Assembly: GCA_029224465.1 (NCBI GenBank) | Contig: JAQXUQ010000019.1 | Location: forward strand, 1 to 64,000 | Direction of reading: 5' to 3' | DNA: 64,000 nucleotides | Source of the DNA: Bacillota bacterium | GTDB taxonomy: Bacteria; Bacillota; Clostridia; Lachnospirales; Lachnospiraceae | In this document: in pieces, positions 1 to 64,000 of the stretch | Position numbering within the stretch: position 1 is the first letter of the stretch | Layout of the letters: the number at the start of each line of letters is the position of its first letter | Made by a program: the position numbers and the translations under genes | The notes under the pieces: generated by a model | The model's database searches: none | What the model was told of the DNA's origin: nothing | What the model saw: the letters and a program-made list of their open reading frames with translations, nothing else

Positions 1-135
1 AAGAAACGACTACATCCATATTACAGAATCAACGTGAGAAACTTCTCAGTTTTTTATGTCGTCATCGATGACACCATGGAAGTGCGACGTGTTCTATATT
101 CCAAACGTGATCTAGATAATCTGCTGAGCGACTGA
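1..135 (+). CDS. RelE/ParE-type toxin, C-terminal fragment (partial at window edge)
   Basis: Reading frame 1 is open from the window edge to a TGA at 133-135 and encodes 44 residues. The segment YRINVRNFSVFYVVIDD followed by VRRVLYSKRDLDNLL has the pattern of the C-terminal half of RelE/ParE toxins: an Arg-rich strand, a YxV strand, then V-x-R-V-L-Y-x-x-R-D. Members of this family are small ribonucleases or gyrase poisons paired with an antitoxin, which would lie upstream, outside the window. It sits outside the integrated element proposed to begin at about 289. Which toxin class it belongs to cannot be decided from the fragment. Confidence 0.6.
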   Translation, partial: KKRLHPYYRINVRNFSVFYVVIDDTMEVRRVLYSKRDLDNLLSD

Positions 136-258
136 TTTCAATAATGGCCAACCAGACCGACTTTCACTTTTTTCCAAAAAGAAAAAGCGGCACCGGCCTC
201 TCTCTTCAGAAAGGCTGATGCTGCAGAAATGGCTTAAAAATCAGACTTTGGAGACGAT

Positions 259-297
259 TTAGTCCTCTACCCTTGACATCATCAATACTACCGTCTC
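259..297 (-). pseudogene. Displaced original 3' end of rlmD at the left element boundary
   Basis: Read on the minus strand, this segment encodes ETVVLMMSRVED followed by a TAA stop, preceded by CATGTG (His-Val). HVETVVLL-type sequence is the usual C-terminus of RlmD/TrmA methyltransferases. The shared 9 bp (289-297) also encodes Glu-Thr-Val in the intact rlmD at 13419-13427. Joining the two would give a normally terminating RlmD. The interpretation is that element insertion separated these last codons from their gene. The translation and the repeat are seen directly; the insertion history is inferred. Confidence 0.65.
289..297. repeat. Left attachment-site core repeat
   Basis: TACCGTCTC here matches 13419-13427 exactly. 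On the minus strand both copies encode Glu-Thr-Val of the RlmD C-terminus. Outward of it (lower coordinates) is presumed chromosome; inward is the element. Confidence 0.6.
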
Positions 298-307
298 CAC
301 ATGAGAT

Positions 308-329
308 ACGGGGCTATATACGGGGCTAT
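308..329. repeat. Direct repeat next to the left attachment core
   Basis: The 10-bp sequence ACGGGGCTAT occurs at 308-317 and again at 320-329, 12 bp apart and about 10 bp inside the proposed core. It may be a recombinase-binding arm. No function is proven. Confidence 0.35.
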
Positions 330-411
330 CTGTGAATTTGTCGTTCATGTGCACAAATGCCGCATATATACAGCATTTTTCAGCGGTTCTGTTGTCTCGC
401 GCATTTCATTC

Positions 412-1107
412 TCAACGGGGTCTATATTTTAGAATTTCAACCACTTCATTCTCCGTTCCGGCGTTCTTGCGGACAGCAGTAAAAAACAGCGTCTTATAGA
501 CCAGCTGATCCGGATTGCTCGAATCCCATCCTGTCTCATATCTGAATCTCGGCACCTGATTAAAATGTTTAACGGCCACATAGTCGGTGACACTGAATAT
601 CCCGAATAAAATGACAGCACAGGCAGCTATGCAAATAATACGCTGCACTTTCTTCGCCAGGATTCTTCTCGTTAGGAAATAGATGCCCGCAATCAGTATA
701 ATGCTCCCGATCACAGAGTAGATACTTCCCCAGCTGCTTTCACTCGGAAATATCGATAATGCCGATACAATAACAAAGATGCCGAAGCCCGACAGCAATG
801 CACCGATGATTCTCTGCTTTCCTGTTTTTAATTCATTACGGCTGTACTCCGCCATAGCCACAGCGGTTTCTTTTGTTTCCTGATTCATGTTCTCGCTTTT
901 CCTTTCTCCATTGATGATTTCCGGTATGCTCACGTCATAGAACTCTGCGATCTCGACCAGCATACCGATATCAGGCATATTGCTTCCTGTCTCCCATCGG
1001 GATATCGTTCTGTTGGAGACATTCAGCTTTTCAGCCAGATTTTCCTGTGTCAGATTTCTTTCCTTCCTCAGTTCTTTCAGGAAAGAGCCTATCTTGACCT
1101 GATCCAT
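412..1107 (-). CDS. XRE-family transcriptional regulator with C-terminal membrane domain
   Basis: The 231-residue protein starts with a helix-turn-helix of the Cro/C1 type (about residues 5-60, with LTQENLAEKLNVSNRTISRWETG). The second half has two to three hydrophobic segments (about 98-118, 126-146 and 155-180), so the regulator is probably membrane-anchored. A GGAGG site lies 8 bases before the ATG. Such XRE-plus-membrane proteins are common in clostridia and their signals are mostly unknown. It lies just inside the left end of the integrated element and may be element cargo. Confidence 0.8.
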   Translation of the reverse strand: MDQVKIGSFLKELRKERNLTQENLAEKLNVSNRTISRWETGSNMPDIGMLVEIAEFYDVSIPEIINGERKSENMNQETKETAVAMAEYSRNELKTGKQRIIGALLSGFGIFVIVSALSIFPSESSWGSIYSVIGSIILIAGIYFLTRRILAKKVQRIICIAACAVILFGIFSVTDYVAVKHFNQVPRFRYETGWDSSNPDQLVYKTLFFTAVRKNAGTENEVVEILKYRPR

Positions 1108-1224
1108 ATGGGTGACCTCCTTTCCATGCCATGATACGATCCGGAATCATCCTTTAACACGACACAAAGCGAGAAATGCCGGGTTTTGCTGCCGGACAAT
1201 GTTGTCTGCCTGCTTAAATTCCTA

Positions 1225-1552
1225 TTATTTCTTCCGTTTGGAGCTGTACTTCGTACTTCTGCGTTTCAAGCCATCTTCCGTGATTTCCATATTGCTGCGC
1301 ATCGCCCGCTCGATCTGCACCGCCTCAAATTTCTCCTTGGAGATTAAAGATGTCCGCAACGAACCATGTCCGGTGTGCTGCCGCAAGACGAGTAAGCCCC
1401 GATATCTGATTGGCAAGGCTGTCGAGCTGCTCCTTACTGTTTGTGCTGACCCGGGCATAGATAACGACACTGTAGTCTTTGATGACACGGTTTTTCTCTA
1501 TGCGTACGACATTCTTAATGTCATCCATATGACATTCTCCTTTTTGCCCCAT
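1225..1552 (-). pseudogene. Serine recombinase remnant with internal deletion
   Basis: One minus-strand frame (1552 down to about 1340) encodes the start of a resolvase domain, including VVIYARVSTNSKEQLDSL with the catalytic-serine motif. It then runs into a different frame (about 1350 down to 1225) encoding ISKEKFEAVQIERAMRSN and a Lys/Arg-rich end, typical of the C-terminus of the same recombinase family. The catalytic core, recombinase domain and zinc ribbon are missing. The joint lies near 1340-1360 and shifts frame, so the gene cannot make a working enzyme. It sits directly downstream of the intact serine recombinase. Confidence 0.75.
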
Positions 1553-1610
1553 TAAGTTTCTTATTTATTGCAATGATGTCTGGGTATTTTTACAATATGT
1601 GTCCTGACAA

Positions 1611-1696
1611 CAGTTCCCTTGTTACACACCCTCCGAAAACCTTAAAAACAGTAGTTGCCTTGTTACGCCAAGCCTAAAAGGCAGTTGCCTTGTTAC
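1611..1696. repeat. Three spaced copies of a 15-bp motif
   Basis: CAGTTCCCTTGTTAC (1611-1625), TAGTTGCCTTGTTAC (1652-1666) and CAGTTGCCTTGTTAC (1682-1696) are near-identical, 41 and 30 bp apart. They lie in the non-coding gap between the intact recombinase and the recombinase remnant. They could be recombinase-binding sites or a short repeat family. Confidence 0.55.
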
Positions 1697-1816
1697 ACTT
1701 CGCAAAAAATCAGTGCTCACAACTATTGTCAGAACCGATAAAAAAGGAATTCCGAGAAAGGTATTTTTTATTGCCTCATCTTCGGAATCCCTTGATTTCA
1801 AGCCTTTTGTGTACTT

Positions 1817-3511
1817 TTACTTCGTTTCCCGTGACAGAAGAACTACGCACTCGGCATGCCTATTACTGTCCAAACCTTTCCCAATCGGCATACTCATATC
1901 ACTGTCGATGATCGGAAGGCGGAACGTGATCGACTTCAGCCACTGTCCGCTGGGCTGCCGCTCTTCGTGAATCTGGATCTCTTCAATGAGGGTTTCCATC
2001 AACTTCCGCTGTTCTTCCTCGTTCATCAGCTTATAAAACTTATCGAAGTAGATCAGAATCTTGTAGATGTTATCCCCGGTAACCTTTTCGGACTCGATGG
2101 ACTGCTTCTTCGCCCTTGCCTCTATGAGTCTCTGCTCCTGATCGTCGATCTTGTCGTACATCCGGTACAAACGGTCATCCAGGTCGGCCTTGCGGCGATT
2201 ATAGTGACGGTCATCCGAATCTAGCTGTTCGATCTCTTCCAAAGTCTTCCGTTTCATGGCGTAGGACTGCTTCAGCTGCTTCTCCAACGCCTTGATCTCC
2301 TGATCGATAGCCGTGGTGTCCACCTTCATATTGATCTTTTCCTGCATGAGCGAGGCAAAGCGCGGATTTGAGACCAGTTTCGTAATGATCTCAACTACGG
2401 AAGCATCTAGGATCTCTTCCTGGATCTGCTTCTTATAATCACACTTATGACCGCGGGTCATGGTCCTGTGCTTGCAGCCGTAATAGTAAAAATCCTTATA
2501 TTTTGAACCGTCCTTCTTGTGCTTGATACTTTTATTGCCGTACATGCCGGAGCCGCATACAGGGCATTTTACAAGGCCTGACAGGAGATGCGTCTTCGTA
2601 TCCTTCGCCTTGTTCACATGCTCGTATTTCTTTGCCTGGGCGATCATCTTAACCTGAGCCTGGTTCCACAGCTCTTCCGAGACGATGCCTTCATGCAGAC
2701 CGTCCACCACCAGGTAGTCATCCTGCTCAACCAGTCTATATTCGTTGCGGGTGCCATGCACCTTTTCCGTTTTTCGGCGGCCATAAGCGATCTTTCCGCA
2801 GTATACCGGGTTCTTGATGATGCGGCGGATGAGTGCGGAATCAAACAGCGGATTCTTTCCATTATGACGGGCAATCTTGTGGATCCCGTGATTTTCCAGA
2901 TACTTGGCAAGACCATTGGCGCCGATATCTGTGGAGACCCACTGTTCAAAAATAATGCGAATCGCTGGAGCTTCCTCCTCATTGATCTCCAGTACACCAT
3001 CCTTCAGGCTGTAGCCATAAGGCGGAAAACCACCATTCCACTTGCCGTCCCTGGCTTTTTGGATACGGCCTTCCATGGTTTGGACACGGATATTCTCGCG
3101 CTCAATCTCCGCGACAGCTGACAGGACGGAGATCATCAGCTTTCCGGCATCCTTGGAGGAATCAATCCCATCTTCCACGCAGATCAAATTGACGCCAAAG
3201 TCCTGCATGGTCTGCAGCGTGGAAAGGACATCTGCAGCGTTCCTTCCAAAGCGCGACAGTTTGAAGACCAGAACAAAGGAAACTTCATCTTTGCCGGTCT
3301 TGATGTCTTCCATCATGCGGTTGAACTCGTCGCGACCCTCTATGGACTTTCCGGATTTACCGGCGTCCTCATACTCCCCGGCAACCTCATAATCGTTGAA
3401 TTCTGCAAAGGCCCGCATGCGGGTCCGTTGGGCATCCAGAGAATAGCCATCGATCTGCATCGCGGTTGAGACACGGGTATAAATATAAACCTTGGTTTTC
3501 TTCTTTTCCAT
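1817..3511 (-). CDS. Large serine recombinase (site-specific integrase)
   Basis: The protein has 564 residues from the ATG at 3511; a TTG one codon upstream is also possible, but AAGGAG spaced 6 bases from the ATG favours this start. Order of domains: resolvase catalytic domain (1-150, YTRVSTAMQ with Ser15 as the expected nucleophile, and LSRFGRNAAD), recombinase DNA-binding domain (about 165-280), a zinc ribbon (CPVCGSGMYGN and YYYGCKHR with a later Cys), then a coiled coil (about 385-480). The family inserts and excises mobile DNA by a 2-bp staggered exchange. It is the only intact integrase in the element and is the likely agent of insertion into rlmD. Confidence 0.9.
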   Translation of the reverse strand: MEKKKTKVYIYTRVSTAMQIDGYSLDAQRTRMRAFAEFNDYEVAGEYEDAGKSGKSIEGRDEFNRMMEDIKTGKDEVSFVLVFKLSRFGRNAADVLSTLQTMQDFGVNLICVEDGIDSSKDAGKLMISVLSAVAEIERENIRVQTMEGRIQKARDGKWNGGFPPYGYSLKDGVLEINEEEAPAIRIIFEQWVSTDIGANGLAKYLENHGIHKIARHNGKNPLFDSALIRRIIKNPVYCGKIAYGRRKTEKVHGTRNEYRLVEQDDYLVVDGLHEGIVSEELWNQAQVKMIAQAKKYEHVNKAKDTKTHLLSGLVKCPVCGSGMYGNKSIKHKKDGSKYKDFYYYGCKHRTMTRGHKCDYKKQIQEEILDASVVEIITKLVSNPRFASLMQEKINMKVDTTAIDQEIKALEKQLKQSYAMKRKTLEEIEQLDSDDRHYNRRKADLDDRLYRMYDKIDDQEQRLIEARAKKQSIESEKVTGDNIYKILIYFDKFYKLMNEEEQRKLMETLIEEIQIHEERQPSGQWLKSITFRLPIIDSDMSMPIGKGLDSNRHAECVVLLSRETK

Positions 3512-3550
3512 CAAGGACTCCTTTTAAGTTTGGACATTATTTCCACGTGT

Positions 3551-3579
3551 ATCCTATCATATACTCCTCCGTTTTTCAA
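3551..3579 (-). promoter_or_regulatory. Candidate promoter of the serine recombinase gene
   Basis: On the minus strand TTGAAA (3574-3579) and TAGGAT (3551-3556) are separated by 17 bp, just after the terminator of the mob operon and before the recombinase start at 3511. Confidence 0.4.
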
Positions 3580-3581
3580 AT

Positions 3582-3625
3582 AAAAAAGAAGGCCGACTCC
3601 ATGGAAACGCCCCACAGAATCGACC
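3582..3625 (-). terminator. Rho-independent terminator of the mob operon
   Basis: On the minus strand GGTCGATT (3618-3625) pairs with AGTCGGCC (3591-3598), counting G-U pairs, and is followed by TTCTTTTTTA. It sits just after the small gene ending at 3632 and isolates the mob transcript from the recombinase gene. Confidence 0.6.
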
Positions 3626-3631
3626 TGATTG

Positions 3632-3814
3632 TCACGCAGCCTGTCTCGCCTCTGCACTGAGCCGCATATACCTTCGATACATTTCTTCGATGCATTTCAG
3701 TCTGCTTTTCTGTCTGGGATCCGGCAGTGTGTCCAGATCCATCTGCCCGGCATATTTCTCTATCATATTGGCGAGGAAATCCGCCAGGCCACTCCATACA
3801 TCAGTCTCGTACAT
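3632..3814 (-). CDS. Small hypothetical protein of the mob operon
   Basis: A 60-residue protein beginning MYETDVWSGLADFLANMIEK. The start is chosen at 3814 because AGGGAGGGG precedes it; a longer frame reaches 3859. It overlaps the end of the relaxase gene by 14 bases, which suggests translational coupling. The protein is helical and charged (RQKSRLKCIEEMYRRYMRL). No family is recognised. Its position suggests an accessory mobilization or plasmid-maintenance role, which is only an inference. Confidence 0.55.
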   Translation of the reverse strand: MYETDVWSGLADFLANMIEKYAGQMDLDTLPDPRQKSRLKCIEEMYRRYMRLSAEARQAA

Positions 3815-4799
3815 CCGCACCCCTCCCTTTCGTTTTGTTCTTTTCATTTCGGTCATCATGAGCGTAAGCCTCCAACACCTCCGGCGGGATCCTCTCCAGA
3901 AGAGCTACCGCAGCGTCAAAGTCACGGCGAAGCTGTAGGTCTGCCATTCTCTTTAAAACGCTCTCCTGGCGGCTCTCCTTCAGTTCTGTCGTAAGAGTTT
4001 TGTTTGCCAGCTCAAGAGCTGTGTTTTCTGCCTTCATGGAACCGAAAGCCTTGCTGTACTTCCGAACCTGGGTGCTCATCTTTTCGACGTTCGGGATATA
4101 CTTATCCAGCACCTTACCGATCTCGGCAGCCTTAGCCCTCGCATTGAATGCATTGACCTCTGAGAGCAGCCCTTCCAGCTTCTCGCGCTGTTTGTTTAGC
4201 CGAGTCATCTCCTTAAAGACCCTCGGCGGGATATAGTCCCTTCCGGTCTCGCTGGCGCTTAATCCTCGTTCCAGTTCCGGGAATCGTTTGACCATGTGTT
4301 CCCAGTAAGCATCCTGCCATTTCGTGAGCTTCTTCTTGTTACCGATAATCTCCTTGGCACAAAGCCTGCCGTCTTCTGTCAGCGGGACAAAAGAAAGGTG
4401 CATATGGGGCGTTTTCTCGTCCATATGCACCACGGCTGAAATAATCGTATTCGGATTCTGTTTCTGTTCCAGGAACTCAAGTGCCTCCCGGAAAAAGGCT
4501 CTGATCTCTTTCAAGCTCTTGTTCTGGAAAAACTCCGGGCTGGCGGTGATCATCGTTTCCACCAGCCGCACACTGTCCGTCCTGGTACGGCATCCAGTTT
4601 CTTTAATCTGTCGTTCTGCCTCTGCCCGGTACCGGCCCTTTGGTTCAACCAGATGGAAATTCAGATGTGTCCTGCTCGGATCAATGTCAGGATTGCTGGC
4701 ATAACTCTCTTTTGTTCTTTCGTCATGAGCCTCGATCCTTCCGATCTCCGGCCCCTTGTATTTCATAAATCGCATGATCGCATACTGCGGTGCTGCCAT
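3801..4799 (-). CDS. MobV-family relaxase (Mob/Pre)
   Basis: The 332-residue protein has the Mob/Pre signature: HDERTKESYASNPDID (His25 is the expected catalytic residue by analogy with MobM of pMV158) and the metal-binding motif VVHMDEKTPHMHLSF (His125, His132, His134). The C-terminal third (about 205-330) is helical coiled coil. Relaxases nick at oriT and pilot DNA during conjugation. The start at 4799 follows GGAGGAG spaced 7-8 bases away; a frame extending to 4919 runs through the inverted-repeat region and is unlikely. It follows the primase and helicase genes and precedes a small overlapping gene. Confidence 0.88.
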   Translation of the reverse strand: MAAPQYAIMRFMKYKGPEIGRIEAHDERTKESYASNPDIDPSRTHLNFHLVEPKGRYRAEAERQIKETGCRTRTDSVRLVETMITASPEFFQNKSLKEIRAFFREALEFLEQKQNPNTIISAVVHMDEKTPHMHLSFVPLTEDGRLCAKEIIGNKKKLTKWQDAYWEHMVKRFPELERGLSASETGRDYIPPRVFKEMTRLNKQREKLEGLLSEVNAFNARAKAAEIGKVLDKYIPNVEKMSTQVRKYSKAFGSMKAENTALELANKTLTTELKESRQESVLKRMADLQLRRDFDAAVALLERIPPEVLEAYAHDDRNEKNKTKGRGADVRD

Positions 4800-4855
4800 A
4801 ATGTCTACTCCTCCTTCAAATGCTATAACTGTAAAAGCTTTAATATTTTTTCGTT

Positions 4856-4920
4856 CGTACGTACATGCGTACAGCCGATATCCGAAGCAGATATCGTACG
4901 CTTGTACGCACGTACGCATG
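4856..4920. other. Nested inverted repeats upstream of mobV, candidate oriT
   Basis: An inner perfect hairpin (CGATATC 4876-4882, loop CGAAGCA, GATATCG 4890-4896) is enclosed by an outer imperfect inverted repeat (4856-4872 and 4904-4920, 14 of 17 matching, rich in CGTAC steps). It lies 57 bp upstream of the relaxase start, where MobV elements usually carry oriT. It could instead be a control site for the mob genes. Confidence 0.5.
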
Positions 4921-4934
4921 TTTTGATGACCTTA

Positions 4935-6257
4935 TTAAAGAAATGGATTGTCATGATCGATGACCTCGATGCCGAGGTATCCCCGGCAGCGTTTCCCCTT
5001 CCCGCGATAGATGTTGTTATCCGGGATCAGGTGATACACTTCGGCATACTGGGCAAGGAAGTTGGCAAAGCTCTTCATGGATAAGGCGTTTTCCGCATTG
5101 TCATCGCACCATTCTTTATATGCCGCATACAGATCACAGGTCGCTGCCTTGCTGTCTTCATGAAAGGCGAGATACCCTTCAGAGGTCAGAAAACCCAGGA
5201 TGTTGTTCGCATCCTTCACAATGGCTGCGATATTGTCCATTGACCGGTCACTGATGGTAAAGCGGTAGTTATTGGCGACAAGCCGCTTAAGTCCCTCCAG
5301 GCACCATAGAAAGATGCCTTCCTTTTCTGCAATCATCTTTTCGACAAGATAGGGATCGTCAACGCGGCCATCCGGCTTGTCCTTCGTGGTGATCACGATC
5401 TGCCGCCGAAAGAAGCCGTCAGACCGATCGTGAAGTGCAGTAAGGGCGCCATTCCCGAAGCACAGGAAGCGGACATACAGAAGGCTCTGATAACTCTGGA
5501 TACCTTTCCGCTCAACATCCATCTGGCACTCGGAGGTGACAATCGATTTGATATAATTTGTTTTAGTAAGTGCGCTCATATCTATATCGTCATCCACCAT
5601 GAGCAACTTATCCTCCAGGTCTGCCCTGGCAAAACGATTTGTCTCGACCTTCTGGATGCTGGTGGTATTCATATTGATCCCAAAGATAGATCTCATCGCC
5701 AGCCCGATCCGGGATTTTCCTTCGCCGCCTTTCCCGATCAGCAGAAGCATCTTTTGGGCCTTGGTCGTAGGAAGCAGGCAATACCCAAGGTACTCCTGCA
5801 GTGTTGGAATATCTCCCGGAATCAGAAGCTCCGAAAGGAAGTTTAGCCAGACGTTCGGCGTGCCTGCTGCTGGGTTGTATGCGACCTCCAGCCGGTTCCG
5901 GCAGTATTCCTTCTCTTCGCTGAAATGACCATCGAAATACCATGTGCCGTTGGCCACATGGATGCGGTCCTGGTGAAGTGGGATCTCATCAGCGAAGGCC
6001 ATCATTTTGACCGCCTTCATAAGGTCTTCAACTTTTCTCGCTGTTCCGGTCTTGATCCAGTCGCAGATCTCCATAAAAATCTCCCGTTTCAGGGCCGCTT
6101 CATCATGGACAAGCCCCTCGACGGTATACAGCTTGCCGTGAACGCATTTCATGGGATGTGCCTCCAAGAATGAACAGCAGAATGTCATCTCATCGATCTT
6201 ACGATCCTCGGTGACCCACACCGGGGCATCAGGAGGCAGCGTTGATTTCCTCGGCAT
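4935..6257 (-). CDS. SF3 helicase / P4-type primase C-terminal domain protein
   Basis: The 440-residue protein carries a Walker A motif GKGGEGKS (175-182), a Walker B-like LLMVDDD, and a later RFLCFGNG segment, the pattern of D5/P4-type superfamily 3 helicases of phages and plasmids. These unwind the replication origin of the element. The start at 6257 is chosen because AAAGGAGGG lies 6 bases upstream; it overlaps the primase gene by 29 bases, so the two are probably translated together. With the upstream zinc-finger primase it forms a split primase-helicase replication module. Confidence 0.82.
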   Translation of the reverse strand: MPRKSTLPPDAPVWVTEDRKIDEMTFCCSFLEAHPMKCVHGKLYTVEGLVHDEAALKREIFMEICDWIKTGTARKVEDLMKAVKMMAFADEIPLHQDRIHVANGTWYFDGHFSEEKEYCRNRLEVAYNPAAGTPNVWLNFLSELLIPGDIPTLQEYLGYCLLPTTKAQKMLLLIGKGGEGKSRIGLAMRSIFGINMNTTSIQKVETNRFARADLEDKLLMVDDDIDMSALTKTNYIKSIVTSECQMDVERKGIQSYQSLLYVRFLCFGNGALTALHDRSDGFFRRQIVITTKDKPDGRVDDPYLVEKMIAEKEGIFLWCLEGLKRLVANNYRFTISDRSMDNIAAIVKDANNILGFLTSEGYLAFHEDSKAATCDLYAAYKEWCDDNAENALSMKSFANFLAQYAEVYHLIPDNNIYRGKGKRCRGYLGIEVIDHDNPFL

Positions 6258-6861
6258 TCTTCGCCCTCCTTTCTTCCTCATAGGCTCTGATCACGCGATC
6301 TTCGAGACCCGTAATCTTGCCGTCCTTTATCAGTTCTGTAACAAGGGTCTTTCGCTGTTCGAGATCGCCGACCGCCAGTAGATCTGCCAGATATTCGATA
6401 TAAGAGAACATCTGGCAGGCCTCTACAAAGCGGTCATCAGGTTCTTCGCCCATCGAGACTGGGGCGAATCGCACCTTCCAGTCCTCCAGAAGGTGCATAT
6501 AATCACAAAGCACCCTCTGACAGTAACGTTCGTCATCACGAAACGCACTGATCATCGGGTGCTTAGGTTTTGCAAGCGCCGCTGCGGGTGAAGGCTTGTC
6601 CGGATCGATCCCAAAGTCCACAGTCAGCTTCCTCGCCGCTTCATAGGGGCTTAGAACGAAGAGTCTCCCTGTCAGATCGATCACATCCCCGGTGGCCCCG
6701 CAGCCGAAACAGTAGAAGTAATCTTCATTCAGCTTCAGGCTGGGATGCCGGTCATCATGGAACGGGCACCTAACCATGTCATGGTGATTTGGCTGTAGCC
6801 CGTACATCTTTGCCACATCAGGTACGCTCACACTTGCCTTTACAGTTTCAAATAGATTCAT
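6229..6861 (-). CDS. CHC2 zinc-finger DNA primase-like protein
   Basis: The 210-residue protein has the DnaG-type zinc finger near its start: CPFH (Cys32, His35) and CFGC (Cys51, Cys54), in the context RCPFHDDRHPSLKLNEDYFYCFGCGATGD. No TOPRIM catalytic domain follows, so it may act as a template-recognition subunit for the adjacent helicase. It is first in the minus-strand replication and mobilization operon (primase, helicase, relaxase, small protein). AGGAGG precedes the ATG. Confidence 0.82.
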   Translation of the reverse strand: MNLFETVKASVSVPDVAKMYGLQPNHHDMVRCPFHDDRHPSLKLNEDYFYCFGCGATGDVIDLTGRLFVLSPYEAARKLTVDFGIDPDKPSPAAALAKPKHPMISAFRDDERYCQRVLCDYMHLLEDWKVRFAPVSMGEEPDDRFVEACQMFSYIEYLADLLAVGDLEQRKTLVTELIKDGKITGLEDRVIRAYEEERRAKNAEEINAAS

Positions 6862-6982
6862 AGTCTGGTTCCTCCTTTGGATTTTATTTGGATACTTGAT
6901 CCTGATGTCTTATACGGAGGAAAACCGACGGACTTGAAAAATTGGGCGATTTTGGGATTTGGGAGGAGTGAACAACAGAGAA

Positions 6983-7053
6983 ATTGCAAAAACGCAATCT
7001 CTGGTGTGATATGTAATCATTTGATTGCATTTGATGTTTATATGTAATATACT
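6983..7053 (+). promoter_or_regulatory. Promoter and candidate operators of the toxin-antitoxin operon
   Basis: TTGCAT (7025-7030), a 17-bp spacer and TATACT (7048-7053) form a good sigma-A promoter. AATCA-TT-TGATT (7015-7026), a perfect inverted repeat, overlaps the -35. A second inverted repeat ATTGC-AAAAAC-GCAAT lies at 6983-6998. Both fit autorepression by a RelB-type antitoxin. Confidence 0.6.
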
Positions 7054-7099
7054 GAAGCTGAGAAAAAAGACACATTCGTTGCGATAGGAGGTAAAGAAA

Positions 7100-7378
7100 A
7101 TGGCAAGCACACTGGTCCAATTCCGAACAGAAGATACAGAAAAGCTGAAATCCGTTCAGATCCTTGAAAAGCTGGGACTGTCACTTCCGGCATACCTTCG
7201 GATGTGCATGTCCAGACTGAATCAGGAAAACGGGATTCCCTTCAGTATGAAGCTGGAAGAAGAACAAAACCCCGGCATTCGTGCCCTGCAGAGAGCAAGT
7301 CGGATCGCCGAGGAGTATGGTATTTCCGATATGTCATTGGATGAAATCAACGCGGAAATTGCTGAAGCCAGGAAGTAA
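7100..7378 (+). CDS. RelB/DinJ-family antitoxin
   Basis: The 92-residue protein has an N-terminal ribbon-helix-helix pattern (TLVQFRTEDTEKLKSVQILEKLGLSL), as in RelB/DinJ antitoxins, and an acidic C-terminal arm that would wrap the toxin. AGGAGG lies 8 bases before the ATG. It is followed after 6 bases by a PIN-domain gene, so the pair forms one operon. The protein probably represses the operon through the inverted repeats upstream. RelB-like antitoxins more often pair with RelE folds; here the partner is a PIN nuclease. Confidence 0.85.
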   Translation: MASTLVQFRTEDTEKLKSVQILEKLGLSLPAYLRMCMSRLNQENGIPFSMKLEEEQNPGIRALQRASRIAEEYGISDMSLDEINAEIAEARK

Positions 7379-7384
7379 CCGCCT

Positions 7385-7807
7385 ATGAAATACTACGCAG
7401 TAATCGATACCAATGTCCTCGTTTCAGCGATTTTGAAGCATCATTCTGTCCCGGGAAGTATCATCGACCTGGCATTCGACGGCCCGATCATACCGGTCCT
7501 GAATGACGCAATTGAGAAAGAATACCGGGAAGTCCTGTCACGCCCGAAGTTTCATCTCCCCTCAGATCTGATTGAAGACATCCTGTCATCGTTTCATCAA
7601 AGGGGGCTTTATGTCGATGCAGAAGAACTCGATATGGAACTTCCCGATCCGAAAGACAGGGTCTTTTATGAAGTTGTCATGGAAGAACGAAAAGAAGAGG
7701 ATGCTTATCTTGTGACCGGCAATATCAAGCATTTCCCGAAGAAGCCATATGTCGTAACACCGAGACAGATGCTGAATATCATATTGGAAGATCGGGAATA
7801 TTATTAG
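7385..7807 (+). CDS. PIN-domain toxin (COG1569-type)
   Basis: The 140-residue protein begins with the PIN motif AVIDTNVLVSAIL (Asp8), followed by KEYREVLSRPKF (acidic Glu), DPKDRVFYEV and a late LVTGNIKHFP motif, as in the putative PIN toxin family COG1569. PIN proteins are Mg-dependent ribonucleases with clustered acidic residues. It lies 6 bases after the RelB-like antitoxin. The pair would stabilise the element in the cell by post-segregational killing; the RNA target is unknown. Confidence 0.83.
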   Translation: MKYYAVIDTNVLVSAILKHHSVPGSIIDLAFDGPIIPVLNDAIEKEYREVLSRPKFHLPSDLIEDILSSFHQRGLYVDAEELDMELPDPKDRVFYEVVMEERKEEDAYLVTGNIKHFPKKPYVVTPRQMLNIILEDREYY

Positions 7808-7850
7808 ACAGATCCATCTTCAATCGATGGAATAAAGAGGTGAGAAACAG

Positions 7851-8684
7851 ATGGCACAGACCTGGCTTCCCGGCGATACGCGGCAGCGCATCCAGGACTT
7901 AATCAAAGACAACAGCATCACTCAAGCCGAGCTGGCAGGCATCATCGGCCTTTCTGAAAGTGCGCTCAGCCGCTACCTGAAAGGCCAGACCGAGATGCTC
8001 GGTGACGGGTATATCATCAAGATCGCCAAGCATTTTAATGTATCTACAGACTTCCTCCTGGGAGAGACGGATATCCCGGATCGGAAAAATTATGATATTG
8101 AGGAGCTGGGGCTTTCCGCGGAATCTGCGAAATTACTGTATACCGGAAAGATTGATTCCAACATCTTAAACCTGCTGATCGAGAATCCGAAATTCGCGCA
8201 CCTTATCCGCCTGCTTGCCCTCTATAAGGATGAGACCATGCTTGACGGCATAAGAGCCGCAAATCAGAATTATACATTTCTGCGGTCCCTCCTGATGGGC
8301 CAGGCCAGGTTTCATCCCGAAGATGCTGCGACGGCCATAGACCTGGCGCAAAAGCTTTCGGATCTGAAAGCACCTCCGGTCTCTGCAGATATCGATGCAA
8401 TAAGGACGGTCTTTATGCAGATCGTCGCGGATATAAAGGCAAGTGCTGCCTCTGAAAGCAAAATGTACCAGACTGCTACTTCAGAAATACTGGAAGATTT
8501 CCGCAAAACGCTCACAAGGGGCGAGGAAGGATTTGATTTAAAATCTCTTACCGTGGATGATATGGTACAGGCCATCATGCATTATGCGAGACAAGGGGAT
8601 TTCCCGCCAGAGACTTTATCAAATCTGGAAGAGACTCTGACAGAATTGTTTGAATCCGCAAAGGTGCCCGGCAATGACGAATGA
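7851..8684 (+). CDS. XRE-family regulator of the element
   Basis: The 277-residue protein has an N-terminal HTH (about 10-66, ITQAELAGIIGLSESALSRYLKG) and a long helical C-terminal region without a recognised domain. GAGGTG precedes the start. The gene overlaps the sigma-like gene by 11 bases, so the two are likely translated together and may act on the same promoters. It probably controls element excision or transfer, by analogy with regulators of phages and ICEs. Confidence 0.8.
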   Translation: MAQTWLPGDTRQRIQDLIKDNSITQAELAGIIGLSESALSRYLKGQTEMLGDGYIIKIAKHFNVSTDFLLGETDIPDRKNYDIEELGLSAESAKLLYTGKIDSNILNLLIENPKFAHLIRLLALYKDETMLDGIRAANQNYTFLRSLLMGQARFHPEDAATAIDLAQKLSDLKAPPVSADIDAIRTVFMQIVADIKASAASESKMYQTATSEILEDFRKTLTRGEEGFDLKSLTVDDMVQAIMHYARQGDFPPETLSNLEETLTELFESAKVPGNDE

Positions 8685-9295
8685 GCAGCTTTGTTCTCTT
8701 GCCCGGGAAGGCAATAAGGCTGCCGAAGAAGCCCTGATTGAAAATGTCATGCCGTCCATCCGGATCACTGCCTCAAATATCCAAAAGCGTTATTCCGGCA
8801 TCCTGCTTGAAACAGATGACCTGGTGCAGGAAGCCCTGATCGGATTACTCCGGGCCATTAAGACTTATGACCCGGAAACCAGAAATCTGTTCCTGACCTA
8901 TGTGCAGACAATTGCAGAAAATGCCATGCTTGATTATGTGCGGAAATGCGCATCTGTGATTCCGGCATCCGGCAGCATTCTCAGCCTTGATGCTCCGCCG
9001 CCGGGATTTGATTCCGAAGCAAATGTCACTTACGCAGATATCCTCCCGGACGATTACAACAAAAATCCTGAGCATCTATTTATTTAGGAAGGAGACAATT
9101 ACAGAAGTCCGAAATGCTCTTAGTGAAATCTCTGATCGTGAACGGGCCTATCTCCATTACCGATTCGGTTTTCTCGATTGTATGCTTCATGATCAAAGCG
9201 AAACCGCCGCGCACTTTCATCTCAGTCTGAGCCGGGCAAGACATACGGAAAAAGCCGCATTAAATAATGTCCGCCGCGCGCTCCCCGGACAATAA
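8674..9295 (+). pseudogene. Sigma-70-like factor gene with a +1 frameshift
   Basis: The first frame (8674-9087) encodes sigma region 2 features (LLETDDLVQEALIGLLRAIKTYDPE, then TYVQTIAENAMLDYVRK) and stops at a TAG. The next frame, open to 9295, continues with ETITEVRNALSEISDRERAYLHYRFG and SLSRARHTEKAAL, a region 4 pattern. Removing one T from CTATTTATTTAGG (about 9077-9089) would join them. The parts total about 205 residues, a normal size for a small sigma factor. It may be a pseudogene, a sequencing error or a programmed shift. The start at 8674 overlaps the upstream regulator. Confidence 0.65.
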
Positions 9296-9342
9296 TCGTT
9301 CCTTTTGTGTTTTTGATATACCTCTATTCCGCAGTCCGTGCC

Positions 9343-9387
9343 GGTACAGGTTCCGTGACAGACGTCACTTCGCCTGTACCTTTTTCT
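9343..9387 (+). terminator. Terminator after the sigma-like gene
   Basis: GGTACAGG (9343-9350) pairs with CCTGTACC (9373-9380), with an inner stem GTGAC/GTCAC (9355-9359/9364-9368), followed by TTTTTCTTT. Confidence 0.8.
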
Positions 9388-9429
9388 TTACTCAAGCTTC
9401 TCCCTCTACGGGGGCAACCTTTCGCACAG

Positions 9430-9477
9430 AAAAAACGGAAATGGATCGTTCGTCAGACGGGAACTCACCATTTCCGT
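9430..9477 (-). terminator. Terminator of the minus-strand cargo genes
   Basis: ACGGAAATGG (9435-9444) and CCATTTCCGT (9468-9477) form a perfect 10-bp stem; on the minus strand it is followed by a run of T from the A-tract at 9430-9435. It ends the transcript of the TfoX-like gene. Confidence 0.75.
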
Positions 9478-9503
9478 ATTCGGTCTGCTTCATAAAGGTA
9501 TAA

Positions 9504-9558
9504 CACACTAGACTTTGCAAGCAAAGTCGTGTGCCAAAAGGGACGCTGTCCCCTTTGG
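9504..9558. repeat. Two adjacent hairpins
   Basis: The first is CACAC-TA-GACTTTGC-AA-GCAAAGTC-GTGTG (9504-9533). The second, directly abutting, pairs CCAAAAGGGAC with GTCCCCTTTGG (9534-9558). With the two terminators they give four hairpins in 220 bp between convergent genes. The rest of 9296-9576 shows no gene. Confidence 0.55.
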
Positions 9559-9576
9559 AATCCTCTGCCACGAAAC

Positions 9577-9903
9577 CTAAGATTTCTTTGGATTTTTCCT
9601 TTTCTTCTCCGGCAGTTCTTCCCACATATTCCGAACCAGCTCACACAAGAACTCCCGATTATCCACATCATCAACCAGAATCATCTCCTTCGCCCCGTCA
9701 TAAGGCAATTCCAACTCTGCATCCGGAATCAGCTGCACCGCCACCGAAACCGGCTTTACCAAAAGCCGGTTATCGTATATTCCGCCAAACACCTTTCCGC
9801 GATAATAGAGAATATATTCCCCCATCATCGCCCGGCTGCTGACTTCATCCAATTCTGATAATTGCTCCAGAACAAAGTCCAGATACTCTTTTGTTGATGC
9901 CAT
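9577..9903 (-). CDS. TfoX N-terminal-domain protein
   Basis: The 108-residue protein matches the TfoX N-terminal fold: LDEVSSRAMMGEYILYYRGKVFGGIYDNRLLVKP is the typical core. The end is Lys-rich. Full TfoX regulates competence in Gammaproteobacteria; the single-domain form is common in Firmicutes and its role there is unknown. GGAGG lies 5 bases before the ATG. It is the last gene of a minus-strand pair with the acetyltransferase, 9 bases apart. Confidence 0.85.
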   Translation of the reverse strand: MASTKEYLDFVLEQLSELDEVSSRAMMGEYILYYRGKVFGGIYDNRLLVKPVSVAVQLIPDAELELPYDGAKEMILVDDVDNREFLCELVRNMWEELPEKKRKNPKKS

Positions 9904-9912
9904 CTGAGCCTC

Positions 9913-10659
9913 CTATGAATTCACAAGCTTCAGGAACTTCTTATCGTTCATCTGCTCATTCGTAATATATTCTCCGTCATAAAACAGCGCGTAGTTTGTG
10001 ATCGGAGTCGGCGCGTTCTGTGCTTCCTCTCTGCTTTCAATATGAATCGCATGGAAGGGTATGTTATTTTCTTTAGCGGTCTGCTCCAGAACCGGAACAT
10101 ACTTTGCATTGAACGGGCACTGACTGGTGTAATACAGAACATATCCTTTTTCTTCTATGTGAGAATGCTTTGCACATTCCCTGAACTCAGGCTTGTCTGC
10201 TTCCTTCCCAAAGGGCAAGTACCACAACTGAATCCCATTATCTGCCTCATCACATACGGTAAACCCTTTATATTTCAGGAACTTAGGATCGGCAAGGAAC
10301 GGCTTCTTCTTAGCCGCTGCCAGTATACACAGTCCTTTCTTCCCCTTTTCTTTACTGTCTTCGATACAGGCGTTCAGTAAGTCTGTAGAGTATCCATGCC
10401 CCTTGAATGAACCGGATACCCACAGACAGTCGATATACATATATCCGTCAGCATTGATCGGAACCCATGCATTCTCTGCCGGAATATACTCAATAAAGCA
10501 CTTTCCGCGCTCCACGCTCTTCAGGAAAACAAGTCCTTCATCAAACCTGTCAGCCAGCCAAGCCTTCTTAGAAGAAACCTGTACATCCTTATTATTGGAA
10601 ATAGCACAGCAGATATGCTCTTTTTCCAGATTATCCATTGTAACTCTGATATACTCCAT
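9913..10659 (-). CDS. GNAT acetyltransferase with YoaP-like domain
   Basis: The 248-residue protein has an N-terminal GNAT fold (about 1-150; WVSGSFKGHGYSTDLLNACIEDSKEKGKKG is the acetyl-CoA-binding region) and a C-terminal YoaP-like, thioredoxin-like part (about 165-245, YVLYYTSQCPFNAKYVPVLE). GGGAGG precedes the ATG. The architecture is that of the YoaP family. The substrate is unknown. It is cargo of the element and lies between the TfoX-like and radical SAM genes. Confidence 0.83.
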   Translation of the reverse strand: MEYIRVTMDNLEKEHICCAISNNKDVQVSSKKAWLADRFDEGLVFLKSVERGKCFIEYIPAENAWVPINADGYMYIDCLWVSGSFKGHGYSTDLLNACIEDSKEKGKKGLCILAAAKKKPFLADPKFLKYKGFTVCDEADNGIQLWYLPFGKEADKPEFRECAKHSHIEEKGYVLYYTSQCPFNAKYVPVLEQTAKENNIPFHAIHIESREEAQNAPTPITNYALFYDGEYITNEQMNDKKFLKLVNS

Positions 10660-10676
10660 ATGTTCAGCCTCCCTCT

Positions 10677-11555
10677 TTACAGGTCAAATATACTCATCTG
10701 CGGGTATTTCTCCGGCAGGTCATTCATAAACCGGAAACAATCCTCCGGACTTGACAGAATCCCGTTTGCCTTACAGATCCTTTGAAATATCTTAGTCAGT
10801 TCCCCGGCTTGGGGACTTGGCAGTTCATACGCGTTTCCATATCGTTTGATGTAGCGTTCCTTCATCCCCGGAAAATGCTTGTCCAACGCAGCATAATAAT
10901 ATTCCCGGTCACCTTCCCTGAGTGTCAGTCCCATTCCAAAATCTATAATCCCTTTGACGCCGACCTGAACACACGCATGCAGGATAGATGTAATATTTTC
11001 TTCCGTATCATTGATGAACGGCAGGATCGGAGTCAGCCAAACTACAGTAGGAATTCCCCTTTTCTGCATTTCTTCCAGAACTTCTACCCGCCGCTTTGTA
11101 TTACAGACATTCGGTTCCAGTACCTGGCACAAGTCATCATCCCATGTCGTGAGCGTCATCTGCACCACACATTTCGCGGAACGGTTTATCTCCTCCAGCA
11201 AATCGATATCCTGAAGGATACGATCCGATTTCGTCTGTATCGCGGCACCGAAACCATATTGCAGTATGATTTCAAGACACTTCCTTGTCAGCCGCAACTT
11301 TTCTTCACAATGCATATACGGATCTGACATTGCACCGGTTCCGATCATACCCTTTTTTCTTTTTGAGCGAAGAGCCAACTCTAAAAGTTCCGGCGCATTC
11401 TGCTTGACTTCTATATCTTCAAAAGGATGCGTAAATTGATAACACCGGCTGCGACTGTCACAATAAATACAGCCGTGGGAACATCCTCTGTATATATTCA
11501 TTCCATAGTGACCACCGCTCCCGGTAAGCAGTCCTTTCGCATCCACAAAATGCAT
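10677..11555 (-). CDS. SPL-family radical SAM protein
   Basis: The 292-residue protein has the radical SAM cluster motif CSHGCIYC (Cys25, Cys29, Cys32) in NIYRGCSHGCIYCDSRSRCY, as in the SplB-like/Rv2578c group. These bind a [4Fe-4S] cluster and cleave S-adenosylmethionine. True spore photoproduct lyase repairs UV-damaged DNA, but this subgroup is shorter and its substrate is not known. It ends 17 bases before the YoaP-like gene and probably shares its transcript. Confidence 0.82.
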   Translation of the reverse strand: MHFVDAKGLLTGSGGHYGMNIYRGCSHGCIYCDSRSRCYQFTHPFEDIEVKQNAPELLELALRSKRKKGMIGTGAMSDPYMHCEEKLRLTRKCLEIILQYGFGAAIQTKSDRILQDIDLLEEINRSAKCVVQMTLTTWDDDLCQVLEPNVCNTKRRVEVLEEMQKRGIPTVVWLTPILPFINDTEENITSILHACVQVGVKGIIDFGMGLTLREGDREYYYAALDKHFPGMKERYIKRYGNAYELPSPQAGELTKIFQRICKANGILSSPEDCFRFMNDLPEKYPQMSIFDL

Positions 11556-11633
11556 ATTACATTTGATCTCCTTTTATTTTTATCGGATATATAATTCTTT
11601 GTATTCCTTCTTATAATCAAACGCCATGCTTTT

Positions 11634-12053
11634 TTAACTCTCCGTCAAATCCTTCTCTTCATAAGGTTTATTCCAGGAACCGATCTCAATCAGATTTCCT
11701 TCCGGGTCAGCGATATAACAGGTTCTCTGTCCCCAGGGCTCAAGCTCCGGCTCCAACACAGATGTCGCACCATTTTCAACGGCTTTCTTGTAAGCCTCAT
11801 CCACCTCTTCGAATGTATCCACATACAGCGCCATTTCAAAATGACCGTTCAGCCCCTTGATATACTCATATCGCCGGCTTGTCATCTTCTCAAAATCCTT
11901 TCTGCCGTAAAGCAGAAAAAGTGTTCCGTCCTTTACAAGATAAACATTAGAAGTATTCTCTTCTTCCTTGATTTCAAATCCGAGAACATCTCTGTAAAAG
12001 CGAATCATCTTTGCCATGTCCTCAACAAACAATCCAAAGCCATCTAATCTCAT
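11634..12053 (-). CDS. Glyoxalase/VOC-superfamily protein
   Basis: The 139-residue protein starts MRLDGFGLFVEDMAKMIRFYRDVLGFEI and ends ADPEGNLIEIGSW, the paired beta-alpha-beta modules of the vicinal oxygen chelate superfamily. The family covers glyoxalases, dioxygenases and antibiotic-binding proteins; the substrate is not evident. The ATG at 12053 shares a base with the stop of the upstream WYL gene (TAATG) and has GGAGG upstream, so the two are coupled. The WYL protein may regulate it. Confidence 0.85.
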   Translation of the reverse strand: MRLDGFGLFVEDMAKMIRFYRDVLGFEIKEEENTSNVYLVKDGTLFLLYGRKDFEKMTSRRYEYIKGLNGHFEMALYVDTFEEVDEAYKKAVENGATSVLEPELEPWGQRTCYIADPEGNLIEIGSWNKPYEEKDLTES

Positions 12054-12967
12054 TAAGCTAATCCTCCATAGATTTTTAATGTTTCTTCGGCATTCCTGCG
12101 GATAATATTCCGCGCTTCTACAGGCTCTAACACCTCTGCCTTTGCTCCAAATGTCATAAGCCATGTCACAAGGTTTTCCATATCTGTATAATCTGCCGAA
12201 AAGAGCAGCCTTCCGTCATCGGCTTCCGTAAAGCAGTGCGGTCCGAATTCTTCAACTAGCCGCCACTTCATATCCGGTGTAAAAAAAGCCTTTACTTTTA
12301 TACCACCTGGAAAGATCTTTTCATTCGACAGATCCGGCATAGGTACATTTCGGCAAGCAAATTCCTTATCCGTTTCTCCAACACGATCCATGCGATTCAA
12401 CTTGAACAGCCTGTAATCTTTGCGGTCTAAGCACCATCCCCATACATACCAATTTGACCATTGGAAAACCAGATAATACGGCTCTATCCTTCTGTTACTC
12501 TCTCCGGATGGTGCGTAATACTTAAATTCTATAAGGTGCCTGTTTTCTATTGCGCCCTGGATTACTTCAATCTTCGGAGCGAGAGAGCCCTTATACCATG
12601 AGGAAAGATCTATTAGCATGGAATCCCTGCCACTGATGAACTTAGATGATCCGGTTTGAATCTTTTCCATCAGCTGACTATAGTACTGGTTTCCGCTCAC
12701 ACTGTCCAGGCTCCGCAGTCCTGCAAGGATCACTTGCATATCCTTGGAAGTCAGAATCGTCCTGTCCATACGGTATCCATCCATAATGCTGATACCGCCG
12801 CCGGTTCCCTGAGCAGTTCTTATAGGAATTCCCGCTTTACAAAGATCTTCAATATCCCGGTTTATTGTCCTGCGTGATACCTCAAACCTTTCCGCCAGTT
12901 CAGGAGCCGTTGTCTTTTCTTCCTGCAGTAAGATTGACAATATCCCGATCAGCCTGTCTATCTTCAT
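12053..12967 (-). CDS. WYL-domain transcriptional regulator (YafY type)
   Basis: The 304-residue protein has an N-terminal winged HTH (about 1-60, TTAPELAERFEVSRRTINRDIEDLCKAGIPI) and a WYL domain (about 140-225, with WSNWYVWGWCLDRKDYRLFKLNRM), then a C-terminal extension. WYL domains sense ligands such as nucleic acid fragments. The gene is first in an operon with the VOC protein. A palindrome sits just downstream of its -10 element, which fits autorepression. Confidence 0.88.
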   Translation of the reverse strand: MKIDRLIGILSILLQEEKTTAPELAERFEVSRRTINRDIEDLCKAGIPIRTAQGTGGGISIMDGYRMDRTILTSKDMQVILAGLRSLDSVSGNQYYSQLMEKIQTGSSKFISGRDSMLIDLSSWYKGSLAPKIEVIQGAIENRHLIEFKYYAPSGESNRRIEPYYLVFQWSNWYVWGWCLDRKDYRLFKLNRMDRVGETDKEFACRNVPMPDLSNEKIFPGGIKVKAFFTPDMKWRLVEEFGPHCFTEADDGRLLFSADYTDMENLVTWLMTFGAKAEVLEPVEARNIIRRNAEETLKIYGGLA

Positions 12968-13001
12968 AATCTCTCACACCCCATACATATTGTAGCAAGT
13001 T

Positions 13002-13055
13002 AAACACGACATCTATATGTCATGTTTATTATATCAGTTTTGATATACATGTAAA
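13002..13055 (-). promoter_or_regulatory. Promoter and operator of the WYL regulator
   Basis: On the minus strand TTTACA (13050-13055), 16 bp and TATAAT (13028-13033). Immediately downstream is AAACACGACAT-CTAT-ATGTCATGTTT (13002-13027, plus strand), an 11-bp inverted repeat with one mismatch. Its position between the -10 and the gene suits a repressor site. Confidence 0.65.
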
Positions 13056-13096
13056 TAAAAAGCAACCGATGAAATGATTTTCTTCCACCGATTGCT
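13052..13096 (-). terminator. Terminator of rlmD
   Basis: Minus-strand AGCAATCGGTG (13086-13096) pairs with CATCGGTTGCT (13061-13071) over 11 bp, counting G-U pairs, and is followed by TTTTTATTT. Its T-tract touches the -35 of the WYL promoter. Confidence 0.75.
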
Positions 13097-13121
13097 ATTT
13101 CTATGATATTTCGATATTGCT

Positions 13122-14849
13122 TTATATTATCATCTGGAAATGTTTCAAGGCTTCCTCTATGGCTTGCTCCTTCTCTTCCGGACATCCGGGCTGTCTGCTA
13201 TCTTCAGACTTAGGTTTGTTATAATTCTCCCGTTCAATAATCCCATGCTTTCGTTTCACCTGCGCGATATTCAGATGTGTCACATGGAACCTCTCCTGCA
13301 CCCATTCCTGGATTTCCTGGTATGTCGCCTTACTCTCCGCCGCCGTCAGATCCATTTCATCCATATCGACCTTCACACTGATGTGATTCTTGGCTTCAGA
13401 AAGTTTGGACAATAAACATACCGTCTCGACGTGTACACTATGTCCGAACTGATCCACCGGCTGCACTTTTTCAAGCTTGTACCCGCCTTCCGCAAACACC
13501 TTCAGATCCCGCGCAAGCGTTGCAGGATCGCAGCTTACATACACAATCCGCTTCGGCGCCGCCCCGAGTACCGTGCGGATGCAGGTCTCGTCCAGCCCTT
13601 TTCTCGGCGGATCAACGACAACAACATCGACCGGCGTGTGCATAGACCTCGCATGTTCGGGCAAAACATCCTCCACCCGGCCCGCGGTAAACTCCGCATT
13701 GGTGATATGGTTGCGTTCGGCATTGGCCTTCGCATCGCGGATCGCCTCCGGGACCACCTCGATGCCATAGACACGTTTTGCGTGACGGGCAAGAAACAGC
13801 GAGATTGTGCCGACGCCGCAGTATAAATCCCAGACATTTTCCTTCCCTGTCAGTCCTGCGTACGCAAGCGCGATACTGTAAAGCTTTTCGGTCTGCGCGG
13901 GATTGACCTGATAAAACGAAAGCGGTGAAATATCAAAGGAGACCTCTTCTCCCGCCGGTTCAAAAGATAGCGCCGCGGCCGGCAAAGCAACCGCCGTAGT
14001 CTCCCTCACTTTATATACATGCAAAACATCCCGGATCGTCCCTTTCCCCCGGAGGACACGAAGTTTCTTCCCCATGATGACATTGGTACGCGCTGTATTC
14101 GTATTCAGTGTAATACTGGTCATCTCCGGAATCGCCTGCAGCCGCTGCACAAGGATCTCCTCTTCCGGAAGACGCTCCGCATTGACGATCAGACAGACCA
14201 TCATCTGCTTCGTATAAACGGCGCGGCGGATCAGGACATGACGAAGAAGCCCCTGCCCGGTTGTTTCATCATAAGCAGGGACATGGAACTCTTTCATATA
14301 AGACAAGATGACCTGCAGGATCGCAGCGTTTTCGGGCGCTCCAATCAGACAGTCCGAGACAGGGACGATGCTGTGCGTCCTGCCGGCGTAAAATCCGGCC
14401 ACTGGTTCGCCGTTTTTCATGCCGATCGGGAACTGGGCTTTATTGCGGAACCGGTACGGATCTTCCATACCGATGACCGGCTGCAGAACGCGGTCCGTGA
14501 ACGCTTCGTCAAAACCGCCGATCCGGATCAGACTGCTGCGTACTTTTTTATACTTGAACAAAAGCTGCTGATCGTACCGCAGCGCCTGCAGCTGGCAGCC
14601 GCCGCACGCACCCGCGATTTCACAGCGCGGGCGGACACGGTACGGCGAAGGGCGCAGCACTTCCAGAAGCTTCGCGTAGCCGAAGTTCTTCCGGGTCTTC
14701 ATGATTTTGGCGCGGATATAGTCTCCGATGACGGCATCCTTGACAAAAAGGGTGTAGCCGTCCGCCTTGCCGATGCCTTCGCCGTCGCTCCCCAGATCCT
14801 CAATGGCAAGCTCCGTGATGTCGTTCTTCTGAAATGGTACTTTCTCCAT
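13122..14849 (-). CDS. rlmD: 23S rRNA (uracil-C5)-methyltransferase RlmD with element-derived C-terminal tail
   Basis: The 575-residue protein has an N-terminal TRAM domain (about 1-65), [4Fe-4S] ligands Cys76, Cys82, Cys85 and Cys167, a SAM-binding DLYCGVGTISLFLA (341-354), VVVDPPRKGLD (410-420) and the catalytic cysteine in YVSCDPATLARDL (Cys440). The normal family end is near residue 480 (HVETVCLLSK). Residues 478-575 are an extra tail (KVDMDEMDLTAAESKATY and later HFQMI) encoded inside the proposed element. Such tails are seen on RlmD at integration sites. The tail may preserve function after insertion. An in-cell role for it is unknown. Confidence 0.9.
   Translation of the reverse strand: MEKVPFQKNDITELAIEDLGSDGEGIGKADGYTLFVKDAVIGDYIRAKIMKTRKNFGYAKLLEVLRPSPYRVRPRCEIAGACGGCQLQALRYDQQLLFKYKKVRSSLIRIGGFDEAFTDRVLQPVIGMEDPYRFRNKAQFPIGMKNGEPVAGFYAGRTHSIVPVSDCLIGAPENAAILQVILSYMKEFHVPAYDETTGQGLLRHVLIRRAVYTKQMMVCLIVNAERLPEEEILVQRLQAIPEMTSITLNTNTARTNVIMGKKLRVLRGKGTIRDVLHVYKVRETTAVALPAAALSFEPAGEEVSFDISPLSFYQVNPAQTEKLYSIALAYAGLTGKENVWDLYCGVGTISLFLARHAKRVYGIEVVPEAIRDAKANAERNHITNAEFTAGRVEDVLPEHARSMHTPVDVVVVDPPRKGLDETCIRTVLGAAPKRIVYVSCDPATLARDLKVFAEGGYKLEKVQPVDQFGHSVHVETVCLLSKLSEAKNHISVKVDMDEMDLTAAESKATYQEIQEWVQERFHVTHLNIAQVKRKHGIIERENYNKPKSEDSRQPGCPEEKEQAIEEALKHFQMII
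13419..13427. repeat. Right attachment-site core repeat
   Basis: TACCGTCTC matches 289-297. On the minus strand it encodes Glu475-Thr476-Val477 of RlmD. Higher coordinates are chromosomal rlmD, lower ones element. Confidence 0.6.
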
Positions 14850-14884
14850 GAATTCTATTCCTTACTCCCCGCGCGCTCCTTCCG

Positions 14885-15856
14885 TCAGAACGGCCCGTTC
14901 ACGACATTGACAGGTTTTCCTTCGCTGAACGCGCGGATATTGTCTGCCGTGATATCCAGAATCCGCTGGCGCGCCTCTTTGGCCGCCCACGCGATATGCG
15001 GCGTAATGATGGTATTCTTCGCGTGAAGCAGCGGATTGTCGCCCTGTACAGGCTCAGACGAAACGACGTCGAGACCTGCCGCATATACTTTTCCGCTGTT
15101 TAAAGCTTCTGCAAGCGCCTGCTCGTCGATCAGCGCCCCTCTGCTGTCATTGATAATGATGACGCCGTCCTTCATTTTCGCGATGGTTTCACCGTTGATC
15201 ATCTTCTCGGTTTCCGGGAACAGCGGACAGTGCAGGAAAATCACATCCGATTCACGGTACAGAGTATCCTTGTCGACATACTCCGCGGCTTTTCTGCCCT
15301 CCGGCGTTTCATGCCGCGAATACGCGATCACGCGCATTCCCATCGCGCGAAGAATCTTTGCGGTCGCCTGTCCGATGCGGCCAAGGCCGATAATGCCTGC
15401 TGTTTTGCCGGCCAGTTCGATCATCGGGTAGTCCCAGAAGCACCAGTCGGTACTGTTTTTCCATCTGCCCTTCTTTACCTCCGCATCGTGATGCGCGACG
15501 TGCGAGCAGATCTCAAGCAGCAGCGCCACCGCGTACTGGGCGACGATTTCGGTTCCGTACGCGGGAACATTGACAACCGGAATCCCCTTTTCATGCGCGT
15601 ACTTATAATCCACGACGTCATAGCCTGTCGCGAGCACGCAGAGCAGCCGGATGCCAGGGCAGGCATCGATTGTCCTGCGGCCGACCGGCGTCTTGTTCGT
15701 GATAACGACATCCGCGTCCTCTATCCTCTGCGCGACAAGCGGCGTTTCCACAAGCGACGTCCTGTCGTAAACCGTCACTTCACCGAGCTCTTCCAATGGT
15801 GCCCAGGAAAGGTCTCCCGGATTTTCAACTGCGCCGTCAAGTATAACAATTTTCAT
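14885..15856 (-). CDS. D-isomer-specific 2-hydroxyacid dehydrogenase
   Basis: The 323-residue protein has the NAD-binding motif GLGRIG (157-162) and the catalytic set Arg239 (DSRGALID), Glu268 (VVSSEP) and His287 (TPHIAW) of the D-2-hydroxyacid dehydrogenase family, which reduces 2-keto acids such as hydroxypyruvate, glyoxylate or pyruvate. A WCFWDYP stretch (138-144) resembles glycerate-dehydrogenase-like members. The ATG at 15856 has GGAGG upstream; a longer frame overlaps yhaM and is rejected. The exact substrate cannot be told. It lies between yhaM and rlmD on the same strand. Confidence 0.88.
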   Translation of the reverse strand: MKIVILDGAVENPGDLSWAPLEELGEVTVYDRTSLVETPLVAQRIEDADVVITNKTPVGRRTIDACPGIRLLCVLATGYDVVDYKYAHEKGIPVVNVPAYGTEIVAQYAVALLLEICSHVAHHDAEVKKGRWKNSTDWCFWDYPMIELAGKTAGIIGLGRIGQATAKILRAMGMRVIAYSRHETPEGRKAAEYVDKDTLYRESDVIFLHCPLFPETEKMINGETIAKMKDGVIIINDSRGALIDEQALAEALNSGKVYAAGLDVVSSEPVQGDNPLLHAKNTIITPHIAWAAKEARQRILDITADNIRAFSEGKPVNVVNGPF

Positions 15857-15905
15857 GCATCCTCCCCGCGGGGCGTCAAAACAGCCCGTACCTTCTTCTA
15901 TCTTC

Positions 15906-16847
15906 TCAAATTTCGGTCTTCTTGATGTTGGACTCCAGAAATCCCTGGTACCCGAGCCACGGCGACTCGCTCTTGATCTCGAACAGTTCTCGGAAGATCT
16001 CGAGCTTCGCGTCCGCGTTGTCGGCAAAGTTCAGGGCTGCCGCTTCCGCGATCGCCGGCTTTTTCGGCGATCCGAATTCGAGCTCGCCGTGATGCGCGAG
16101 AATGCAGTGGCGCAGCTCATTCGACAGAACCTGCGGAAACTCCGGAATCGAGCGCAGCTTCTCGTCAATCATTTCGACTCCGATCACGATATGGCCGATC
16201 AGCTGTCCTTCATCCGTGTAGTCATTCTGCGGAAACCTTGAGAGCTCTTTCGTCTTGCCGATATCATGCAGAAGGGCTGCCGTCACGAGAAGATCATGGT
16301 TTAAGAAAGGATACTGCTCCGCCATGAACGCGCACATTTTCGCGACGCCGAGTGTATGTTCCAGAAGGCCGCCCATGAAGCCGTGGTGAACCGTTTTGGC
16401 GGCGGAAGAGGTCTGGAACTTCTTGACAAAATCCTTGTCGTCAACAAAAAACGCGATCAGAAGCTTCCGCAGGTTCGGATTGTGCACCGAATTCGCGAGG
16501 GCAATCAGCTCCGCCCACATCTGCTTGACGCTCTTTTTGGTCACCGGAACATATTCCGAAGGGTTATACTCCCCTTCGCGGCACTTGCGCGCGCGCTTGA
16601 TATTGAGCTGGATCTTCTTCTGGTAAACCGTTACGTCTCCGACGATATCGACATAATCCATCTCCGAGAAATCTTCGATGCCGACACTGCCCGGGTCCCA
16701 GATTTTGGCGTCGACAGTGCCTGTTTTGTCCTGCAGAATGACACTGTCATAGGCTCTTCCGTTCTTGGCGGTCAGCGTGCTCTTTTTCTTGCAGAGGTAG
16801 ATATCGCTGATGCTGTCTCCCTCTTTAAAATCCTGAATATATTTCAT
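15906..16847 (-). CDS. yhaM: 3'-5' exoribonuclease YhaM family
   Basis: The 313-residue protein has an N-terminal OB-fold (about 1-95, with DAKIWDPG) and an HD domain (about 150-290) with GLLEHTLGVA, LLHDIGKTKELSRF and CILAHHGELEFGSPKKP. This order is that of YhaM, an Mn-dependent 3'-5' exonuclease acting on RNA and single-stranded DNA. AAAGGA precedes the ATG at 16847. It lies 16 bases after the HtrA-like gene and is probably cotranscribed with it. Confidence 0.88.
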   Translation of the reverse strand: MKYIQDFKEGDSISDIYLCKKKSTLTAKNGRAYDSVILQDKTGTVDAKIWDPGSVGIEDFSEMDYVDIVGDVTVYQKKIQLNIKRARKCREGEYNPSEYVPVTKKSVKQMWAELIALANSVHNPNLRKLLIAFFVDDKDFVKKFQTSSAAKTVHHGFMGGLLEHTLGVAKMCAFMAEQYPFLNHDLLVTAALLHDIGKTKELSRFPQNDYTDEGQLIGHIVIGVEMIDEKLRSIPEFPQVLSNELRHCILAHHGELEFGSPKKPAIAEAAALNFADNADAKLEIFRELFEIKSESPWLGYQGFLESNIKKTEI

Positions 16848-16863
16848 GTTGTTCCTTTCCATA

Positions 16864-18225
16864 TCACTGCAAAAACCGCGCCTTCGGCGCAGCCTGCACT
16901 TTCACTGTTTCATAACCCTTCACGCCCTGACGCTGCAGCGACACCTGCAGCGGCTCCGGTTTGTCGATCTCTTTGAGCGCGAGCGTCAGATCTTCGAAGT
17001 TTTCGATCTTTCTCTCCCCCAGTGAAGTAATGACATCGCCGCTCTGGATCCCCGCGGCCATTGCCGGCGAATCCATTTCAACTTTCGTGACAAACGCGCC
17101 TTCCGGAATGCCCTGGGATTTTGCGATATCCTCCGGCACTGTGGCACCGTGAATGCCCAGATAAATCTGCTGGCGTCCGTTGGACATCGCCTCGATCACG
17201 GGTTTTAACTCCGTCACGCCGACCGCGCAGACAAGGTTCGGAGAATCGCTCCTGCTGCCGGACATGTCAATCCAGCCGATGATGTTTCCCGAAAGATCCG
17301 ACAAAACACCGCTCGCTCTGGTACTGCCATAAATGTCCGTGGTAATCTGCAGGAGCGAACTGTCCTGCAGGTCAAGCGGCAGCGCCGCATTGGTCACAAT
17401 GCCGTAGCTTACGCTGCCGGCCGTTCCGGCAGGACTTCCGACCGCGATGACCGGCTTTCCGAGCAGGCCGCTCTTCGCGCTGCTGCCAAGCACCGCCGGA
17501 TGAAACTTTTCCTTCTCCTCTTCGCTCAGACCGCTCTCGCTGACAGCAAGGACCGTAAGTCCCGTAACAAGATCGCAGGCTTTGACCTTCGCGTCGTATC
17601 TTTCGTGATCCTCTGTGGTCACTTCGAGAGAGCCCGCGTCAGAGAGCTTGCTTCCCTGCGCGAGAATCAGAATTTCCGTACCGGTTTTTGCGAGGACAAG
17701 ACCGCTGCTGCTGCCGGTATTGTTGAACATGTCGCCGGCCCAGTCATAGTCCTTTGTGATGGCAGTGACCGTCACGACGGATTCCGCGGCCTTCTGTGCG
17801 ATTTCGCCGAGCGTGCTGTACTGGTTTTCCAGCTCTTTGGCTGTCCCGCGGCTTCTCTCAATGTCCGAGATAACTTCCTGCTTGATCTGGTCCTTGTCCA
17901 CCTGCTGGGAAACTTCTTCCGAAATCTGCTGCTGCACCTGTTCCTGCGTCAGCTCTTTTTCGTTCTTCATCATCTGTTCCGGGGACATTTCCTGCTCTTC
18001 TTCGGGAAAAGTCACGGCTTCGGGCGTTTCGGGAGGATTGATCGCGCGGTTGATGACAGGCTCCAGAAGCAAAAAAACAATGCACGCCACAGCGCCGAAC
18101 ATGGCTGCGAGAAATGCGGTGACGGCTGTCCTGCGCAGCAGCTTTTTTCTGTTGACCGGCCGCTGTTTGATCTTTTCTTTCATGAAGTCGGTATTGACTT
18201 CGTTTGTCTTCTCTTCCTCTTCCAT
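16864..18225 (-). CDS. HtrA-like pseudoprotease with PDZ domain
   Basis: The 453-residue protein has a cytoplasmic N-terminus, one membrane helix (about 34-56), a Gln/Glu-rich coiled stalk (70-145), a trypsin-like domain (148-350) and a PDZ domain (355-435, with AFVTKVEMDSPAMAAGIQSG). The fold matches DegP/HtrA but the triad is absent: the histidine site reads ILILAQGSKL, the aspartate site TGLTVLAV and the GNSGGPL site STRASGVL. It is therefore probably a non-catalytic scaffold or sensor outside the membrane. The start at 18225 is preferred because an extended -10 (18326-18331) lies inside the longer frame. Confidence 0.78.
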   Translation of the reverse strand: MEEEEKTNEVNTDFMKEKIKQRPVNRKKLLRRTAVTAFLAAMFGAVACIVFLLLEPVINRAINPPETPEAVTFPEEEQEMSPEQMMKNEKELTQEQVQQQISEEVSQQVDKDQIKQEVISDIERSRGTAKELENQYSTLGEIAQKAAESVVTVTAITKDYDWAGDMFNNTGSSSGLVLAKTGTEILILAQGSKLSDAGSLEVTTEDHERYDAKVKACDLVTGLTVLAVSESGLSEEEKEKFHPAVLGSSAKSGLLGKPVIAVGSPAGTAGSVSYGIVTNAALPLDLQDSSLLQITTDIYGSTRASGVLSDLSGNIIGWIDMSGSRSDSPNLVCAVGVTELKPVIEAMSNGRQQIYLGIHGATVPEDIAKSQGIPEGAFVTKVEMDSPAMAAGIQSGDVITSLGERKIENFEDLTLALKEIDKPEPLQVSLQRQGVKGYETVKVQAAPKARFLQ

Positions 18226-18325
18226 ATGCTTTCGCTCCGTATCCTGCGCGGCGCTGCTCCGGTTGGCGGGTGGGGCTTCACGGCGCTGTCCGGTCGACGC
18301 GCCTGCCTGCGCAGTACTGTTGTTA

Positions 18326-18334
18326 AGTATAGCA
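18326..18334 (-). promoter_or_regulatory. Extended -10 promoter of the HtrA-like gene
   Basis: On the minus strand TGCTATACT (18326-18334) is an extended -10. Transcription would start near 18319, downstream of the ATG at 18351, which supports the start at 18225. Confidence 0.45.
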
Positions 18335-18360
18335 TGATCCTGCCCCTGCATGCATTACCC

Positions 18361-18390
18361 TTGGGCGCGATGTCCGGCTTGTGTTATAAT
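18361..18390 (+). promoter_or_regulatory. Promoter of mutS2, placing the start at the ATG
   Basis: TTGGGC (18361-18366), 18 bp and TATAAT (18385-18390). The predicted first transcribed base is 18397 or 18398, the A of the ATG, and no ribosome site precedes it. A leaderless message is possible. Confidence 0.5.
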
Positions 18391-18397
18391 TTTCGTT

Positions 18398-20803
18398 ATG
18401 AATGAAAAAGTAATGCGTGTTGTGGAATACAACAAGATAATTGAACTTCTGGCTTCCCATGCAACGTCCGGTCCCGGCAGAAAGATGTGTCTTTCGCTTG
18501 TGCCGATGACCGATATTGAGGACATGGAAAAGGCGCAGGCACAGACCGGGGCGGCGCTCGCCTTTCTTCTTCGGAACGGCTCTATCAGTTTCGGCAGCAA
18601 CAGAGATTTCGGCGCGGACTTTCAGGCTCTTGCGATCGGGACATCTCTGCCTGCTGCGGAGCTCCTGCGGCTGGCCTCCTTTCTGGAAAACATCGCGCTT
18701 GTCAAAGGCCGCGCGCCATCGGATGAGAGCGACCCTTTATTCGATCTGTTCGACTGCCTGTACCCTCTTTCGCCTGTCGCGAAGGAAATCCGGCGCTGCC
18801 TTCCCGCGGAAGACATCATCGCCGATGACGCGAGTCCGGAACTGCGGCGGATCCGCCGCGCGCTTTCGCAGACGGACGAGAAGATCCATTCCCAGCTGAA
18901 CCGCATGGTGAATGTCACCTACGCTTCCTGCCTGCAGGACAATATCATCACGATCCGGGACGACCGCTACTGTCTTCCGGTCAAGGCGGAATACAAGGCA
19001 CAGGTCAAAGGTATTGTACATGATTCCTCCAAGGCAGGGTCCACCCTGTTTATCGAGCCGGCTTCGATTGTCGAGCTGGGCAACACAATGCGGGAGCTGC
19101 ACGGGCAGGAGCGCAAGGAGGAAGAGCGGATTCTTTCGTCGCTCTCGTCTCTTGCAGGGGAGCAGCTGACGGCACTGCGGGACGATCAGGCTAACATGAC
19201 AGAGCTCGACTTCATCTTCGCGAAGGCCGCGCTGGCGCTTTCGGAGAATGCGATGCGGCCTGTTTTGAATACAAATCATGTCATCCGGATCCGGAAAGGC
19301 AGGCATCCTCTGATCGACCCGAAGAGGGTGGTTCCGATTGATCTCGAAATCGGGGATCAGTATAACATGATCGTCGTGACAGGGCCGAATACCGGCGGCA
19401 AAACAGTCACGCTCAAAACCGTCGGCCTCTTCACGCTGATGGGCATGGCGGGGCTGCATATCCCTGCCGGCGACCGGAGCGAGCTGTCGGTTTTCCGGGA
19501 AGTGTTCGCGGATATCGGTGATGAACAGAGCATTGAACAGAATCTGTCTACGTTTTCGTCGCATATGACTTCCATTGTCGATATTCTGCGCCGCGTGGAC
19601 AAAGACTGTCTGTGTCTGTTCGATGAACTGGGCAGCGGCACGGACCCGACCGAGGGCGCGGCTCTTGCGATCTCGATTCTGAATTTCCTGCATGTGCGGG
19701 GAATCACCACGCTCGCGACGACACACTATGCCGAGCTCAAGCTCTTTGCGATGAAAACGCAGGGCATTGTCAACGCTTCCTGCGAATTTGATGTGGAAAC
19801 ACTGCAGCCGACCTACCGGCTGCTGGTCGGCGTTCCCGGCAAGTCCAACGCGTTCGCGATCGCGGCAAGACTGGGCATGCCCGGTTATATCATCGAAACC
19901 GCGAAAGAGCAGATGTCGCAGGAATCCAAAGACTTCGAAGAGCTGCTGACGGATCTGGAAACTTCCAGACAGAAGGCGGCCAAGGAGCAGGCGGAAGCCG
20001 AGCGCATCCGCGCGGACCTTGCAAAACGCGAGGAGCAGCTGAAAAAGAAAGAAGCGCAGATCGAACAGCGCCGCAGAGAAATTCTGGACAACGCGAATGA
20101 AAAAGCGCGGAATATCCTGCAGGACGCGAAGGATACGGCAGATCATGCCATCTCGCAGATCCGCAAGGGCGGCGGCAGCATTGTCAATCTGGAAAAGACG
20201 CGCACGAACCTGCGCGAGAAGGTAAGCGCGAAGAACCGTTCGATGCAGCACCCCGCGGCACCGGCTCCCGCGCACCGGCAGCTGAGGCCTTCCGAAGTTC
20301 ATATCGGCGACAAGGTAAAGATTCTGTCCATGGGCATGGAGGGCGTTGTTTCGACGCTGCCGGACAAGGACGGTAAACTGCAGGTACGCTGCGGCATTCT
20401 GAATTCGCAGGCGCCTTTGAAAGACCTCGCGCTGATCGACGAAGAGACCGGCAGGACGCTGAAGGCGGGCAGCCGTGCGGGCAAAAGCAGCTTAAAGAAA
20501 GCTTTCCGGAACCCGAATGCAGGCAGAAGCACGGACGGACTGGATCTTTCGCACGCGCTGTCCATTTCCCCGGAAATCAATCTGATCGGCATGACGACGG
20601 ACGAGGCCGTCATGGCGCTCGACAAATATCTGGACGACGCACGGCTTTCTCATCTTGAGAGCGTCCGCATCGTTCACGGCAAAGGAACCGGCGCGCTGCG
20701 CAGCGCCGTGCACAATTATCTGCGGAAGCAGAAATGGGTCAAATCGTACCGCAGCGGCGAATTCGGCGAAGGCGATGCGGGCGTGACGATTGTTACATTT
20801 TAG
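18398..20803 (+). CDS. mutS2: MutS2 (DNA/ribosome-associated ATPase with Smr domain)
   Basis: The 801-residue protein starts MNEKVMRVVEYNKIIELLAS, typical of MutS2. It has Walker A GPNTGGKT (329-336), Walker B CLFDELGSGTDPTEG (406-420), THYAELK, a long coiled coil (about 500-600) and a C-terminal Smr domain (about 725-801, LIGMTTDEA and IVHGKGTGALR). MutS2 suppresses recombination in some bacteria and in Bacillus acts on collided ribosomes. It is followed after 10 bases by a response regulator, an apparent operon. Confidence 0.95.
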   Translation: MNEKVMRVVEYNKIIELLASHATSGPGRKMCLSLVPMTDIEDMEKAQAQTGAALAFLLRNGSISFGSNRDFGADFQALAIGTSLPAAELLRLASFLENIALVKGRAPSDESDPLFDLFDCLYPLSPVAKEIRRCLPAEDIIADDASPELRRIRRALSQTDEKIHSQLNRMVNVTYASCLQDNIITIRDDRYCLPVKAEYKAQVKGIVHDSSKAGSTLFIEPASIVELGNTMRELHGQERKEEERILSSLSSLAGEQLTALRDDQANMTELDFIFAKAALALSENAMRPVLNTNHVIRIRKGRHPLIDPKRVVPIDLEIGDQYNMIVVTGPNTGGKTVTLKTVGLFTLMGMAGLHIPAGDRSELSVFREVFADIGDEQSIEQNLSTFSSHMTSIVDILRRVDKDCLCLFDELGSGTDPTEGAALAISILNFLHVRGITTLATTHYAELKLFAMKTQGIVNASCEFDVETLQPTYRLLVGVPGKSNAFAIAARLGMPGYIIETAKEQMSQESKDFEELLTDLETSRQKAAKEQAEAERIRADLAKREEQLKKKEAQIEQRRREILDNANEKARNILQDAKDTADHAISQIRKGGGSIVNLEKTRTNLREKVSAKNRSMQHPAAPAPAHRQLRPSEVHIGDKVKILSMGMEGVVSTLPDKDGKLQVRCGILNSQAPLKDLALIDEETGRTLKAGSRAGKSSLKKAFRNPNAGRSTDGLDLSHALSISPEINLIGMTTDEAVMALDKYLDDARLSHLESVRIVHGKGTGALRSAVHNYLRKQKWVKSYRSGEFGEGDAGVTIVTF

Positions 20804-20813
20804 GTGAAACAAG

Positions 20814-21524
20814 ATGGCAGCAGACAAAAAGAAAATCCTGATCGTAGATGATGACGAAAACATCGCCGAACTGATCAGTCTCTACCTAACAAAAGAAGGC
20901 TATGACACGGAAGAAGCACATGACGGCGAAACCGCGCTGGAACGGTTTCCCGAGTACAGGCCGGATCTGATTGTTCTGGATCTGATGCTTCCCGGCGTGG
21001 ACGGCTATCAGGTCTGTCAGGAAATCCGCGCGCACTCGGACGTCCCGATCATCATGCTGTCCGCCAAGGGAGAAGTTTTCGACAAAGTGCACGGTCTCAA
21101 ACTCGGCGCGGACGACTACATGGAAAAGCCGTTCGATCCGACCGAGCTTGTCGCGCGTGTCAACGCGGTTCTCCGCCGCTGCCGCCTGAATGCGGCGCGG
21201 ACGGCAAAACAGGAGCCGCTCGACGAAATCGTCGAATACCCGGGCCTTATCGTCAACAAAACGAATTACTCTGTCACATATATGGGCGAAAATATCCGGA
21301 TGCCCCCGAAGGAGCTCGAACTTTTGTATTATCTGGCGGCTTCACCGAATCGTGTTTTTACGCGGGAACAGCTTCTCGACAGCATCTGGGGATACGAATA
21401 CACCGGCGATACGCGCACGGTTGACGTACATATCAAGAGAATCCGCGAAAAGATTCACGAGACGCCGGACTGGGGGATCGAGACGATTCAGTGCGTCGGC
21501 TACAAGTTCCGGACGAAGCGCTGA
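20814..21524 (+). CDS. OmpR/PhoB-family response regulator
   Basis: The 236-residue protein has a receiver domain (residues 8-120; phospho-acceptor Asp56 in LIVLDLMLPG, switch residues LSAKGE and the Lys in YMEKPF) and a winged-helix DNA-binding domain (about 140-234, TREQLLDSIWGYEYTGDTRTVDVHIKRIREK). It pairs with the histidine kinase 15 bases downstream. The input and regulon are not apparent. Confidence 0.95.
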   Translation: MAADKKKILIVDDDENIAELISLYLTKEGYDTEEAHDGETALERFPEYRPDLIVLDLMLPGVDGYQVCQEIRAHSDVPIIMLSAKGEVFDKVHGLKLGADDYMEKPFDPTELVARVNAVLRRCRLNAARTAKQEPLDEIVEYPGLIVNKTNYSVTYMGENIRMPPKELELLYYLAASPNRVFTREQLLDSIWGYEYTGDTRTVDVHIKRIREKIHETPDWGIETIQCVGYKFRTKR

Positions 21525-21539
21525 CGGGGGCGCTGTGCC

Positions 21540-22970
21540 ATGCGCAAAACACTTTACCTGAAATTCATTCTCGCCTATCTTCTGTTCGGCATTTTCGGGT
21601 TTATCGTCGTCGCGACCTTTGTCTCGAACATGTTGGAAGACCACTGTCTGCAGAGCACTTCGGACGCGCTCTACAGAGAGGCGACGCAGATCGCGAACAC
21701 CTATGCCGCGGATCTGTACAGCTCCGAGACGTCGCTCGATACGGTTTCCCGGCAGATCACGGTTCTTGCAGGTTACAGTGACGCGCAGATCTGGATCATG
21801 AATCCGTCGGGCCGTATGGTCGCAAAATCCGGGGAAAAACTCGATCCCGGCAGGGAGGTCTATGTCAAAGGCTTTAATCCGTCGGCTTTTGCGGGCAAAA
21901 TCTATAATGTAGGGGATTTCTTCGGAAGCTTCGATGAGCCGATGATCTCGGTTCTGGCGCCGATCACCGGAAATTATAAAACCAACGGTTACGTCGTGAT
22001 CCACACGGCGCTTTCGGGTGTGCAGCAGGAAGCGGGAAAGCTTTTGAATATCTCATATATCATGCTGCTTCTGATCTTCCTGCTGTCGATCATTATTCTG
22101 ATTTTCTTCACGGAAATCGTCTATTCGCCGCTCAAGAAAATCACCAAAGCAACCGAGCAGTATGCCGCCGGCAACATGAGTTACACGTTCAGTGTGGAAT
22201 CGGAAGATGAAATGGGGTATCTCGCTGCGACGCTCCAGTATATGGCCGGCGAGATCGCCCGCTCCGAAGACGATCAGAAGAAATTCATCGCCAATGTTTC
22301 GCACGATTTCCGTTCTCCGCTGACCTCGATCCGCGGCTTTCTCACGGCGATGCTGGACGGGACCATTCCCCCGGAGAAGCATGAGAAATACCTGAAAACC
22401 GTCCTCGACGAAACCGACCGGCTGACCAAGCTGACGAACGGTCTTCTGACGCTGAACAGTCTGGGGACCAAGGGCATGCTGCTTACGCGCACGGACTTTG
22501 ATATCAACGACACAATCCGCCATGTCGCGGCTTCCTTCGAGCAGGTCTGCAGGGAGAAGCGTCTTCATTTCGAGCTGATTCTTTCGGGCGATACGCTCTA
22601 CGTGAACGCCGACAAGGAAAAGATCCAGCAGGTGCTCTACAATCTGGTGGACAACGCAATTAAATTCAGCCGCCCTGATTCTTCGATCCGGATCGAGACA
22701 ACCGAGCGCCACAGCAAGATCTTTGTCTCCGTCAAAGATTCCGGCATCGGCATTCCCAAAGAAGACCAGAAGCTGATCTTCAACCGTTTCTACAAAACTG
22801 ACCTCTCCCGCGGCAAGGATAAGAAAGGCACGGGCCTCGGCCTTTCGATTGTGCAGGAAATACTGCGTGCCCACGGCGAAAATATCAACGTAGTCAGCAC
22901 CGAGAATGTCGGAAGCGAGTTTATCTTTTCGCTCAAGCGCTCGGATGTGAATGATCAGCTGGAGGATTAA
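21540..22970 (+). CDS. Sensor histidine kinase
   Basis: The 476-residue protein has two membrane helices (about 8-30 and 170-192) around an extracellular sensing domain of about 140 residues, a HAMP domain (195-245), the H-box FIANVSHDFRSPLTSI (His255), and the ATPase domain with the N-box NLVDNAIKFS, DSGIGIPKED and GTGLGLSIV. The order is that of a classical HAMP-type kinase. It forms a two-component system with the response regulator upstream. It ends just before a 20-bp perfect hairpin. Confidence 0.95.
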   Translation: MRKTLYLKFILAYLLFGIFGFIVVATFVSNMLEDHCLQSTSDALYREATQIANTYAADLYSSETSLDTVSRQITVLAGYSDAQIWIMNPSGRMVAKSGEKLDPGREVYVKGFNPSAFAGKIYNVGDFFGSFDEPMISVLAPITGNYKTNGYVVIHTALSGVQQEAGKLLNISYIMLLLIFLLSIIILIFFTEIVYSPLKKITKATEQYAAGNMSYTFSVESEDEMGYLAATLQYMAGEIARSEDDQKKFIANVSHDFRSPLTSIRGFLTAMLDGTIPPEKHEKYLKTVLDETDRLTKLTNGLLTLNSLGTKGMLLTRTDFDINDTIRHVAASFEQVCREKRLHFELILSGDTLYVNADKEKIQQVLYNLVDNAIKFSRPDSSIRIETTERHSKIFVSVKDSGIGIPKEDQKLIFNRFYKTDLSRGKDKKGTGLGLSIVQEILRAHGENINVVSTENVGSEFIFSLKRSDVNDQLED

Positions 22971-23010
22971 GCGCGCGGTCGGGCTGCGATGCAGCTCCGG
23001 ACAGCTTGCT

Positions 23011-23058
23011 GCTCCGGACTTCTGCGCGGGCTAAGCTGCCCGCGCAGAAGTCCGGAGC
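23011..23058. terminator. Perfect 20-bp inverted repeat between convergent genes
   Basis: GCTCCGGACTTCTGCGCGGG (23011-23030) is an exact inverted repeat of 23039-23058, with loop CTAAGCTG. It lies between the kinase and the aminotransferase and is likely a bidirectional terminator, though no T-tract follows. Confidence 0.6.
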
Positions 23059-23064
23059 CCGCGC

Positions 23065-24237
23065 TCACCCCTCTCGGAGCGAGCCTACAAATTTCTCAAG
23101 GCGCCCGAGCGCCTTCTTCAAATTGTCGATGGAATACGCATAGGAAATACGCAGATATCCCTCGCCGCAGTCACCGAACGCGGTGCCGGGTACAATGGCA
23201 ACCTTCTCTTCCTTCAGAAGGCGCGTTGCGAATTCATCCGAAGTCATGCCGAACTCTCTGATACACGGGAAGACGTAGAAAGCTCCTTCCGGTTCAAAGC
23301 ACGGCAGTCCCATCTGCGCCAGCATGTGCAAAACGAACCTGCGGCGCTCATCATACGACTCCCGCATCATCTTTACATCATCATCGCCGTTGTGCAGTGC
23401 CTCGACAGCAGCATACTGCGAAGTCGTCGGCGCGCACATAATGCAGTACTGATGAATTTTGGTCATCTGGGCAATGACCGGCTCCGGGCCGCAGGCGTAG
23501 CCGAGTCTCCAGCCGGTCATCGCGTATGCCTTCGAAAAGCCGTTGATCAGAATTGTGCGTTCCTTCATGCCGGGAAGCGAAGCAATCGAAACATGCTTCT
23601 TCCCGCCATAGGTCAGCTCCCCGTAGATTTCGTCGGATACGACGTACAGGTCATGTTTTATAATGATCGGAACAAGCTTCTCCAGATCTTCTTTCTCCAT
23701 GATCGCGCCGGTCGGGTTGTTGGGGAAAGGCATGACTAAAAGCTTTGACTTCGGCGTAATCGCCGCTTCGAGCTCTTCCGGGGTCAGGCGGAATTTGTTT
23801 TTCTCCTGCAGTTCAATAATAACCGGCTTGCCATCCGCAAGAATGACGGTCGGCTGGTAAGAAACATAGGACGGCTCCGGAATCAGCACCTCGTCTCCGG
23901 GATTGATCATCGCGCGCATCGCAAGGTCAATCGCCTCCGAACCGCCGACCGTGATCAGAATTTCGTGCATGTAGTGGTAATCAATGTTCTGGGTCCGTTT
24001 CAAATAAGCGGCGATCTCCATGCGCAGCTCCTTGAGTCCGGAGTTGGAGGTATAGAAGGTGCGCCCCTTTTCCAGCGAGTAGATCCCCTCGTCGCGGATG
24101 TGCCAGGGTGTGTCAAAATCCGGCTCGCCGACGCCCAGTGAAATCGCGTCTTTCATTTCCGCCACAATGTCAAAGAATTTGCGGATGCCGGAGGGCTTCA
24201 GCCCGACTGTTTTGTCGCAAAGCAAATCTTCTCTCAT
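23065..24237 (-). CDS. Class I/II pyridoxal-phosphate aminotransferase
   Basis: The 390-residue protein has LGVGEPDFDTP at the start, the NPTG motif (174-177), SDEIYGELTY and the PLP lysine in FSKAYAMTGWRLGY (Lys236). It belongs to the fold-I aspartate/aromatic aminotransferase group, which transfers amino groups between amino acids and 2-oxo acids. The ATG at 24237 (or 24240) follows GGGAGGG. The gene begins about 12 bases after an Lrp-type regulator that ends at 24252. The regulator probably responds to an amino acid and may control it. Confidence 0.9.
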   Translation of the reverse strand: MREDLLCDKTVGLKPSGIRKFFDIVAEMKDAISLGVGEPDFDTPWHIRDEGIYSLEKGRTFYTSNSGLKELRMEIAAYLKRTQNIDYHYMHEILITVGGSEAIDLAMRAMINPGDEVLIPEPSYVSYQPTVILADGKPVIIELQEKNKFRLTPEELEAAITPKSKLLVMPFPNNPTGAIMEKEDLEKLVPIIIKHDLYVVSDEIYGELTYGGKKHVSIASLPGMKERTILINGFSKAYAMTGWRLGYACGPEPVIAQMTKIHQYCIMCAPTTSQYAAVEALHNGDDDVKMMRESYDERRRFVLHMLAQMGLPCFEPEGAFYVFPCIREFGMTSDEFATRLLKEEKVAIVPGTAFGDCGEGYLRISYAYSIDNLKKALGRLEKFVGSLREG

Positions 24238-24251
24238 CATTCCCTCCCGCG

Positions 24252-24743
24252 TCACGGCGTTACAATCTCACGCAGATCTTCATACTTCTTGTTCATGATT
24301 GTGCCGTGGTCCTTGTATTTTCTGAGGATGAAATGGGTTGTTGTCCCGACGACATAGTCCAGGGTCGAGAGCTTGTTGGAGACAAACATCGCGACTTCTT
24401 TGAGTGTTTTGCCTTCCAGAATGACCATTAGGTCGTAGCCGCCGCTCATCAGATACACCGTGTTGACTTCCGGGTACTTGTAAATGCGCTCCGCGATGTC
24501 GTCAAAACCTCTGCCCCGCTGCGGTGTGACGCGCACTTCAATCAGGGCGGTGACCTTTTCGATGCCTGTTTTATCCCAGTTGATCATGGTATGGTAGCCG
24601 CAGATGATGCCGTCATCCTCGAGCTCCTGCAGCGCGTTCGCGATCTCAATTTCTTCGGTGCCGAGCATAACTGCCAGCTCGGCGATGTTGATGCGGCTGT
24701 TCTTTTCGATGATTGTAAGAATCCGTTCTTTCAGCGTATTCAT
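24252..24743 (-). CDS. Lrp/AsnC-family transcriptional regulator
   Basis: The 163-residue protein has an N-terminal HTH (about 1-60, SRINIAELAVMLGTEEIEIANALQELEDDGII) and a RAM/AsnC ligand-binding domain (about 65-150, LIEVRVTPQRGRGFDDIAERIYKYPEV and YLMSGGYDLMVILEG). Family members sense amino acids and bind as octamers. It lies directly upstream of the aminotransferase and likely shares its transcript. Confidence 0.92.
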   Translation of the reverse strand: MNTLKERILTIIEKNSRINIAELAVMLGTEEIEIANALQELEDDGIICGYHTMINWDKTGIEKVTALIEVRVTPQRGRGFDDIAERIYKYPEVNTVYLMSGGYDLMVILEGKTLKEVAMFVSNKLSTLDYVVGTTTHFILRKYKDHGTIMNKKYEDLREIVTP

Positions 24744-24845
24744 CCAGTTCTCCTCCGCCTTCCGGCGTTTGCTCTGTGCTATATGGCTGCGGCAGGAACG
24801 GGTCGTCTCCTGCCGGTGTCCAACTGTTATTCCGTGCGGTGCCCC

Positions 24846-25910
24846 TCATCCCAGCAGTGCGATCAGACTGTCCGGCTCCGGCCGGTTCAGATTCTGACTC
24901 TCGTCGCCGTTCAAAAGGACTTTTCCTCGGCCGGCCTCAAGATGTCCGATCACGGTTCCGCCAAATCCATGGGAATTCAGCGCCCCCGCAAGCGCGTCTC
25001 CATCCTCTGCAACCAGCAAAACACTCCCCGCCGACTCCATACAATACGGATTGATACCGAAATGTTCGGTGAACTCAATCGTATCCTGCAAAACAGGAAT
25101 TTCCGGCAGCGACACACGGAACCCGTTTCCCGTTTCCGCCGAAAGCTTCCAGAGGCCTGCCATTACGCCGCCTTCCGAGAGATTGACTGCTCCCGCGATA
25201 TGGAAGCCGCCGGCTTTTGCTGTCTGAAATGCCAGTTCGAGCGGTGGCAGAATGCTGATGCCGCGAAATGTCCGGCGGGCAGTTTCAATCATCTGCGGCG
25301 GAAACCGCTTCTCGAGTTCCGCGCGTCTCATTGTCGCAAGCAGCCAGGTGCCTTCCATTCCTGCAGCACCCGACATAACGATGTCCATTCCGGGAGCCGG
25401 AGCGGCGACAGCCTGCAGAAGTTCTCCGCGCAGAGGTCCTGCCGCGGTTACCGTCACGACCGGCCGGGTCACCGCGGAAGTTACTTCCGTATGTCCGCCC
25501 GCGATCCTTGCGCCGGCTTCCCGCGCGGCGGCTGCGATCTCGTCCTCGATCTGCCGAAGCAGTGCCTCTTCGCTCCCCGCAGGAAGCAAAACAACACTTG
25601 TCAGAGTCTCCGGCGCCGCCCCGCGGACGGCAAGGCCGTTCAGCGCTTCCTGCGCGGCAAGGCGGCCGGGGTCCTTGCAGGAAAGTGTTACGGGGTCGCT
25701 GACGATGATGCGGCTGGCTGCCGCGGCCGGGGCGGGACTTTCGCCGCGGGCAGGGTTTCCGCCAAAGGACGGTGCGGCTGTGGTTTCACCGCGGGCAGCA
25801 GCAGCCGCCGCGGCCCGCCAGATCGACCTCACGCAGGAATCGCTGCCAAGCCGCTTCATGACCGAGCGGTCCAGCACATTTACAGAAGCTTTTCCAATTC
25901 GTAATTCCAT
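24846..25910 (-). CDS. AIR synthase-related (PurM/HypE-fold) protein
   Basis: The protein (about 354 residues) has the PurM-like pattern: an N-terminal ATP-binding half (SDPVTLSCKDPGRLAAQEALNGL and ARIAGGHTEVT) and a C-terminal half (PGMDIVMSGAAGMEGTWLLA, then NLSEGGVMAGL). HypE hydrogenase maturation, ThiL and PurM share this fold; the family member here is unresolved. A low-complexity Ala/Pro-rich stretch occurs near residue 35-65. The ATG at 25910 or a TTG at 25916 could start it; the TTG overlaps the VanW stop. Confidence 0.75.
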   Translation of the reverse strand: MELRIGKASVNVLDRSVMKRLGSDSCVRSIWRAAAAAAARGETTAAPSFGGNPARGESPAPAAAASRIIVSDPVTLSCKDPGRLAAQEALNGLAVRGAAPETLTSVVLLPAGSEEALLRQIEDEIAAAAREAGARIAGGHTEVTSAVTRPVVTVTAAGPLRGELLQAVAAPAPGMDIVMSGAAGMEGTWLLATMRRAELEKRFPPQMIETARRTFRGISILPPLELAFQTAKAGGFHIAGAVNLSEGGVMAGLWKLSAETGNGFRVSLPEIPVLQDTIEFTEHFGINPYCMESAGSVLLVAEDGDALAGALNSHGFGGTVIGHLEAGRGKVLLNGDESQNLNRPEPDSLIALLG

Positions 25911-25912
25911 GT

Positions 25913-27811
25913 TCAATCCGCCGCTGCGGCCCCGTCCTGACCGGCGGAAGCGCCGCCCTGGCCAGCCGCAGTGCCTGCATTCTGCGCCGCCGAAGCATCT
26001 GCGCCCTGACTCTGCCCGTCCGTCTGCTGCGGCGCGCTCTGTCCGCCGTCCTGCGGCTGGCTGCTCTGCTGGCTGCTGTCCTGCGCGCCTGAAGCGTTCG
26101 TGCTCTGCGCACCGGACTGCATGTTCGAAACCGCCTGCTGCGCCGCATTCTGTGCCGCCTGCATCGCGGAATTGGTATCCATGCCCTGCGCGAGCGCTGC
26201 CGCGTAAGCATCCTGCGCCGCCTTCTGTGCTGCGGCGGCAGCGTCGGCGGAAGCCGCGGCGCTGGTGCCGTTTTTGGCGTTGGCAGCGGCTGTTTTGATG
26301 GCGGAAACATCACCGGATTCCATCGCGGACTTCAGCTCATCCGTCACGTTGCCCGCGGTTCCGACCGTCACAATTTCCGGCGTCATCTGGTAAGTGCTCT
26401 TATTGAAAATTTCGCGGCTGACCTGCCTGCCGTCCTGCGTGACCACCTTCCATAGCTGTGCCTTGTATCCGGTATGTCCCGGCACCGCGTTCACGTAGCC
26501 GACCGGCTTTGACGCGTCCTGCTTGATTCGGGTTCCTTCGGAAGGCGTTGTCTCCAGCGTCTCGCTCTCAAACGAAACCTTGCGGCCGGGGTCGCGTGTC
26601 TCCTTGCCGTAGATATTGAAGGTTATCTGCCCGCCGTCTGCCGATCCTTCAATATATACAGGATCAGAGAGATTGTTGACAAAGCGGAAATCCATGCCGG
26701 ACGATTCCGCAATCGCGGCATCCGAAGAAGGGTCTACATAGCCGACAATCATGGAGTGATTGGAGCGGGCTGTTACCTTGAGTTCCGCGCGGATGACCGC
26801 GTTGTACAGCGTTGTCGAAACCTGGCAGATACCGCCGCCGAAGCTCTCGACAACTTCATCGCCGAGGTACGAGCCTGCCAGAGCGTAGCCGTTTTCTTCC
26901 GTAAACGGCGTTATATGCTTCAAAACGGAAAACTCCTCCCCCGGATACAGCGTTGTGCCGCTGATCAGTTTGCAGCCGTTGGCGATGTTTTGCTTCCTTG
27001 CTGCGTTGGAAGTCGCATAATACGTTGTAAATGTACCCAGTACAGAAGTCAGCTGCTGCAGCTCCTCAGCAGAGCCTTTCGGCTTGATGTCCTTGACGTC
27101 GAGATCGATGCTGATGTCTTTGCCGCTCCATTCTGTTGTCAGGAAATTGTAAATTTTGTCGGCAGAGCTGTCCTGATCCACCTGATAACCGTCTTCTCCG
27201 CCGGTCACGGTCAGCTTGCCGTTTGCTCTCGTCAGTGTCGCGTTCACTGCTTCTTTATCAAACGCGGTGCAGTTGTTCTGCAGGAAAGCTTTGATCATGT
27301 CCTTGTCAAAACCGACGCCGATCCTGTAATTGGCTCCGTTCTTCTCAAGATCTTTCTTCTCCTTGTAACGGAGAATGAGATTCCCTTCCTGTCCGTAACC
27401 CGCAAGCTGCGAGCAGATATCCTGATTTGTCCACTGAAAGCCGAGGTTTCCGGCGCTGACCGTAACAGCCTGACCTTCTTCCCTGCCCTGCAGCGTTATA
27501 TTGGCCTGCTTCATCTGGTCCGCGAGGGCCTGCGCTTTGTCATGAATCTGCGTTGCGTTCATGCCGGCAACACTTTCGCCCTCCAGCGTTACGCCCTCGG
27601 GTGCTGTTAAATCGTTGTCAGAAGCCGCCGTGGCCGCATGGTCTTCGTCAGCAGCGGTCTCTGCGGTGTTCGTAAGCGCCGTGCTCGCTGTCGCCGTGTC
27701 CGTCTCCGCCGCGCTGACGCTTAATACGAGCGGAAGTATCATGGCGAGTGCCAGAATAACGGAGATAACTGCCGCTATGATTCTTCTTGTATTTTTATTT
27801 CTGAAATTCAT
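25913..27811 (-). CDS. Secreted VanW-family protein with Ala/Gln-rich tail
   Basis: The 632-residue protein has a signal peptide (about 1-35, ends VSVSAAE), two peptidoglycan-binding-like domains (about 75-260), a VanW domain (about 265-390, with SGTTLYPGEEFSVLKHITPFTEENGY and SFGGGICQVSTTLYNAV), a G5-like region (390-470) and a disordered Ala/Gln/Ser-rich tail (about 500-632). VanW proteins act at the cell wall; their chemistry is not settled. It is the first gene before the PurM-like gene, with which it overlaps or abuts. Confidence 0.88.
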   Translation of the reverse strand: MNFRNKNTRRIIAAVISVILALAMILPLVLSVSAAETDTATASTALTNTAETAADEDHAATAASDNDLTAPEGVTLEGESVAGMNATQIHDKAQALADQMKQANITLQGREEGQAVTVSAGNLGFQWTNQDICSQLAGYGQEGNLILRYKEKKDLEKNGANYRIGVGFDKDMIKAFLQNNCTAFDKEAVNATLTRANGKLTVTGGEDGYQVDQDSSADKIYNFLTTEWSGKDISIDLDVKDIKPKGSAEELQQLTSVLGTFTTYYATSNAARKQNIANGCKLISGTTLYPGEEFSVLKHITPFTEENGYALAGSYLGDEVVESFGGGICQVSTTLYNAVIRAELKVTARSNHSMIVGYVDPSSDAAIAESSGMDFRFVNNLSDPVYIEGSADGGQITFNIYGKETRDPGRKVSFESETLETTPSEGTRIKQDASKPVGYVNAVPGHTGYKAQLWKVVTQDGRQVSREIFNKSTYQMTPEIVTVGTAGNVTDELKSAMESGDVSAIKTAAANAKNGTSAAASADAAAAAQKAAQDAYAAALAQGMDTNSAMQAAQNAAQQAVSNMQSGAQSTNASGAQDSSQQSSQPQDGGQSAPQQTDGQSQGADASAAQNAGTAAGQGGASAGQDGAAAAD

Positions 27812-27850
27812 AGTATCCTCATCAATGCCTGCAAAAGCTGTAATTTATTA

Positions 27851-27879
27851 ATTATACGATTGCAAGGGAAGCTTTGCAA
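27851..27879 (-). promoter_or_regulatory. Promoter of the VanW gene
   Basis: Minus-strand TTGCAA (27874-27879), 17 bp and TATAAT (27851-27856). TTGCAA recurs at 27860-27865, forming an inverted repeat across the spacer. Confidence 0.65.
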
Positions 27880-27919
27880 CGGGCGCCGGACCGACTGCCG
27901 GGAAGCAGGCCACGGTAAT

Positions 27920-27948
27920 CCGCCCCGCGCGGCGCTTCCGCGGGGCGG
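27920..27948. other. GC-rich hairpin between divergent promoters
   Basis: CCGCCCCGCG (27920-27929) pairs with CGCGGGGCGG (27939-27948). It lies just upstream of the GreA-like gene promoter. Confidence 0.4.
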
Positions 27949-27955
27949 CGGTGTT

Positions 27956-27984
27956 TTGCCGCGGGGCCGGCACTGTGCTATGAT
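27956..27984 (+). promoter_or_regulatory. Promoter of the GreA-like gene
   Basis: TTGCCG (27956-27961), 17 bp and TATGAT (27979-27984), upstream of the ATG at 28037. Confidence 0.6.
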
Positions 27985-28036
27985 AATGCATGCGGCGCCC
28001 GGACAGCGCTTAGCATTCAGAATGCAGGAGGTTACC

Positions 28037-28546
28037 ATGGGTCAGCGTCTTACAAAAGGTGATGTTGCGAAAATCGAAGCGGAAATTGAATACAGGAAAG
28101 TGGAGCTGCGGCCAAAACTCGCCAAGGCTGTAGCCGAAGCCGCCGCGCAGGGCGACCGTTCCGAGAATTTTGAATATTACGCAGCCAAGCGGGACAACAA
28201 CAAAAACAGCAGCCGCATCCGCTACCTGGAAAGAGTCCTGCGCTTTGCCGAGGTCATTGATGACGAAGCGCCTTCCGCGCCGGACAAAGTCGGCGTCGAT
28301 ATGGATGTGACGGTTTTCTTTGTCGAAGATCAGGAAGAAGAAACATATACGCTCGTTACGCCGATTCGCGCGAATGTATTGAAGAACGTGGTAAGTATCG
28401 AGTCCCCGATTGGCAAAGCACTGCTCGGCCACAAGGTCGGCGACACTGTCAATGTGCAGGCAAACGCCGGTTACAGCTATCCTCTGCAAATCCGCGCGAT
28501 CGCTCCGTCGAAGCGCGCAGGCGAACTGGACATCAGCAAGTTTTAA
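28037..28546 (+). CDS. GreA/GreB-family transcription elongation factor
   Basis: The 169-residue protein has an N-terminal coiled coil (about 1-75) with the acidic tip in GDRSENFEYYAAKRDNNKNSS, the equivalent of the GDLSENAEY tip that enters the RNA polymerase secondary channel, and a C-terminal FKBP-like domain ending PIGKALLGHKVGDTV. It rescues backtracked polymerase. AGGAGG precedes the ATG. A shorter coil than canonical GreA and a divergent loop (EDQEEETYTL) suggest a paralogue, so no greA symbol is assigned. Confidence 0.85.
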   Translation: MGQRLTKGDVAKIEAEIEYRKVELRPKLAKAVAEAAAQGDRSENFEYYAAKRDNNKNSSRIRYLERVLRFAEVIDDEAPSAPDKVGVDMDVTVFFVEDQEEETYTLVTPIRANVLKNVVSIESPIGKALLGHKVGDTVNVQANAGYSYPLQIRAIAPSKRAGELDISKF

Positions 28547-28660
28547 AGGCTGGCGGTCCGCCTGAAAACTCCAGGCGCATGTAATACCGGCAGAAAACGG
28601 ACGCAGTCTACCGGGTCGTTCACAAGTGGTATGCTCATATATTCATGTTTTGGCTATTTT

Positions 28661-28666
28661 TATAAT
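28661..28666 (+). promoter_or_regulatory. -10 element of the ECF S-component gene
   Basis: TATAAT lies 50 bp before the ATG at 28716. No good -35 is seen. No riboswitch is recognised upstream. Confidence 0.4.
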
Positions 28667-28715
28667 GCCACTTTTGGATATACTGATGATAATTCATCTT
28701 GAGGAGGTGCTTCTT

Positions 28716-29327
28716 ATGAACACAGTAAATACTGCAGCGCCCGCAAAAACAAACGACGCCGTGAGGAAACTCGTCTTCGCCGGTGTCTTTGCGGCTATTA
28801 CGTACGTCGTCTTCACATTTCTCTCCATCCGGATTCCCACACCCGGCGCGGGTTATGTTTCCGTTCATCTGGGCAACGCGTTTGTCGTTCTCGGCGCTTT
28901 GCTTCTGGGTAGCTGGTATGGCGGCATCGGCGGCGCGCTCGGACTTACGATCGCCGATCTGATCGATCCGGTCTACATTGTGGAAGCGCCGATCACATTT
29001 ATTATCAAGCTGTTAATCGGCGTGATTGTCGGCGTGATCGCGCACAGACTCGGTCATATCTCGACCGAAACCGATACGAAAAAGATTTTGCGGTGGGTCA
29101 TCATCGCAACGGTGGCGGGACTTGCTTTCAATGCGGTCTTTGATCCGCTGCTGCGTTATTTTTACAAGATTCTGATTCTCGGAAAGCCGGCGGCAGAAGT
29201 GTCGTTCGCGATCAACTTTGTGGTGACGCTGATCAACTCCGTTGTCTCGGCTGTAATTGATGTGATTTTGTATATGGCTCTTCGGATTCCGCTCAAGAAA
29301 GTCGGGCTGTTCTTCAATCTCGGGTGA
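28716..29327 (+). CDS. ECF transporter S component (vitamin uptake)
   Basis: The 203-residue protein has about six membrane helices with the pattern VFAGVFAAITYVVFTFLSIRIPTPGAGYVSVHLGNAFVVLGALLLG, typical of the ECF S components that bind a vitamin or metal precursor and dock onto a shared EcfA/T module. The substrate is not determined: riboflavin-type and folate-type families share this fold. AGGAGG precedes the ATG. The energizing module lies elsewhere. A strong hairpin terminator follows. Confidence 0.83.
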   Translation: MNTVNTAAPAKTNDAVRKLVFAGVFAAITYVVFTFLSIRIPTPGAGYVSVHLGNAFVVLGALLLGSWYGGIGGALGLTIADLIDPVYIVEAPITFIIKLLIGVIVGVIAHRLGHISTETDTKKILRWVIIATVAGLAFNAVFDPLLRYFYKILILGKPAAEVSFAINFVVTLINSVVSAVIDVILYMALRIPLKKVGLFFNLG

Positions 29328-29679
29328 GGGCAGGTGCCGCGCGACGATTCCTTCCGGGAATCAATGCAGCAGCGGCGCGACTTGCTCATCTGCATAGATT
29401 TTCCAAGACATATTAGCGCTGCGGGCGCGTATTGCATAGATTTCGCTGATTTCTATGCAATACGCGCCCGTCTTTTCATTTCGTCTTGATTTTTCCATGC
29501 AGCTCGCGCGATGCCGCTCATATTGCATGAAGTAAGCTGCAGCGAAGCGCTCTGATGCATGACACGCATTACCTGCCGTAAGCAAGCCGCGCGGCCGGAC
29601 GCCCCGGCCTGCCGGCGGCACCACCGCGCGGTTAAAGTTCTGCGGCGAGCCGCGGCTGCATCCGCAGCCGCTCTCCCGC
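29328..29679. other. 352-bp intergenic region with hairpins
   Basis: It holds the terminator at 29423-29469 and a short stem at 29652-29671 (GCGGCTGC, loop ATCC, GCAGCCGC) in the 3' region of the SGNH gene. Between are GC-rich palindromic stretches such as CCGCGCGG. No coding sequence was seen. Confidence 0.6.
29423..29469 (+). terminator. 18-bp perfect inverted repeat after the ECF gene
   Basis: GGGCGCGTATTGCATAGA (29423-29440) is an exact inverted repeat of 29452-29469, with an 11-nt loop. GTCTTTTC follows on the plus strand. Confidence 0.65.
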
Positions 29680-30885
29680 TCACCCGTTTGTTTTGGTTGC
29701 CACCCAGTCCACATCGTCGGGATTGACGCCCTCGCCGATCGAGTAGCCCTGCGAGCGGATAATAATTCTGGACAGCATCTGTGCGTAAAGCTGACGGCCC
29801 TTTGGCGTCATGTGGATGCCGTCGAGCAGCATTTCCTTCGCGTTATAGCTGTTAATTCCAAGCAGTTCATAGGTATCCATAAAGCCGACATTGTTGTCCG
29901 CGAAGTTGCGCGCGACATCGACCAGGTCACTGACCGTATAGCCCTGTTTGTTCTTCTTGATGTTTCCGTCCCCGAGATAAGCGCCTGTCCCGCCCTCAAA
30001 AAACTGGCAGTAACCGGGAGCGACAACGACGATTTGTGCCTTGGGAAATTTGTTCTGCAATTTCATGACCATGTAAGCGAGCGCGCCGCGGTACGCACGG
30101 ACGTTCGTTCTCATATTGTCATCCGTCAGAGGAATATTCCGCAGGTAGTCATTCACGCCAAACGCGATTACAAAAACATCGGTTCTCGAAAAATCACAGC
30201 TGTCATAAATGCTTCTCGCGTAGCTGTCTTCGGAAGCAAACACCTTGTCCGGACTTGTGTCGCCGCAGATCGCCGAAACCACGCCACAGCCGCTCCGGGA
30301 AGCGCTCGCAGAACCCTCGGTCGGTGTTACAGCAGCCGTCGCGCCGCCAAGTCCCAGATTGAAAACATTTGCCTTGCAATAATGCGAAAGCAGCGCCCCG
30401 AGGCCGTCCGTGCCCTTGAAATTCGCGTACTGTGAATCGCCGATGCAGACGATCTGCATAAGGCCGTCGTTTCCATACAACGTACTGGCTACGCCGTCCG
30501 GCAAGGCAGGCTGATGCGCCATGTAATCATAATTGTCTTTGCCGGCATCCTGCGAAGCGTCCGCTTCCTGTGCATCGGACGAAGCCGCCCCGGCTGTGTT
30601 TGCTGCCGTCTGCGCTGCAGAAGAATCTGTGGTTGCAGCACCGGCTGCTGTTGCAGAGGCCGTTGCCTCGGTCTGTGCCGCTGCAGATGCAGCGGTATCT
30701 GCAGCATTTGCATCCCCGGAAGAAGCAGCGGCCACTGCGGTGGTAAGCTGCGAAGATGCAGCTGTCTGGCCGGATGCAGTCTTTCTGCCGGACGCTTTCA
30801 TTCCAATCAGAATACCGGCCACCAGACAGACCGCCATTCCGATTATCAATACAGGCACCAGATATTTCTGAAGCTCTTTTTTCAT
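29680..30885 (-). CDS. Membrane-anchored SGNH/GDSL hydrolase
   Basis: The 401-residue protein has one membrane helix (about 10-29), an Ala/Ser/Thr-rich linker (about 35-115) and an SGNH domain (145-385) with block I IGDSQ (Ser151), GVND and block V DGIHMTPKG. It probably acts outside the cell on acyl or acetyl esters of cell-wall polymers; such extracytoplasmic enzymes often O-deacetylate glycans. The start at 30885 has an AGGTG site. Confidence 0.85.
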   Translation of the reverse strand: MKKELQKYLVPVLIIGMAVCLVAGILIGMKASGRKTASGQTAASSQLTTAVAAASSGDANAADTAASAAAQTEATASATAAGAATTDSSAAQTAANTAGAASSDAQEADASQDAGKDNYDYMAHQPALPDGVASTLYGNDGLMQIVCIGDSQYANFKGTDGLGALLSHYCKANVFNLGLGGATAAVTPTEGSASASRSGCGVVSAICGDTSPDKVFASEDSYARSIYDSCDFSRTDVFVIAFGVNDYLRNIPLTDDNMRTNVRAYRGALAYMVMKLQNKFPKAQIVVVAPGYCQFFEGGTGAYLGDGNIKKNKQGYTVSDLVDVARNFADNNVGFMDTYELLGINSYNAKEMLLDGIHMTPKGRQLYAQMLSRIIIRSQGYSIGEGVNPDDVDWVATKTNG

Positions 30886-30993
30886 CGAATCACCTGTTTC
30901 CTTTCCCAAGATCGCTACTTATTATATCATATGCCGCACGGCGGCCGTCTCCGGAACAATTTTGTTTTTTATAATTTCTTTATAAATTACATG

Positions 30994-31022
30994 TTGACTA
31001 TTTGTTCTATTCGATCTATAAC
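30994..31022 (+). promoter_or_regulatory. Promoter of hsp20
   Basis: TTGACT (30994-30999), 17 bp and TATAAC (31017-31022), with AT-rich sequence just upstream. No CIRCE inverted repeat was seen. Confidence 0.7.
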
Positions 31023-31060
31023 ATAATTATCAAATGAAAAACAACAAGGAGGTCTTGATT

Positions 31061-31510
31061 ATGTTAATGCCTATGCTTTTTAACAGTAATGATATGTTTG
31101 ATCTTACACCTTTTGATGCGATGGACAGAATGTTTGACAGCTTCTTCGGCGGCAGAACCACCGGAAACGCTGCAGCGATGCGAACCGATGTTCTGGAAGA
31201 GGATAAAGATTACAAGCTTTCCGCGGAACTGCCGGGCTTTAACAAGGAAGATATAAAGATCGGCCTTGAGAACGGCGCGCTCACAATTTCCGCTTCACAT
31301 AAAGAAGATAACGGTGAGAAGGACAAGGAAGGCAGGTACATCCGCCGTGAGCGCAGCGTATCCTCTTATCAGAGATCCTTCCGTGTTCCCGATGACCTGA
31401 AGCCCGAAGACATCGACGCGTCCTATAAGGACGGTGTCCTTACCGTGATTCTTCCGAAGAAGGAAGTCATCCCAGCGAAGGAAGCGCCGAAGCAGATCGA
31501 GATCAAGTAA
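31061..31510 (+). CDS. Hsp20/alpha-crystallin small heat shock protein
   Basis: The 149-residue protein has an alpha-crystallin domain (about 40-135: YKLSAELPGFNKEDIKIGLENGALTISASHKEDN and SFRVPDDLKPEDIDASYKDGVLTVILPKKE). Such chaperones hold unfolded proteins as oligomers without ATP. An AAGGAGG ribosome site lies 8 bases before the ATG at 31061. It is a single-gene transcript ended by the terminator at 31567-31601. Confidence 0.95.
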   Translation: MLMPMLFNSNDMFDLTPFDAMDRMFDSFFGGRTTGNAAAMRTDVLEEDKDYKLSAELPGFNKEDIKIGLENGALTISASHKEDNGEKDKEGRYIRRERSVSSYQRSFRVPDDLKPEDIDASYKDGVLTVILPKKEVIPAKEAPKQIEIK

Positions 31511-31566
31511 CAAAAACGGAACAAGCGTATGGCGGGCGCAAGTGCTTTGCGTCAAAAGCCGCGCGG

Positions 31567-31601
31567 CAGCCGGCCGGAATGTGTCCGGCCGGCTGTTTTT
31601 T
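31567..31601 (+). terminator. Terminator of hsp20
   Basis: CAGCCGGCCGGA (31567-31578) pairs with TCCGGCCGGCTG (31584-31595), followed by TTTTTT. Confidence 0.9.
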
Positions 31602-31631
31602 GTGTGCTCCGCACGAAGGGCATTTCCCCAT

Positions 31632-32852
31632 TCAGCCGTGGGGACGCCGGTCCTCCGGCGCCGCGCTCTCCGGCTCCTTCGACAGAACACGGTCAAGCCA
31701 CGTTCTCTGCACCTTCATCGCACCTTCCGGGCAGAATTCCTGACAGCAGAAGCAGCGGATGCATTTTTTCCTGTCAATCACCGGCTTCGGCGCCATCGTA
31801 ATCGCGTGCGCGGGGCAAACAGCCGCACATTTTCCGCAGGCAATGCACGCGTTGTTTTTCACCTGCGGCCTCGTCGTAAAAACAGCTGCGGCACCCGCAG
31901 AAACCACTTTCCCGACAACGCCCTTTCCACCGAAAGTCAGGCGAAGCGGTGCGCAAGCATGCCGGAAATCCGGGATCGCAAAGTCCTGCATCGTGCTGCC
32001 GTCCGCCGAAACAACGCGGACCTGCGAAATATCCCCGGGTCCCAGTCCCCTTCTGTACGCCGCCTCGAGCGTTGCCACATCTTCTCTCGTATATCCGATC
32101 AGAGACGCCAGCACCATATCAAGATCAAAACCACTCCCGCTCGCCAGAAGAAGCCCCATATGCCGTGGAGTTCCGCTTGAAGGCCCGTTGCCTTCCATAC
32201 ACTCTACCGCGTCGCAGATGCACAGCGCCGGCTTCCAGTACAGCGAAAGATCGACCAGCATGTCCGCGAAATCCGACTGCTCCGGAAACCGCAGATGATA
32301 CTCCGGCTTCGTCGTTCCCGGAACCGTGCCGAACAGATTTTTCACGGCACCGGTCATGTTCAGCATACCGTGTGTTTTGAGCTTGCAGAAGTCGATAATC
32401 ACATCCGCCTGATCAAGCCATCCGGTATAGTGAAAACTTTTAAGACGCTGCGCCTTTGGAAAAACTGCGCTTTTCACGCCGACATCCATGTTGAGCTTTA
32501 CATTGTCATTTGCAAGGGGCTCCAGACCGCAGGCATGGTAAACGCTCCTCAGCGCGCCCTGCGTAAATATACCTCCCGGGCTGTCTCCGAGAATCACTTC
32601 GGCGCCCTGTTCCGTCAGCCGCCTGCAAAGCTCGCGGACCAGCGCGGGGTGCGGCGTAACGACCCGCTCCGGCGCGGCGCCGGTCAGAAGGTTCAGCTTG
32701 ACCGCCACTGTCATCCCCGGCTTTATAAAATCCAGTCCGCCGAGCGGCGGCAGAAGTCTGTCAAATGCTTCGTGTACGGTTTCCGGACTGTAATTTTCGC
32801 ATGCGGCAAGCGATACCGGCGCGGCGTTTTTTCGGACTGCGTTATTCTCCAT
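31632..32852 (-). CDS. DUF362 iron-sulfur protein
   Basis: The 406-residue protein has a DUF362 domain (about 10-300, with KLNLLTGAAPERVVTPHP, SPGGIF and KTHGMLNMTGAVKNLFG) followed by two ferredoxin-type 4Fe-4S motifs (about 333-390: CIACGKCAAVCPAHAI and CIRCFCCQEFCPEGA). DUF362 ferredoxins are common in anaerobes; their electron partners are not known. AAAGGA precedes the ATG. It is downstream of the HD-GNAT gene, 11 bases apart, on the same strand. Confidence 0.85.
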   Translation of the reverse strand: MENNAVRKNAAPVSLAACENYSPETVHEAFDRLLPPLGGLDFIKPGMTVAVKLNLLTGAAPERVVTPHPALVRELCRRLTEQGAEVILGDSPGGIFTQGALRSVYHACGLEPLANDNVKLNMDVGVKSAVFPKAQRLKSFHYTGWLDQADVIIDFCKLKTHGMLNMTGAVKNLFGTVPGTTKPEYHLRFPEQSDFADMLVDLSLYWKPALCICDAVECMEGNGPSSGTPRHMGLLLASGSGFDLDMVLASLIGYTREDVATLEAAYRRGLGPGDISQVRVVSADGSTMQDFAIPDFRHACAPLRLTFGGKGVVGKVVSAGAAAVFTTRPQVKNNACIACGKCAAVCPAHAITMAPKPVIDRKKCIRCFCCQEFCPEGAMKVQRTWLDRVLSKEPESAAPEDRRPHG

Positions 32853-32863
32853 CTTGTATTCCT

Positions 32864-33928
32864 TTAAAATGTAAGCCGCATCTGATACCAGACAACATTC
32901 CCGTGTACCGACGCGGAAACGCCCTCATTTACAAAGCCGAACTTTGCGTAATACGGAAGGAGCCGTTCCTTGCAGGTCAGCACGACGCCTTTTCTGCCCT
33001 GCTCCCGCGCCTGCCCGATGGCTCTTTCAAGGAGCATTGCCGCGTAACCGTGTTTTCTCCTCTCCGGCACCGTATTGACGCCGAAAATCATCTGCCATGC
33101 GCCGTTTTCATTGTGCATCGACGCGTCGGCGTACATTGCATCCGTAAGATCCGCCTCATCCGTGACAAAGCCGTCCACAAACGAAATCAGTCCGGTTTGC
33201 CCCGCAAGGCGCTCTCTCAGCACAAAAAAGTGATCGCCGTAGCTGCGGACGCGCTCCTTGATTTCTTCCTCCGTCGCGGCTTCCGCCTCCGGAAAACACG
33301 CCCTCTCCACTGCCGCAAGCGCCGGCACATCCGACGGCCCCGCATGCGAAATGATCAGTTCTCTCCCGGACGGGTCGATGCCTTCTGCCGACTTCCATTC
33401 GCTTCCGGGCTTTTTGTATTCCTCCCGCAAAAACATCGCCTCCAGCATTTCCTTTCCGCTCTTTGTCCGGAAGATTCTGGAGAGGGCCGCGGCAGCAGCT
33501 GCCTTGTCAATGCCCTGCGGATGGTTTTCAAAAAGATTCACAAGGAAGTCCGCCTCGACAAGGATCTGATAGTCACTGCCGTCTATCTCCGCGTAGCTGT
33601 GGTGATGCCCGATCAGATAGAGGATACGCTGCTTCTCGTCCTCTGTGTAACCCTCAATCTTTGAAAGGATCTTCGCGGCTTCGGGAGGTCCTTCGAGCTC
33701 CTGATGTTTTCCGGTGTCGTCGCCGTATTTCTCCTCGCTTTTATGAATGCCGATATCATGCAGGATCGCCGCCGCGCGCAGTACGCGAAGCTGCCCCTCC
33801 GAAAGGCCCTCGCACGTGCCGATCAGGTCCGCGTATGTGTAAACCTTGGTGAAATGCTGTATTCTGGCCGGATCTCCCGCGTCATACACGGTCATTTCCC
33901 GGAAAAGTTCCGCTGTTTGTAAGTCCAT
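32864..33928 (-). CDS. HD phosphohydrolase fused to GNAT acetyltransferase
   Basis: The 354-residue protein has an HD domain (about 20-150; His25, HD at 57-58, HHH at 108-110, Asp127) followed by a GNAT domain (about 190-354, with ACFPEAEAATEEEIKERV and the acetyl-CoA motif VPERRKHGYAAMLLERA). The ATG at 33928 has AAGGAG 6 bases upstream. HD domains hydrolyse phosphate esters of nucleotides, and GNATs acylate amines; both in one chain is unusual. The substrate link is unknown. Confidence 0.82.
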   Translation of the reverse strand: MDLQTAELFREMTVYDAGDPARIQHFTKVYTYADLIGTCEGLSEGQLRVLRAAAILHDIGIHKSEEKYGDDTGKHQELEGPPEAAKILSKIEGYTEDEKQRILYLIGHHHSYAEIDGSDYQILVEADFLVNLFENHPQGIDKAAAAAALSRIFRTKSGKEMLEAMFLREEYKKPGSEWKSAEGIDPSGRELIISHAGPSDVPALAAVERACFPEAEAATEEEIKERVRSYGDHFFVLRERLAGQTGLISFVDGFVTDEADLTDAMYADASMHNENGAWQMIFGVNTVPERRKHGYAAMLLERAIGQAREQGRKGVVLTCKERLLPYYAKFGFVNEGVSASVHGNVVWYQMRLTF

Positions 33929-33985
33929 GCCTGTCTCCTTTTTCATGCTATAATAGCAGAAGCGGAAACTTTCTTCTATAGATCC

Positions 33986-34054
33986 GCTTCCTGTCTGATC
34001 CTCAGATCCAGGCCTGCTTCGTGTCTGATCTTGAGATCTGCTTCCTATCCGACC
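33986..34054. repeat. Three imperfect direct repeats upstream of the LytTR gene
   Basis: GCTTCCTGTCTGATC (33986-34000), GCTTCGTGTCTGATC (34016-34030) and GCTTCCTATCCGACC (34040-34054), spaced 30 and 24 bp, just upstream of the gene at 34072. LytTR proteins bind direct repeats, so an autoregulatory site is possible. Confidence 0.5.
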
Positions 34055-34071
34055 TTTCAGGAGGACTGCTT

Positions 34072-34680
34072 ATGTCCGCTTCCGTTCAAGGCTACCGGCT
34101 GCGCGTCATTCCTGCATCCGGAACGCCCGTTCTTCCGTCTTCTGTGGAAGCCTTATTCGATCAGCCTTTTACGCAGGAAGAGCTGCTGCGTATGCTCGCT
34201 GCTGCCGGTCGGCTGCCCGGGAACTGCGCTGCCGTGCAAGACCCAGCCGCCTTGCAGTCAGCCGCAGCGCCGCCATCAGCCGGCGGCGGATCTTCCGGGT
34301 CTGCCGCAGAATGCGGTCCAGCCGCCGCGCTTTGCTGCAAGGGTCTCCCCTCGCCCGTACCGTTTGAACAGATTCTCTATGTAACCGCCGACGGACACTA
34401 TACGCTGATCACCTGCAGCGGGCCGTCCCGGATCATCCGCGTGCGCGCTTCCTTCTCCGGCATCTTCGAAAAGCTTTCCGACGCGCGGTTTATTTCCTGT
34501 GCGCGCGGCGTTCTTCTCAACATGGATCACGTCAAAACAAAATCCCCCGACGCGTTCTGTATGGATGACGGGTCTGTTTTCGCCATACGCAGAAGCGGTC
34601 GGAGGCTCATCACTGCCAGATATGAAGCTTATAAAGGCACCGGCCGGGCGTCTGTTACTCGACGCGGATCGACTCGATGA
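34072..34680 (+). CDS. LytTR-domain DNA-binding protein
   Basis: The 202-residue protein has a LytTR domain (about 90-190: ILYVTADGHYTLITCSG, RASFSGIFEKLSDARFISCARGVLLNMDHVK and RRSGRRLITARYEAYK). The N-terminal 85 residues lack receiver motifs and include a low-complexity Ala/Gly/Ser stretch, so it is not a classical response regulator. AGGAGG precedes the ATG. Its last 26 bases overlap the convergent peptidyl-prolyl isomerase gene. Targets are unknown. Confidence 0.75.
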   Translation: MSASVQGYRLRVIPASGTPVLPSSVEALFDQPFTQEELLRMLAAAGRLPGNCAAVQDPAALQSAAAPPSAGGGSSGSAAECGPAAALCCKGLPSPVPFEQILYVTADGHYTLITCSGPSRIIRVRASFSGIFEKLSDARFISCARGVLLNMDHVKTKSPDAFCMDDGSVFAIRRSGRRLITARYEAYKGTGRASVTRRGSTR

Positions 34681-35137
34681 CCTGCTCTTCCCACGGCTGA
34701 TCGGACCAGTTCGTCTTCACGGACGCGATCCTGTCCAGAACATCCAGTCCCTCCGTGATTTTTCCGAAGGCGGCGTACTCTCCGTCGAGGTGCGGCGCGT
34801 CCTGATGCATGATGAAGAACTGCGAGCCTGCGGAATCGGGATCCATCGTCCTTGCCATCGAAAGTACGCCCCGCGTATGCTTCAGATCATTCTGCACACC
34901 GTTGGAGGCGAACTCGCCTTTGATTGTGTATCCGGGGCCGCCCATACCGGTTCCTTCCGGATCGCCGCCCTGAATCATAAAACCTTTGATGATGCGGTGA
35001 AAAGTCAGCCCGTCGTAGAATTTTTCATCCGCGAGCTTTTTGAAGTTTTCGACCGTGATCGGCGCGATGTCCGGATAGAGCTCACCGGACATGATGCCGC
35101 CGTCCTTCATTGTGATCGTCACTTTGTAAACTGCCAT
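34655..35137 (-). CDS. Cyclophilin-type peptidyl-prolyl isomerase
   Basis: The 160-residue protein is a short cyclophilin: GGIMSGELYPDIAPITVENFKKLADEKFYDGLTFHRIIKGFMIQGGDP carries the catalytic Arg and Phe, with SAGSQFFIMHQ and the later AFGKITEGLDVLD. It speeds cis-trans proline isomerisation in the cytoplasm. GGGGAGG precedes the ATG at 35137. It overlaps the convergent LytTR gene by 26 bases. Confidence 0.95.
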   Translation of the reverse strand: MAVYKVTITMKDGGIMSGELYPDIAPITVENFKKLADEKFYDGLTFHRIIKGFMIQGGDPEGTGMGGPGYTIKGEFASNGVQNDLKHTRGVLSMARTMDPDSAGSQFFIMHQDAPHLDGEYAAFGKITEGLDVLDRIASVKTNWSDQPWEEQVIESIRVE

Positions 35138-35288
35138 TGTGTATCCTCCCCATTCTTTCATTAATCTTCCGGCGCGGCGGTCTCTGCCGCCGCGCTGTTT
35201 TCCGTTCGAAGGCGCCCCGGCTCCGGCGCACTCCGTGACCTGCGCTGCCGCGCCGGCATGCCGCCCTCTGCGTTTTGCAGTGCGCCCC

Positions 35289-36413
35289 TCAGCGCGCCGT
35301 CTGCTGCCACCCTGTCTGCTGCCGGATGGCCTGTATCAGGATCGCAGCTGTTTTGGCGTGGGTCACCGCACCCGGATGCTGCCCGCCGCCCAGCCCGTCG
35401 GCCGGATCCTGCATCGGCAGCGGCAGATACAGACTGTCGGAAAGGAACGCCGCCTCTCTGACTGCCGGGGCAAGGCTCTGTTCCATCAGGCCATAGGCCG
35501 CGATTTTCAGAGCTCCCGGGTAATCGCGCCCGAGTGCCGCGAGAAACTGCGCGTACCGCTGCATGAACAGCCGCTCTCTTGCCGGTGTGCCTTTCGTATA
35601 CGACGCGTCGTTCGTGCCGAGATTCGAGACAATCACATCCGGAACAAATTCCGTGGGGTCATAGATTGTAAGTCCCCGCGGCGATCCCGCCGGCGCATTC
35701 GGATCAAACGACACGCCGCGCGCGCCTTTTGCGCTCATCGTGATGCGGACGACCTCTTCGGTGTTCTTGGCCGTGTACGGATAGAGCGCGGGCATCAGAT
35801 CCGCCGTGTCCGGCAGGTCCGTATTCTCGATCCAGTGCGAGATGACGCCGTTCCCGCTCCAGCAGAAGATCTGGAAGTCCGCCGAAAGCTCCCGCGCGGT
35901 CAGATACGGGTACGCGCGGAGCGGATTGGTATCCGCCGAATCATAGACATAGCCTGTGTCTCCCGGCGCTTCCCCGGCTTCCACGCCGTAACCGGCCGTG
36001 ATCGAATCGCCGATGAAAAGAATCCTGCGTCCCGGCGTCTTTTCCGGCAAAACAGGACAGTCCGCATACACCGCGGCAATCCCTACTTTGTCGTCTTTTT
36101 CCTCTGTCAGCTTGAGAATCGTGATTTTCACGTCCCGCAGACCGAAGTTCTCGCAGATTGTGTACGTGCGCATACCGCGCGCGATGCGAACCCGCTTCAT
36201 CTTCTGCGGATCATCATTCAGAATAATGCCGATCCAGGCATAGTCCGAATCAGCTCCTGTCCCTGTGATGCCCGCGATGTCGGCCTTTACCACCGATGCG
36301 CTGGTAATGAATTCAATTCCGGACGCCGAGTACGCGAGCCAGCGGATACCGGCAATTTCGATTGTCCGCCCCAGAATCCGGAAGTTATTCGCGTTAACCT
36401 GATACTTGTCCAT
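35289..36413 (-). CDS. CE2-like SGNH carbohydrate esterase
   Basis: The 374-residue protein has an N-terminal beta-sandwich (about 1-115) and a C-terminal SGNH domain (about 130-374; IGDSITAGYG with Ser137, GTNDASY, and a late GGQHPGAVTH), the architecture of carbohydrate esterase family 2, which removes acetyl groups from polysaccharides. No signal peptide is seen. It is the last gene of a long minus-strand run. Deacetylation of xylan or another glycan is a plausible role. Confidence 0.82.
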   Translation of the reverse strand: MDKYQVNANNFRILGRTIEIAGIRWLAYSASGIEFITSASVVKADIAGITGTGADSDYAWIGIILNDDPQKMKRVRIARGMRTYTICENFGLRDVKITILKLTEEKDDKVGIAAVYADCPVLPEKTPGRRILFIGDSITAGYGVEAGEAPGDTGYVYDSADTNPLRAYPYLTARELSADFQIFCWSGNGVISHWIENTDLPDTADLMPALYPYTAKNTEEVVRITMSAKGARGVSFDPNAPAGSPRGLTIYDPTEFVPDVIVSNLGTNDASYTKGTPARERLFMQRYAQFLAALGRDYPGALKIAAYGLMEQSLAPAVREAAFLSDSLYLPLPMQDPADGLGGGQHPGAVTHAKTAAILIQAIRQQTGWQQTAR

Positions 36414-36468
36414 TGCTATCCCCGATTGCGGCGCTGCCCGCGCGCCGCGTCGCCGGCCGCCTGCGCTG

Positions 36469-37446
36469 TCAAATTGCGGCGCTGCCGGCCTGCTCCTGCG
36501 TCAGAATGTCCGTACTGTACGGATGCGCCCACTGTCCGATATGTTCTGCCCCGACAAATTCCTTTACCTGCGGCAGATACTTCTCTCCGATGCGGCGGCC
36601 AGCCTCGTAGACGCGGCGCAGCTCCTGCGGATCCCTGCACATGGAACCGATATTCAGCGGGCTGTCCGGGCAGATGAGCAGGCAGCTGCCGCCGCGCCCC
36701 TGCTCGTGAATATACTTCAGCTGGTCATTGTAACGGGTATGGCGGGTCTCCAGCCGGTCCGCGATCGCGGGATACTTCCGAAGCAGGCGTTTGATCAGCG
36801 GAAAATGCTTCTGCGGCTGCTTGACATAATCCGAAGGCTGCGTCAGGATCACGACGCACCGCGCATAGCCGATACCCTGAAAGAAAGCAAGCGGTATTGA
36901 ATCCGCGATGCCGCCGTCCAGATAGAGATGATCTCCGATCCGGACCGGTCTGGACGCGGCCGGCATGGAGGCCGACGCGCGCATATAGAGCATATCTTCT
37001 CCGGTACCTGTCCGACACGGATGATAATACGGCTTTCCGGTTTCCGCATCTGTAACAACACACCAGAACTCCATCGGATTCGCGGCAAAGGTGCGCACAT
37101 CAAACGGGTCAAGCTCCTCCGGCAGCAGCCGGTAATCAAAATCCGCGTTGTACAGATCCCCTGTTTTCAGGAAAGACCGCATGCCGACATAGCGCGGGTC
37201 GCGGCAGTATTTTGTGTTGTAGCGGATAGTCCGTCCGATCTGCCTAGACTCGTAATTGCAGCCGAAAACAGCACCTGCCGACACGCCGACCGCGCCGTCG
37301 AATTCGATTTTATTTTCCATGAAAACATCCGTGACCCCGGCCGTATACATGCCGCGCATCGCGCCGCCTTCAAGCACAAGACCGAGCCGCGCGGAAGGGT
37401 TCGGCCGCGGTGTCATGGGTGGAATTGTTTTTTCTATATCAGACAT
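36469..37446 (-). CDS. Patatin-like phospholipase
   Basis: The 325-residue protein has LVLEGGAMRGMYTAGV (the oxyanion GGxR-type motif), GVSAGAVFG with Ser56 as nucleophile and LDGGIADSIPL with Asp177 as the second residue of the dyad. Patatins hydrolyse acyl chains from lipids. The C-terminal part resembles the YjjU subgroup. It lies 24 bases after the AEC transporter gene and is probably in the same operon. Confidence 0.88.
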   Translation of the reverse strand: MSDIEKTIPPMTPRPNPSARLGLVLEGGAMRGMYTAGVTDVFMENKIEFDGAVGVSAGAVFGCNYESRQIGRTIRYNTKYCRDPRYVGMRSFLKTGDLYNADFDYRLLPEELDPFDVRTFAANPMEFWCVVTDAETGKPYYHPCRTGTGEDMLYMRASASMPAASRPVRIGDHLYLDGGIADSIPLAFFQGIGYARCVVILTQPSDYVKQPQKHFPLIKRLLRKYPAIADRLETRHTRYNDQLKYIHEQGRGGSCLLICPDSPLNIGSMCRDPQELRRVYEAGRRIGEKYLPQVKEFVGAEHIGQWAHPYSTDILTQEQAGSAAI

Positions 37447-37470
37447 CTGTCTCTTCTTTCCATATCTATG

Positions 37471-38421
37471 CTACAGCAGAACACATACCATAGGGATTGT
37501 CACAAGGCTGCATACCGTGGACAGAATGATTCCCCTTGACAGTTCCCTGTCATCGAGCGCAAGCTCCTTCGCGTACATCAACGGCAGATTCGCGCCCGGA
37601 AGCGAGACAAGGATCGCCGTCGTTCCAAGGAATACCGGATCCCTGATGAACGATGAGAATACCGTCACAAGGATGGCCGGAATGACCAGCATACGGACCA
37701 GTAAAAACAAATACATCCTGCGGTCCCCGAGAATCATTTCCCGAAGATCCGACTGCGCAAGCGAGGCTCCCAGTACGATCATCGAAAGAAAAACCGTGGC
37801 GTTGCCGGTAATCCGCAGGCTGTCCGCAAGAATCATCGGGACTTTCGGGTCCAGCAGATAAATGAGGACCGAGAGGAGCGAGGAAACCGTACCGACGTTG
37901 ATAATGTTTTTCAGAACTTCCGACGCCTTTACGGGCTTTCGCGCTTCCCCTGTCTGTAATCTTGCGGCACGCCGCATGGAAATCATGCCATAAGTATAAA
38001 ACGTGACGTTGAAAACCATGCAGTTAATCGAGATATATAAAAGCGAGGCGCTTCCAAGGACAGCCGAGCAGACCGGAATTCCGATAAAACCGACGTTCCC
38101 GTAAATAGTCATCATCCTGTACGCGTAATCGTCTTTCTCCGGTGCGCGGATGATGCGGCTGATCAGATAGCTCAGAGGAATCAGAATCGCGTATACAAAT
38201 ACGGCCGCGTAAATAGCGGCATGCATTTTCGGCACCGGAACCGGTGCTTCTTCGGCAATCGCGTTTGACAGCAGCAGCGCCGGATTGCAAAGATTGACAA
38301 CGAGGTAGGAACAGGTCTTCACGCCCGAATCGGAAATTCTTCCGCTGCGATATCCCGCAAAGCCCATCAGTATCAGCAGGAAAATGACAATCATTTCCGC
38401 AACGAGAATCCCAATCTGCAT
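37471..38421 (-). CDS. AEC-family transporter
   Basis: The 316-residue protein has about ten membrane helices in two halves, with the AEC signatures LVVNLCNPALLLS, YGNVGFIGIPV and SLPGANLPLMYAKE. Auxin-efflux-carrier-family proteins in bacteria move malonate, malate or other organic anions. It lies 26 bases after the discoidin-like membrane protein. The neighbouring serine dehydratase could make pyruvate, but any substrate link is only a guess. Confidence 0.88.
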   Translation of the reverse strand: MQIGILVAEMIVIFLLILMGFAGYRSGRISDSGVKTCSYLVVNLCNPALLLSNAIAEEAPVPVPKMHAAIYAAVFVYAILIPLSYLISRIIRAPEKDDYAYRMMTIYGNVGFIGIPVCSAVLGSASLLYISINCMVFNVTFYTYGMISMRRAARLQTGEARKPVKASEVLKNIINVGTVSSLLSVLIYLLDPKVPMILADSLRITGNATVFLSMIVLGASLAQSDLREMILGDRRMYLFLLVRMLVIPAILVTVFSSFIRDPVFLGTTAILVSLPGANLPLMYAKELALDDRELSRGIILSTVCSLVTIPMVCVLL

Positions 38422-38447
38422 GTAAAGTTCCTTTTCCGATAATAATC

Positions 38448-39536
38448 TTAATAAATTTCAACTTCCGATACGCTGGTGTGGTTTGCTTTGTCTGTCCCTT
38501 CGTACACGGAATCGATAATGATCCAGAAACGTCCGACCTTACGGTTCACGCGAATGTACTGCGGGCCTTCCTCGTCCTTGAGGGTAAGCAGTTTTTCGTG
38601 CTGCGAATCATCGAGCTTCAGCGTGATTTCTTTCAGGCGGTTATCTTTTTTAAACGATGCGCTGTCCTTCTGGTTTCCATTGTAGATGACAATATAGTGG
38701 ACTTCCTGCGCGTCTTCGGGATTGAAGTACAGTTTTCTGCCTATGCCGGCATCCTTTTCACCTTCGGTCCAGGCGGTCTTCGGATCTTTGTCCATGAGCG
38801 CGCGGTCAAGTCCCTCCGTCAGGTTCGTGCTCGCGTTGTAGTCCTCGATATCGACCTCCGGATATGTGCCGAAGCCCTCGATCTGTTCTTTCGGGAGCAC
38901 GGCAATTCTTTCGTGATGCGTGATCTTCGCAACATAGCCGATGCCGGTCAGATAAGAGCCTGCGGCGAAGAGGATGAGCAGGGCGATGACGGTCTTGACG
39001 GCCCGCGAGATTCCGCGGCGGATCCTGCCGGCGCGCAGTTTTCTGTCCCAGAGCGCGTTCATCGGATTGACCAGCTTTTCCTCGGTGTCCCGCAGCCACG
39101 CGTCAAATGAAGCGCGCGTATCACCGCTGAGATCCTCCGCGTTCTTTCTGTAAATGTCCGCCTCTTCCTTCCATTTTTGTGAAAGTTCCAGCGTCTGAAC
39201 GAACAGCAGCGCCTTCTGATCGCGGAAAACACCTTTGATCGTCGAAATGTACGAAAGCATCCTGTACAAAACCGCGTACCAGTCCAGCCGGCACATCGCT
39301 TTCTTACCGGGAGAAAGCTTGCCGAACTTTTTGTCGATGTCCTTTTGAAAGTACGTCCCGATGCTGTCCGCGTTGGACGGATTCCGCTCAATATTCTGCT
39401 GTTCCATGGCAATCCCGGTCACAAACTTGAAATCGACCGAGTCCAGAACCGCGTCCCGCTGGGCGGCGGCAATGTCCTTCGGAACCGCGTCGTTTGCCGC
39501 GGCGTACCACATTTGCTCAATAAAATCTTCAATCAT
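38448..39536 (-). CDS. Membrane protein with discoidin/NADase-type glycan-binding domain
   Basis: The 362-residue protein has a soluble N-terminal helical part (about 1-170), one membrane helix (about 182-202) and a C-terminal beta domain (about 235-362; DRALMDKDPKTAWTEG, YIVIYNGNQKDSASFKKDNR, then SVYEGTDKANHTSVSEVEIY). This pattern matches the discoidin-like glycan-binding domain often called NADase-type. The C-terminal domain would lie outside the cell. The ATG at 39536 overlaps the sdaAA stop by 8 bases. Confidence 0.7.
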   Translation of the reverse strand: MIEDFIEQMWYAAANDAVPKDIAAAQRDAVLDSVDFKFVTGIAMEQQNIERNPSNADSIGTYFQKDIDKKFGKLSPGKKAMCRLDWYAVLYRMLSYISTIKGVFRDQKALLFVQTLELSQKWKEEADIYRKNAEDLSGDTRASFDAWLRDTEEKLVNPMNALWDRKLRAGRIRRGISRAVKTVIALLILFAAGSYLTGIGYVAKITHHERIAVLPKEQIEGFGTYPEVDIEDYNASTNLTEGLDRALMDKDPKTAWTEGEKDAGIGRKLYFNPEDAQEVHYIVIYNGNQKDSASFKKDNRLKEITLKLDDSQHEKLLTLKDEEGPQYIRVNRKVGRFWIIIDSVYEGTDKANHTSVSEVEIY

Positions 39537-40419
39537 CTTTATTCTTCCCGAATACCTGCTGCCGCAGGAGTTTTCCAGTCTTTGTCGCGGCAAGACCGCC
39601 CGCGGCGGTCTCCTTCAAGGCGGCTGCCATCTGATCGCCGACTTCCTTCATCGCGCCGATGCATTCGTCCGCCGGGATTTTCAGCTCAATACCTGCAAGC
39701 GCCATGTCCGCCGCCGAAAAAGCCGTCACGACACCGGCTGCGTTTCTTTTAATGCAGGGGATTTCAACAAGCCCCGCGACCGGATCACAGACAAGCCCCA
39801 TCTGATTGACAATCGCGATGCCAAGCGCGTCCGCGCACATTTGGGGAGTGCCGCCCTGCAGTTCAACCAGTGCTGCGGCCGTCATGCCTGCCGCGCTTCC
39901 GCACTCCGCCTGGCAGCCGCCCTGCGCTCCGGCGATCGAAGCCTTGTTCGCGATGACCATGCCGAACGCACCCGCCGTAAAAACAGACAGCACCACATCC
40001 CGCCTGCTGCAGCCTCTTTCCCTGTACATCGGAATCAGACACCCCGGCAGAATACCACAGCTTCCTGCTGTCGGCGTCGCGACAATTCTGCCCATGGCCG
40101 CATTACAGTCCGAGACGGCAAGTGCGGTTGCGACCGCCCGGCTCATAAAAGTGCCCATCAGGGAATTTCCCTTGTCCGCATACCGCATCATGGCACTGCC
40201 TTCGCCGCCCGTAAGGCCCGACGTAGAGCGCCGGCCGGGCTCCTGCCCCCACGCTGCGGATGCAAGCATCACGTCGAAGCTCTTCTCCATCCGCGCGAAA
40301 ACCTCTTCCGCGGGAAGGCCCGTTTCCTTTGCCTGGTCTTCCAGGCATATTTCGCTGATTCTGCGTCCGCTCTCATTCGCAAGCCGCACCAGCTCTTCAA
40401 TTGATTCGTAACTGATCAT
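39529..40419 (-). CDS. sdaAA: L-serine dehydratase, iron-sulfur-dependent, alpha subunit
   Basis: The 296-residue protein has the SdaA catalytic-domain sequence (MGRIVATPTAGSCGILPGC, with cysteines for the iron-sulfur cluster, and CDPVAGLVEIPCIKRN). With the beta subunit it deaminates serine to pyruvate and ammonia using an oxygen-sensitive [4Fe-4S] cluster. It follows sdaAB by 57 bases and overlaps the membrane-protein gene downstream. Confidence 0.95.
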   Translation of the reverse strand: MISYESIEELVRLANESGRRISEICLEDQAKETGLPAEEVFARMEKSFDVMLASAAWGQEPGRRSTSGLTGGEGSAMMRYADKGNSLMGTFMSRAVATALAVSDCNAAMGRIVATPTAGSCGILPGCLIPMYRERGCSRRDVVLSVFTAGAFGMVIANKASIAGAQGGCQAECGSAAGMTAAALVELQGGTPQMCADALGIAIVNQMGLVCDPVAGLVEIPCIKRNAAGVVTAFSAADMALAGIELKIPADECIGAMKEVGDQMAAALKETAAGGLAATKTGKLLRQQVFGKNKDD

Positions 40420-40476
40420 AGTCGATTTTCAGGAACTCCGCGCAGTTTTGCCGCCGCTCCAAAGCCCGCGAGCCGC

Positions 40477-41145
40477 CTAGACGGCGCGGATCAAAAGCGC
40501 GTTGTCAATGTTGTCCATCTTCTTTAAATCTTCAATCAGCTGCTCCGGCGGAAGCTGATCGATTTCGATTGTCATCAGGGCGGTTCCGCCGCGCTCTTTC
40601 CGGCTCAGATGGAAGTTTCCGATATTCAGGTCGCCGTAGCGCCAGTACATCAGGTTCGTAACGTTCGCGATGACGCCGGGCGTGTCCTTATGCAGAACGA
40701 GCAGCGTATTGCTCTCGCCCGTAAAGCTGACGTCCATGCCGTCGATCCTGTCGACGCGGATGTTGCCGCCGCCGATGCTGGCTCCCTCGACGACACCTTT
40801 TTTGCCGTCCTCGCAGGTATAAGTTATCCTTGCTGTGTTGGGGTGCGCGCCCGGAATGTCTTCCGGGATAAAGCAATACCGGATTCCCCGCTGATCCGCA
40901 ATCTCCATTGCGTCGCGGATCTCGCTGTCCCAGCTGTGATATCCCATGATACCGGCCAGAATCGCGCGGTCTGTACCATGCCCGCGGTAAGTCCTCGCAA
41001 AGGAACCAGACAGCTGAATCTTTACCTTGCGGACACTGCCCCCGTCTATGATCTTGTTGACGACTCTGCCGAGCCGGCAGGCGCCCGCGGTATGGGAACT
41101 GGAAGGACCGATCATGACAGGTCCTATAATATTGAAAACATTCAT
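40477..41145 (-). CDS. sdaAB: L-serine dehydratase, iron-sulfur-dependent, beta subunit
   Basis: The 222-residue protein starts MNVFNIIGPVMIGPSSSHTAGACRLGRVV, typical of the beta subunit, and has a C-terminal ACT domain (about 145-222, LVLHKDTPGVIANVTNLM), which likely senses an amino acid. The ATG overlaps the upstream gene stop by 4 bases, so they are coupled. It forms the heterodimer with SdaAA. Confidence 0.95.
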   Translation of the reverse strand: MNVFNIIGPVMIGPSSSHTAGACRLGRVVNKIIDGGSVRKVKIQLSGSFARTYRGHGTDRAILAGIMGYHSWDSEIRDAMEIADQRGIRYCFIPEDIPGAHPNTARITYTCEDGKKGVVEGASIGGGNIRVDRIDGMDVSFTGESNTLLVLHKDTPGVIANVTNLMYWRYGDLNIGNFHLSRKERGGTALMTIEIDQLPPEQLIEDLKKMDNIDNALLIRAV

Positions 41146-41642
41146 GATTGCGCCTGCACGTGATGTTTCTTCGGAATCGGCGGAAGGGATTTGATCGTCG
41201 GATGTCCGTAAGGCCCCTGGCGGCCGTTCAGTGCCGGATAGGTCTGAACCGGAAGATGCTCAAGATGTCTTTCGCCTGCCGCAAAACGCGTCTTCCTGAC
41301 AATGTCAATGACACGACATACACAGTCATCCGCGAACGGCTTTTCGACCGTAAGATACTCCGTCTCCGTGAACTCTCCCTGTACCATACCGGTGACATGA
41401 TGCGCTTTCAGATGCAGTTCAAATTTCAGCACATCTTCTTCCAGCTCTCCCTGCGTTTCCTCTACCGTGACGCGCAGCTGCTCCGGCCAGGTGTAGTCGT
41501 ACAGTTTAATGCACGATTCGGGAGAAGACGCATCTCCGGCTTCCGTGCACCTCCCGCGGCGGTAAATGGCGGCGTGCGAAGCGCCGTTTTCCGCCGTGTC
41601 CGTTACCAATTCAAAAGCAAACTGATCATTCTGATAAATCAT
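41142..41642 (-). CDS. Conserved hypothetical protein upstream of sdaAB
   Basis: A 166-residue acidic protein (MIYQNDQFAFELVTDTAENG) with no recognised motif. It has alternating strand-rich segments and a Lys/His-rich end (IPKKHHVQAQ). GAGG precedes the ATG. It overlaps the HAD gene by 17 bases and sdaAB by 4, so it is tightly embedded in the operon. The function is not recognised. Confidence 0.7.
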   Translation of the reverse strand: MIYQNDQFAFELVTDTAENGASHAAIYRRGRCTEAGDASSPESCIKLYDYTWPEQLRVTVEETQGELEEDVLKFELHLKAHHVTGMVQGEFTETEYLTVEKPFADDCVCRVIDIVRKTRFAAGERHLEHLPVQTYPALNGRQGPYGHPTIKSLPPIPKKHHVQAQS

Positions 41643-42279
41643 TCTTTATTACCTCATTAATCCTGTCCGCGAGAGCAGGCACCTCACGGAGACTCGTTAA
41701 CAGCGCGTCGATCGAGCCGTACAGTTTTTCGTCCGGCTGCAGCTGATCGGGAATCATAATTGTGTACATACCTGCCGCGCGCCCCGCGCGGACGCCGCCG
41801 AAGCTGTCCTCGACAACCATACACTCCTCTGCCGGAATCCCGAGTTTTTCCGCGGCGAGCAGAAAAATGTCCGGAAACGGTTTGCCGCGTTTGCACTCGG
41901 AACCGCTCGCAATCGCGTCGAAATACGGAAGGATACCTGTTCTTTCAAGATTGTTTCTGCCGGCTTCCGGAGAATTTGCCGTGGCAAGTGCGATTTTAAA
42001 GCCCCGCGCCTTCATTGCCTGCAGTGTTTCGTCCACAGAAGGCTTCTTCGGAATGCCGTCCTTTGTCAGGACTTCCAGATATTCGTTCCGCTTCTGTCTC
42101 GTCCTTTTGGGATCCAGGCCGAGCGAGGCCACGGTGCGGTCATTTTCCGCGGTCGTCCTTCCGATCATGCCGTAGTATACGTCTTCGGGAACGCCGGCGT
42201 GCATCCAGCACTGCTTATACAGCCGTTCCGTGTCAAAAAGTGTCCCGTCCATATCGAACAGGATTCCCTTATACTTCAT
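41626..42279 (-). CDS. HAD-superfamily phosphatase
   Basis: The 217-residue protein has motif I FDMDGTLFDTE, motif II LATANS, the Lys-containing CKRGKPFPDIF and motif IV VVEDSFGGVRAG, as in the beta-phosphoglucomutase-like HAD group. These act as sugar-phosphate phosphatases or mutases. It is the first gene of the run down to 35289, and AGGAG lies about 10 bases before the ATG at 42279. Confidence 0.9.
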   Translation of the reverse strand: MKYKGILFDMDGTLFDTERLYKQCWMHAGVPEDVYYGMIGRTTAENDRTVASLGLDPKRTRQKRNEYLEVLTKDGIPKKPSVDETLQAMKARGFKIALATANSPEAGRNNLERTGILPYFDAIASGSECKRGKPFPDIFLLAAEKLGIPAEECMVVEDSFGGVRAGRAAGMYTIMIPDQLQPDEKLYGSIDALLTSLREVPALADRINEVIKNDLSE

Positions 42280-42461
42280 CCGTTTCTGTCTCCTATCCCC
42301 TCGCAGGGCGGCGTTTCCAAAACCTCTTTCTACCGATTTAAATGCAAGCGTCAACCGCTGTCAAGTGCGAGGACGCCGCCTGCCCTCCCGATTTTCGGAA
42401 AAACATCCGCGCCGTCTGTTTTCCCGAAAAAATCCGTCGTTTTTCCGGCGGTAAAGTGATA

Positions 42462-42470
42462 TGTTATACA
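42462..42470 (+). promoter_or_regulatory. Extended -10 promoter of the NCS2 permease gene
   Basis: TGTTATACA (42462-42470) is an extended -10 about 50 bp before the ATG. The -35 is weak. A GCCCGCAAGGGC hairpin follows in the leader. No purine riboswitch was seen. Confidence 0.45.
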
Positions 42471-42521
42471 AGTGGGTTTGTGCCCGCAAGGGCATTTCAA
42501 TTTTCTTAGGAGGAGAGATAC

Positions 42522-43889
42522 ATGTTAGAGAAAGTGTTTCATTTACGTGAACACGGCACCAATGCCAGAACAGAAATCATCGCAGGTCTCACGACCTTTC
42601 TGACCATGGCGTATATTCTTGCCGTCAACCCGAATATCCTGGGGACCGTCATGGACCGGGGCGGCGTTTTCGTTGCGACAGCGCTTGCTTCGGCGATCGC
42701 GACTTTCATCATGGCTTTTCTGGCCAACTATCCGATCGCTTTGTCGGCAGGACTTGGCCTGAATGCCTACTTTGCCTACACGGTGTGTCTGGGTGAGCTG
42801 GGAGGCGATGCGAACGCGTTCCGTATCTGCCTGACCGCTGTGTTTGTGGAAGGCATCATCTTCATTCTGCTTTCCGTCGTAAAAGCGCGCGAGCAGATCA
42901 TCAACGGCATTCCCGCGAACCTCAAGAACGGTATCTCCGCGGGCATCGGCCTGTTTGTCGCTTTCATCGGCCTGCAGAACTCCAATATCGTTATTTCGAG
43001 TGATTCCACAAAGGTGGCGCTCGGCGATTTCAGTACGCCGCAGGTTGCGCTCGCTCTGACCGGCTTTATCATCATTCTTGTTCTTGTACATTATAATGTA
43101 ACGGGTTCCGTACTGATCGGCATTCTCGCGACCTGGGTTCTCGGCATGCTCGCGGAAAAGGCCGGCTGGTATGTGCCCGATCCGGCAAATGGCATTTACA
43201 GTGTTTTTCCGGATTTTTCACAGGGACTGCAGCTTGGCGGCATTACAAAGACCGCGTTCCAGTTTGACTTCGGCTGGGCAGGTTCCCACCTGATCCAGTT
43301 CATTGCCATCACTTTTTCATTCCTGTATGTCGACCTGTTTGACACGGTCGGAACCGTAGTCGCGGTCGCTGACAAGGCGGGTCTTCTCGACAAGGACGGC
43401 AGGCTCCCGCGCGTTGGAAAAGTCCTTCTCTCCGACGCCATCGGTACGACTGCCGGCGCGTGTCTTGGTACATCGACAGTCACTTCCTTTGTTGAATCGA
43501 GCGCGGGCGTAGCTGCCGGCGGACGCACGGGACTGACCGCGGCGGTAACGGCGGTGATGTTCCTTCTGTCCATCCTGCTCAGCCCGTTCTTCCTCGCTAT
43601 TCCGGGCTTTGCGACCGCTCCGGCGCTGCTCTATGTCGGCATGCTGATGATTTCCTCCGCGAAGAAGATCGATTTCAGCGCCGATCTCGCGGACGTAGCG
43701 GGCGCGTACATGGCAATGCTGATGATGCCCCTTTCCTATTCCATCGCAACCGGTATTATGTTCGCGATCCTGATCTGGGTCATTCTGAAAGTATTTGAAG
43801 GCAAGGCAAAAGAAGTTTCCCCTGTCATGTGGGTCATCTTTGCTCTGTTTTGCCTGCGTATCGTGACTTTGGTTACAAATTTCCAGTAA
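42522..43889 (+). CDS. NCS2-family purine permease (guanine/hypoxanthine type)
   Basis: The 455-residue protein has about 12-14 membrane segments with the signatures ITFSFLYVDLFDTVGTVVAVADKAGLLDKDG and TSTVTSFVESSAGVAAGGRTGLTA of the AzgA/PbuG subgroup, which import guanine, hypoxanthine or adenine with protons. AGGAGG precedes the ATG. A DMT transporter gene follows 18 bases later. Confidence 0.93.
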   Translation: MLEKVFHLREHGTNARTEIIAGLTTFLTMAYILAVNPNILGTVMDRGGVFVATALASAIATFIMAFLANYPIALSAGLGLNAYFAYTVCLGELGGDANAFRICLTAVFVEGIIFILLSVVKAREQIINGIPANLKNGISAGIGLFVAFIGLQNSNIVISSDSTKVALGDFSTPQVALALTGFIIILVLVHYNVTGSVLIGILATWVLGMLAEKAGWYVPDPANGIYSVFPDFSQGLQLGGITKTAFQFDFGWAGSHLIQFIAITFSFLYVDLFDTVGTVVAVADKAGLLDKDGRLPRVGKVLLSDAIGTTAGACLGTSTVTSFVESSAGVAAGGRTGLTAAVTAVMFLLSILLSPFFLAIPGFATAPALLYVGMLMISSAKKIDFSADLADVAGAYMAMLMMPLSYSIATGIMFAILIWVILKVFEGKAKEVSPVMWVIFALFCLRIVTLVTNFQ

Positions 43890-43907
43890 TTGAAACGAAA
43901 GTGTGCT

Positions 43908-44840
43908 ATGAGAACGAATAAAGAACTGACAGGAGCCATTCTGACAACCCTCGGCGGCATTTGCTGGGGACTTTCCGGATCCATGGGGCAATATCTGTTT
44001 ACCAGACAGGGAATGGATTCCCGCTGGCTGGTCCCGGTCCGGCTGGGGCTCGCCGGCATCATTCTGCTGCTGTACTGCGCACGGCGCTTCGGGCGTATGG
44101 TCCTTTCCCCGTGGCAAAACAAAACCGAAGCCCGCGATCTTGTCATCTACGGGCTTCTTGGCGTGTCCTGCTGTCAGTTTCTTTATTTTCTTACGATCCA
44201 GCTTTCAACAGCCGGAGCGGCAACGATTCTGCAGGATCTGTCTCCGATCATGATACTGTTTGTCAGTTGCAGACAGGCGAAAAGGGTGCCGAAGCTGCAT
44301 GAAATTCTGGCGATTGCGCTGGCGCTCGCAGGCGTTTTTCTGATTACGACCCACGGAACAAAAGGAAGCATGGCCGTGCCGCTTCCGGCTGTCATCACCG
44401 GCGTTCTCAGCGCGATCGGCGTAACGATCTACAATGTGACGCCGCAGAGGCTGATGCGCAGATATCCCGTTGTTCTTCTGCAGGGCTGGGCATTTCTGAT
44501 GGGCGGTACCGCCTCCTCTTTGATTTTCCGGCCGTGGCATTTCGGATATGTTCCGAATGTCATCGGGCTGTTCGGAATCGCTTTCGTCGTTCTCGTCGGG
44601 AACGTGCTCGCGTTCCCGCTCTACATCCAGGGCGTTAAATATATCGGGCCTGAAAAAGCTATCCTCTACGGCTTCTCCGAGCCGATCTCGGCAGCGGTCG
44701 TCGGAACGCTTTTCCTCGGGTCGCCGTTTACACTTTTTGACGCGGCGGGCTTTGCCCTCGTTTTCTCGATGCTTGCTCTGATTTCTCTGGGCGGCCGCAG
44801 CAGCGGTCATCTGCAGCCCGACTCACCGGCCGGCTGCTGA
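43908..44840 (+). CDS. EamA/DMT-family transporter
   Basis: The 310-residue protein has ten hydrophobic segments in two EamA repeats (about 8-140 and 150-295). The first has GGICWGLSGSMGQYLF and the second VITGVLSAIGVTIYN. The family exports amino acids, metabolites or drugs, and the substrate is unknown. It begins 18 bases after the NCS2 gene, without a strong ribosome site. Confidence 0.88.
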   Translation: MRTNKELTGAILTTLGGICWGLSGSMGQYLFTRQGMDSRWLVPVRLGLAGIILLLYCARRFGRMVLSPWQNKTEARDLVIYGLLGVSCCQFLYFLTIQLSTAGAATILQDLSPIMILFVSCRQAKRVPKLHEILAIALALAGVFLITTHGTKGSMAVPLPAVITGVLSAIGVTIYNVTPQRLMRRYPVVLLQGWAFLMGGTASSLIFRPWHFGYVPNVIGLFGIAFVVLVGNVLAFPLYIQGVKYIGPEKAILYGFSEPISAAVVGTLFLGSPFTLFDAAGFALVFSMLALISLGGRSSGHLQPDSPAGC

Positions 44841-44852
44841 CCGGCCGGCTGC

Positions 44853-45092
44853 TTATTTGTCCTTGTTCTCTTCTTCGAGCTCGTCCAGAATCTTCTGCAT
44901 CCCGTCCATAAGCTCCTGCGTGTCCACCTTGCTGAACTCGAAGATCGCCTTCTCAAATCTTCCGATCAGCTCCTCATCGCCGTTCTTTTTCAGCTCGGCG
45001 GCCTGCGCGGCCATTTCCTGCATGTGTTCGAGCGTAATCTTTTTGCTGTCCTTATTCTCTGTGCTTTTTGTGTTTTCTCTCTTTTCTTCCAT
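44853..45092 (-). CDS. Small acidic hypothetical protein
   Basis: A 79-residue charged, helical protein (MEEKRENTKSTENKDSKKIT, then QELMDGMQKILDELEEENKDK). The ATG at 45092 has GGAG upstream; longer frames run into the divergent TraX promoter region and are rejected. No family is recognised. It is convergent to the DMT gene and divergent from traX. Confidence 0.55.
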   Translation of the reverse strand: MEEKRENTKSTENKDSKKITLEHMQEMAAQAAELKKNGDEELIGRFEKAIFEFSKVDTQELMDGMQKILDELEEENKDK

Positions 45093-45145
45093 ATCCTTAT
45101 CTCCGTTTTTCCAAAAGACTGTTCCGGACTCAACCGTACAATTTA

Positions 45146-45154
45146 TGGTACAAT
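45146..45154 (+). promoter_or_regulatory. Extended -10 promoter of the TraX-like gene
   Basis: TGGTACAAT (45146-45154). The predicted start is 45161 or 45162, the A of the ATG. No ribosome site precedes it, suggesting a leaderless message. Confidence 0.45.
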
Positions 45155-45161
45155 AACTTCC

Positions 45162-45911
45162 ATGAAAACAGAACTCACAAATACCCCGCCTTTGTCCCAT
45201 CCGTTCCTGAACCGGGACGTGATCAAATACATCGCGATTGTCACGATGACACTCAATCACATCGCGAACGCGCTGCTTCCGGAAGGCACATTTTTGTATA
45301 CGCTTTTCGTCGATACCGGGTACTTCACGGCAATCACGATGTGCTTCTTTCTGGTGGAAGGCTTTCATCATACCCGCTCGCGCAGAAAATATGCCCTGCG
45401 CCTTGCGGTTTTCGCGCTGATCTCCCAACCGGCCTTTTCACTCGCATTCAAAACGAAAAGCCTGAATATGATTTTCACGCTGCTGATCTGCTATGCCATT
45501 CTGTGCGTTCTGAAAATCGTACAAAATCCTGTACTTCGCTTTATCGTGGCAGCTGCGCTTTGTGGCATAACGCTGCTTAGTGACTGGCCGCTGATGGCCG
45601 CATTTTTCACATACTTTCTGTCAGAAGCGTATGAGGGCAGAACTACGTATCCAAAAGCATATGCATCGTGCATTTTTCTGTTCTTCTTTCTGGAGTTCGC
45701 CGGTCAGGCAGATGGCACCCCCGTCTTCAAAGCGCTTGCCCTGACTGCCGCAGCCACTCTTCCGCTGCTGCTTTCCGCGCTGGCCATCCGCTTCCTCTAC
45801 ACCGGTCACCCGGCAAAACATGCCCGCGCCTTTCACAAATGGTTCTTTTATATCTACTATCCCGCGCATCTTCTGGTAATCGCGCTGCTGCGGATGCACT
45901 TTCATCTGTAA
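45162..45911 (+). CDS. TraX-family membrane protein
   Basis: The 249-residue protein has about eight membrane helices with the pattern IKYIAIVTMTLNHIANALLP and DTGYFTAITMCFFLVEGFHHTRSRRKY, as in the TraX family. TraX acetylates F-pilin in E. coli, but the chromosomal Firmicute members are not tied to conjugation and probably acylate another envelope component. It is unlike the neighbouring genes and stands alone. Confidence 0.83.
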   Translation: MKTELTNTPPLSHPFLNRDVIKYIAIVTMTLNHIANALLPEGTFLYTLFVDTGYFTAITMCFFLVEGFHHTRSRRKYALRLAVFALISQPAFSLAFKTKSLNMIFTLLICYAILCVLKIVQNPVLRFIVAAALCGITLLSDWPLMAAFFTYFLSEAYEGRTTYPKAYASCIFLFFFLEFAGQADGTPVFKALALTAAATLPLLLSALAIRFLYTGHPAKHARAFHKWFFYIYYPAHLLVIALLRMHFHL

Positions 45912-45978
45912 CGTCTGCCTCCGCTGCCTTTGCAGCGTGCTCTTGAAAGTCTGTGCTGCGCAGCTCCGCACAGTGCTG

Positions 45979-47505
45979 CTACTTGTTCTTTTTCTTCTTG
46001 CGGTCTTTTTCTTTCTTTCCGGCGCGCTCTTTTTCCTTCTTCTTTTTGTCCTTTTTATCGTCCTTGATCTTGACTTTGACAAGTGCGATCGGCTTTTTCT
46101 TCTTTTTTGCTTCTTCCGTGCCGGCCGGAAATTCATCCGGCTTTTCACCGGGTGTTTCCGCGGTTTCTGCCGCGGGCTGCCCGGTGAGCTCTGCTGCCGG
46201 CAGGCCGGTGTGCTCGTTCGTGAGCCGGGCGGCGTGTTCTGTCACAGGCTGCCCGGCAGCGCCGGGCGCAGCTTCATTGTCCTCTGCCATGCCTGCGGCA
46301 GACGCTTCCTCCGCCCGCAGACATTCTCTGTGCAGTGCTTCCAGTGCCGCGCGTGTTTCCGCGCTGGTGGAATCCGGCACTGCCTTCCATTTCAGATACG
46401 GGTTCTCCGTATGGTCACCAGCAACTTGAAGTCCGAGGTAAAAAGCGTTCTTCCGCAGCTCCTTCGGACTCACAATCTCCACGCTTCCTGGATGCGAAAG
46501 CACCCAGCAGAGAATATCCCTCTCGTCGCAGGTGATGGTAAGCTCGGCATAATCTTTATCTTTTTCCGGGCGCAGAATCATCGCCCGCCCGTAAAACAGC
46601 GCCTCCGCGTCCGCAAGCGCATCTTCCCTGACCCGTATTCTCGCCCTGACGACAGCATCTTCAGGCGCAATACCTTCCCGCAGCAGTATGTGCTCGTTCA
46701 GAAAACGCGCAGTATCGAATGTAATCTGTCCGTTTTCCGGATTCCGCACACCCCATCCCGTCAAGGACGGCGGAAGTATTCTTTTCATTTTCCATTCCTG
46801 CACTTCATTGATGCGCCGGAGCCGGAAGACGCTGATATCAACCTCTCCGGTCTCTGCATCTTTCTGTACGCCTCCGATCAGGTAATACTCATTGCCATGC
46901 AGCACAAGTGCATACGGGCTGACAGTCATCTTCACGCTGTACTCCTGTTCGAGACTCCGTGAAAAATCACCGTACATAAAAACGATCTGTCTGCCCTTAT
47001 CGACCGCATGCCGGATCAGCGTGAATTTCTCCCGCAGCGCCGCGTCCTGCTTCATTTTATGCGAAGACAGCAACAGCCCGTTGTTGACAAACGTGCTGTT
47101 TTTTCTGTTTTCCCGTGCGGTAAAACTGCGGATTTTCGAAAGCAGACTCTTTGTGCCGTCCCCGGTCATTCCGTCTGTCCAGACAGCCGCATCCGCGAGC
47201 ATGCCCGCTTCAAAAGCGTCAAACTCCTGCTGGTCCTCATAATAATAGGTGTTATAAGCTCCCGCAGAACCCGGCAGGCCATGCGTAACGCTGTGCACTT
47301 TGTCCGCGTACTCGTCCATGGACTGGATCTGCCGCAGCCTTGCCGGGATGTGCCGCCTGTCCACCTTCAGTTTGTAGTCCTGCGCGATCAGTTTCTCGAT
47401 GTCAGCCTGCCGGAGCTGATGCCCTTCCGACGCGTCGGAATGATCCCGCAGAACCTGCAGAATATACAGATTTAGATTATGCAGTCTTTCATCTTTCACA
47501 GACAC
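45979..47505 (-). CDS. WYL-domain protein with long disordered lysine-rich tail
   Basis: The 508-residue protein has a helical N-terminal DNA-binding-like part (about 1-75), a WYL domain (about 165-260, MTVSPYALVLHGNEYYLIGGV) and a C-terminal module (about 260-360). Residues about 400-508 are an Ala/Glu/Pro-rich stretch ending in a polybasic run (KKKKKPIALVKVKIKDDKKD, then more Lys). Such a tail is not part of the WYL family and could bind nucleic acid. The gene diverges from the LDH-family gene. Confidence 0.8.
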   Translation of the reverse strand: MSVKDERLHNLNLYILQVLRDHSDASEGHQLRQADIEKLIAQDYKLKVDRRHIPARLRQIQSMDEYADKVHSVTHGLPGSAGAYNTYYYEDQQEFDAFEAGMLADAAVWTDGMTGDGTKSLLSKIRSFTARENRKNSTFVNNGLLLSSHKMKQDAALREKFTLIRHAVDKGRQIVFMYGDFSRSLEQEYSVKMTVSPYALVLHGNEYYLIGGVQKDAETGEVDISVFRLRRINEVQEWKMKRILPPSLTGWGVRNPENGQITFDTARFLNEHILLREGIAPEDAVVRARIRVREDALADAEALFYGRAMILRPEKDKDYAELTITCDERDILCWVLSHPGSVEIVSPKELRKNAFYLGLQVAGDHTENPYLKWKAVPDSTSAETRAALEALHRECLRAEEASAAGMAEDNEAAPGAAGQPVTEHAARLTNEHTGLPAAELTGQPAAETAETPGEKPDEFPAGTEEAKKKKKPIALVKVKIKDDKKDKKKKEKERAGKKEKDRKKKKNK

Positions 47506-47526
47506 TAACCTCCGCTGCTTCGTTAT

Positions 47527-47555
47527 TTGTCATTATACGCCTGCATGGCTATAAT
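47527..47555 (+). promoter_or_regulatory. Promoter of the LDH-family gene
   Basis: TTGTCA (47527-47532), 17 bp and TATAAT (47550-47555), 30 bp before the ATG. It lies next to the divergent WYL gene start at 47505, which may regulate it. Confidence 0.75.
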
Positions 47556-47585
47556 AAAATCATTGTATGAAAGAAGGTAGCTGAA

Positions 47586-48533
47586 ATGTCCATATCGAAA
47601 GGAAAACTTGTGATTGTCGGCGCCGGCAAGGTCGGGGATGCCGTACTGAATTCTGTTTTGCAGATGAATCTTCTGGATGACATCGTTGTTGTCAACCGGA
47701 ATAAAGACAAGGCGCTTGGAGAAGTGCTGGACGCGAGCCACACAACGGCTTTCGCGTACAGTTCGAATGCCAGCATCCGCGTAGGCGATTACAGCGACTG
47801 CGCGGACGCGCATATGATTGTGATTACGGCAGGTCCCTCGATCCAGCCGGGAAACCATGACCGTAACACACTTCTTCGGCAAAACATCGAAGTCTGCGAC
47901 AGTGTTATGGCAAACATTACGCGTTATACGAAGGAAGCGATTATTATCATCATTTCCAACCCGCTCGATATTCTGACCTATTACTTCCAGAAAAAATACG
48001 ATTATCCGGTGAACCGGATTCTCGGGACCGGAACGCTGCTGGATACAGCGCGGTTCAATAAAATGCTCGGTGATCTCTGCCATGTCGACGCGAAGAACGT
48101 GGTCGGCTTCGTCCTTGGCGAGCACGGCACGACGTCATTCATCCCGTGGAACACCGTGAACATTGTAGGTGTCCCTTTTTATGAACTGGCCTCCAAATTC
48201 GGTCTGGAAAAGCCGATTGACAAGGATAAACTGCTCCGCGATACCAAAACCGTCGGTCCGCACATCGTCGATCTGAAAGGTTATACAAGCTCCGGCGTTT
48301 CACTTGCGGCCTGCCGCATCATCGGTGCCATCGTGCGCAACGAGCACTGCATTGTTCCGGTCAGCACGGTCATGCGCGGACAGTACGGCTGCTGCGATGT
48401 CGCAATGAGTCTTCCGTGTGTACTGTCCGAAAACGGCATTGACCGTGTGCTGGAACTTCCGCTGGACGATGAAGGCATGCGCGATTTCCGGATCAGCCAC
48501 GATCACCTGCGGGAGCTATTGCGTCAAATTTAA
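47586..48533 (+). CDS. L-lactate/2-hydroxyacid dehydrogenase family protein
   Basis: The 315-residue protein has GAGKVG (12-17) for NAD and catalytic residues His180 (GEHGTTSF), Asp153 and Arg156 (LDTARF), with Arg93 in the mobile loop. The loop reads TAGPSIQPGNHDR, where lactate dehydrogenases have QKPGETR; the substrate-selecting Gln is replaced by Ile and the loop is one residue longer. It may therefore prefer a bulkier 2-oxo acid, as in L-2-hydroxyisocaproate dehydrogenase. Its end overlaps the GH13 gene by 41 bases. Confidence 0.85.
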   Translation: MSISKGKLVIVGAGKVGDAVLNSVLQMNLLDDIVVVNRNKDKALGEVLDASHTTAFAYSSNASIRVGDYSDCADAHMIVITAGPSIQPGNHDRNTLLRQNIEVCDSVMANITRYTKEAIIIIISNPLDILTYYFQKKYDYPVNRILGTGTLLDTARFNKMLGDLCHVDAKNVVGFVLGEHGTTSFIPWNTVNIVGVPFYELASKFGLEKPIDKDKLLRDTKTVGPHIVDLKGYTSSGVSLAACRIIGAIVRNEHCIVPVSTVMRGQYGCCDVAMSLPCVLSENGIDRVLELPLDDEGMRDFRISHDHLRELLRQI

Positions 48534-49884
48534 AGATCACAGGTTTTTCAGAAACGGTCATCTCTCCCATGCTGACTTCCACGCGGGAGCCGTCGATCAG
48601 ATTTGTATAACTGCCGTCCGGTATGACAGGCGATCCGGCAGCGCCTTCTGTCAGCCGTGCGAGACGGATGACGCAGGGGCGTGCCCCCAGCGGGAAGATG
48701 CCCGCATAGGCGGCGGTTCCGGCTGTCTCCGCAGCCGGTTCACTATTTTGTACATGAATTGCGCCAAGGACATTTTCCTGCACAGCGCTCACATGATAGC
48801 TGCTGTTTGCAAAGACCGGATCCTGCACAATTTCATGGAGCCTTGCGATCTCCTGCGAGAGGTCGAGCGGCCTTGTATTGACGCCGAGCAAGCCGTCCCA
48901 GTCAACGGGATCTTTGTCAAAAAGCGATGGGGTCCTGACGGCACCTGCCTCCTGGCCGGCATAAATAAGCGTCGTTCCCTTCTGGAAGAAGACAAAGGCA
49001 AGCCAGTTCCGCAGCGCCTGCTCCTGCGGAATCAGAAACCTCGCGCGCAGTATGTCATGATTTTCCAGAAAACGCAGCTTGTCATAATTGTCCGGGTACA
49101 TCGCTTCCTGCCGGTTCAGCGCCTGTGCGTATGCAGAGAGCGGCTCCTCGCCGGTCAGATACCGGTTGAAATCCCAGTAAACGTCATATTCGTAGCTGAT
49201 GTCGAACGCGCGGAAAATCTCCGCATCCGACGCGCAGGTTATCCCTCGTCTTCTGTTGTCCTGAATAAACTTCGGTTCCACCGACTCCGCAAGCCAGATG
49301 CAGCCCGGCCGCACTTTTTCAAGTTCCGCTCTTGCCTGCATCCAGAATTCGACAGGGATCATCGGCGCGACGTCGCACCGGAAGCCATCCACATATCGTG
49401 CCCAGATCTTCAGCGTTTCGATCTGATAGTCCCAGAGCGCCCGGTTGTTATAATCGAGGTCGATCACATCCCACCAGTCGCCTGTTTTGTTTCCGAAAGA
49501 GCCGTCCTTCTTATGGAAAAACCACTCCGGATGCTCCTTTGCAAGAACCGAGTCCGGCGATGTGTGGTTGTAAACCACGTCGATAATGACTTTCATGCCC
49601 TTTTCGTGAATGTCATTCGTAAGATTCACAAAATCTTCCATTGAGCCGAACTCCGGATTGACCGCGCGGTAGTCTCTGATCGCGTAAGGGGAGCCGAGGG
49701 TGCCTTTGCGGTGCTTTTCCCCGACCGGATGAACCGGCATCAGCCAGATGATATCCGTGCCGAGCGCGCGGATTCTGTCGAGGTCCTGCCGGAGCGCCTC
49801 AAACGTGCCTTCCTTACTGTAATTGCGGACAAAAACCGAATAGATCATCTTTGTCCGGAGTGTTTTGCCGGTATTGTCTGCCAT
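48493..49884 (-). CDS. GH13 alpha-amylase-family glycosidase (intracellular)
   Basis: The 463-residue protein has the four GH13 regions: DVVYNH (102-107), GFRCDVA (nucleophile Asp171), LAESVE (acid Glu200) and FLENHD (Asp277). No signal peptide is present, so it probably acts on internal malto-oligosaccharides or stored glycogen. GGAGGG precedes the ATG. Its 3' end overlaps the LDH-family gene by 41 bases in a convergent orientation, so the two messages may interfere. Confidence 0.92.
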   Translation of the reverse strand: MADNTGKTLRTKMIYSVFVRNYSKEGTFEALRQDLDRIRALGTDIIWLMPVHPVGEKHRKGTLGSPYAIRDYRAVNPEFGSMEDFVNLTNDIHEKGMKVIIDVVYNHTSPDSVLAKEHPEWFFHKKDGSFGNKTGDWWDVIDLDYNNRALWDYQIETLKIWARYVDGFRCDVAPMIPVEFWMQARAELEKVRPGCIWLAESVEPKFIQDNRRRGITCASDAEIFRAFDISYEYDVYWDFNRYLTGEEPLSAYAQALNRQEAMYPDNYDKLRFLENHDILRARFLIPQEQALRNWLAFVFFQKGTTLIYAGQEAGAVRTPSLFDKDPVDWDGLLGVNTRPLDLSQEIARLHEIVQDPVFANSSYHVSAVQENVLGAIHVQNSEPAAETAGTAAYAGIFPLGARPCVIRLARLTEGAAGSPVIPDGSYTNLIDGSRVEVSMGEMTVSEKPVIFKFDAIAPAGDRG

Positions 49885-49896
49885 GTTACCCTCCTG

Positions 49897-50211
49897 TTAC
49901 GAATCCATGTCCCGTTTCTTCCACGCGTCATGCGTCTGATTCAGATAATCCGCGATTTCATTCAGTCCCTGCTGGGAGTACTCGAAATCTTTCACAATTT
50001 TCTGCCCGTCCGGCGTCTTCGCGTACGCGTAAGGCCCCGGCCAGACCGTGCAGCGAAGGACCGCAGGTCCTCTCTTTTCCGGCGGCGTAAAGTGTACGTT
50101 TTCGAGCGGCTCCCGCGCTACGCGGTAGCACATCATCTCATAACTTCCGTAATACGCCTCGCCGTACTCGTAGTGCACAATACTGAACAGGTCTTTTGCG
50201 ATTACTGCCAT
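49897..50211 (-). CDS. Conserved hypothetical protein
   Basis: A 104-residue protein (MAVIAKDLFSIVHYEYGEAYYGSYEMMCYRVAREP, then VWPGPYAYAKTPDGQKIVKDFEYSQQGLNE). No family is recognised. It overlaps the iminopeptidase gene by 10 bases and the GH13 start follows 12 bases later. It is soluble, with many Tyr and Glu. The function is unknown. Confidence 0.65.
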   Translation of the reverse strand: MAVIAKDLFSIVHYEYGEAYYGSYEMMCYRVAREPLENVHFTPPEKRGPAVLRCTVWPGPYAYAKTPDGQKIVKDFEYSQQGLNEIADYLNQTHDAWKKRDMDS

Positions 50212-51128
50212 CTTCCGCTCCCTCTGCGCATTGCTCCGTCATTCTCCCGAAGCCACTTTTCCACGACGGAGCAGTATTTTGCATGGTCATCGACAAAACA
50301 CATATGTCTGCAACCTTCAAACAGCTCCCACCGCGCGTCCGGTATGCGGTCGTACATTGTTTTGGCGACCAGCGGCGTACACAGATCGTCCGTTCCGCTG
50401 ATAATCAGGCAGGGAACACGGATCTCGCCGAGTCTGTCCGTGTAGTCAAAATCCCGGAGCGTCCCAAGCGGTGTGTATTCATTCGGTCCCCATGCCGTAC
50501 GGTAAGCCTCGTCTCCGGTGACCTTCTTTCTGCGGAGGCACTCGGGCGCGTCCGCAGGCACCTTGCCCATGCAGTGCAGTTCCATGTAATGATCATTCGC
50601 CTGCAGGTACCGCTCATTCTGATAATCTCCGGACGCCTCGGCTTCGGCAATCGCCTGCTGCTCCTCTTCCGGAAGATACCGGATCATACGGTGCTGCTCT
50701 CTGCCCCAGAGCTGCGAAGATGAAAGCGTGCTCGAAAGCACTGCCGAACACACGCCCTTCGCACCCTCGTCGATCAGATAGGCAAGCTCCAGCATGCCGC
50801 CCCACGACTGCCCGAGAAGATGGAACTTCGAGAGCCCGAGATGCTGAATAAGCGCTTTCAGCTCCTTCATCCATGTATCCAGCGTCCAGAGCTGCGGCTG
50901 TCCGTCAAGGTACGATTTTCCGCACCCGATCTGATCGTATGAGATGACCGCGCGCCCGTCGTCCGAAAGACAGTCCAGCACTTCGAAGTAATTATGCGTG
51001 CTGCCGGGGCCGCCGTGCAGTAAAATGATCGGCGCCTTCGCGGGGTCTGCTCCCTGCTGCGGCTCCGCGATCCGGTAATAAGTCCTGCCGGAAAGAAACG
51101 GCATATAGCCTTCCGTTATTTTATACAT
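50202..51128 (-). CDS. Proline iminopeptidase-like alpha/beta hydrolase
   Basis: The 308-residue protein has HGGPGSTHNYFEVL (oxyanion HGGPG) and GQSWGG with the nucleophile Ser108, a later SGTDDLCTP (Asp) and CRHMCFVDDH (His), the signature of the proline iminopeptidase family that removes N-terminal proline. No signal peptide. The ATG at 51128 has GGAG 7 bases upstream. It precedes a small hypothetical gene, with 10 bases overlap. Confidence 0.9.
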   Translation of the reverse strand: MYKITEGYMPFLSGRTYYRIAEPQQGADPAKAPIILLHGGPGSTHNYFEVLDCLSDDGRAVISYDQIGCGKSYLDGQPQLWTLDTWMKELKALIQHLGLSKFHLLGQSWGGMLELAYLIDEGAKGVCSAVLSSTLSSSQLWGREQHRMIRYLPEEEQQAIAEAEASGDYQNERYLQANDHYMELHCMGKVPADAPECLRRKKVTGDEAYRTAWGPNEYTPLGTLRDFDYTDRLGEIRVPCLIISGTDDLCTPLVAKTMYDRIPDARWELFEGCRHMCFVDDHAKYCSVVEKWLRENDGAMRRGSGRWQ

Positions 51129-51211
51129 CATAAAACTCCTATACAAAATTTTGTACCGGATTAAAAAAGTTCGTCAGAAAAAAATCAGATGCTCTCGTGC
51201 ACGCCGGCCGG

Positions 51212-51652
51212 TTAAAGCTCCCCGGCCCCGCAGAGCTTGTCGGCGATCGTCACAATCCAGGCTTCTCTGGATGCCGGGACATGAAACAGAGTAAGCGGCC
51301 ACATGTGCGTCCGGATAATGCTCTGCTCTTTCTGGTCGAGCCCGAAATCACGAGCGGCATTCTCTGCAGCGATCTCCGGATGATGGTAGCCGTGCAGCTT
51401 GTCGCCGTGCGTATGCCAGTCATACAGAAAATAATCGTGCAGAAACGCGGCCCGCACGAGTCTTCGTTCATCACACCCTGCATGGAGCGAACGGTTCAGT
51501 GCGAAAGCGGTTTTCGCTACGCGCAGACTGTGGCTGTAGGTGGTCACTTTTCCGTGCTGGATATATTTTTTCATCCGCAGCGCCTTCTGATCCAGCGCGA
51601 TCGGCCGGATCAGTGTTTCGAACTGCGTTTCTTCTGTATCTGTGAGCGTCAT
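51212..51652 (-). CDS. HD-domain phosphohydrolase
   Basis: The 146-residue protein has a single HD domain: TTYSHSLRVAKTAFALN (His), AAFLHDYFLYDWH (HD) and the late HMWPLTLFHVP and IADKLCG. Small HD proteins hydrolyse nucleotides or other phosphoesters. GGAGG precedes the ATG. The nearby CmpB-like gene is 33 bases upstream on the same strand. Confidence 0.85.
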   Translation of the reverse strand: MTLTDTEETQFETLIRPIALDQKALRMKKYIQHGKVTTYSHSLRVAKTAFALNRSLHAGCDERRLVRAAFLHDYFLYDWHTHGDKLHGYHHPEIAAENAARDFGLDQKEQSIIRTHMWPLTLFHVPASREAWIVTIADKLCGAGEL

Positions 51653-51685
51653 CTTATCGCCTCCAAGGGCGCTCTGCCCCGCAAA

Positions 51686-52651
51686 TCACTTTCTGCGCTC
51701 TGCCCGGTCCGCAGCAGTTCCCAGTTTCTCCTGCAGGGCAGCGAGCGCTTCCTTTAGCTTTTCTGCACCGGCCTTGCCATCGGCGTTACGGAATTCCTGA
51801 ATACTGTTCAGATGATACTTCTGGCGGGGAGACATGCCTGCCGCGTATCTGCGCATCCGCTCGCCCATCTCGCCGGCCTTGCCGGTGGCGTACTCCTTCA
51901 TCTCACCGGCCTTCCCGGCAGCGTATTCCTTCATTTCGCCGGCTTTGCCGGTGGCGTAGTCTTTCAGATCCGATGCCGTTACATACGCGCCGATCACCGC
52001 GGTTTCGGCTGCGGACGAAACCGCCGCCTTCGCGGCCTGCAGGGTTGCGGCAGGTCCCTGCTGCGCGATTTCGACGCCGGCTTCCATCCGCGCGTTGAAT
52101 TCCCGCGAATAGTTTTCCATTTTCGTAATCAGTTCGGTCAGGCTTGCGGTCGTCAGCGCGAGGTCCATTGCGAAAAGGAACATAAAAAAGAGTGCAAGAC
52201 CTTCGTTCAGGAGCGGTCTGTTTTCCTGATGAAGTGAGCGGATGAAGGGAAACAGATAGCGGACGATCACAATGCCCGCAAGCCCGAACCCGCAGGTCGC
52301 CGGCAAACAGATCCTGCCGTTTATATTCAGCGGGACTTTGCTGTAATCCCACCAGACCGCGTGGAAGATCTTCTCGAGCACATACGAAGTCGTATATTCG
52401 ATGACCGCGCTGCCGGCTGCGCAGATCAGAAAGATCTTCCAGATTGCAAAGCTTCCGGTATTCAGTACCGGCACAAAATTGAACACGATCATTGCGGTTA
52501 CAGCAGCCGTCCCGTAGATCGGGCAGACGGGGCCGTAGAGGAAGCCTCTGTTCTGCCAGTGCCTGGTTTTAAATGTGCAGTAAATGGTCTCCCAGACCCA
52601 TCCCATGAAGCTGAAAACAATAAAGTTGACAAAGTAAGCGGCAATAATCAT
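51686..52651 (-). CDS. CmpB-type ABC-transporter-like membrane protein with LEA-like repeats
   Basis: The 321-residue protein has an N-terminal membrane part of about six helices (1-170; FVNFIVFSFMGWVWETIYC and GFLYGPVCPIYG), as in the putative ABC transporter permease CmpB family. After it come a helix and three near-identical 11-residue repeats (230-262; KEYAAGKAGEM type), amphipathic and reminiscent of LEA or apolipoprotein repeats. The rest (260-321) is helical. The function is not known. CAAAGGAG precedes the ATG. Confidence 0.75.
   Translation of the reverse strand: MIIAAYFVNFIVFSFMGWVWETIYCTFKTRHWQNRGFLYGPVCPIYGTAAVTAMIVFNFVPVLNTGSFAIWKIFLICAAGSAVIEYTTSYVLEKIFHAVWWDYSKVPLNINGRICLPATCGFGLAGIVIVRYLFPFIRSLHQENRPLLNEGLALFFMFLFAMDLALTTASLTELITKMENYSREFNARMEAGVEIAQQGPAATLQAAKAAVSSAAETAVIGAYVTASDLKDYATGKAGEMKEYAAGKAGEMKEYATGKAGEMGERMRRYAAGMSPRQKYHLNSIQEFRNADGKAGAEKLKEALAALQEKLGTAADRAERRK
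51866..51964 (-). repeat. Three 33-bp tandem repeats in the CmpB-like gene
   Basis: The repeats code for residues 230-240, 241-251 and 252-262 (KDYATGKAGEM, KEYAAGKAGEM, KEYATGKAGEM). The DNA copies differ only at a few bases, suggesting recent expansion. Confidence 0.75.
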
Positions 52652-52676
52652 GTCGTTTCTCCTTTGCGGGCCCTTG

Positions 52677-53213
52677 TCAGAGCCGGGTCAGCGCTGCCTG
52701 AATCTCTTCGATTGTGCGCGGCATCCGGATGCGGGCGCGGTCCTCCTCCGGCAGAAAGCCATGCAGAACCATTGTATCAAACACCGCACCGAGCGCGTCA
52801 TAATATCCGTTAATGTTGAAAAGGAAACACGGCTTCTTCGTCTGTCCCAGCCGGTAAAGCGACACCACTTCCGAAAGCTCCTCGAGCGTTCCGATGCCGC
52901 CCGGCAGCGCGATGAACGCGTCCGAAAGCCGGATCATCGTCTCTTTGCGCTCCGCCATCGTCTCCGTCTCATAACATTTGGTAAGATCATAACGGATCTG
53001 CGCCGGCGTTGCAAGGAAATGCGGCACGACACCGATTGCTTTGCCGCCGCCGTCCAGCACAGCCTGCGAAACCGCGCCCATCAGGCCGCCTCTGCCGGCA
53101 CCGTAGACCAGCGTGTGACCGCTCCCGGCGATCCAGCTGCCGAGCGCCCGGGCCTGTTCCGTGAAGGCCGGATCATCTCCCGCGGCAGCGCCGCAATAAA
53201 CCGCGATATTCAT
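52677..53213 (-). CDS. LOG-family Rossmann protein (nucleotide 5'-phosphoribohydrolase)
   Basis: The 178-residue protein has the Rossmann GAGRGGLMGAVSQAV motif and the signature LPGGIGTLEEL (PGGxGT) of LOG enzymes, which release base from nucleoside monophosphates (cytokinin-type or AMP). AAAGGAG precedes the ATG. Its start overlaps the HD gene stop by 4 bases, so the two may act together on nucleotides. Confidence 0.9.
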   Translation of the reverse strand: MNIAVYCGAAAGDDPAFTEQARALGSWIAGSGHTLVYGAGRGGLMGAVSQAVLDGGGKAIGVVPHFLATPAQIRYDLTKCYETETMAERKETMIRLSDAFIALPGGIGTLEELSEVVSLYRLGQTKKPCFLFNINGYYDALGAVFDTMVLHGFLPEEDRARIRMPRTIEEIQAALTRL

Positions 53214-53821
53214 TCCTGCTCCTTTCCATCTCCGGCTGCCCGGATCTTTTCTCTCGTCATGTCGTCAAGGACAGTTTTGAATTTCCGTAAATAGGGAGAA
53301 AACAGCACCTGCTCCCGGCCGTAATTGAACTGCAGGTCATACTCGAGAGGAAGCCATGTGCTGATATCCGACTCATCGTGCGAGAGGACGGCCTCAAGCT
53401 TATCCAGTGCCTTGTAAAGCTTCGCTTCGCCGGTTTCCATCGCCCGCATTTCCATCAGAAGATCCTGCCATTCAATGCGCTGCGCCTTTGGGAAACTGCG
53501 CACCCATGCATCAAAAATCGCGTCTTCTGTGGTTTCGTCGGCAGTTGTTTTGGCGAAAGTCGGGATATCTCCGGTAAATGCCTCCCCCAGATCGTGGATC
53601 AGACACATCCGGATCACGCGGTTCATGTCGAGCGATTGAAACTCCGGAATCTCCGAAAGCAGCATCGCCATAAGCGCCATGCGCCAGCTGTGGTCGGCTA
53701 CGCTTTCCATACGGCCGGGTGCCGTTTCACAGTGGCGTGTGTTTGTTTTGAGGCGCGCAGCCCGGTCCAGAATCCTCAGAATCTCCTGCGGGGAAGCTTC
53801 GGTTTTCATCTCCTGTGTCAT
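53210..53821 (-). CDS. YfbR-like HD phosphohydrolase (5'-nucleotidase type)
   Basis: The 203-residue protein has HCETAPGRMESVADHSWRMA (HD motif H and H), MCLIHDLGEAFTGDIP (HD) and a late acidic DKLEAVLSH. The layout fits the YfbR 5'-deoxynucleotidase family. The ATG at 53821 is chosen because GGAG lies 9 bases upstream. It is followed by the LOG gene with a 4-base overlap, a nucleotide-salvage pair. Confidence 0.88.
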   Translation of the reverse strand: MTQEMKTEASPQEILRILDRAARLKTNTRHCETAPGRMESVADHSWRMALMAMLLSEIPEFQSLDMNRVIRMCLIHDLGEAFTGDIPTFAKTTADETTEDAIFDAWVRSFPKAQRIEWQDLLMEMRAMETGEAKLYKALDKLEAVLSHDESDISTWLPLEYDLQFNYGREQVLFSPYLRKFKTVLDDMTREKIRAAGDGKEQE

Positions 53822-53868
53822 CCTTGATCTCTCCATCTTTTATGCGGCTGTTGCATCGCGCAGTTGTC

Positions 53869-54369
53869 TCAGTTCTGGTTAAACAGATACAACCCGTCAA
53901 CCGGCACGCGCTCCTTGATAAACTGGCTGATGTCGAGGCCCGCAAAGAACGCGCCGTCCAGATTTCCGCGCTGCATATCCTCTCCTCCGCCCGCGTGGAG
54001 CGCGAGAATTTTCCATGCTCCGCAGGCGTCCGGCTTCTGCCACGTCTGCCCGCTGCGGGAAAACAGCCACGCGTCCAGAATATCCATCATCTCGCGGACA
54101 CTTGTCTCCGGAATATCCGTTTCCAGCGCGCGGCCGATCCCGTGATGACCGGGGCCGCCGTGATACGTAAAGCTGCGGAACTGCACGTGTCCCTTCGCTG
54201 TAATGACCAGCCGCTGCTCGATTTCCGCTTCCGCGGGAAAAACAAGGCCTTCGGCTTCGCGCGAGGTTGTGATCGCGACTGCCTTGCAGGCTTTCAGAGA
54301 TAAGTCTTCCGCAATCTCCGGCTCAAGATCGGACTCGAGCCGTTCCATAAAGTCTTCATATTGTGACAT
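53869..54369 (-). CDS. Hypothetical protein
   Basis: A 166-residue protein (MSQYEDFMERLESDLEPEIAEDL) without a recognised family. It has HGGPGHHGIGRALETDI (His/Gly-rich) and GGGEDMQRGNLDGAFFAGLDI. AAAGGA precedes the ATG at 54369. It overlaps the phospholipase gene by 14 bases. No signal peptide. Confidence 0.6.
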   Translation of the reverse strand: MSQYEDFMERLESDLEPEIAEDLSLKACKAVAITTSREAEGLVFPAEAEIEQRLVITAKGHVQFRSFTYHGGPGHHGIGRALETDIPETSVREMMDILDAWLFSRSGQTWQKPDACGAWKILALHAGGGEDMQRGNLDGAFFAGLDISQFIKERVPVDGLYLFNQN

Positions 54370-55318
54370 GCTGCTTCCTTTCTGCGCCGTCCTGCGGCCA
54401 GCGGTCCGCGGTCCAGTCAAACTTGCCCGTAAGCAGCGCCGGTGCCGTTTCTCTCTGCCCTGCGATATACGACACCATCCGGACGCCGTCTGATACCGCA
54501 CCGCTAAGGAGCTTTGCAAGCTCCTGATTTGACGCACGGCAGGACGGATCTTCCGCCTTTCCGACAATGTGTCCCCGCAGCGCGTCGTACTGACCGGCAG
54601 CTTTCAGCGCGGCGAGCAGGAAATTTCTCTTGAGATCGCTCCTGCAAAGCAGGATGTGGTGAAAGCGGACGAAATCATGCAGCGCGATCCGCACAGTCTG
54701 TTCGTCCATCTCCGGATAGAACGGGGCAATGACAGTTTCGGCGCCGGCTGCCCCTGCGGCGCTTCGCGGCGGCGCGGTGTCACGGCGTACAGTACCTGCA
54801 CCGCCGGTAGTCTCTGTGCCGCCCGTCTTCCCGCCGCTGCGCGCCGGTACCGCACCGCCGCGCACTCCTTTCGCAAACTCCGCCGAGATATCGGCCATCA
54901 CCGGGACATAGCCTGCGGCAGCAAGGAGAGACCGGTCAAAGTCCCCCTCAATGACGTTATGCGGGACATGCCTTGTCTTCTCATACCAGTTCACATAGCC
55001 GTGGCAGACGGTGTCCAGCGTGAAATGACATGCGGTGCCGCAGAGAAACGCCCGCGCAGCCGGCTGCCACATCGGGTCCAGCCCGGCAAGGATCGCAAGG
55101 CGCCTGCCGAAAAACGCTTCGCCTGTCTGTCCGTGCAGCCTGCCGCCGTAAGCCGCCACATCATTTTTGTGCAGGGGCTTGTAGTAGAAAAAGATGTCCG
55201 GCCCCTGCAGACCAATATTATAAAGGCCCCGGTACGGCGCAATCTCTTCCTGCAGTTTCTCCGGCAGCTTTTTAAAAACAAGATTCCCGAAATGCTGATG
55301 CGCATAAGTTGACGGCAT
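54356..55318 (-). CDS. Zinc-dependent phospholipase C-family protein
   Basis: The 320-residue protein has the Zn-dependent phospholipase C-like layout: HQHFGNLVF, QGPDIFFYYKPL, ACHFTLDTVCHGYVNWYEKTRH and a late HDFVRFHHILL, with many His and Asp for zinc ligands. Between about 152 and 200 is a Gly/Thr/Ala-rich insertion. GAAAGGA precedes the ATG. No signal peptide is seen. It could be a cytosolic hydrolase of the family. Confidence 0.8.
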   Translation of the reverse strand: MPSTYAHQHFGNLVFKKLPEKLQEEIAPYRGLYNIGLQGPDIFFYYKPLHKNDVAAYGGRLHGQTGEAFFGRRLAILAGLDPMWQPAARAFLCGTACHFTLDTVCHGYVNWYEKTRHVPHNVIEGDFDRSLLAAAGYVPVMADISAEFAKGVRGGAVPARSGGKTGGTETTGGAGTVRRDTAPPRSAAGAAGAETVIAPFYPEMDEQTVRIALHDFVRFHHILLCRSDLKRNFLLAALKAAGQYDALRGHIVGKAEDPSCRASNQELAKLLSGAVSDGVRMVSYIAGQRETAPALLTGKFDWTADRWPQDGAERKQHVTI

Positions 55319-55345
55319 ACGTTCTTCCTTTCCCTCCGCATGTCT

Positions 55346-56101
55346 TTAATAATCGACCTTCATCATTGTAAGACCGCAGGCCGGTGCGGTCGGACCTGCC
55401 TTTTTCCGGTCTTTGGCCTCCAGAATGTGGTCCATGTCTTCCGGCCGGAGTCTGTGATACCCGGCTTCGAGGAGTGTGCCGGTCATAATGCGGACCATGT
55501 TTTGCAGGAATCCGTTCCCGTGAAAATAAATCCGGATATAATTACCGCTTTCCTCGATATTGATCGTATCCACGACACGCACGGTACTCTTTTTCATATG
55601 AGAGTTCCCGCAGAAGCTCTTGAAATCGTGCATACCCGTAAGGCGCTGCGCTGCCTCCCGCATAGCGTCTGTGTCCGGCTTCCCGTCCAGAACATACACA
55701 TATTTCCGGTCAAAAACAGGTTTTACCCCCGCATCGGAATACCAGAGCGTGTAACGGTATGTTTTGCCGGTCGCTTTGAAGCGCGAATGAAAACGGTCCG
55801 CACACTGCTTCACCTCGCTGACACTGATATCGTCCGGCAGATACCGGTTCAGATAGCGCTGAATTTCCTCCTCGCTCATCGCCGTGTCCAGCAGAACGTT
55901 GGCGGTCATCGCGCGCGCGTGAACGCCCGCGTCGGTGCGGCCTGCGCCGATCACGGTAAGCTTCCTGTCCGGCGCGGCGTCTGTCATTCTTGCAAGCACA
56001 CTTTCGAGCTTCCCCTGAATGGTCATGTCCGTGCCCGGCTGGTGCTCCCAGCCAAGATACCGCGTACCGTCATAACTGATGATCATCTTGTAGTTTTTCA
56101 T
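55346..56101 (-). CDS. truA: tRNA pseudouridine synthase A
   Basis: The 251-residue protein has the catalytic GRTDAGVHA motif (Asp57), FHSRFKATGKTYRYTLW, and the later NGFLQNMVRIMTGTLLEAG. It converts U38-40 of tRNA to pseudouridine. A moderate GGAAGG site precedes the ATG. It lies downstream of the rubredoxin gene and its terminator on the same strand. Confidence 0.95.
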   Translation of the reverse strand: MKNYKMIISYDGTRYLGWEHQPGTDMTIQGKLESVLARMTDAAPDRKLTVIGAGRTDAGVHARAMTANVLLDTAMSEEEIQRYLNRYLPDDISVSEVKQCADRFHSRFKATGKTYRYTLWYSDAGVKPVFDRKYVYVLDGKPDTDAMREAAQRLTGMHDFKSFCGNSHMKKSTVRVVDTINIEESGNYIRIYFHGNGFLQNMVRIMTGTLLEAGYHRLRPEDMDHILEAKDRKKAGPTAPACGLTMMKVDY

Positions 56102-56155
56102 AATGTATCAAAGCCTTCCGTCCCGCGAGCGGGCGGCCCGCCTCATGCGCGGATT

Positions 56156-56195
56156 AAAAAAGCTGCGGCAGCCGATTTCTCAGCGCCGCAGCTTT
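56156..56195 (-). terminator. Terminator after rubredoxin
   Basis: On the minus strand AAGCTGCGGC (56185-56194) pairs with GCCGCAGCTT, followed by TTTTTT (56156-56161 on the plus strand is A-tract). It separates the rubredoxin gene from truA. Confidence 0.8.
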
Positions 56196-56239
56196 CCGCA
56201 ATTTCCTGCCGGTCCGTTACTGCAAAGAACGGCACGAAA

Positions 56240-56404
56240 TTATTCTTCTACCTTTGTAAACTCGTCCTTGCCTACGCCGCAGATCGGGCATGTCCAGTCA
56301 TCCGGAAGATCCTCGAATGCTGTGCCGGGAGCGATGCCGTTATCCGGATCGCCAACCGCGGGATCATAGATATATCCGCAAGGGCCGCATACATACTTAT
56401 CCAT
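56240..56404 (-). CDS. Rubredoxin
   Basis: A 54-residue protein with [15 protein letters not shown] and [13 protein letters not shown]: four cysteines in two CxxC pairs (Cys6, Cys9, Cys39, Cys42) bind one iron. Rubredoxin carries single electrons, often to rubrerythrin or superoxide reductase in anaerobes. GGAGG lies 8 bases before the ATG at 56404. The gene is flanked by a terminator (56156-56195) downstream and its own promoter upstream. Confidence 0.95.
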
Positions 56405-56444
56405 AGTTACAACCTCCAATGCTTTCTGCTCAGAGAGCGTACGC

Positions 56445-56527
56445 GTTTCCGGTTCTTCCTCCGAAAGGCGGCCGGAAACACAATCAAAATGTTAATTCAT
56501 TGTAGCAACACCGATGCGAAATAGCAA
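56445..56527 (-). promoter_or_regulatory. Rubredoxin promoter and leader hairpin
   Basis: Minus-strand TTGCTA (56522-56527), 17 bp and TACAAT (56499-56504; extended -10). In the leader GTTTCCGG (56445-56452 region) pairs with CCGGAAAC (56472-56479). Confidence 0.55.
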
Positions 56528-56561
56528 TCCCGCAGATACGGCTGCGCAAACGAATTCCGGA

Positions 56562-57638
56562 TTATTCGTTCTCCGGAGCAGCGTCCTGCTGCAGATTCTT
56601 CATCGACAGGCTGATTCTCTTCTTCTCGGGATCAAAATCCGTAACAACAGCGGTTACTTCCTGACCAACCTTTAAAACATCCGAAGGCTTCTCGATGCGC
56701 TCCTGCGAAATCTGGGATACGTGCAGAAGGCCGTCGATGCCGTCCTCGAGAGAAATGAACGCGCCGAAGTCTGTCAGTCTCGCAACCGGTCCCGTAACAA
56801 CCGTGCCGACAGAATACTTGTCTTCCGCTGTCAGCCAGGGATCCTGATCTGGCCACTTACAGGACAGGGAAATCTTCTCGCCCTTGATGTCCTGAACGAA
56901 TACCTTGACGGAATCGCCGGGCTTGAAAAGCTTGTGCGGATCCAGGTTCTTGACAGGGGACCAGGTCATCTGCGTTACATGCAGAAGGCCGTCTACACCG
57001 CCGATATCTACAAACGCGCCGAACGAAGTAATGTTCTTGACCTTGCCTTCAAAAACATCACCGATCTTCAAAGAATCAAGCAGTTCTTTCTTCTTCTCGG
57101 CATGCTCTTTCGCAAGGATCGGCTTTCTGCTGCCGATGATTCTGTGTTTAGCCGGATCATACTCGGTAATCAGGAACGAAAGCTCCTGACCGACATACTT
57201 GGTGAGGTCCTTCTCGAAGGTGTTGGAAACCTGGCTTGCCGGAATGAATACCTGCACCCCGTCAACTTCCGCACAGATACCGCCCTTGTTGCTCGATGTG
57301 ATCGGAGCCGTAACAACGGTCTGGTTGTTGAAAGCATCTTCAACGATCTTGCTGGTCTTCTCCTGCGCCGCCTTCTTGTGGGACACGATGACTTCGCCGG
57401 TCTTGCTGTCGATCTTCATGATCTTGACCTGTACGGTGTCGCCTTCATGAAGTGCTGTCGTGAGATCCTTTACGTCATCGGCGTATGCGGAAACGTTCAT
57501 GTGTGCGTCATACTTGTAACCGACGCTCATGATCGCCTCGTCCGGCGTGACACTGAAAACAGTGCCATCCACCACTTCGCCCACGCGGATGTTCTTCGTG
57601 GACTCCTCGAACAGCTTGCTGAATGATTCTTCTGCCAT
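56562..57638 (-). CDS. S1-domain RNA-binding protein (RpsA-like)
   Basis: The 358-residue protein has four S1 domains (about 18-85, 103-168, 188-258 and 275-345; the last two have the clear SFGAFVDIGGVDGLLHVTQM and DFGAFISLEDGIDGLLHVSQ pattern). It resembles Firmicute ribosomal protein S1-like factors of about 380 residues with an acidic end. It binds mRNA and may help translation initiation. A short AAGGGGAG site precedes the ATG. It is not fused to IspH, unlike some clostridial S1 proteins. Confidence 0.88.
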   Translation of the reverse strand: MAEESFSKLFEESTKNIRVGEVVDGTVFSVTPDEAIMSVGYKYDAHMNVSAYADDVKDLTTALHEGDTVQVKIMKIDSKTGEVIVSHKKAAQEKTSKIVEDAFNNQTVVTAPITSSNKGGICAEVDGVQVFIPASQVSNTFEKDLTKYVGQELSFLITEYDPAKHRIIGSRKPILAKEHAEKKKELLDSLKIGDVFEGKVKNITSFGAFVDIGGVDGLLHVTQMTWSPVKNLDPHKLFKPGDSVKVFVQDIKGEKISLSCKWPDQDPWLTAEDKYSVGTVVTGPVARLTDFGAFISLEDGIDGLLHVSQISQERIEKPSDVLKVGQEVTAVVTDFDPEKKRISLSMKNLQQDAAPENE

Positions 57639-57969
57639 AAATTTATATCTCCCCTTTTCCTGTGAGGACCTGCTCCCATGGATGTCTCAATGCAAAGCTT
57701 CCTGCGTTCTCCAAGTCATCCTCCGGACCGGCATAGTCCAGAGCAGACTTGCGGTGCCTCACATAGTTATTAATATTGTAAACCATTTTGATAAAAATTG
57801 ATAACCTTTTATATCAAAAACAGTCAATTCAGTATTATATCATACATGATAAATTCGTCTATAGGCACTGCAAAAAATTTCATCCGATCAGAAGCCGCAA
57901 AAACACCTGAAAGGCAGAAAAGCAATCATCAGACGGCCGCTGTTGTGCCGGCAGAGCCTTTCGTATGAT
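57639..57969. other. 331-bp intergenic region upstream of the S1-domain gene
   Basis: It contains a candidate minus-strand promoter (TAGACG at 57856-57861, 16 bp, TATAAT at 57834-57839), AT-rich sequence and the direct repeat TTGATAA at 57788 and 57798. No gene and no clear terminator of the Bfd-like gene were seen. Confidence 0.5.
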
Positions 57970-58164
57970 TTACCTGTAATCTTCGGGAAACTGATTGATG
58001 TCCCGGATCAGCGTTTCCACAAATTCACGGCACCTGCCGCATCCTGTGCCCGCGCCGGTCGCCGCCTGCACCTGAACGTAGGTCGAAGCGCCGTTTTGTA
58101 CGGCATCAATGATTTTTCCATAAGATACATTGTGGCAGTGGCAGGCAATTTTCTCACGTTTCAT
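57970..58164 (-). CDS. Bfd-like [2Fe-2S] protein
   Basis: A 64-residue protein with CHCHNVSYGKIIDAV and GCGRCREFVETLI: four cysteines as in the bacterioferritin-associated ferredoxin (Bfd/NifU-C) fold, which binds a [2Fe-2S] cluster. The usual partner, a bacterioferritin or nitrite-reductase-like protein, is not in the window. It lies 9 bases after a hypothetical gene. Confidence 0.85.
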   Translation of the reverse strand: MKREKIACHCHNVSYGKIIDAVQNGASTYVQVQAATGAGTGCGRCREFVETLIRDINQFPEDYR

Positions 58165-58173
58165 AATGTTTTC

Positions 58174-58464
58174 TCACTTTGTCAGATCGACGCCTTCGTC
58201 TTCCATTAAAAGCTTCATCGCTTTGTACTGATCTTCTTTCGCGACTTCCAGATGGTATATGATTCTCCGGTCGTCCTTGTTTTCCGGCCTCGTGCCGGCC
58301 CAGTCTGCGGTCTTCATATGCGCGCCGCCAAGAACCGGAAATGCCTCTGTTGCCCAGTCGTTCGTACGGATTCCCGCGTCCCGCAGGAGCTTTACCTTCC
58401 GCTGGAGCTCTTCTTTGCTGGCTGTATCCAGAAGCTTTACTTTTTTCTTCAGAAAGAAAAACAT
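58174..58464 (-). CDS. Conserved hypothetical protein
   Basis: A 96-residue protein beginning MFFFLKKKVKLLDTASKEELQRKVKLLRDAGIRTNDW. A basic N-terminus and an acidic end. No family is recognised. AAGGTG precedes the ATG. It is next to the Bfd-like gene and downstream of the ATP synthase terminator. Confidence 0.65.
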   Translation of the reverse strand: MFFFLKKKVKLLDTASKEELQRKVKLLRDAGIRTNDWATEAFPVLGGAHMKTADWAGTRPENKDDRRIIYHLEVAKEDQYKAMKLLMEDEGVDLTK

Positions 58465-58480
58465 AGGTTCACCTTATTAT

Positions 58481-58517
58481 AAAACAGGGGCATGAAAAGT
58501 ACCGCTTCTCATGCCCC
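58481..58517 (-). terminator. Terminator of the ATP synthase operon
   Basis: GGGGCATGA (58487-58495) pairs with TCATGCCCC (58509-58517); the minus-strand RNA then reads TGTTTTA. It is 28 bases after atpC. Confidence 0.8.
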
Positions 58518-58544
58518 GCATATCGTCCGGCAGCAGACTGCCGG

Positions 58545-58964
58545 TCAGTTCTTATAATCCTTGCCCTTGAACTTCAGTCTTGACAAGGCTCTTGCCATTG
58601 CCGCCTGCGTCATGCGGTATTCGCTGATGCTCTGTCTCTGACGCAGCCGCTCTTTCGCGCGTTCCAGCGCTTCGTTCGCTCTGCGCGCGTCCAGCTCCGC
58701 CTCGGTTTCGCAGGTATCCACGAGAACCTGGCAGCGGTTGTTCGCGAACACCATGGTTCCGAACCCCGCAACGACGTGAATCTTTGTCCCGTCGTCCTTT
58801 TCAATATCGAGCTCTCCGGGTTCCAGTGCCATAATGACTCTCTGATGATGCGCGAGAAACTGGATCTGGCCGTCCAGCGTCTGCACGGTCAGGCACTTCG
58901 CGAAGCCCTTGTAAAACTCCTTGTCCGTGGCAAGTACTCTAAGATAGAAATGTGCTGTTTCCAT
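58545..58964 (-). CDS. atpC: ATP synthase F1 epsilon subunit
   Basis: The 139-residue protein has an N-terminal beta-sandwich (about 1-88, LTVQTLDGQIQFLAHHQRVIMALEPGEL) and a C-terminal two-helix arm (about 90-130, EAELDARRANEALERAKERL), the part that can inhibit the rotor. It closes the operon. A long Arg/Lys-rich end follows. Confidence 0.93.
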   Translation of the reverse strand: METAHFYLRVLATDKEFYKGFAKCLTVQTLDGQIQFLAHHQRVIMALEPGELDIEKDDGTKIHVVAGFGTMVFANNRCQVLVDTCETEAELDARRANEALERAKERLRQRQSISEYRMTQAAMARALSRLKFKGKDYKN

Positions 58965-59000
58965 TCTTTATCCTGTCTCTTTCGTCTGCCGCGACGGTCT

Positions 59001-61329
<2,329 letters not shown>

Positions 61330-61360
61330 GATTCCTCTTTAGTTCGGGAAGCTCAAAGAC

Positions 61361-63175
61361 TCAGGCTTTGGGGGCTTCCTTCTTGTCCCACTTTTCGCTC
61401 CGGAACGCGTCCGCGGCCTTTAGAATTTCTTTGGCCGTGGAATCTTCCAGCCGTCCGCTGGTTGTGATCTCGCTCACAATGTTCGGATACGATGCGTGGA
61501 AATAATCGAGCATCTCGCTCTGATATTCCTTGACTTCCCTGACGGGCAGATCAATCATCTTGCGGCTCTCCGCAACAACAAGTGTAATGACCTGATCCGC
61601 CATCGAAAGCGGATGCTCCAGAGGCTGCTTGAGCAGTTCCATCAGAACACGTCCCTGCGCGAGCTGCTGCTGCGTTGCCTCGTCCAGATCAGAGGAGAAC
61701 TGTGTGAACACTTCCATTTCCCTGTACTGTGCGAGGTCGATACGGAGCGAACCTGCCGCCTTCTTCATGGCTTTGGTCTGCGCGGCGCCGCCGACACGGG
61801 ATACCGAAAGTCCGACGTTGACCGCGGGACGCTGTCCCTCGAAAAACAGATCCGACTCCAGGAAAATCTGGCCGTCCGTAATGGAAATGACGTTGGTCGG
61901 AATATATGCGGATACATCGCCGTCCTGCGTCTCGATGATCGGAAGCGCCGTTATGGAGCCGCCGCCGAGCGCGTCGGACAGTCTCGAGGAACGTTCGAGA
62001 AGTCTGGAATGCAGGTAGAAAACATCGCCGGGGTACGCTTCACGTCCCGGGCTTCTGCCGAGCAGCAGGGAAATCGCGCGGTACGCGACCGCGTGCTTGG
62101 AAAGGTCATCATAAACGACAAGAACGTCCCGGCCGCGCAGCATGAAATATTCTGCGAGGGAAGTTGCCGCATACGGTGCGATATACTGCAGAGGCGCCGG
62201 ATCCGCCGCTGTCGAAGCAACAACGATCGAATAATCCAGAGCGCCATGCTCTTTAAGTGTGTTCACAAACGTTGCGATCGTCGATGCCTTCTGGCCGATT
62301 GCTGTGTAAATGCAGATAGTGTTTTTACCCTTCTGGTTCAGGATGGTGTCAAGGGCGATCGATGTTTTGCCGGTCTGGCGGTCGCCGATGATCAGCTCAC
62401 GCTGGCCGCGGCCGATCGGGAACATCGAGTCGATTGCGAGAATGCCGGTCTCCATAGGAGTCGTAACGGGCTTTCTGTCGATAATGCCCGGCGCCGGCTC
62501 TTCAATCGGACGGTACTCGTCGGAAACAATCGGAGATCCGCCGTCAATCGGGGAGCCGAGCGCGTCAATGACGCGGCCGAGGAATCCGTCGCCGACAGGA
62601 ATGCCGGCGCGCTTGCCGGTGCCGACAACACGGCTGCCTTCGCCGATCGTGCCTTCCTGATCGAACAGGATCGCGCCGATGCCGTCATCGTTGATATCCT
62701 GCACCATGCCCTTGACGCCGTTGTCAAACAGAACGATTTCGCCGTACTGTACATGGGAAAGGCCGTCGATTGTGACAATGCCGTCGCCGGCGGTTTCAAC
62801 TGTGCCGACTTCCGACTTCTCCGCCTGAATATGGAAACGGTCGATCGCGGTCTTGAGCATCGTCATGATGCTGCCGGAGCCGTCGCCCGAGCCGTCATCT
62901 CTGTAAGCTTTTTCCCTTGCGGCGTCGATACGGTTTTCGAACTGTCTCTCGCGGCCGCGGGTACTCCAGTCATACTCGTCGCTTCCTACGTCCAGAATGA
63001 AGCCGCCGTGAACCTTGGGTTCGAGAACGACCTCGAGTTCGACATCTTCCTTTCTGACACTGTATTTCGCGGCAAGAAATTCGATAAATTTCGTCTTCTG
63101 CTCATCGCTGGGTCTCGTGACGCAGCGCAGAACCGCGTGCAGCTTCTGCACGTCTACATTCGGATTATTGCTCAT
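61361..63175 (-). CDS. atpA: ATP synthase F1 alpha subunit with N-terminal delta-like domain (fusion)
   Basis: The 604-residue protein is about 100 residues longer than usual. Residues about 10-85 (RPSDEQKTKFIEFLAAKYS, VELEVVLEPKVHGGFILDVG, then DEYDWSTRGRERQFENRI) match the C-terminal domain of the delta/OSCP subunit, where a loop like VDPSLIGGFxxxxG and a DxSxRGxLExL motif are standard. A Gly/Ser/Asp linker (DDGSGDGSGS, about 93-102) leads to the normal alpha core from about 105, with Walker A GDRQTGKT (264-271). No atpH lies between atpF and atpA. It overlaps atpF by 11 bases. Confidence 0.92.
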   Translation of the reverse strand: MSNNPNVDVQKLHAVLRCVTRPSDEQKTKFIEFLAAKYSVRKEDVELEVVLEPKVHGGFILDVGSDEYDWSTRGRERQFENRIDAAREKAYRDDGSGDGSGSIMTMLKTAIDRFHIQAEKSEVGTVETAGDGIVTIDGLSHVQYGEIVLFDNGVKGMVQDINDDGIGAILFDQEGTIGEGSRVVGTGKRAGIPVGDGFLGRVIDALGSPIDGGSPIVSDEYRPIEEPAPGIIDRKPVTTPMETGILAIDSMFPIGRGQRELIIGDRQTGKTSIALDTILNQKGKNTICIYTAIGQKASTIATFVNTLKEHGALDYSIVVASTAADPAPLQYIAPYAATSLAEYFMLRGRDVLVVYDDLSKHAVAYRAISLLLGRSPGREAYPGDVFYLHSRLLERSSRLSDALGGGSITALPIIETQDGDVSAYIPTNVISITDGQIFLESDLFFEGQRPAVNVGLSVSRVGGAAQTKAMKKAAGSLRIDLAQYREMEVFTQFSSDLDEATQQQLAQGRVLMELLKQPLEHPLSMADQVITLVVAESRKMIDLPVREVKEYQSEMLDYFHASYPNIVSEITTSGRLEDSTAKEILKAADAFRSEKWDKKEAPKA

Positions 63176-63641
63176 TCTGTGATACTTCCTTCAGAAAGTC
63201 GTCATACAGCTTCTCATCGCTCTCGGATTCCGCGATTTTGGCGGCAGCTTCCTTTACCATGCCGGTAATCTCGTCCTCTGCCTTGCGCTTCTCCTGATCG
63301 GCCACAGCCTTTGCCTTGTCTCTGGCCTCGCTGATGATCTGCTCTGATTTGGACTGCGCCTCGCCGACAATTCTGTCGTACTCGGCTGCGCCCTTTACTT
63401 TTGCGTCCGCGACTGCCTTCTCTTCGTTCTCGGCAATCTTCGATGCAGAAGCAGCCAGCTGCGCTTTCAGATCGTCTGCGTCCTTATTGGTCTTTTCGGC
63501 TGCCTGATAGCTGGCTTCAATCTCGTCATTGCGCTTTTTCAGGATTTCCCTCACCGGCTTGAAGAGGAACTTCTTGACGAGGGCAAACAGAATCAGCACA
63601 TTGATGATTTCCCAGACGATATTCAGATCAATACGTAACAT
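63165..63641 (-). CDS. atpF: ATP synthase F0 b subunit
   Basis: The 158-residue protein has an N-terminal membrane helix (about 8-28, WEIINVLILFALVKKFLFKPV) and a long charged coiled coil, the dimeric stalk that binds delta. AAGGAG precedes the ATG. The gene ends inside the start of atpA, where atpH is normally found. Its C-terminus (SESDEKLYDDFLKEVSQNEQ) would meet the delta-like domain. Confidence 0.95.
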   Translation of the reverse strand: MLRIDLNIVWEIINVLILFALVKKFLFKPVREILKKRNDEIEASYQAAEKTNKDADDLKAQLAASASKIAENEEKAVADAKVKGAAEYDRIVGEAQSKSEQIISEARDKAKAVADQEKRKAEDEITGMVKEAAAKIAESESDEKLYDDFLKEVSQNEQ

Positions 63642-63704
63642 TTCTCTCCTTCGCTGCCTGTAAACAGGCAGTCTCCCTCAAAAAACTTTAATGCGACGGG
63701 TGAA

Positions 63705-63917
63705 TTACAGCATGAAGATGATCAGAATACCGATTACGAAACCGTAAATAGCAGTTGCCTCTGCAAGCGCGCAGCCAAGCAGAAGGTTTCTCATGATCTT
63801 GGAATCTGCCTCCGGCTGTCTCGCGATCGCGTCTGTAGCGTGTGCTGTTGCAATACCGATACCAAGACCTGCGCCGATGCAAGCCAGTGCCGCAATACCT
63901 GCTCCTAATGCTACCAT
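63705..63917 (-). CDS. atpE: ATP synthase F0 c subunit
   Basis: The 70-residue protein has two membrane helices joined by the RQPEA loop. The ion-binding carboxylate is the Glu in [10 protein letters not shown]. The Gln and Ser typical of Na-binding rings are absent from the first helix ([12 protein letters not shown]) and the AEAT motif, which favours protons. GGAGG precedes the ATG. Confidence 0.95.
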
Positions 63918-63979
63918 AGTGTAATACCTCCGAAAAATAATTGTGTCTTTACTGAACGAACGACTTTATATTTCCAAAT

Positions 63980-64000
63980 CTAAGCTCCTACGCCTGCGCA
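63980..64000 (-). CDS. atpB: ATP synthase F0 a subunit, C-terminal end (partial)
   Basis: The window edge leaves six codons (CAGVGA) and a TAG, immediately upstream of atpE. The assignment rests on operon order (a precedes c) rather than on sequence. Confidence 0.35.
   Translation of the reverse strand, partial: CAGVGA

Follow-up and report, generated by a model that had tools for sequence, protein, structure and literature searches.

Near one end of a 64,000-nucleotide stretch of a Lachnospiraceae genome (contig JAQXUQ010000019.1, positions 1 to 64,000; "the window" below is the whole of this analysed stretch) lies a gene for an ATP synthase alpha subunit which begins with a piece of the delta subunit. 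The locus raises the question of what kind of enzyme is made when the stalk-binding domain of delta is joined covalently to alpha and, in particular, of how many peripheral stalks such an enzyme would carry. The initial annotation of this DNA recognized the fusion and proposed that the rest of delta had been dispensed with. As a whole its interpretation is partly supported: the identity of the domain stands, the absence of delta was too strong a test, and the single b dimer that it assumed is probably a mistake.

The fused atpA and its operon

The gene (61361-63175, minus strand) is a single open frame of 604 amino acids with an ATG start, and three parts follow one another in it, all on the same strand. 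The delta/OSCP C-terminal domain, which is the b-stalk-binding domain (AtpA residues 12-92; 62900..63142), was recognized with PF00213, AlphaFold2 and the A2 profile; the Gly/Ser/Asp linker DDGSGDGSGS (residues 93-102; 62870..62899) was read directly; and the complete alpha core including the N-terminal helix (residues 103-604 and the stop codon; 61361..62869) was identified with TIGR00962. On their own, residues 1-103 match PF00213 (OSCP) with an E value of 5.2e-6 and 27.1 bits against a curated cut-off of 22.3, residues 12-81 lying on positions 103-170 of the 172 in the profile, that is, on its C-terminal part only; with the A2 profile, the matches to solved delta subunits fall in their C-terminal halves. 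The motifs KVHGGFILDVG (residues 54-64) and DWSTRGR (residues 69-75) can be read in the sequence, and the alpha part (residues 102-593) covers positions 6-499 of the TIGR00962 atpA model with 719.8 bits (cut-off 484.45). The length of the linker varies between relatives. Gly58 aligns with residue 150 (Gly) of E. coli delta, where mutation impairs coupling, and is invariant in the aligned fused proteins (15/15 and 21/21 in two alignments).

A delta C-terminal domain and a complete alpha fused in one frame are confirmed as an observation; the PF00213 and TIGR00962 matches, together with recurrence in relatives, rule out a chance open frame as their origin. Direct reading and TIGR00962 agree with the initial annotation on the 604 residues, the motifs, the linker, the complete alpha and the 11-base overlap with atpF, and the C-terminal profile positions bear out its assignment of the extension to the stalk-binding domain of delta.

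A model of AtpA was predicted with AlphaFold2 from 21 aligned fused chains, among which were two full-length fusions. In it the domain is folded as strand-helix-strand-strand-strand-helix, with block pLDDT values of 79-89 for residues 11-80 and 71 for residues 81-90; it is followed by the linker at low confidence (pLDDT <50 at residues 96-100) and then by the N-terminal helix of alpha. Outside the N-terminal part the model is weak (mean pLDDT 69.4, pTM 0.54).

The remaining subunits are encoded around the fused gene, again on the minus strand. Upstream, atpF (63165..63641) specifies a b-subunit of 158 amino acids (PF00430, E 2.6e-10) and overlaps by 11 bases with the fused atpA, which starts at 63175; atpE (63705..63917) specifies a c-subunit of 70 amino acids with an H+-type ligand pattern (Ile32 and Ala66 in Ilyobacter numbering); and of atpB, encoding a, only the last bases (63988..64000) fall within the window, the whole gene (C19:63988-64725, 245 amino acids) lying mostly beyond it. 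Downstream come atpG (gamma, 317 amino acids, 60376..61329), with a C-terminal tail longer than that of the canonical copy (288 amino acids) discussed below, atpD (beta, 462 amino acids, 59001..60389) and atpC (epsilon, 139 amino acids, 58545..58964). The operon contains a full F1Fo set of a, c, b, alpha, gamma, beta and epsilon; the a-subunit has the RLFGN-type arginine motif, which is essential, and the c-subunit has its carboxylate. Read whole, the operon contains no atpH, as the initial annotation had reported, and the N-terminal domain of delta is found neither in the fused gene (PF00213 positions 103-170 only) nor elsewhere in the operon; as far as the gene is concerned it has indeed been dispensed with.

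Distribution of the fusion and a second ATP synthase

The window genome is a draft of 34 contigs, 95.9% complete with an estimated contamination of 4.4%. A PF00213 search of the whole draft picked up, besides the domain in the window, a single delta of full length (C21:49253-49750, E 7.5e-45). This delta is part of a second, complete operon (a-c-b-delta-alpha-gamma-beta-epsilon), whose alpha is of the ordinary kind and has 511 amino acids. This canonical operon rules out the fusion as a genome-wide replacement of delta in the organism. Both operons are also present in G029, whose AtpA is 99% identical to that of the window. The initial annotation had held that a full delta elsewhere would count against its reading; one literally exists, but it belongs to a separate canonical operon, and in all 24 of the selected relatives described below every F-type alpha found is fused.

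In the genus of the window 15 of 62 genomes carry a fusion of this operon family (G000, which is the window genome, G029, G036, G014, G072, G061, G015, G011, G005, G025, G027, G074, G069, G078 and G070); included in the 15 are G061, in which an assembly gap splits the fused gene, and G070, in which the fused delta is nearly full length. Nine of the 15 lack a separate delta and six also hold one. A sample of the order contained at least 63 genomes among 392, the window genome included, with a stop-free frame over the delta domain and alpha, a lower bound obtained by counting rows without a stop and with a query start of ≤10; leaving the window genome aside, 20 of the 62 fused genomes are without a separate delta and 42 have one. 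At least 30 of 391 genomes in a class sample are fused (E ≤ 1e-28), the 20 that lie beyond the order being spread over 12 families. The phylum sample gave 5 of 398, all in the same class, and 20 matches from other classes contain stops in the matched stretch.

Every F-type alpha found (TIGR00962, E ≤ 1e-100) is fused in all 24 fused-only genomes examined, with one such alpha in each and two in G078. These genomes were picked for having a fusion and no separate delta, and comprise 16 of the 20 order genomes (≥90% complete, ≤5% contaminated) and 8 of the 9 genus genomes; 22 of them are ≥90% complete and ≤5% contaminated. Two strains named [Clostridium] aminophilum are among the genomes whose only F-type alpha found is fused. 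No split-off delta N-terminal domain was found over the family cut-off at E ≤ 0.1 in the nine fused-only genus genomes; G025 alone gave two matches below the cut-off, on C6 (E 0.03, profile 106-154) and C7 (E 0.05, profile 41-114); the frames concerned are long, with 817 and 639 amino acids respectively. Near relatives of the window domain occur in Lachnospiraceae assemblies (RUG304, 99% identical in the domain, and others), in Lachnospiraceae bacterium NK3A20 and in Firmicutes bacterium CAG:791, and fusions are also present in the two [Clostridium] aminophilum strains and in Clostridium fessum SNUG30386.

Several loci are unusual in themselves. G078 has two different truncated delta-alpha operons in one genome (L067 and L068), and its operon on C9 encodes a divergent a and a 131-amino acid c-subunit with an N-terminal extension ahead of the hairpin; c frames of 124-148 amino acids are also seen in other fused loci (L152, L157, L163 and L164). 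In the G061 locus (L071) an unread stretch, a run of X in the translation, breaks the fused atpA into two listed frames, and in the draft record of [Ruminococcus] faecis JCM 15917 (L135) the a, alpha and beta frames are each in pieces.

Three states of one operon family

Loci fetched by similarity to the fused domain belong to one operon family that exists in three states. In Mediterraneibacter and relatives delta (ca. 180 amino acids) and alpha (ca. 505 amino acids) are separate, the latter ca. 68-70% identical to the window alpha; a full-length delta-alpha fusion of ca. 670-690 amino acids is exemplified by C. fessum; and in the truncated state the delta C-terminal domain is joined to alpha in a chain of mostly 580-630 amino acids. 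We assigned these labels from frame lengths and alignment positions, and they involve judgement. The predicted structure of the C. fessum chain has six N-terminal helices, mostly at pLDDT 79-92, before the C-terminal domain, corresponding to a complete delta.

For phylogenetic analysis 151 of 171 loci were retained. The 20 that were dropped consist of 11 duplicates (L116, L120, L121, L123, L125, L126, L128, L129, L130, L131 and L161) and nine fragments, gapped or alpha-less loci (L071, L122, L135, L142, L158, L256, L278, L284 and L150, the last needlessly). A FastTree phylogeny of the alpha core and beta was calculated from the 151 rows (79 truncated, 27 full, 32 separate in this operon family and 13 canonical). 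The operon family (136 rows: 78 truncated, 32 separate and 26 full) is set apart from the canonical operons with a local support of 100, and the truncated label needs nine changes on this tree, at least seven of them forced by starred branches. An IQ-TREE analysis was restricted to 42 of the 151 rows, chosen after the first tree to cover the clade mixing full and truncated fusions, and rooted on four separate-delta rows. All 38 fused rows fell in one clade (99/96) with full and truncated forms intermixed; the truncated state needs six changes, all six forced by starred branches, and none (0%) of 200 bootstrap trees recovers it as a single group. Constraining the truncated rows to one clade lowered the log-likelihood by 314 and was rejected by the AU test (p-AU 5e-125), for which the group was named after a tree had been seen. 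Parsimony alone does not tell gain from loss of the delta N-terminal domain; since its regain is implausible, we infer for that clade one fusion followed by repeated parallel loss of this domain.

Outside the clade, a truncated fusion (L275, from G467) is placed with the canonical operons. In G081, a genome of the same genus as the window, a full-length delta-alpha fusion of 678 amino acids was observed in a canonical, sodium-type operon (L073, G081:C1:49000-65000; 6595-8631, minus strand). Its alpha part is 87% identical to the canonical alpha of the window genome, and this fusion is independent.

In all 106 fused rows of the tree set the detected subunit genes share a strand and are arranged a-c-b-alpha-gamma-beta-epsilon; occasional genes are missing, chiefly where a fetched stretch ends (L119, L198, L239, L259 and L267), and gamma was unrecognized in L260 and L263. 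From the stop of b to the first possible atpA start the 79 truncated rows have a median distance of -4 bases and a maximum of 86, the value for the window being -11. Apparent remnants of the delta N-terminal domain upstream of atpA in G144, G227, G262 and G397, matched by PF00213 through stops, were rejected: because the b-to-atpA spacing is at most 86 bases these stretches lie in the b gene, in another frame. A regular expression for the b C-terminal motif matched 62/79 truncated, 21/27 full, 30/32 separate and 9/13 canonical rows, a pattern too loose to use.

The window gamma (60376-61329) was seen to have a basic C-terminal tail ca. 23 residues longer than that of the canonical copy. Median tail lengths are 9 in canonical rows (n=11), 11 in rows of the same operon family with a separate delta (n=31), 15 in full (n=26) and 21 in truncated fusions (n=51), as measured in 119 of the 151 rows, the pattern having failed in 30 (26 of them truncated) and no gamma having been found in two truncated loci. 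A long tail was discarded as a sign that the delta N-terminal domain is missing, given that L215 (full, 17) and L240 (truncated, 13), a sister pair, run in the opposite direction.

Sodium-translocating c-subunits are described as having Gln or Glu at position 32 and Ser or Thr at position 66 (PMC2359735). Both sodium ligands are present in 12 of 13 canonical c-subunits, including the canonical copy of the window genome (Glu32 and Thr66), and the c-subunit of the window's fused operon, with its Ile32 and Ala66, falls outside the Na+-type rule. Gln/Glu32 is absent from the c-subunits of the fused family whether delta is separate (32/32), fully fused (26/26) or truncated (78/78), where the truncated 78 include the canonical-side L275, one further locus is without c, and the 27th full fusion, L073, has Glu32 and Thr66. 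Thr is kept at position 66 in 30 of the 78 truncated-fusion c-subunits. Judged by these residues, the window genome probably possesses a sodium-type canonical enzyme and a proton-type fused enzyme.

The same genome contains a six-gene Ech-like energy-converting hydrogenase operon (L295:7133-12471, on G000:C8) with complex-I-like and hydrogenase-type Pfam matches. The Ech marker PF00146 occurs in 15/15 fused genus genomes versus 12/47 others (Fisher p 1.9e-7), an association that is uncorrected for shared ancestry, with matches in two strength groups and the locus read in the window genome only. A link of the fusion to an Ech-like hydrogenase is a lead only. The rnfC gene, over the cut-off in 58/62 genus genomes, is uninformative.

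Stalk number and known counterparts

The window protein belongs to a kind that has been in print since July 2025. Ueno et al. 2025 (Nat Commun 16:5410, PMC12229609) deleted residues 2-104 of Bacillus PS3 delta and fused the rest to alpha, and describe an enzyme in which as many as three b2 stalks and three a-subunits assemble, the a-subunits averaging about two, and in which H+/ATP is 5.8 ± 0.4 instead of 3.0 ± 0.2. According to the same account the particles had about two stalks on average and seldom three, pumping activity was lower and stalks were lost in preparation. In the argument of these authors, the restriction to one stalk comes from the N-terminal domain of delta, which lies on the threefold axis above alpha3beta3. 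Their Discussion cites a natural fusion in the operon of Acidaminococcus fermentans from which the N-terminal domain is missing, and also two UniProt entries (G4Q3K6, A0A1I2C5T3); that Discussion is silent on how widespread such fusions are, on full-length forms, on a second operon and on ion type, and the words Lachnospiraceae, Clostridi- and Firmicutes are absent from the main text. Further papers on such delta-alpha fusions were not found in an open-access library. New here, as far as searched, are the wide occurrence in Clostridia, the intermediates with a full-length fused delta, the truncation in parallel lines and the contrast between proton-type and sodium-type c-subunits.

The structure deposited by Ueno et al. 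is PDB 9JC1, in which chain I is named as a delta/alpha fusion. When the window model was compared with 350,542 PDB chains using Foldseek, the top three matches were the engineered deltaDeltaN-alpha chains 9jc1_I, 9jc1_K and 9jc1_J (579-589 columns), and ordinary alphas ranked below them (ca. 470-515 columns); the C. fessum full-length fusion also ranks 9jc1 first. The match to 9jc1_I has TM-scores of 0.59/0.63 and an rmsd of 19.5, a high value that we attribute to the poor alpha core of the window model. By sequence, AtpA 21-592 aligns with 9jc1_I 12-573. Among the 50 entries returned by VIA-align 9jc1 is absent, and most alignments span residues 118-601.

We propose that, with the delta C-terminal domain covalently on every alpha and the N-terminal domain gone, the axis would be unoccupied and the three alphas would form three equivalent docking sites for b dimers. 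Each b dimer may bring its own a-subunit, so that b2-a units could sit at one, two or three positions. Two or even three stalks and a-subunits would result, and with them more ions per ATP; the enzyme could then make ATP when the proton-motive force is low, or pump more gently at the expense of ATP. Several stalks would be possible because no delta N-terminal domain lies on the axis and the sites are equivalent. The initial annotation had allowed for only one b dimer, which is probably wrong given the up to three b dimers and three a-subunits of the engineered equivalent (PMC12229609), the homologue from which our predicted stalk number is taken.

Two readings go together: that the window atpA encodes the alpha of a second F-type ATP synthase, predicted to be proton-translocating, of a Lachnospiraceae bacterium, and that this fused enzyme is most likely a multi-stalk, multi-a machine with raised ions per ATP. 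We place them on the probable side, with considerable room for doubt. In favour of several stalks are the domain match, the completeness of the operon, the fused-only genomes, 9jc1 as the top match, the engineered result, the parallel losses and the invariant Gly58. Against them, the natural members are known from sequence alone, a canonical delta could in principle bind in trans, the model is weak, and the engineered enzyme itself averaged about two stalks and pumped less; furthermore, the operon family keeps 32 separate and 26 full-length fused deltas in its 136 rows, and for that reason the truncated layout cannot be a requirement of the family.

The main rival is an enzyme with a single stalk, in which the fusion only secures delta, one domain binds the b dimer and two stay idle, and stoichiometry and H+/ATP are ordinary; we regard this as unlikely, though it deserves to be taken seriously. 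The length and C-terminus of b are ordinary, as it would predict, a standard-looking b C-terminus being uninformative on copy number, and the full-length fusions (27 tree rows, 26 in this family), with three N-terminal domains for one axial place, are presumably one-stalk enzymes. The engineered enzyme, moreover, shed stalks in preparation, but in it removal of the axial domain lifted the one-stalk limit (PMC12229609). The three sites would also be chemically identical, with nothing on the axis to break their symmetry, and the axial domain was lost repeatedly, which suggests that doing without it is favoured, or tolerated at the least.

Internal initiation near residues 104/106 would yield an ordinary alpha as well, and about one fused and two plain alphas per enzyme. 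The window does have ATG codons at 104 and 106, 43 of the 79 truncated homologues have an ATG at the junction, and 17 of the 79 have a start there with a 4-base Shine-Dalgarno match. Neither of the two window ATGs, however, has a Shine-Dalgarno match of ≥4 bases, while the upstream start has one of 4; matches of ≥5 bases occur in 0/79 homologues at the junction versus 27/79 at the best upstream start (≥4 bases: 62/79), and 25/79 have no ATG, GTG or TTG in the junction stretch. An internal start near residue 104, raised in the initial annotation as a possible objection, is unsupported, and we consider this explanation improbable.

We give even less credence to the canonical delta of the other operon serving both enzymes, with the fused domain vestigial. 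A separate delta accompanies the fusion in 42/62 order and 6/15 genus genomes but is lacking in 20/62 and 9/15, the fused domain keeps its invariant residues across distant relatives, and the 24 fused-only genomes searched yielded no alpha without the fusion. The chance of an assembly, frameshift or binning artefact, which a draft of 34 contigs with 4.4% estimated contamination might suggest, is negligible, the idea being already refuted by recurrence of the fusion in dozens of genomes with the same gene order and by the presence of both operons in G029.

Extended beyond the window, the multi-stalk reading becomes tentative, and we put it a little short of an even chance: Clostridia would harbour widespread natural multi-stalk proton ATP synthases, arisen by parallel N-terminal loss; these would have as many as three b2 stalks and three a-subunits and a higher H+/ATP, work beside a sodium-type enzyme or alone, be accompanied in the genus of the window (15/15) by the marker of an Ech-like hydrogenase, and be tuned to the weak proton gradients of anaerobic life in the gut. 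Gut bacteria with the fusion may gain ATP from weaker ion gradients. The engineering route of 2025, deletion of the delta N-terminal domain and fusion of the rest to alpha, is now matched by a natural construct, and since many good genomes yielded no F-type alpha/delta other than the fused chain, the way is open to a direct search for a natural multi-stalk enzyme. The progression from separate through full to truncated, with repeated truncation, constitutes a natural experiment on the function of delta's N-terminal domain, and the presence of a sodium-type canonical enzyme in one cell with the fused one would bear on the use of two ion circuits by anaerobes.

The fused enzyme has parallels in several known systems. 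V/A-type ATPases carry two or three EG peripheral stalks on repeated head subunits with a single stator a/I subunit, and are composed of different protein families; they resemble the enzyme proposed for the window in having several stalks. The mycobacterial b-delta fusion is present in one copy per enzyme. It is like the window protein in that a delta domain is covalently attached to another stator subunit (PDB 7jg5_d, 9vkp_d), and unlike it in that this subunit is b. The N-ATPase resembles the window system in that it has no delta subunit and occurs in addition to a main ATP synthase (PMC5706428), but its b is longer and E-like, that of the window having 158 amino acids. With 594.6 bits the window alpha stays below the cut-off of the N-ATPase model TIGR03324 (750.5), as it does with the models of the Mycoplasma F1-like ATPases (NF045936, 309.9 versus 520; NF045863, 441.1 versus 600).

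The Acidaminococcus fermentans fusion, compared here by its published description only, shows the same domain loss and fusion as the window protein (PMC12229609). The engineered PS3 enzyme differs in that the C-terminal domain of epsilon was removed and stalk number was measured, the window enzyme being known from its genes and having an epsilon of 139 amino acids. It shares with the window protein the attachment of the delta C-terminal domain (residues 105-178) to the N-terminus of alpha through a short linker, without the delta N-terminal domain (PMC12229609), and the window protein aligns with nearly the whole of the engineered chain.
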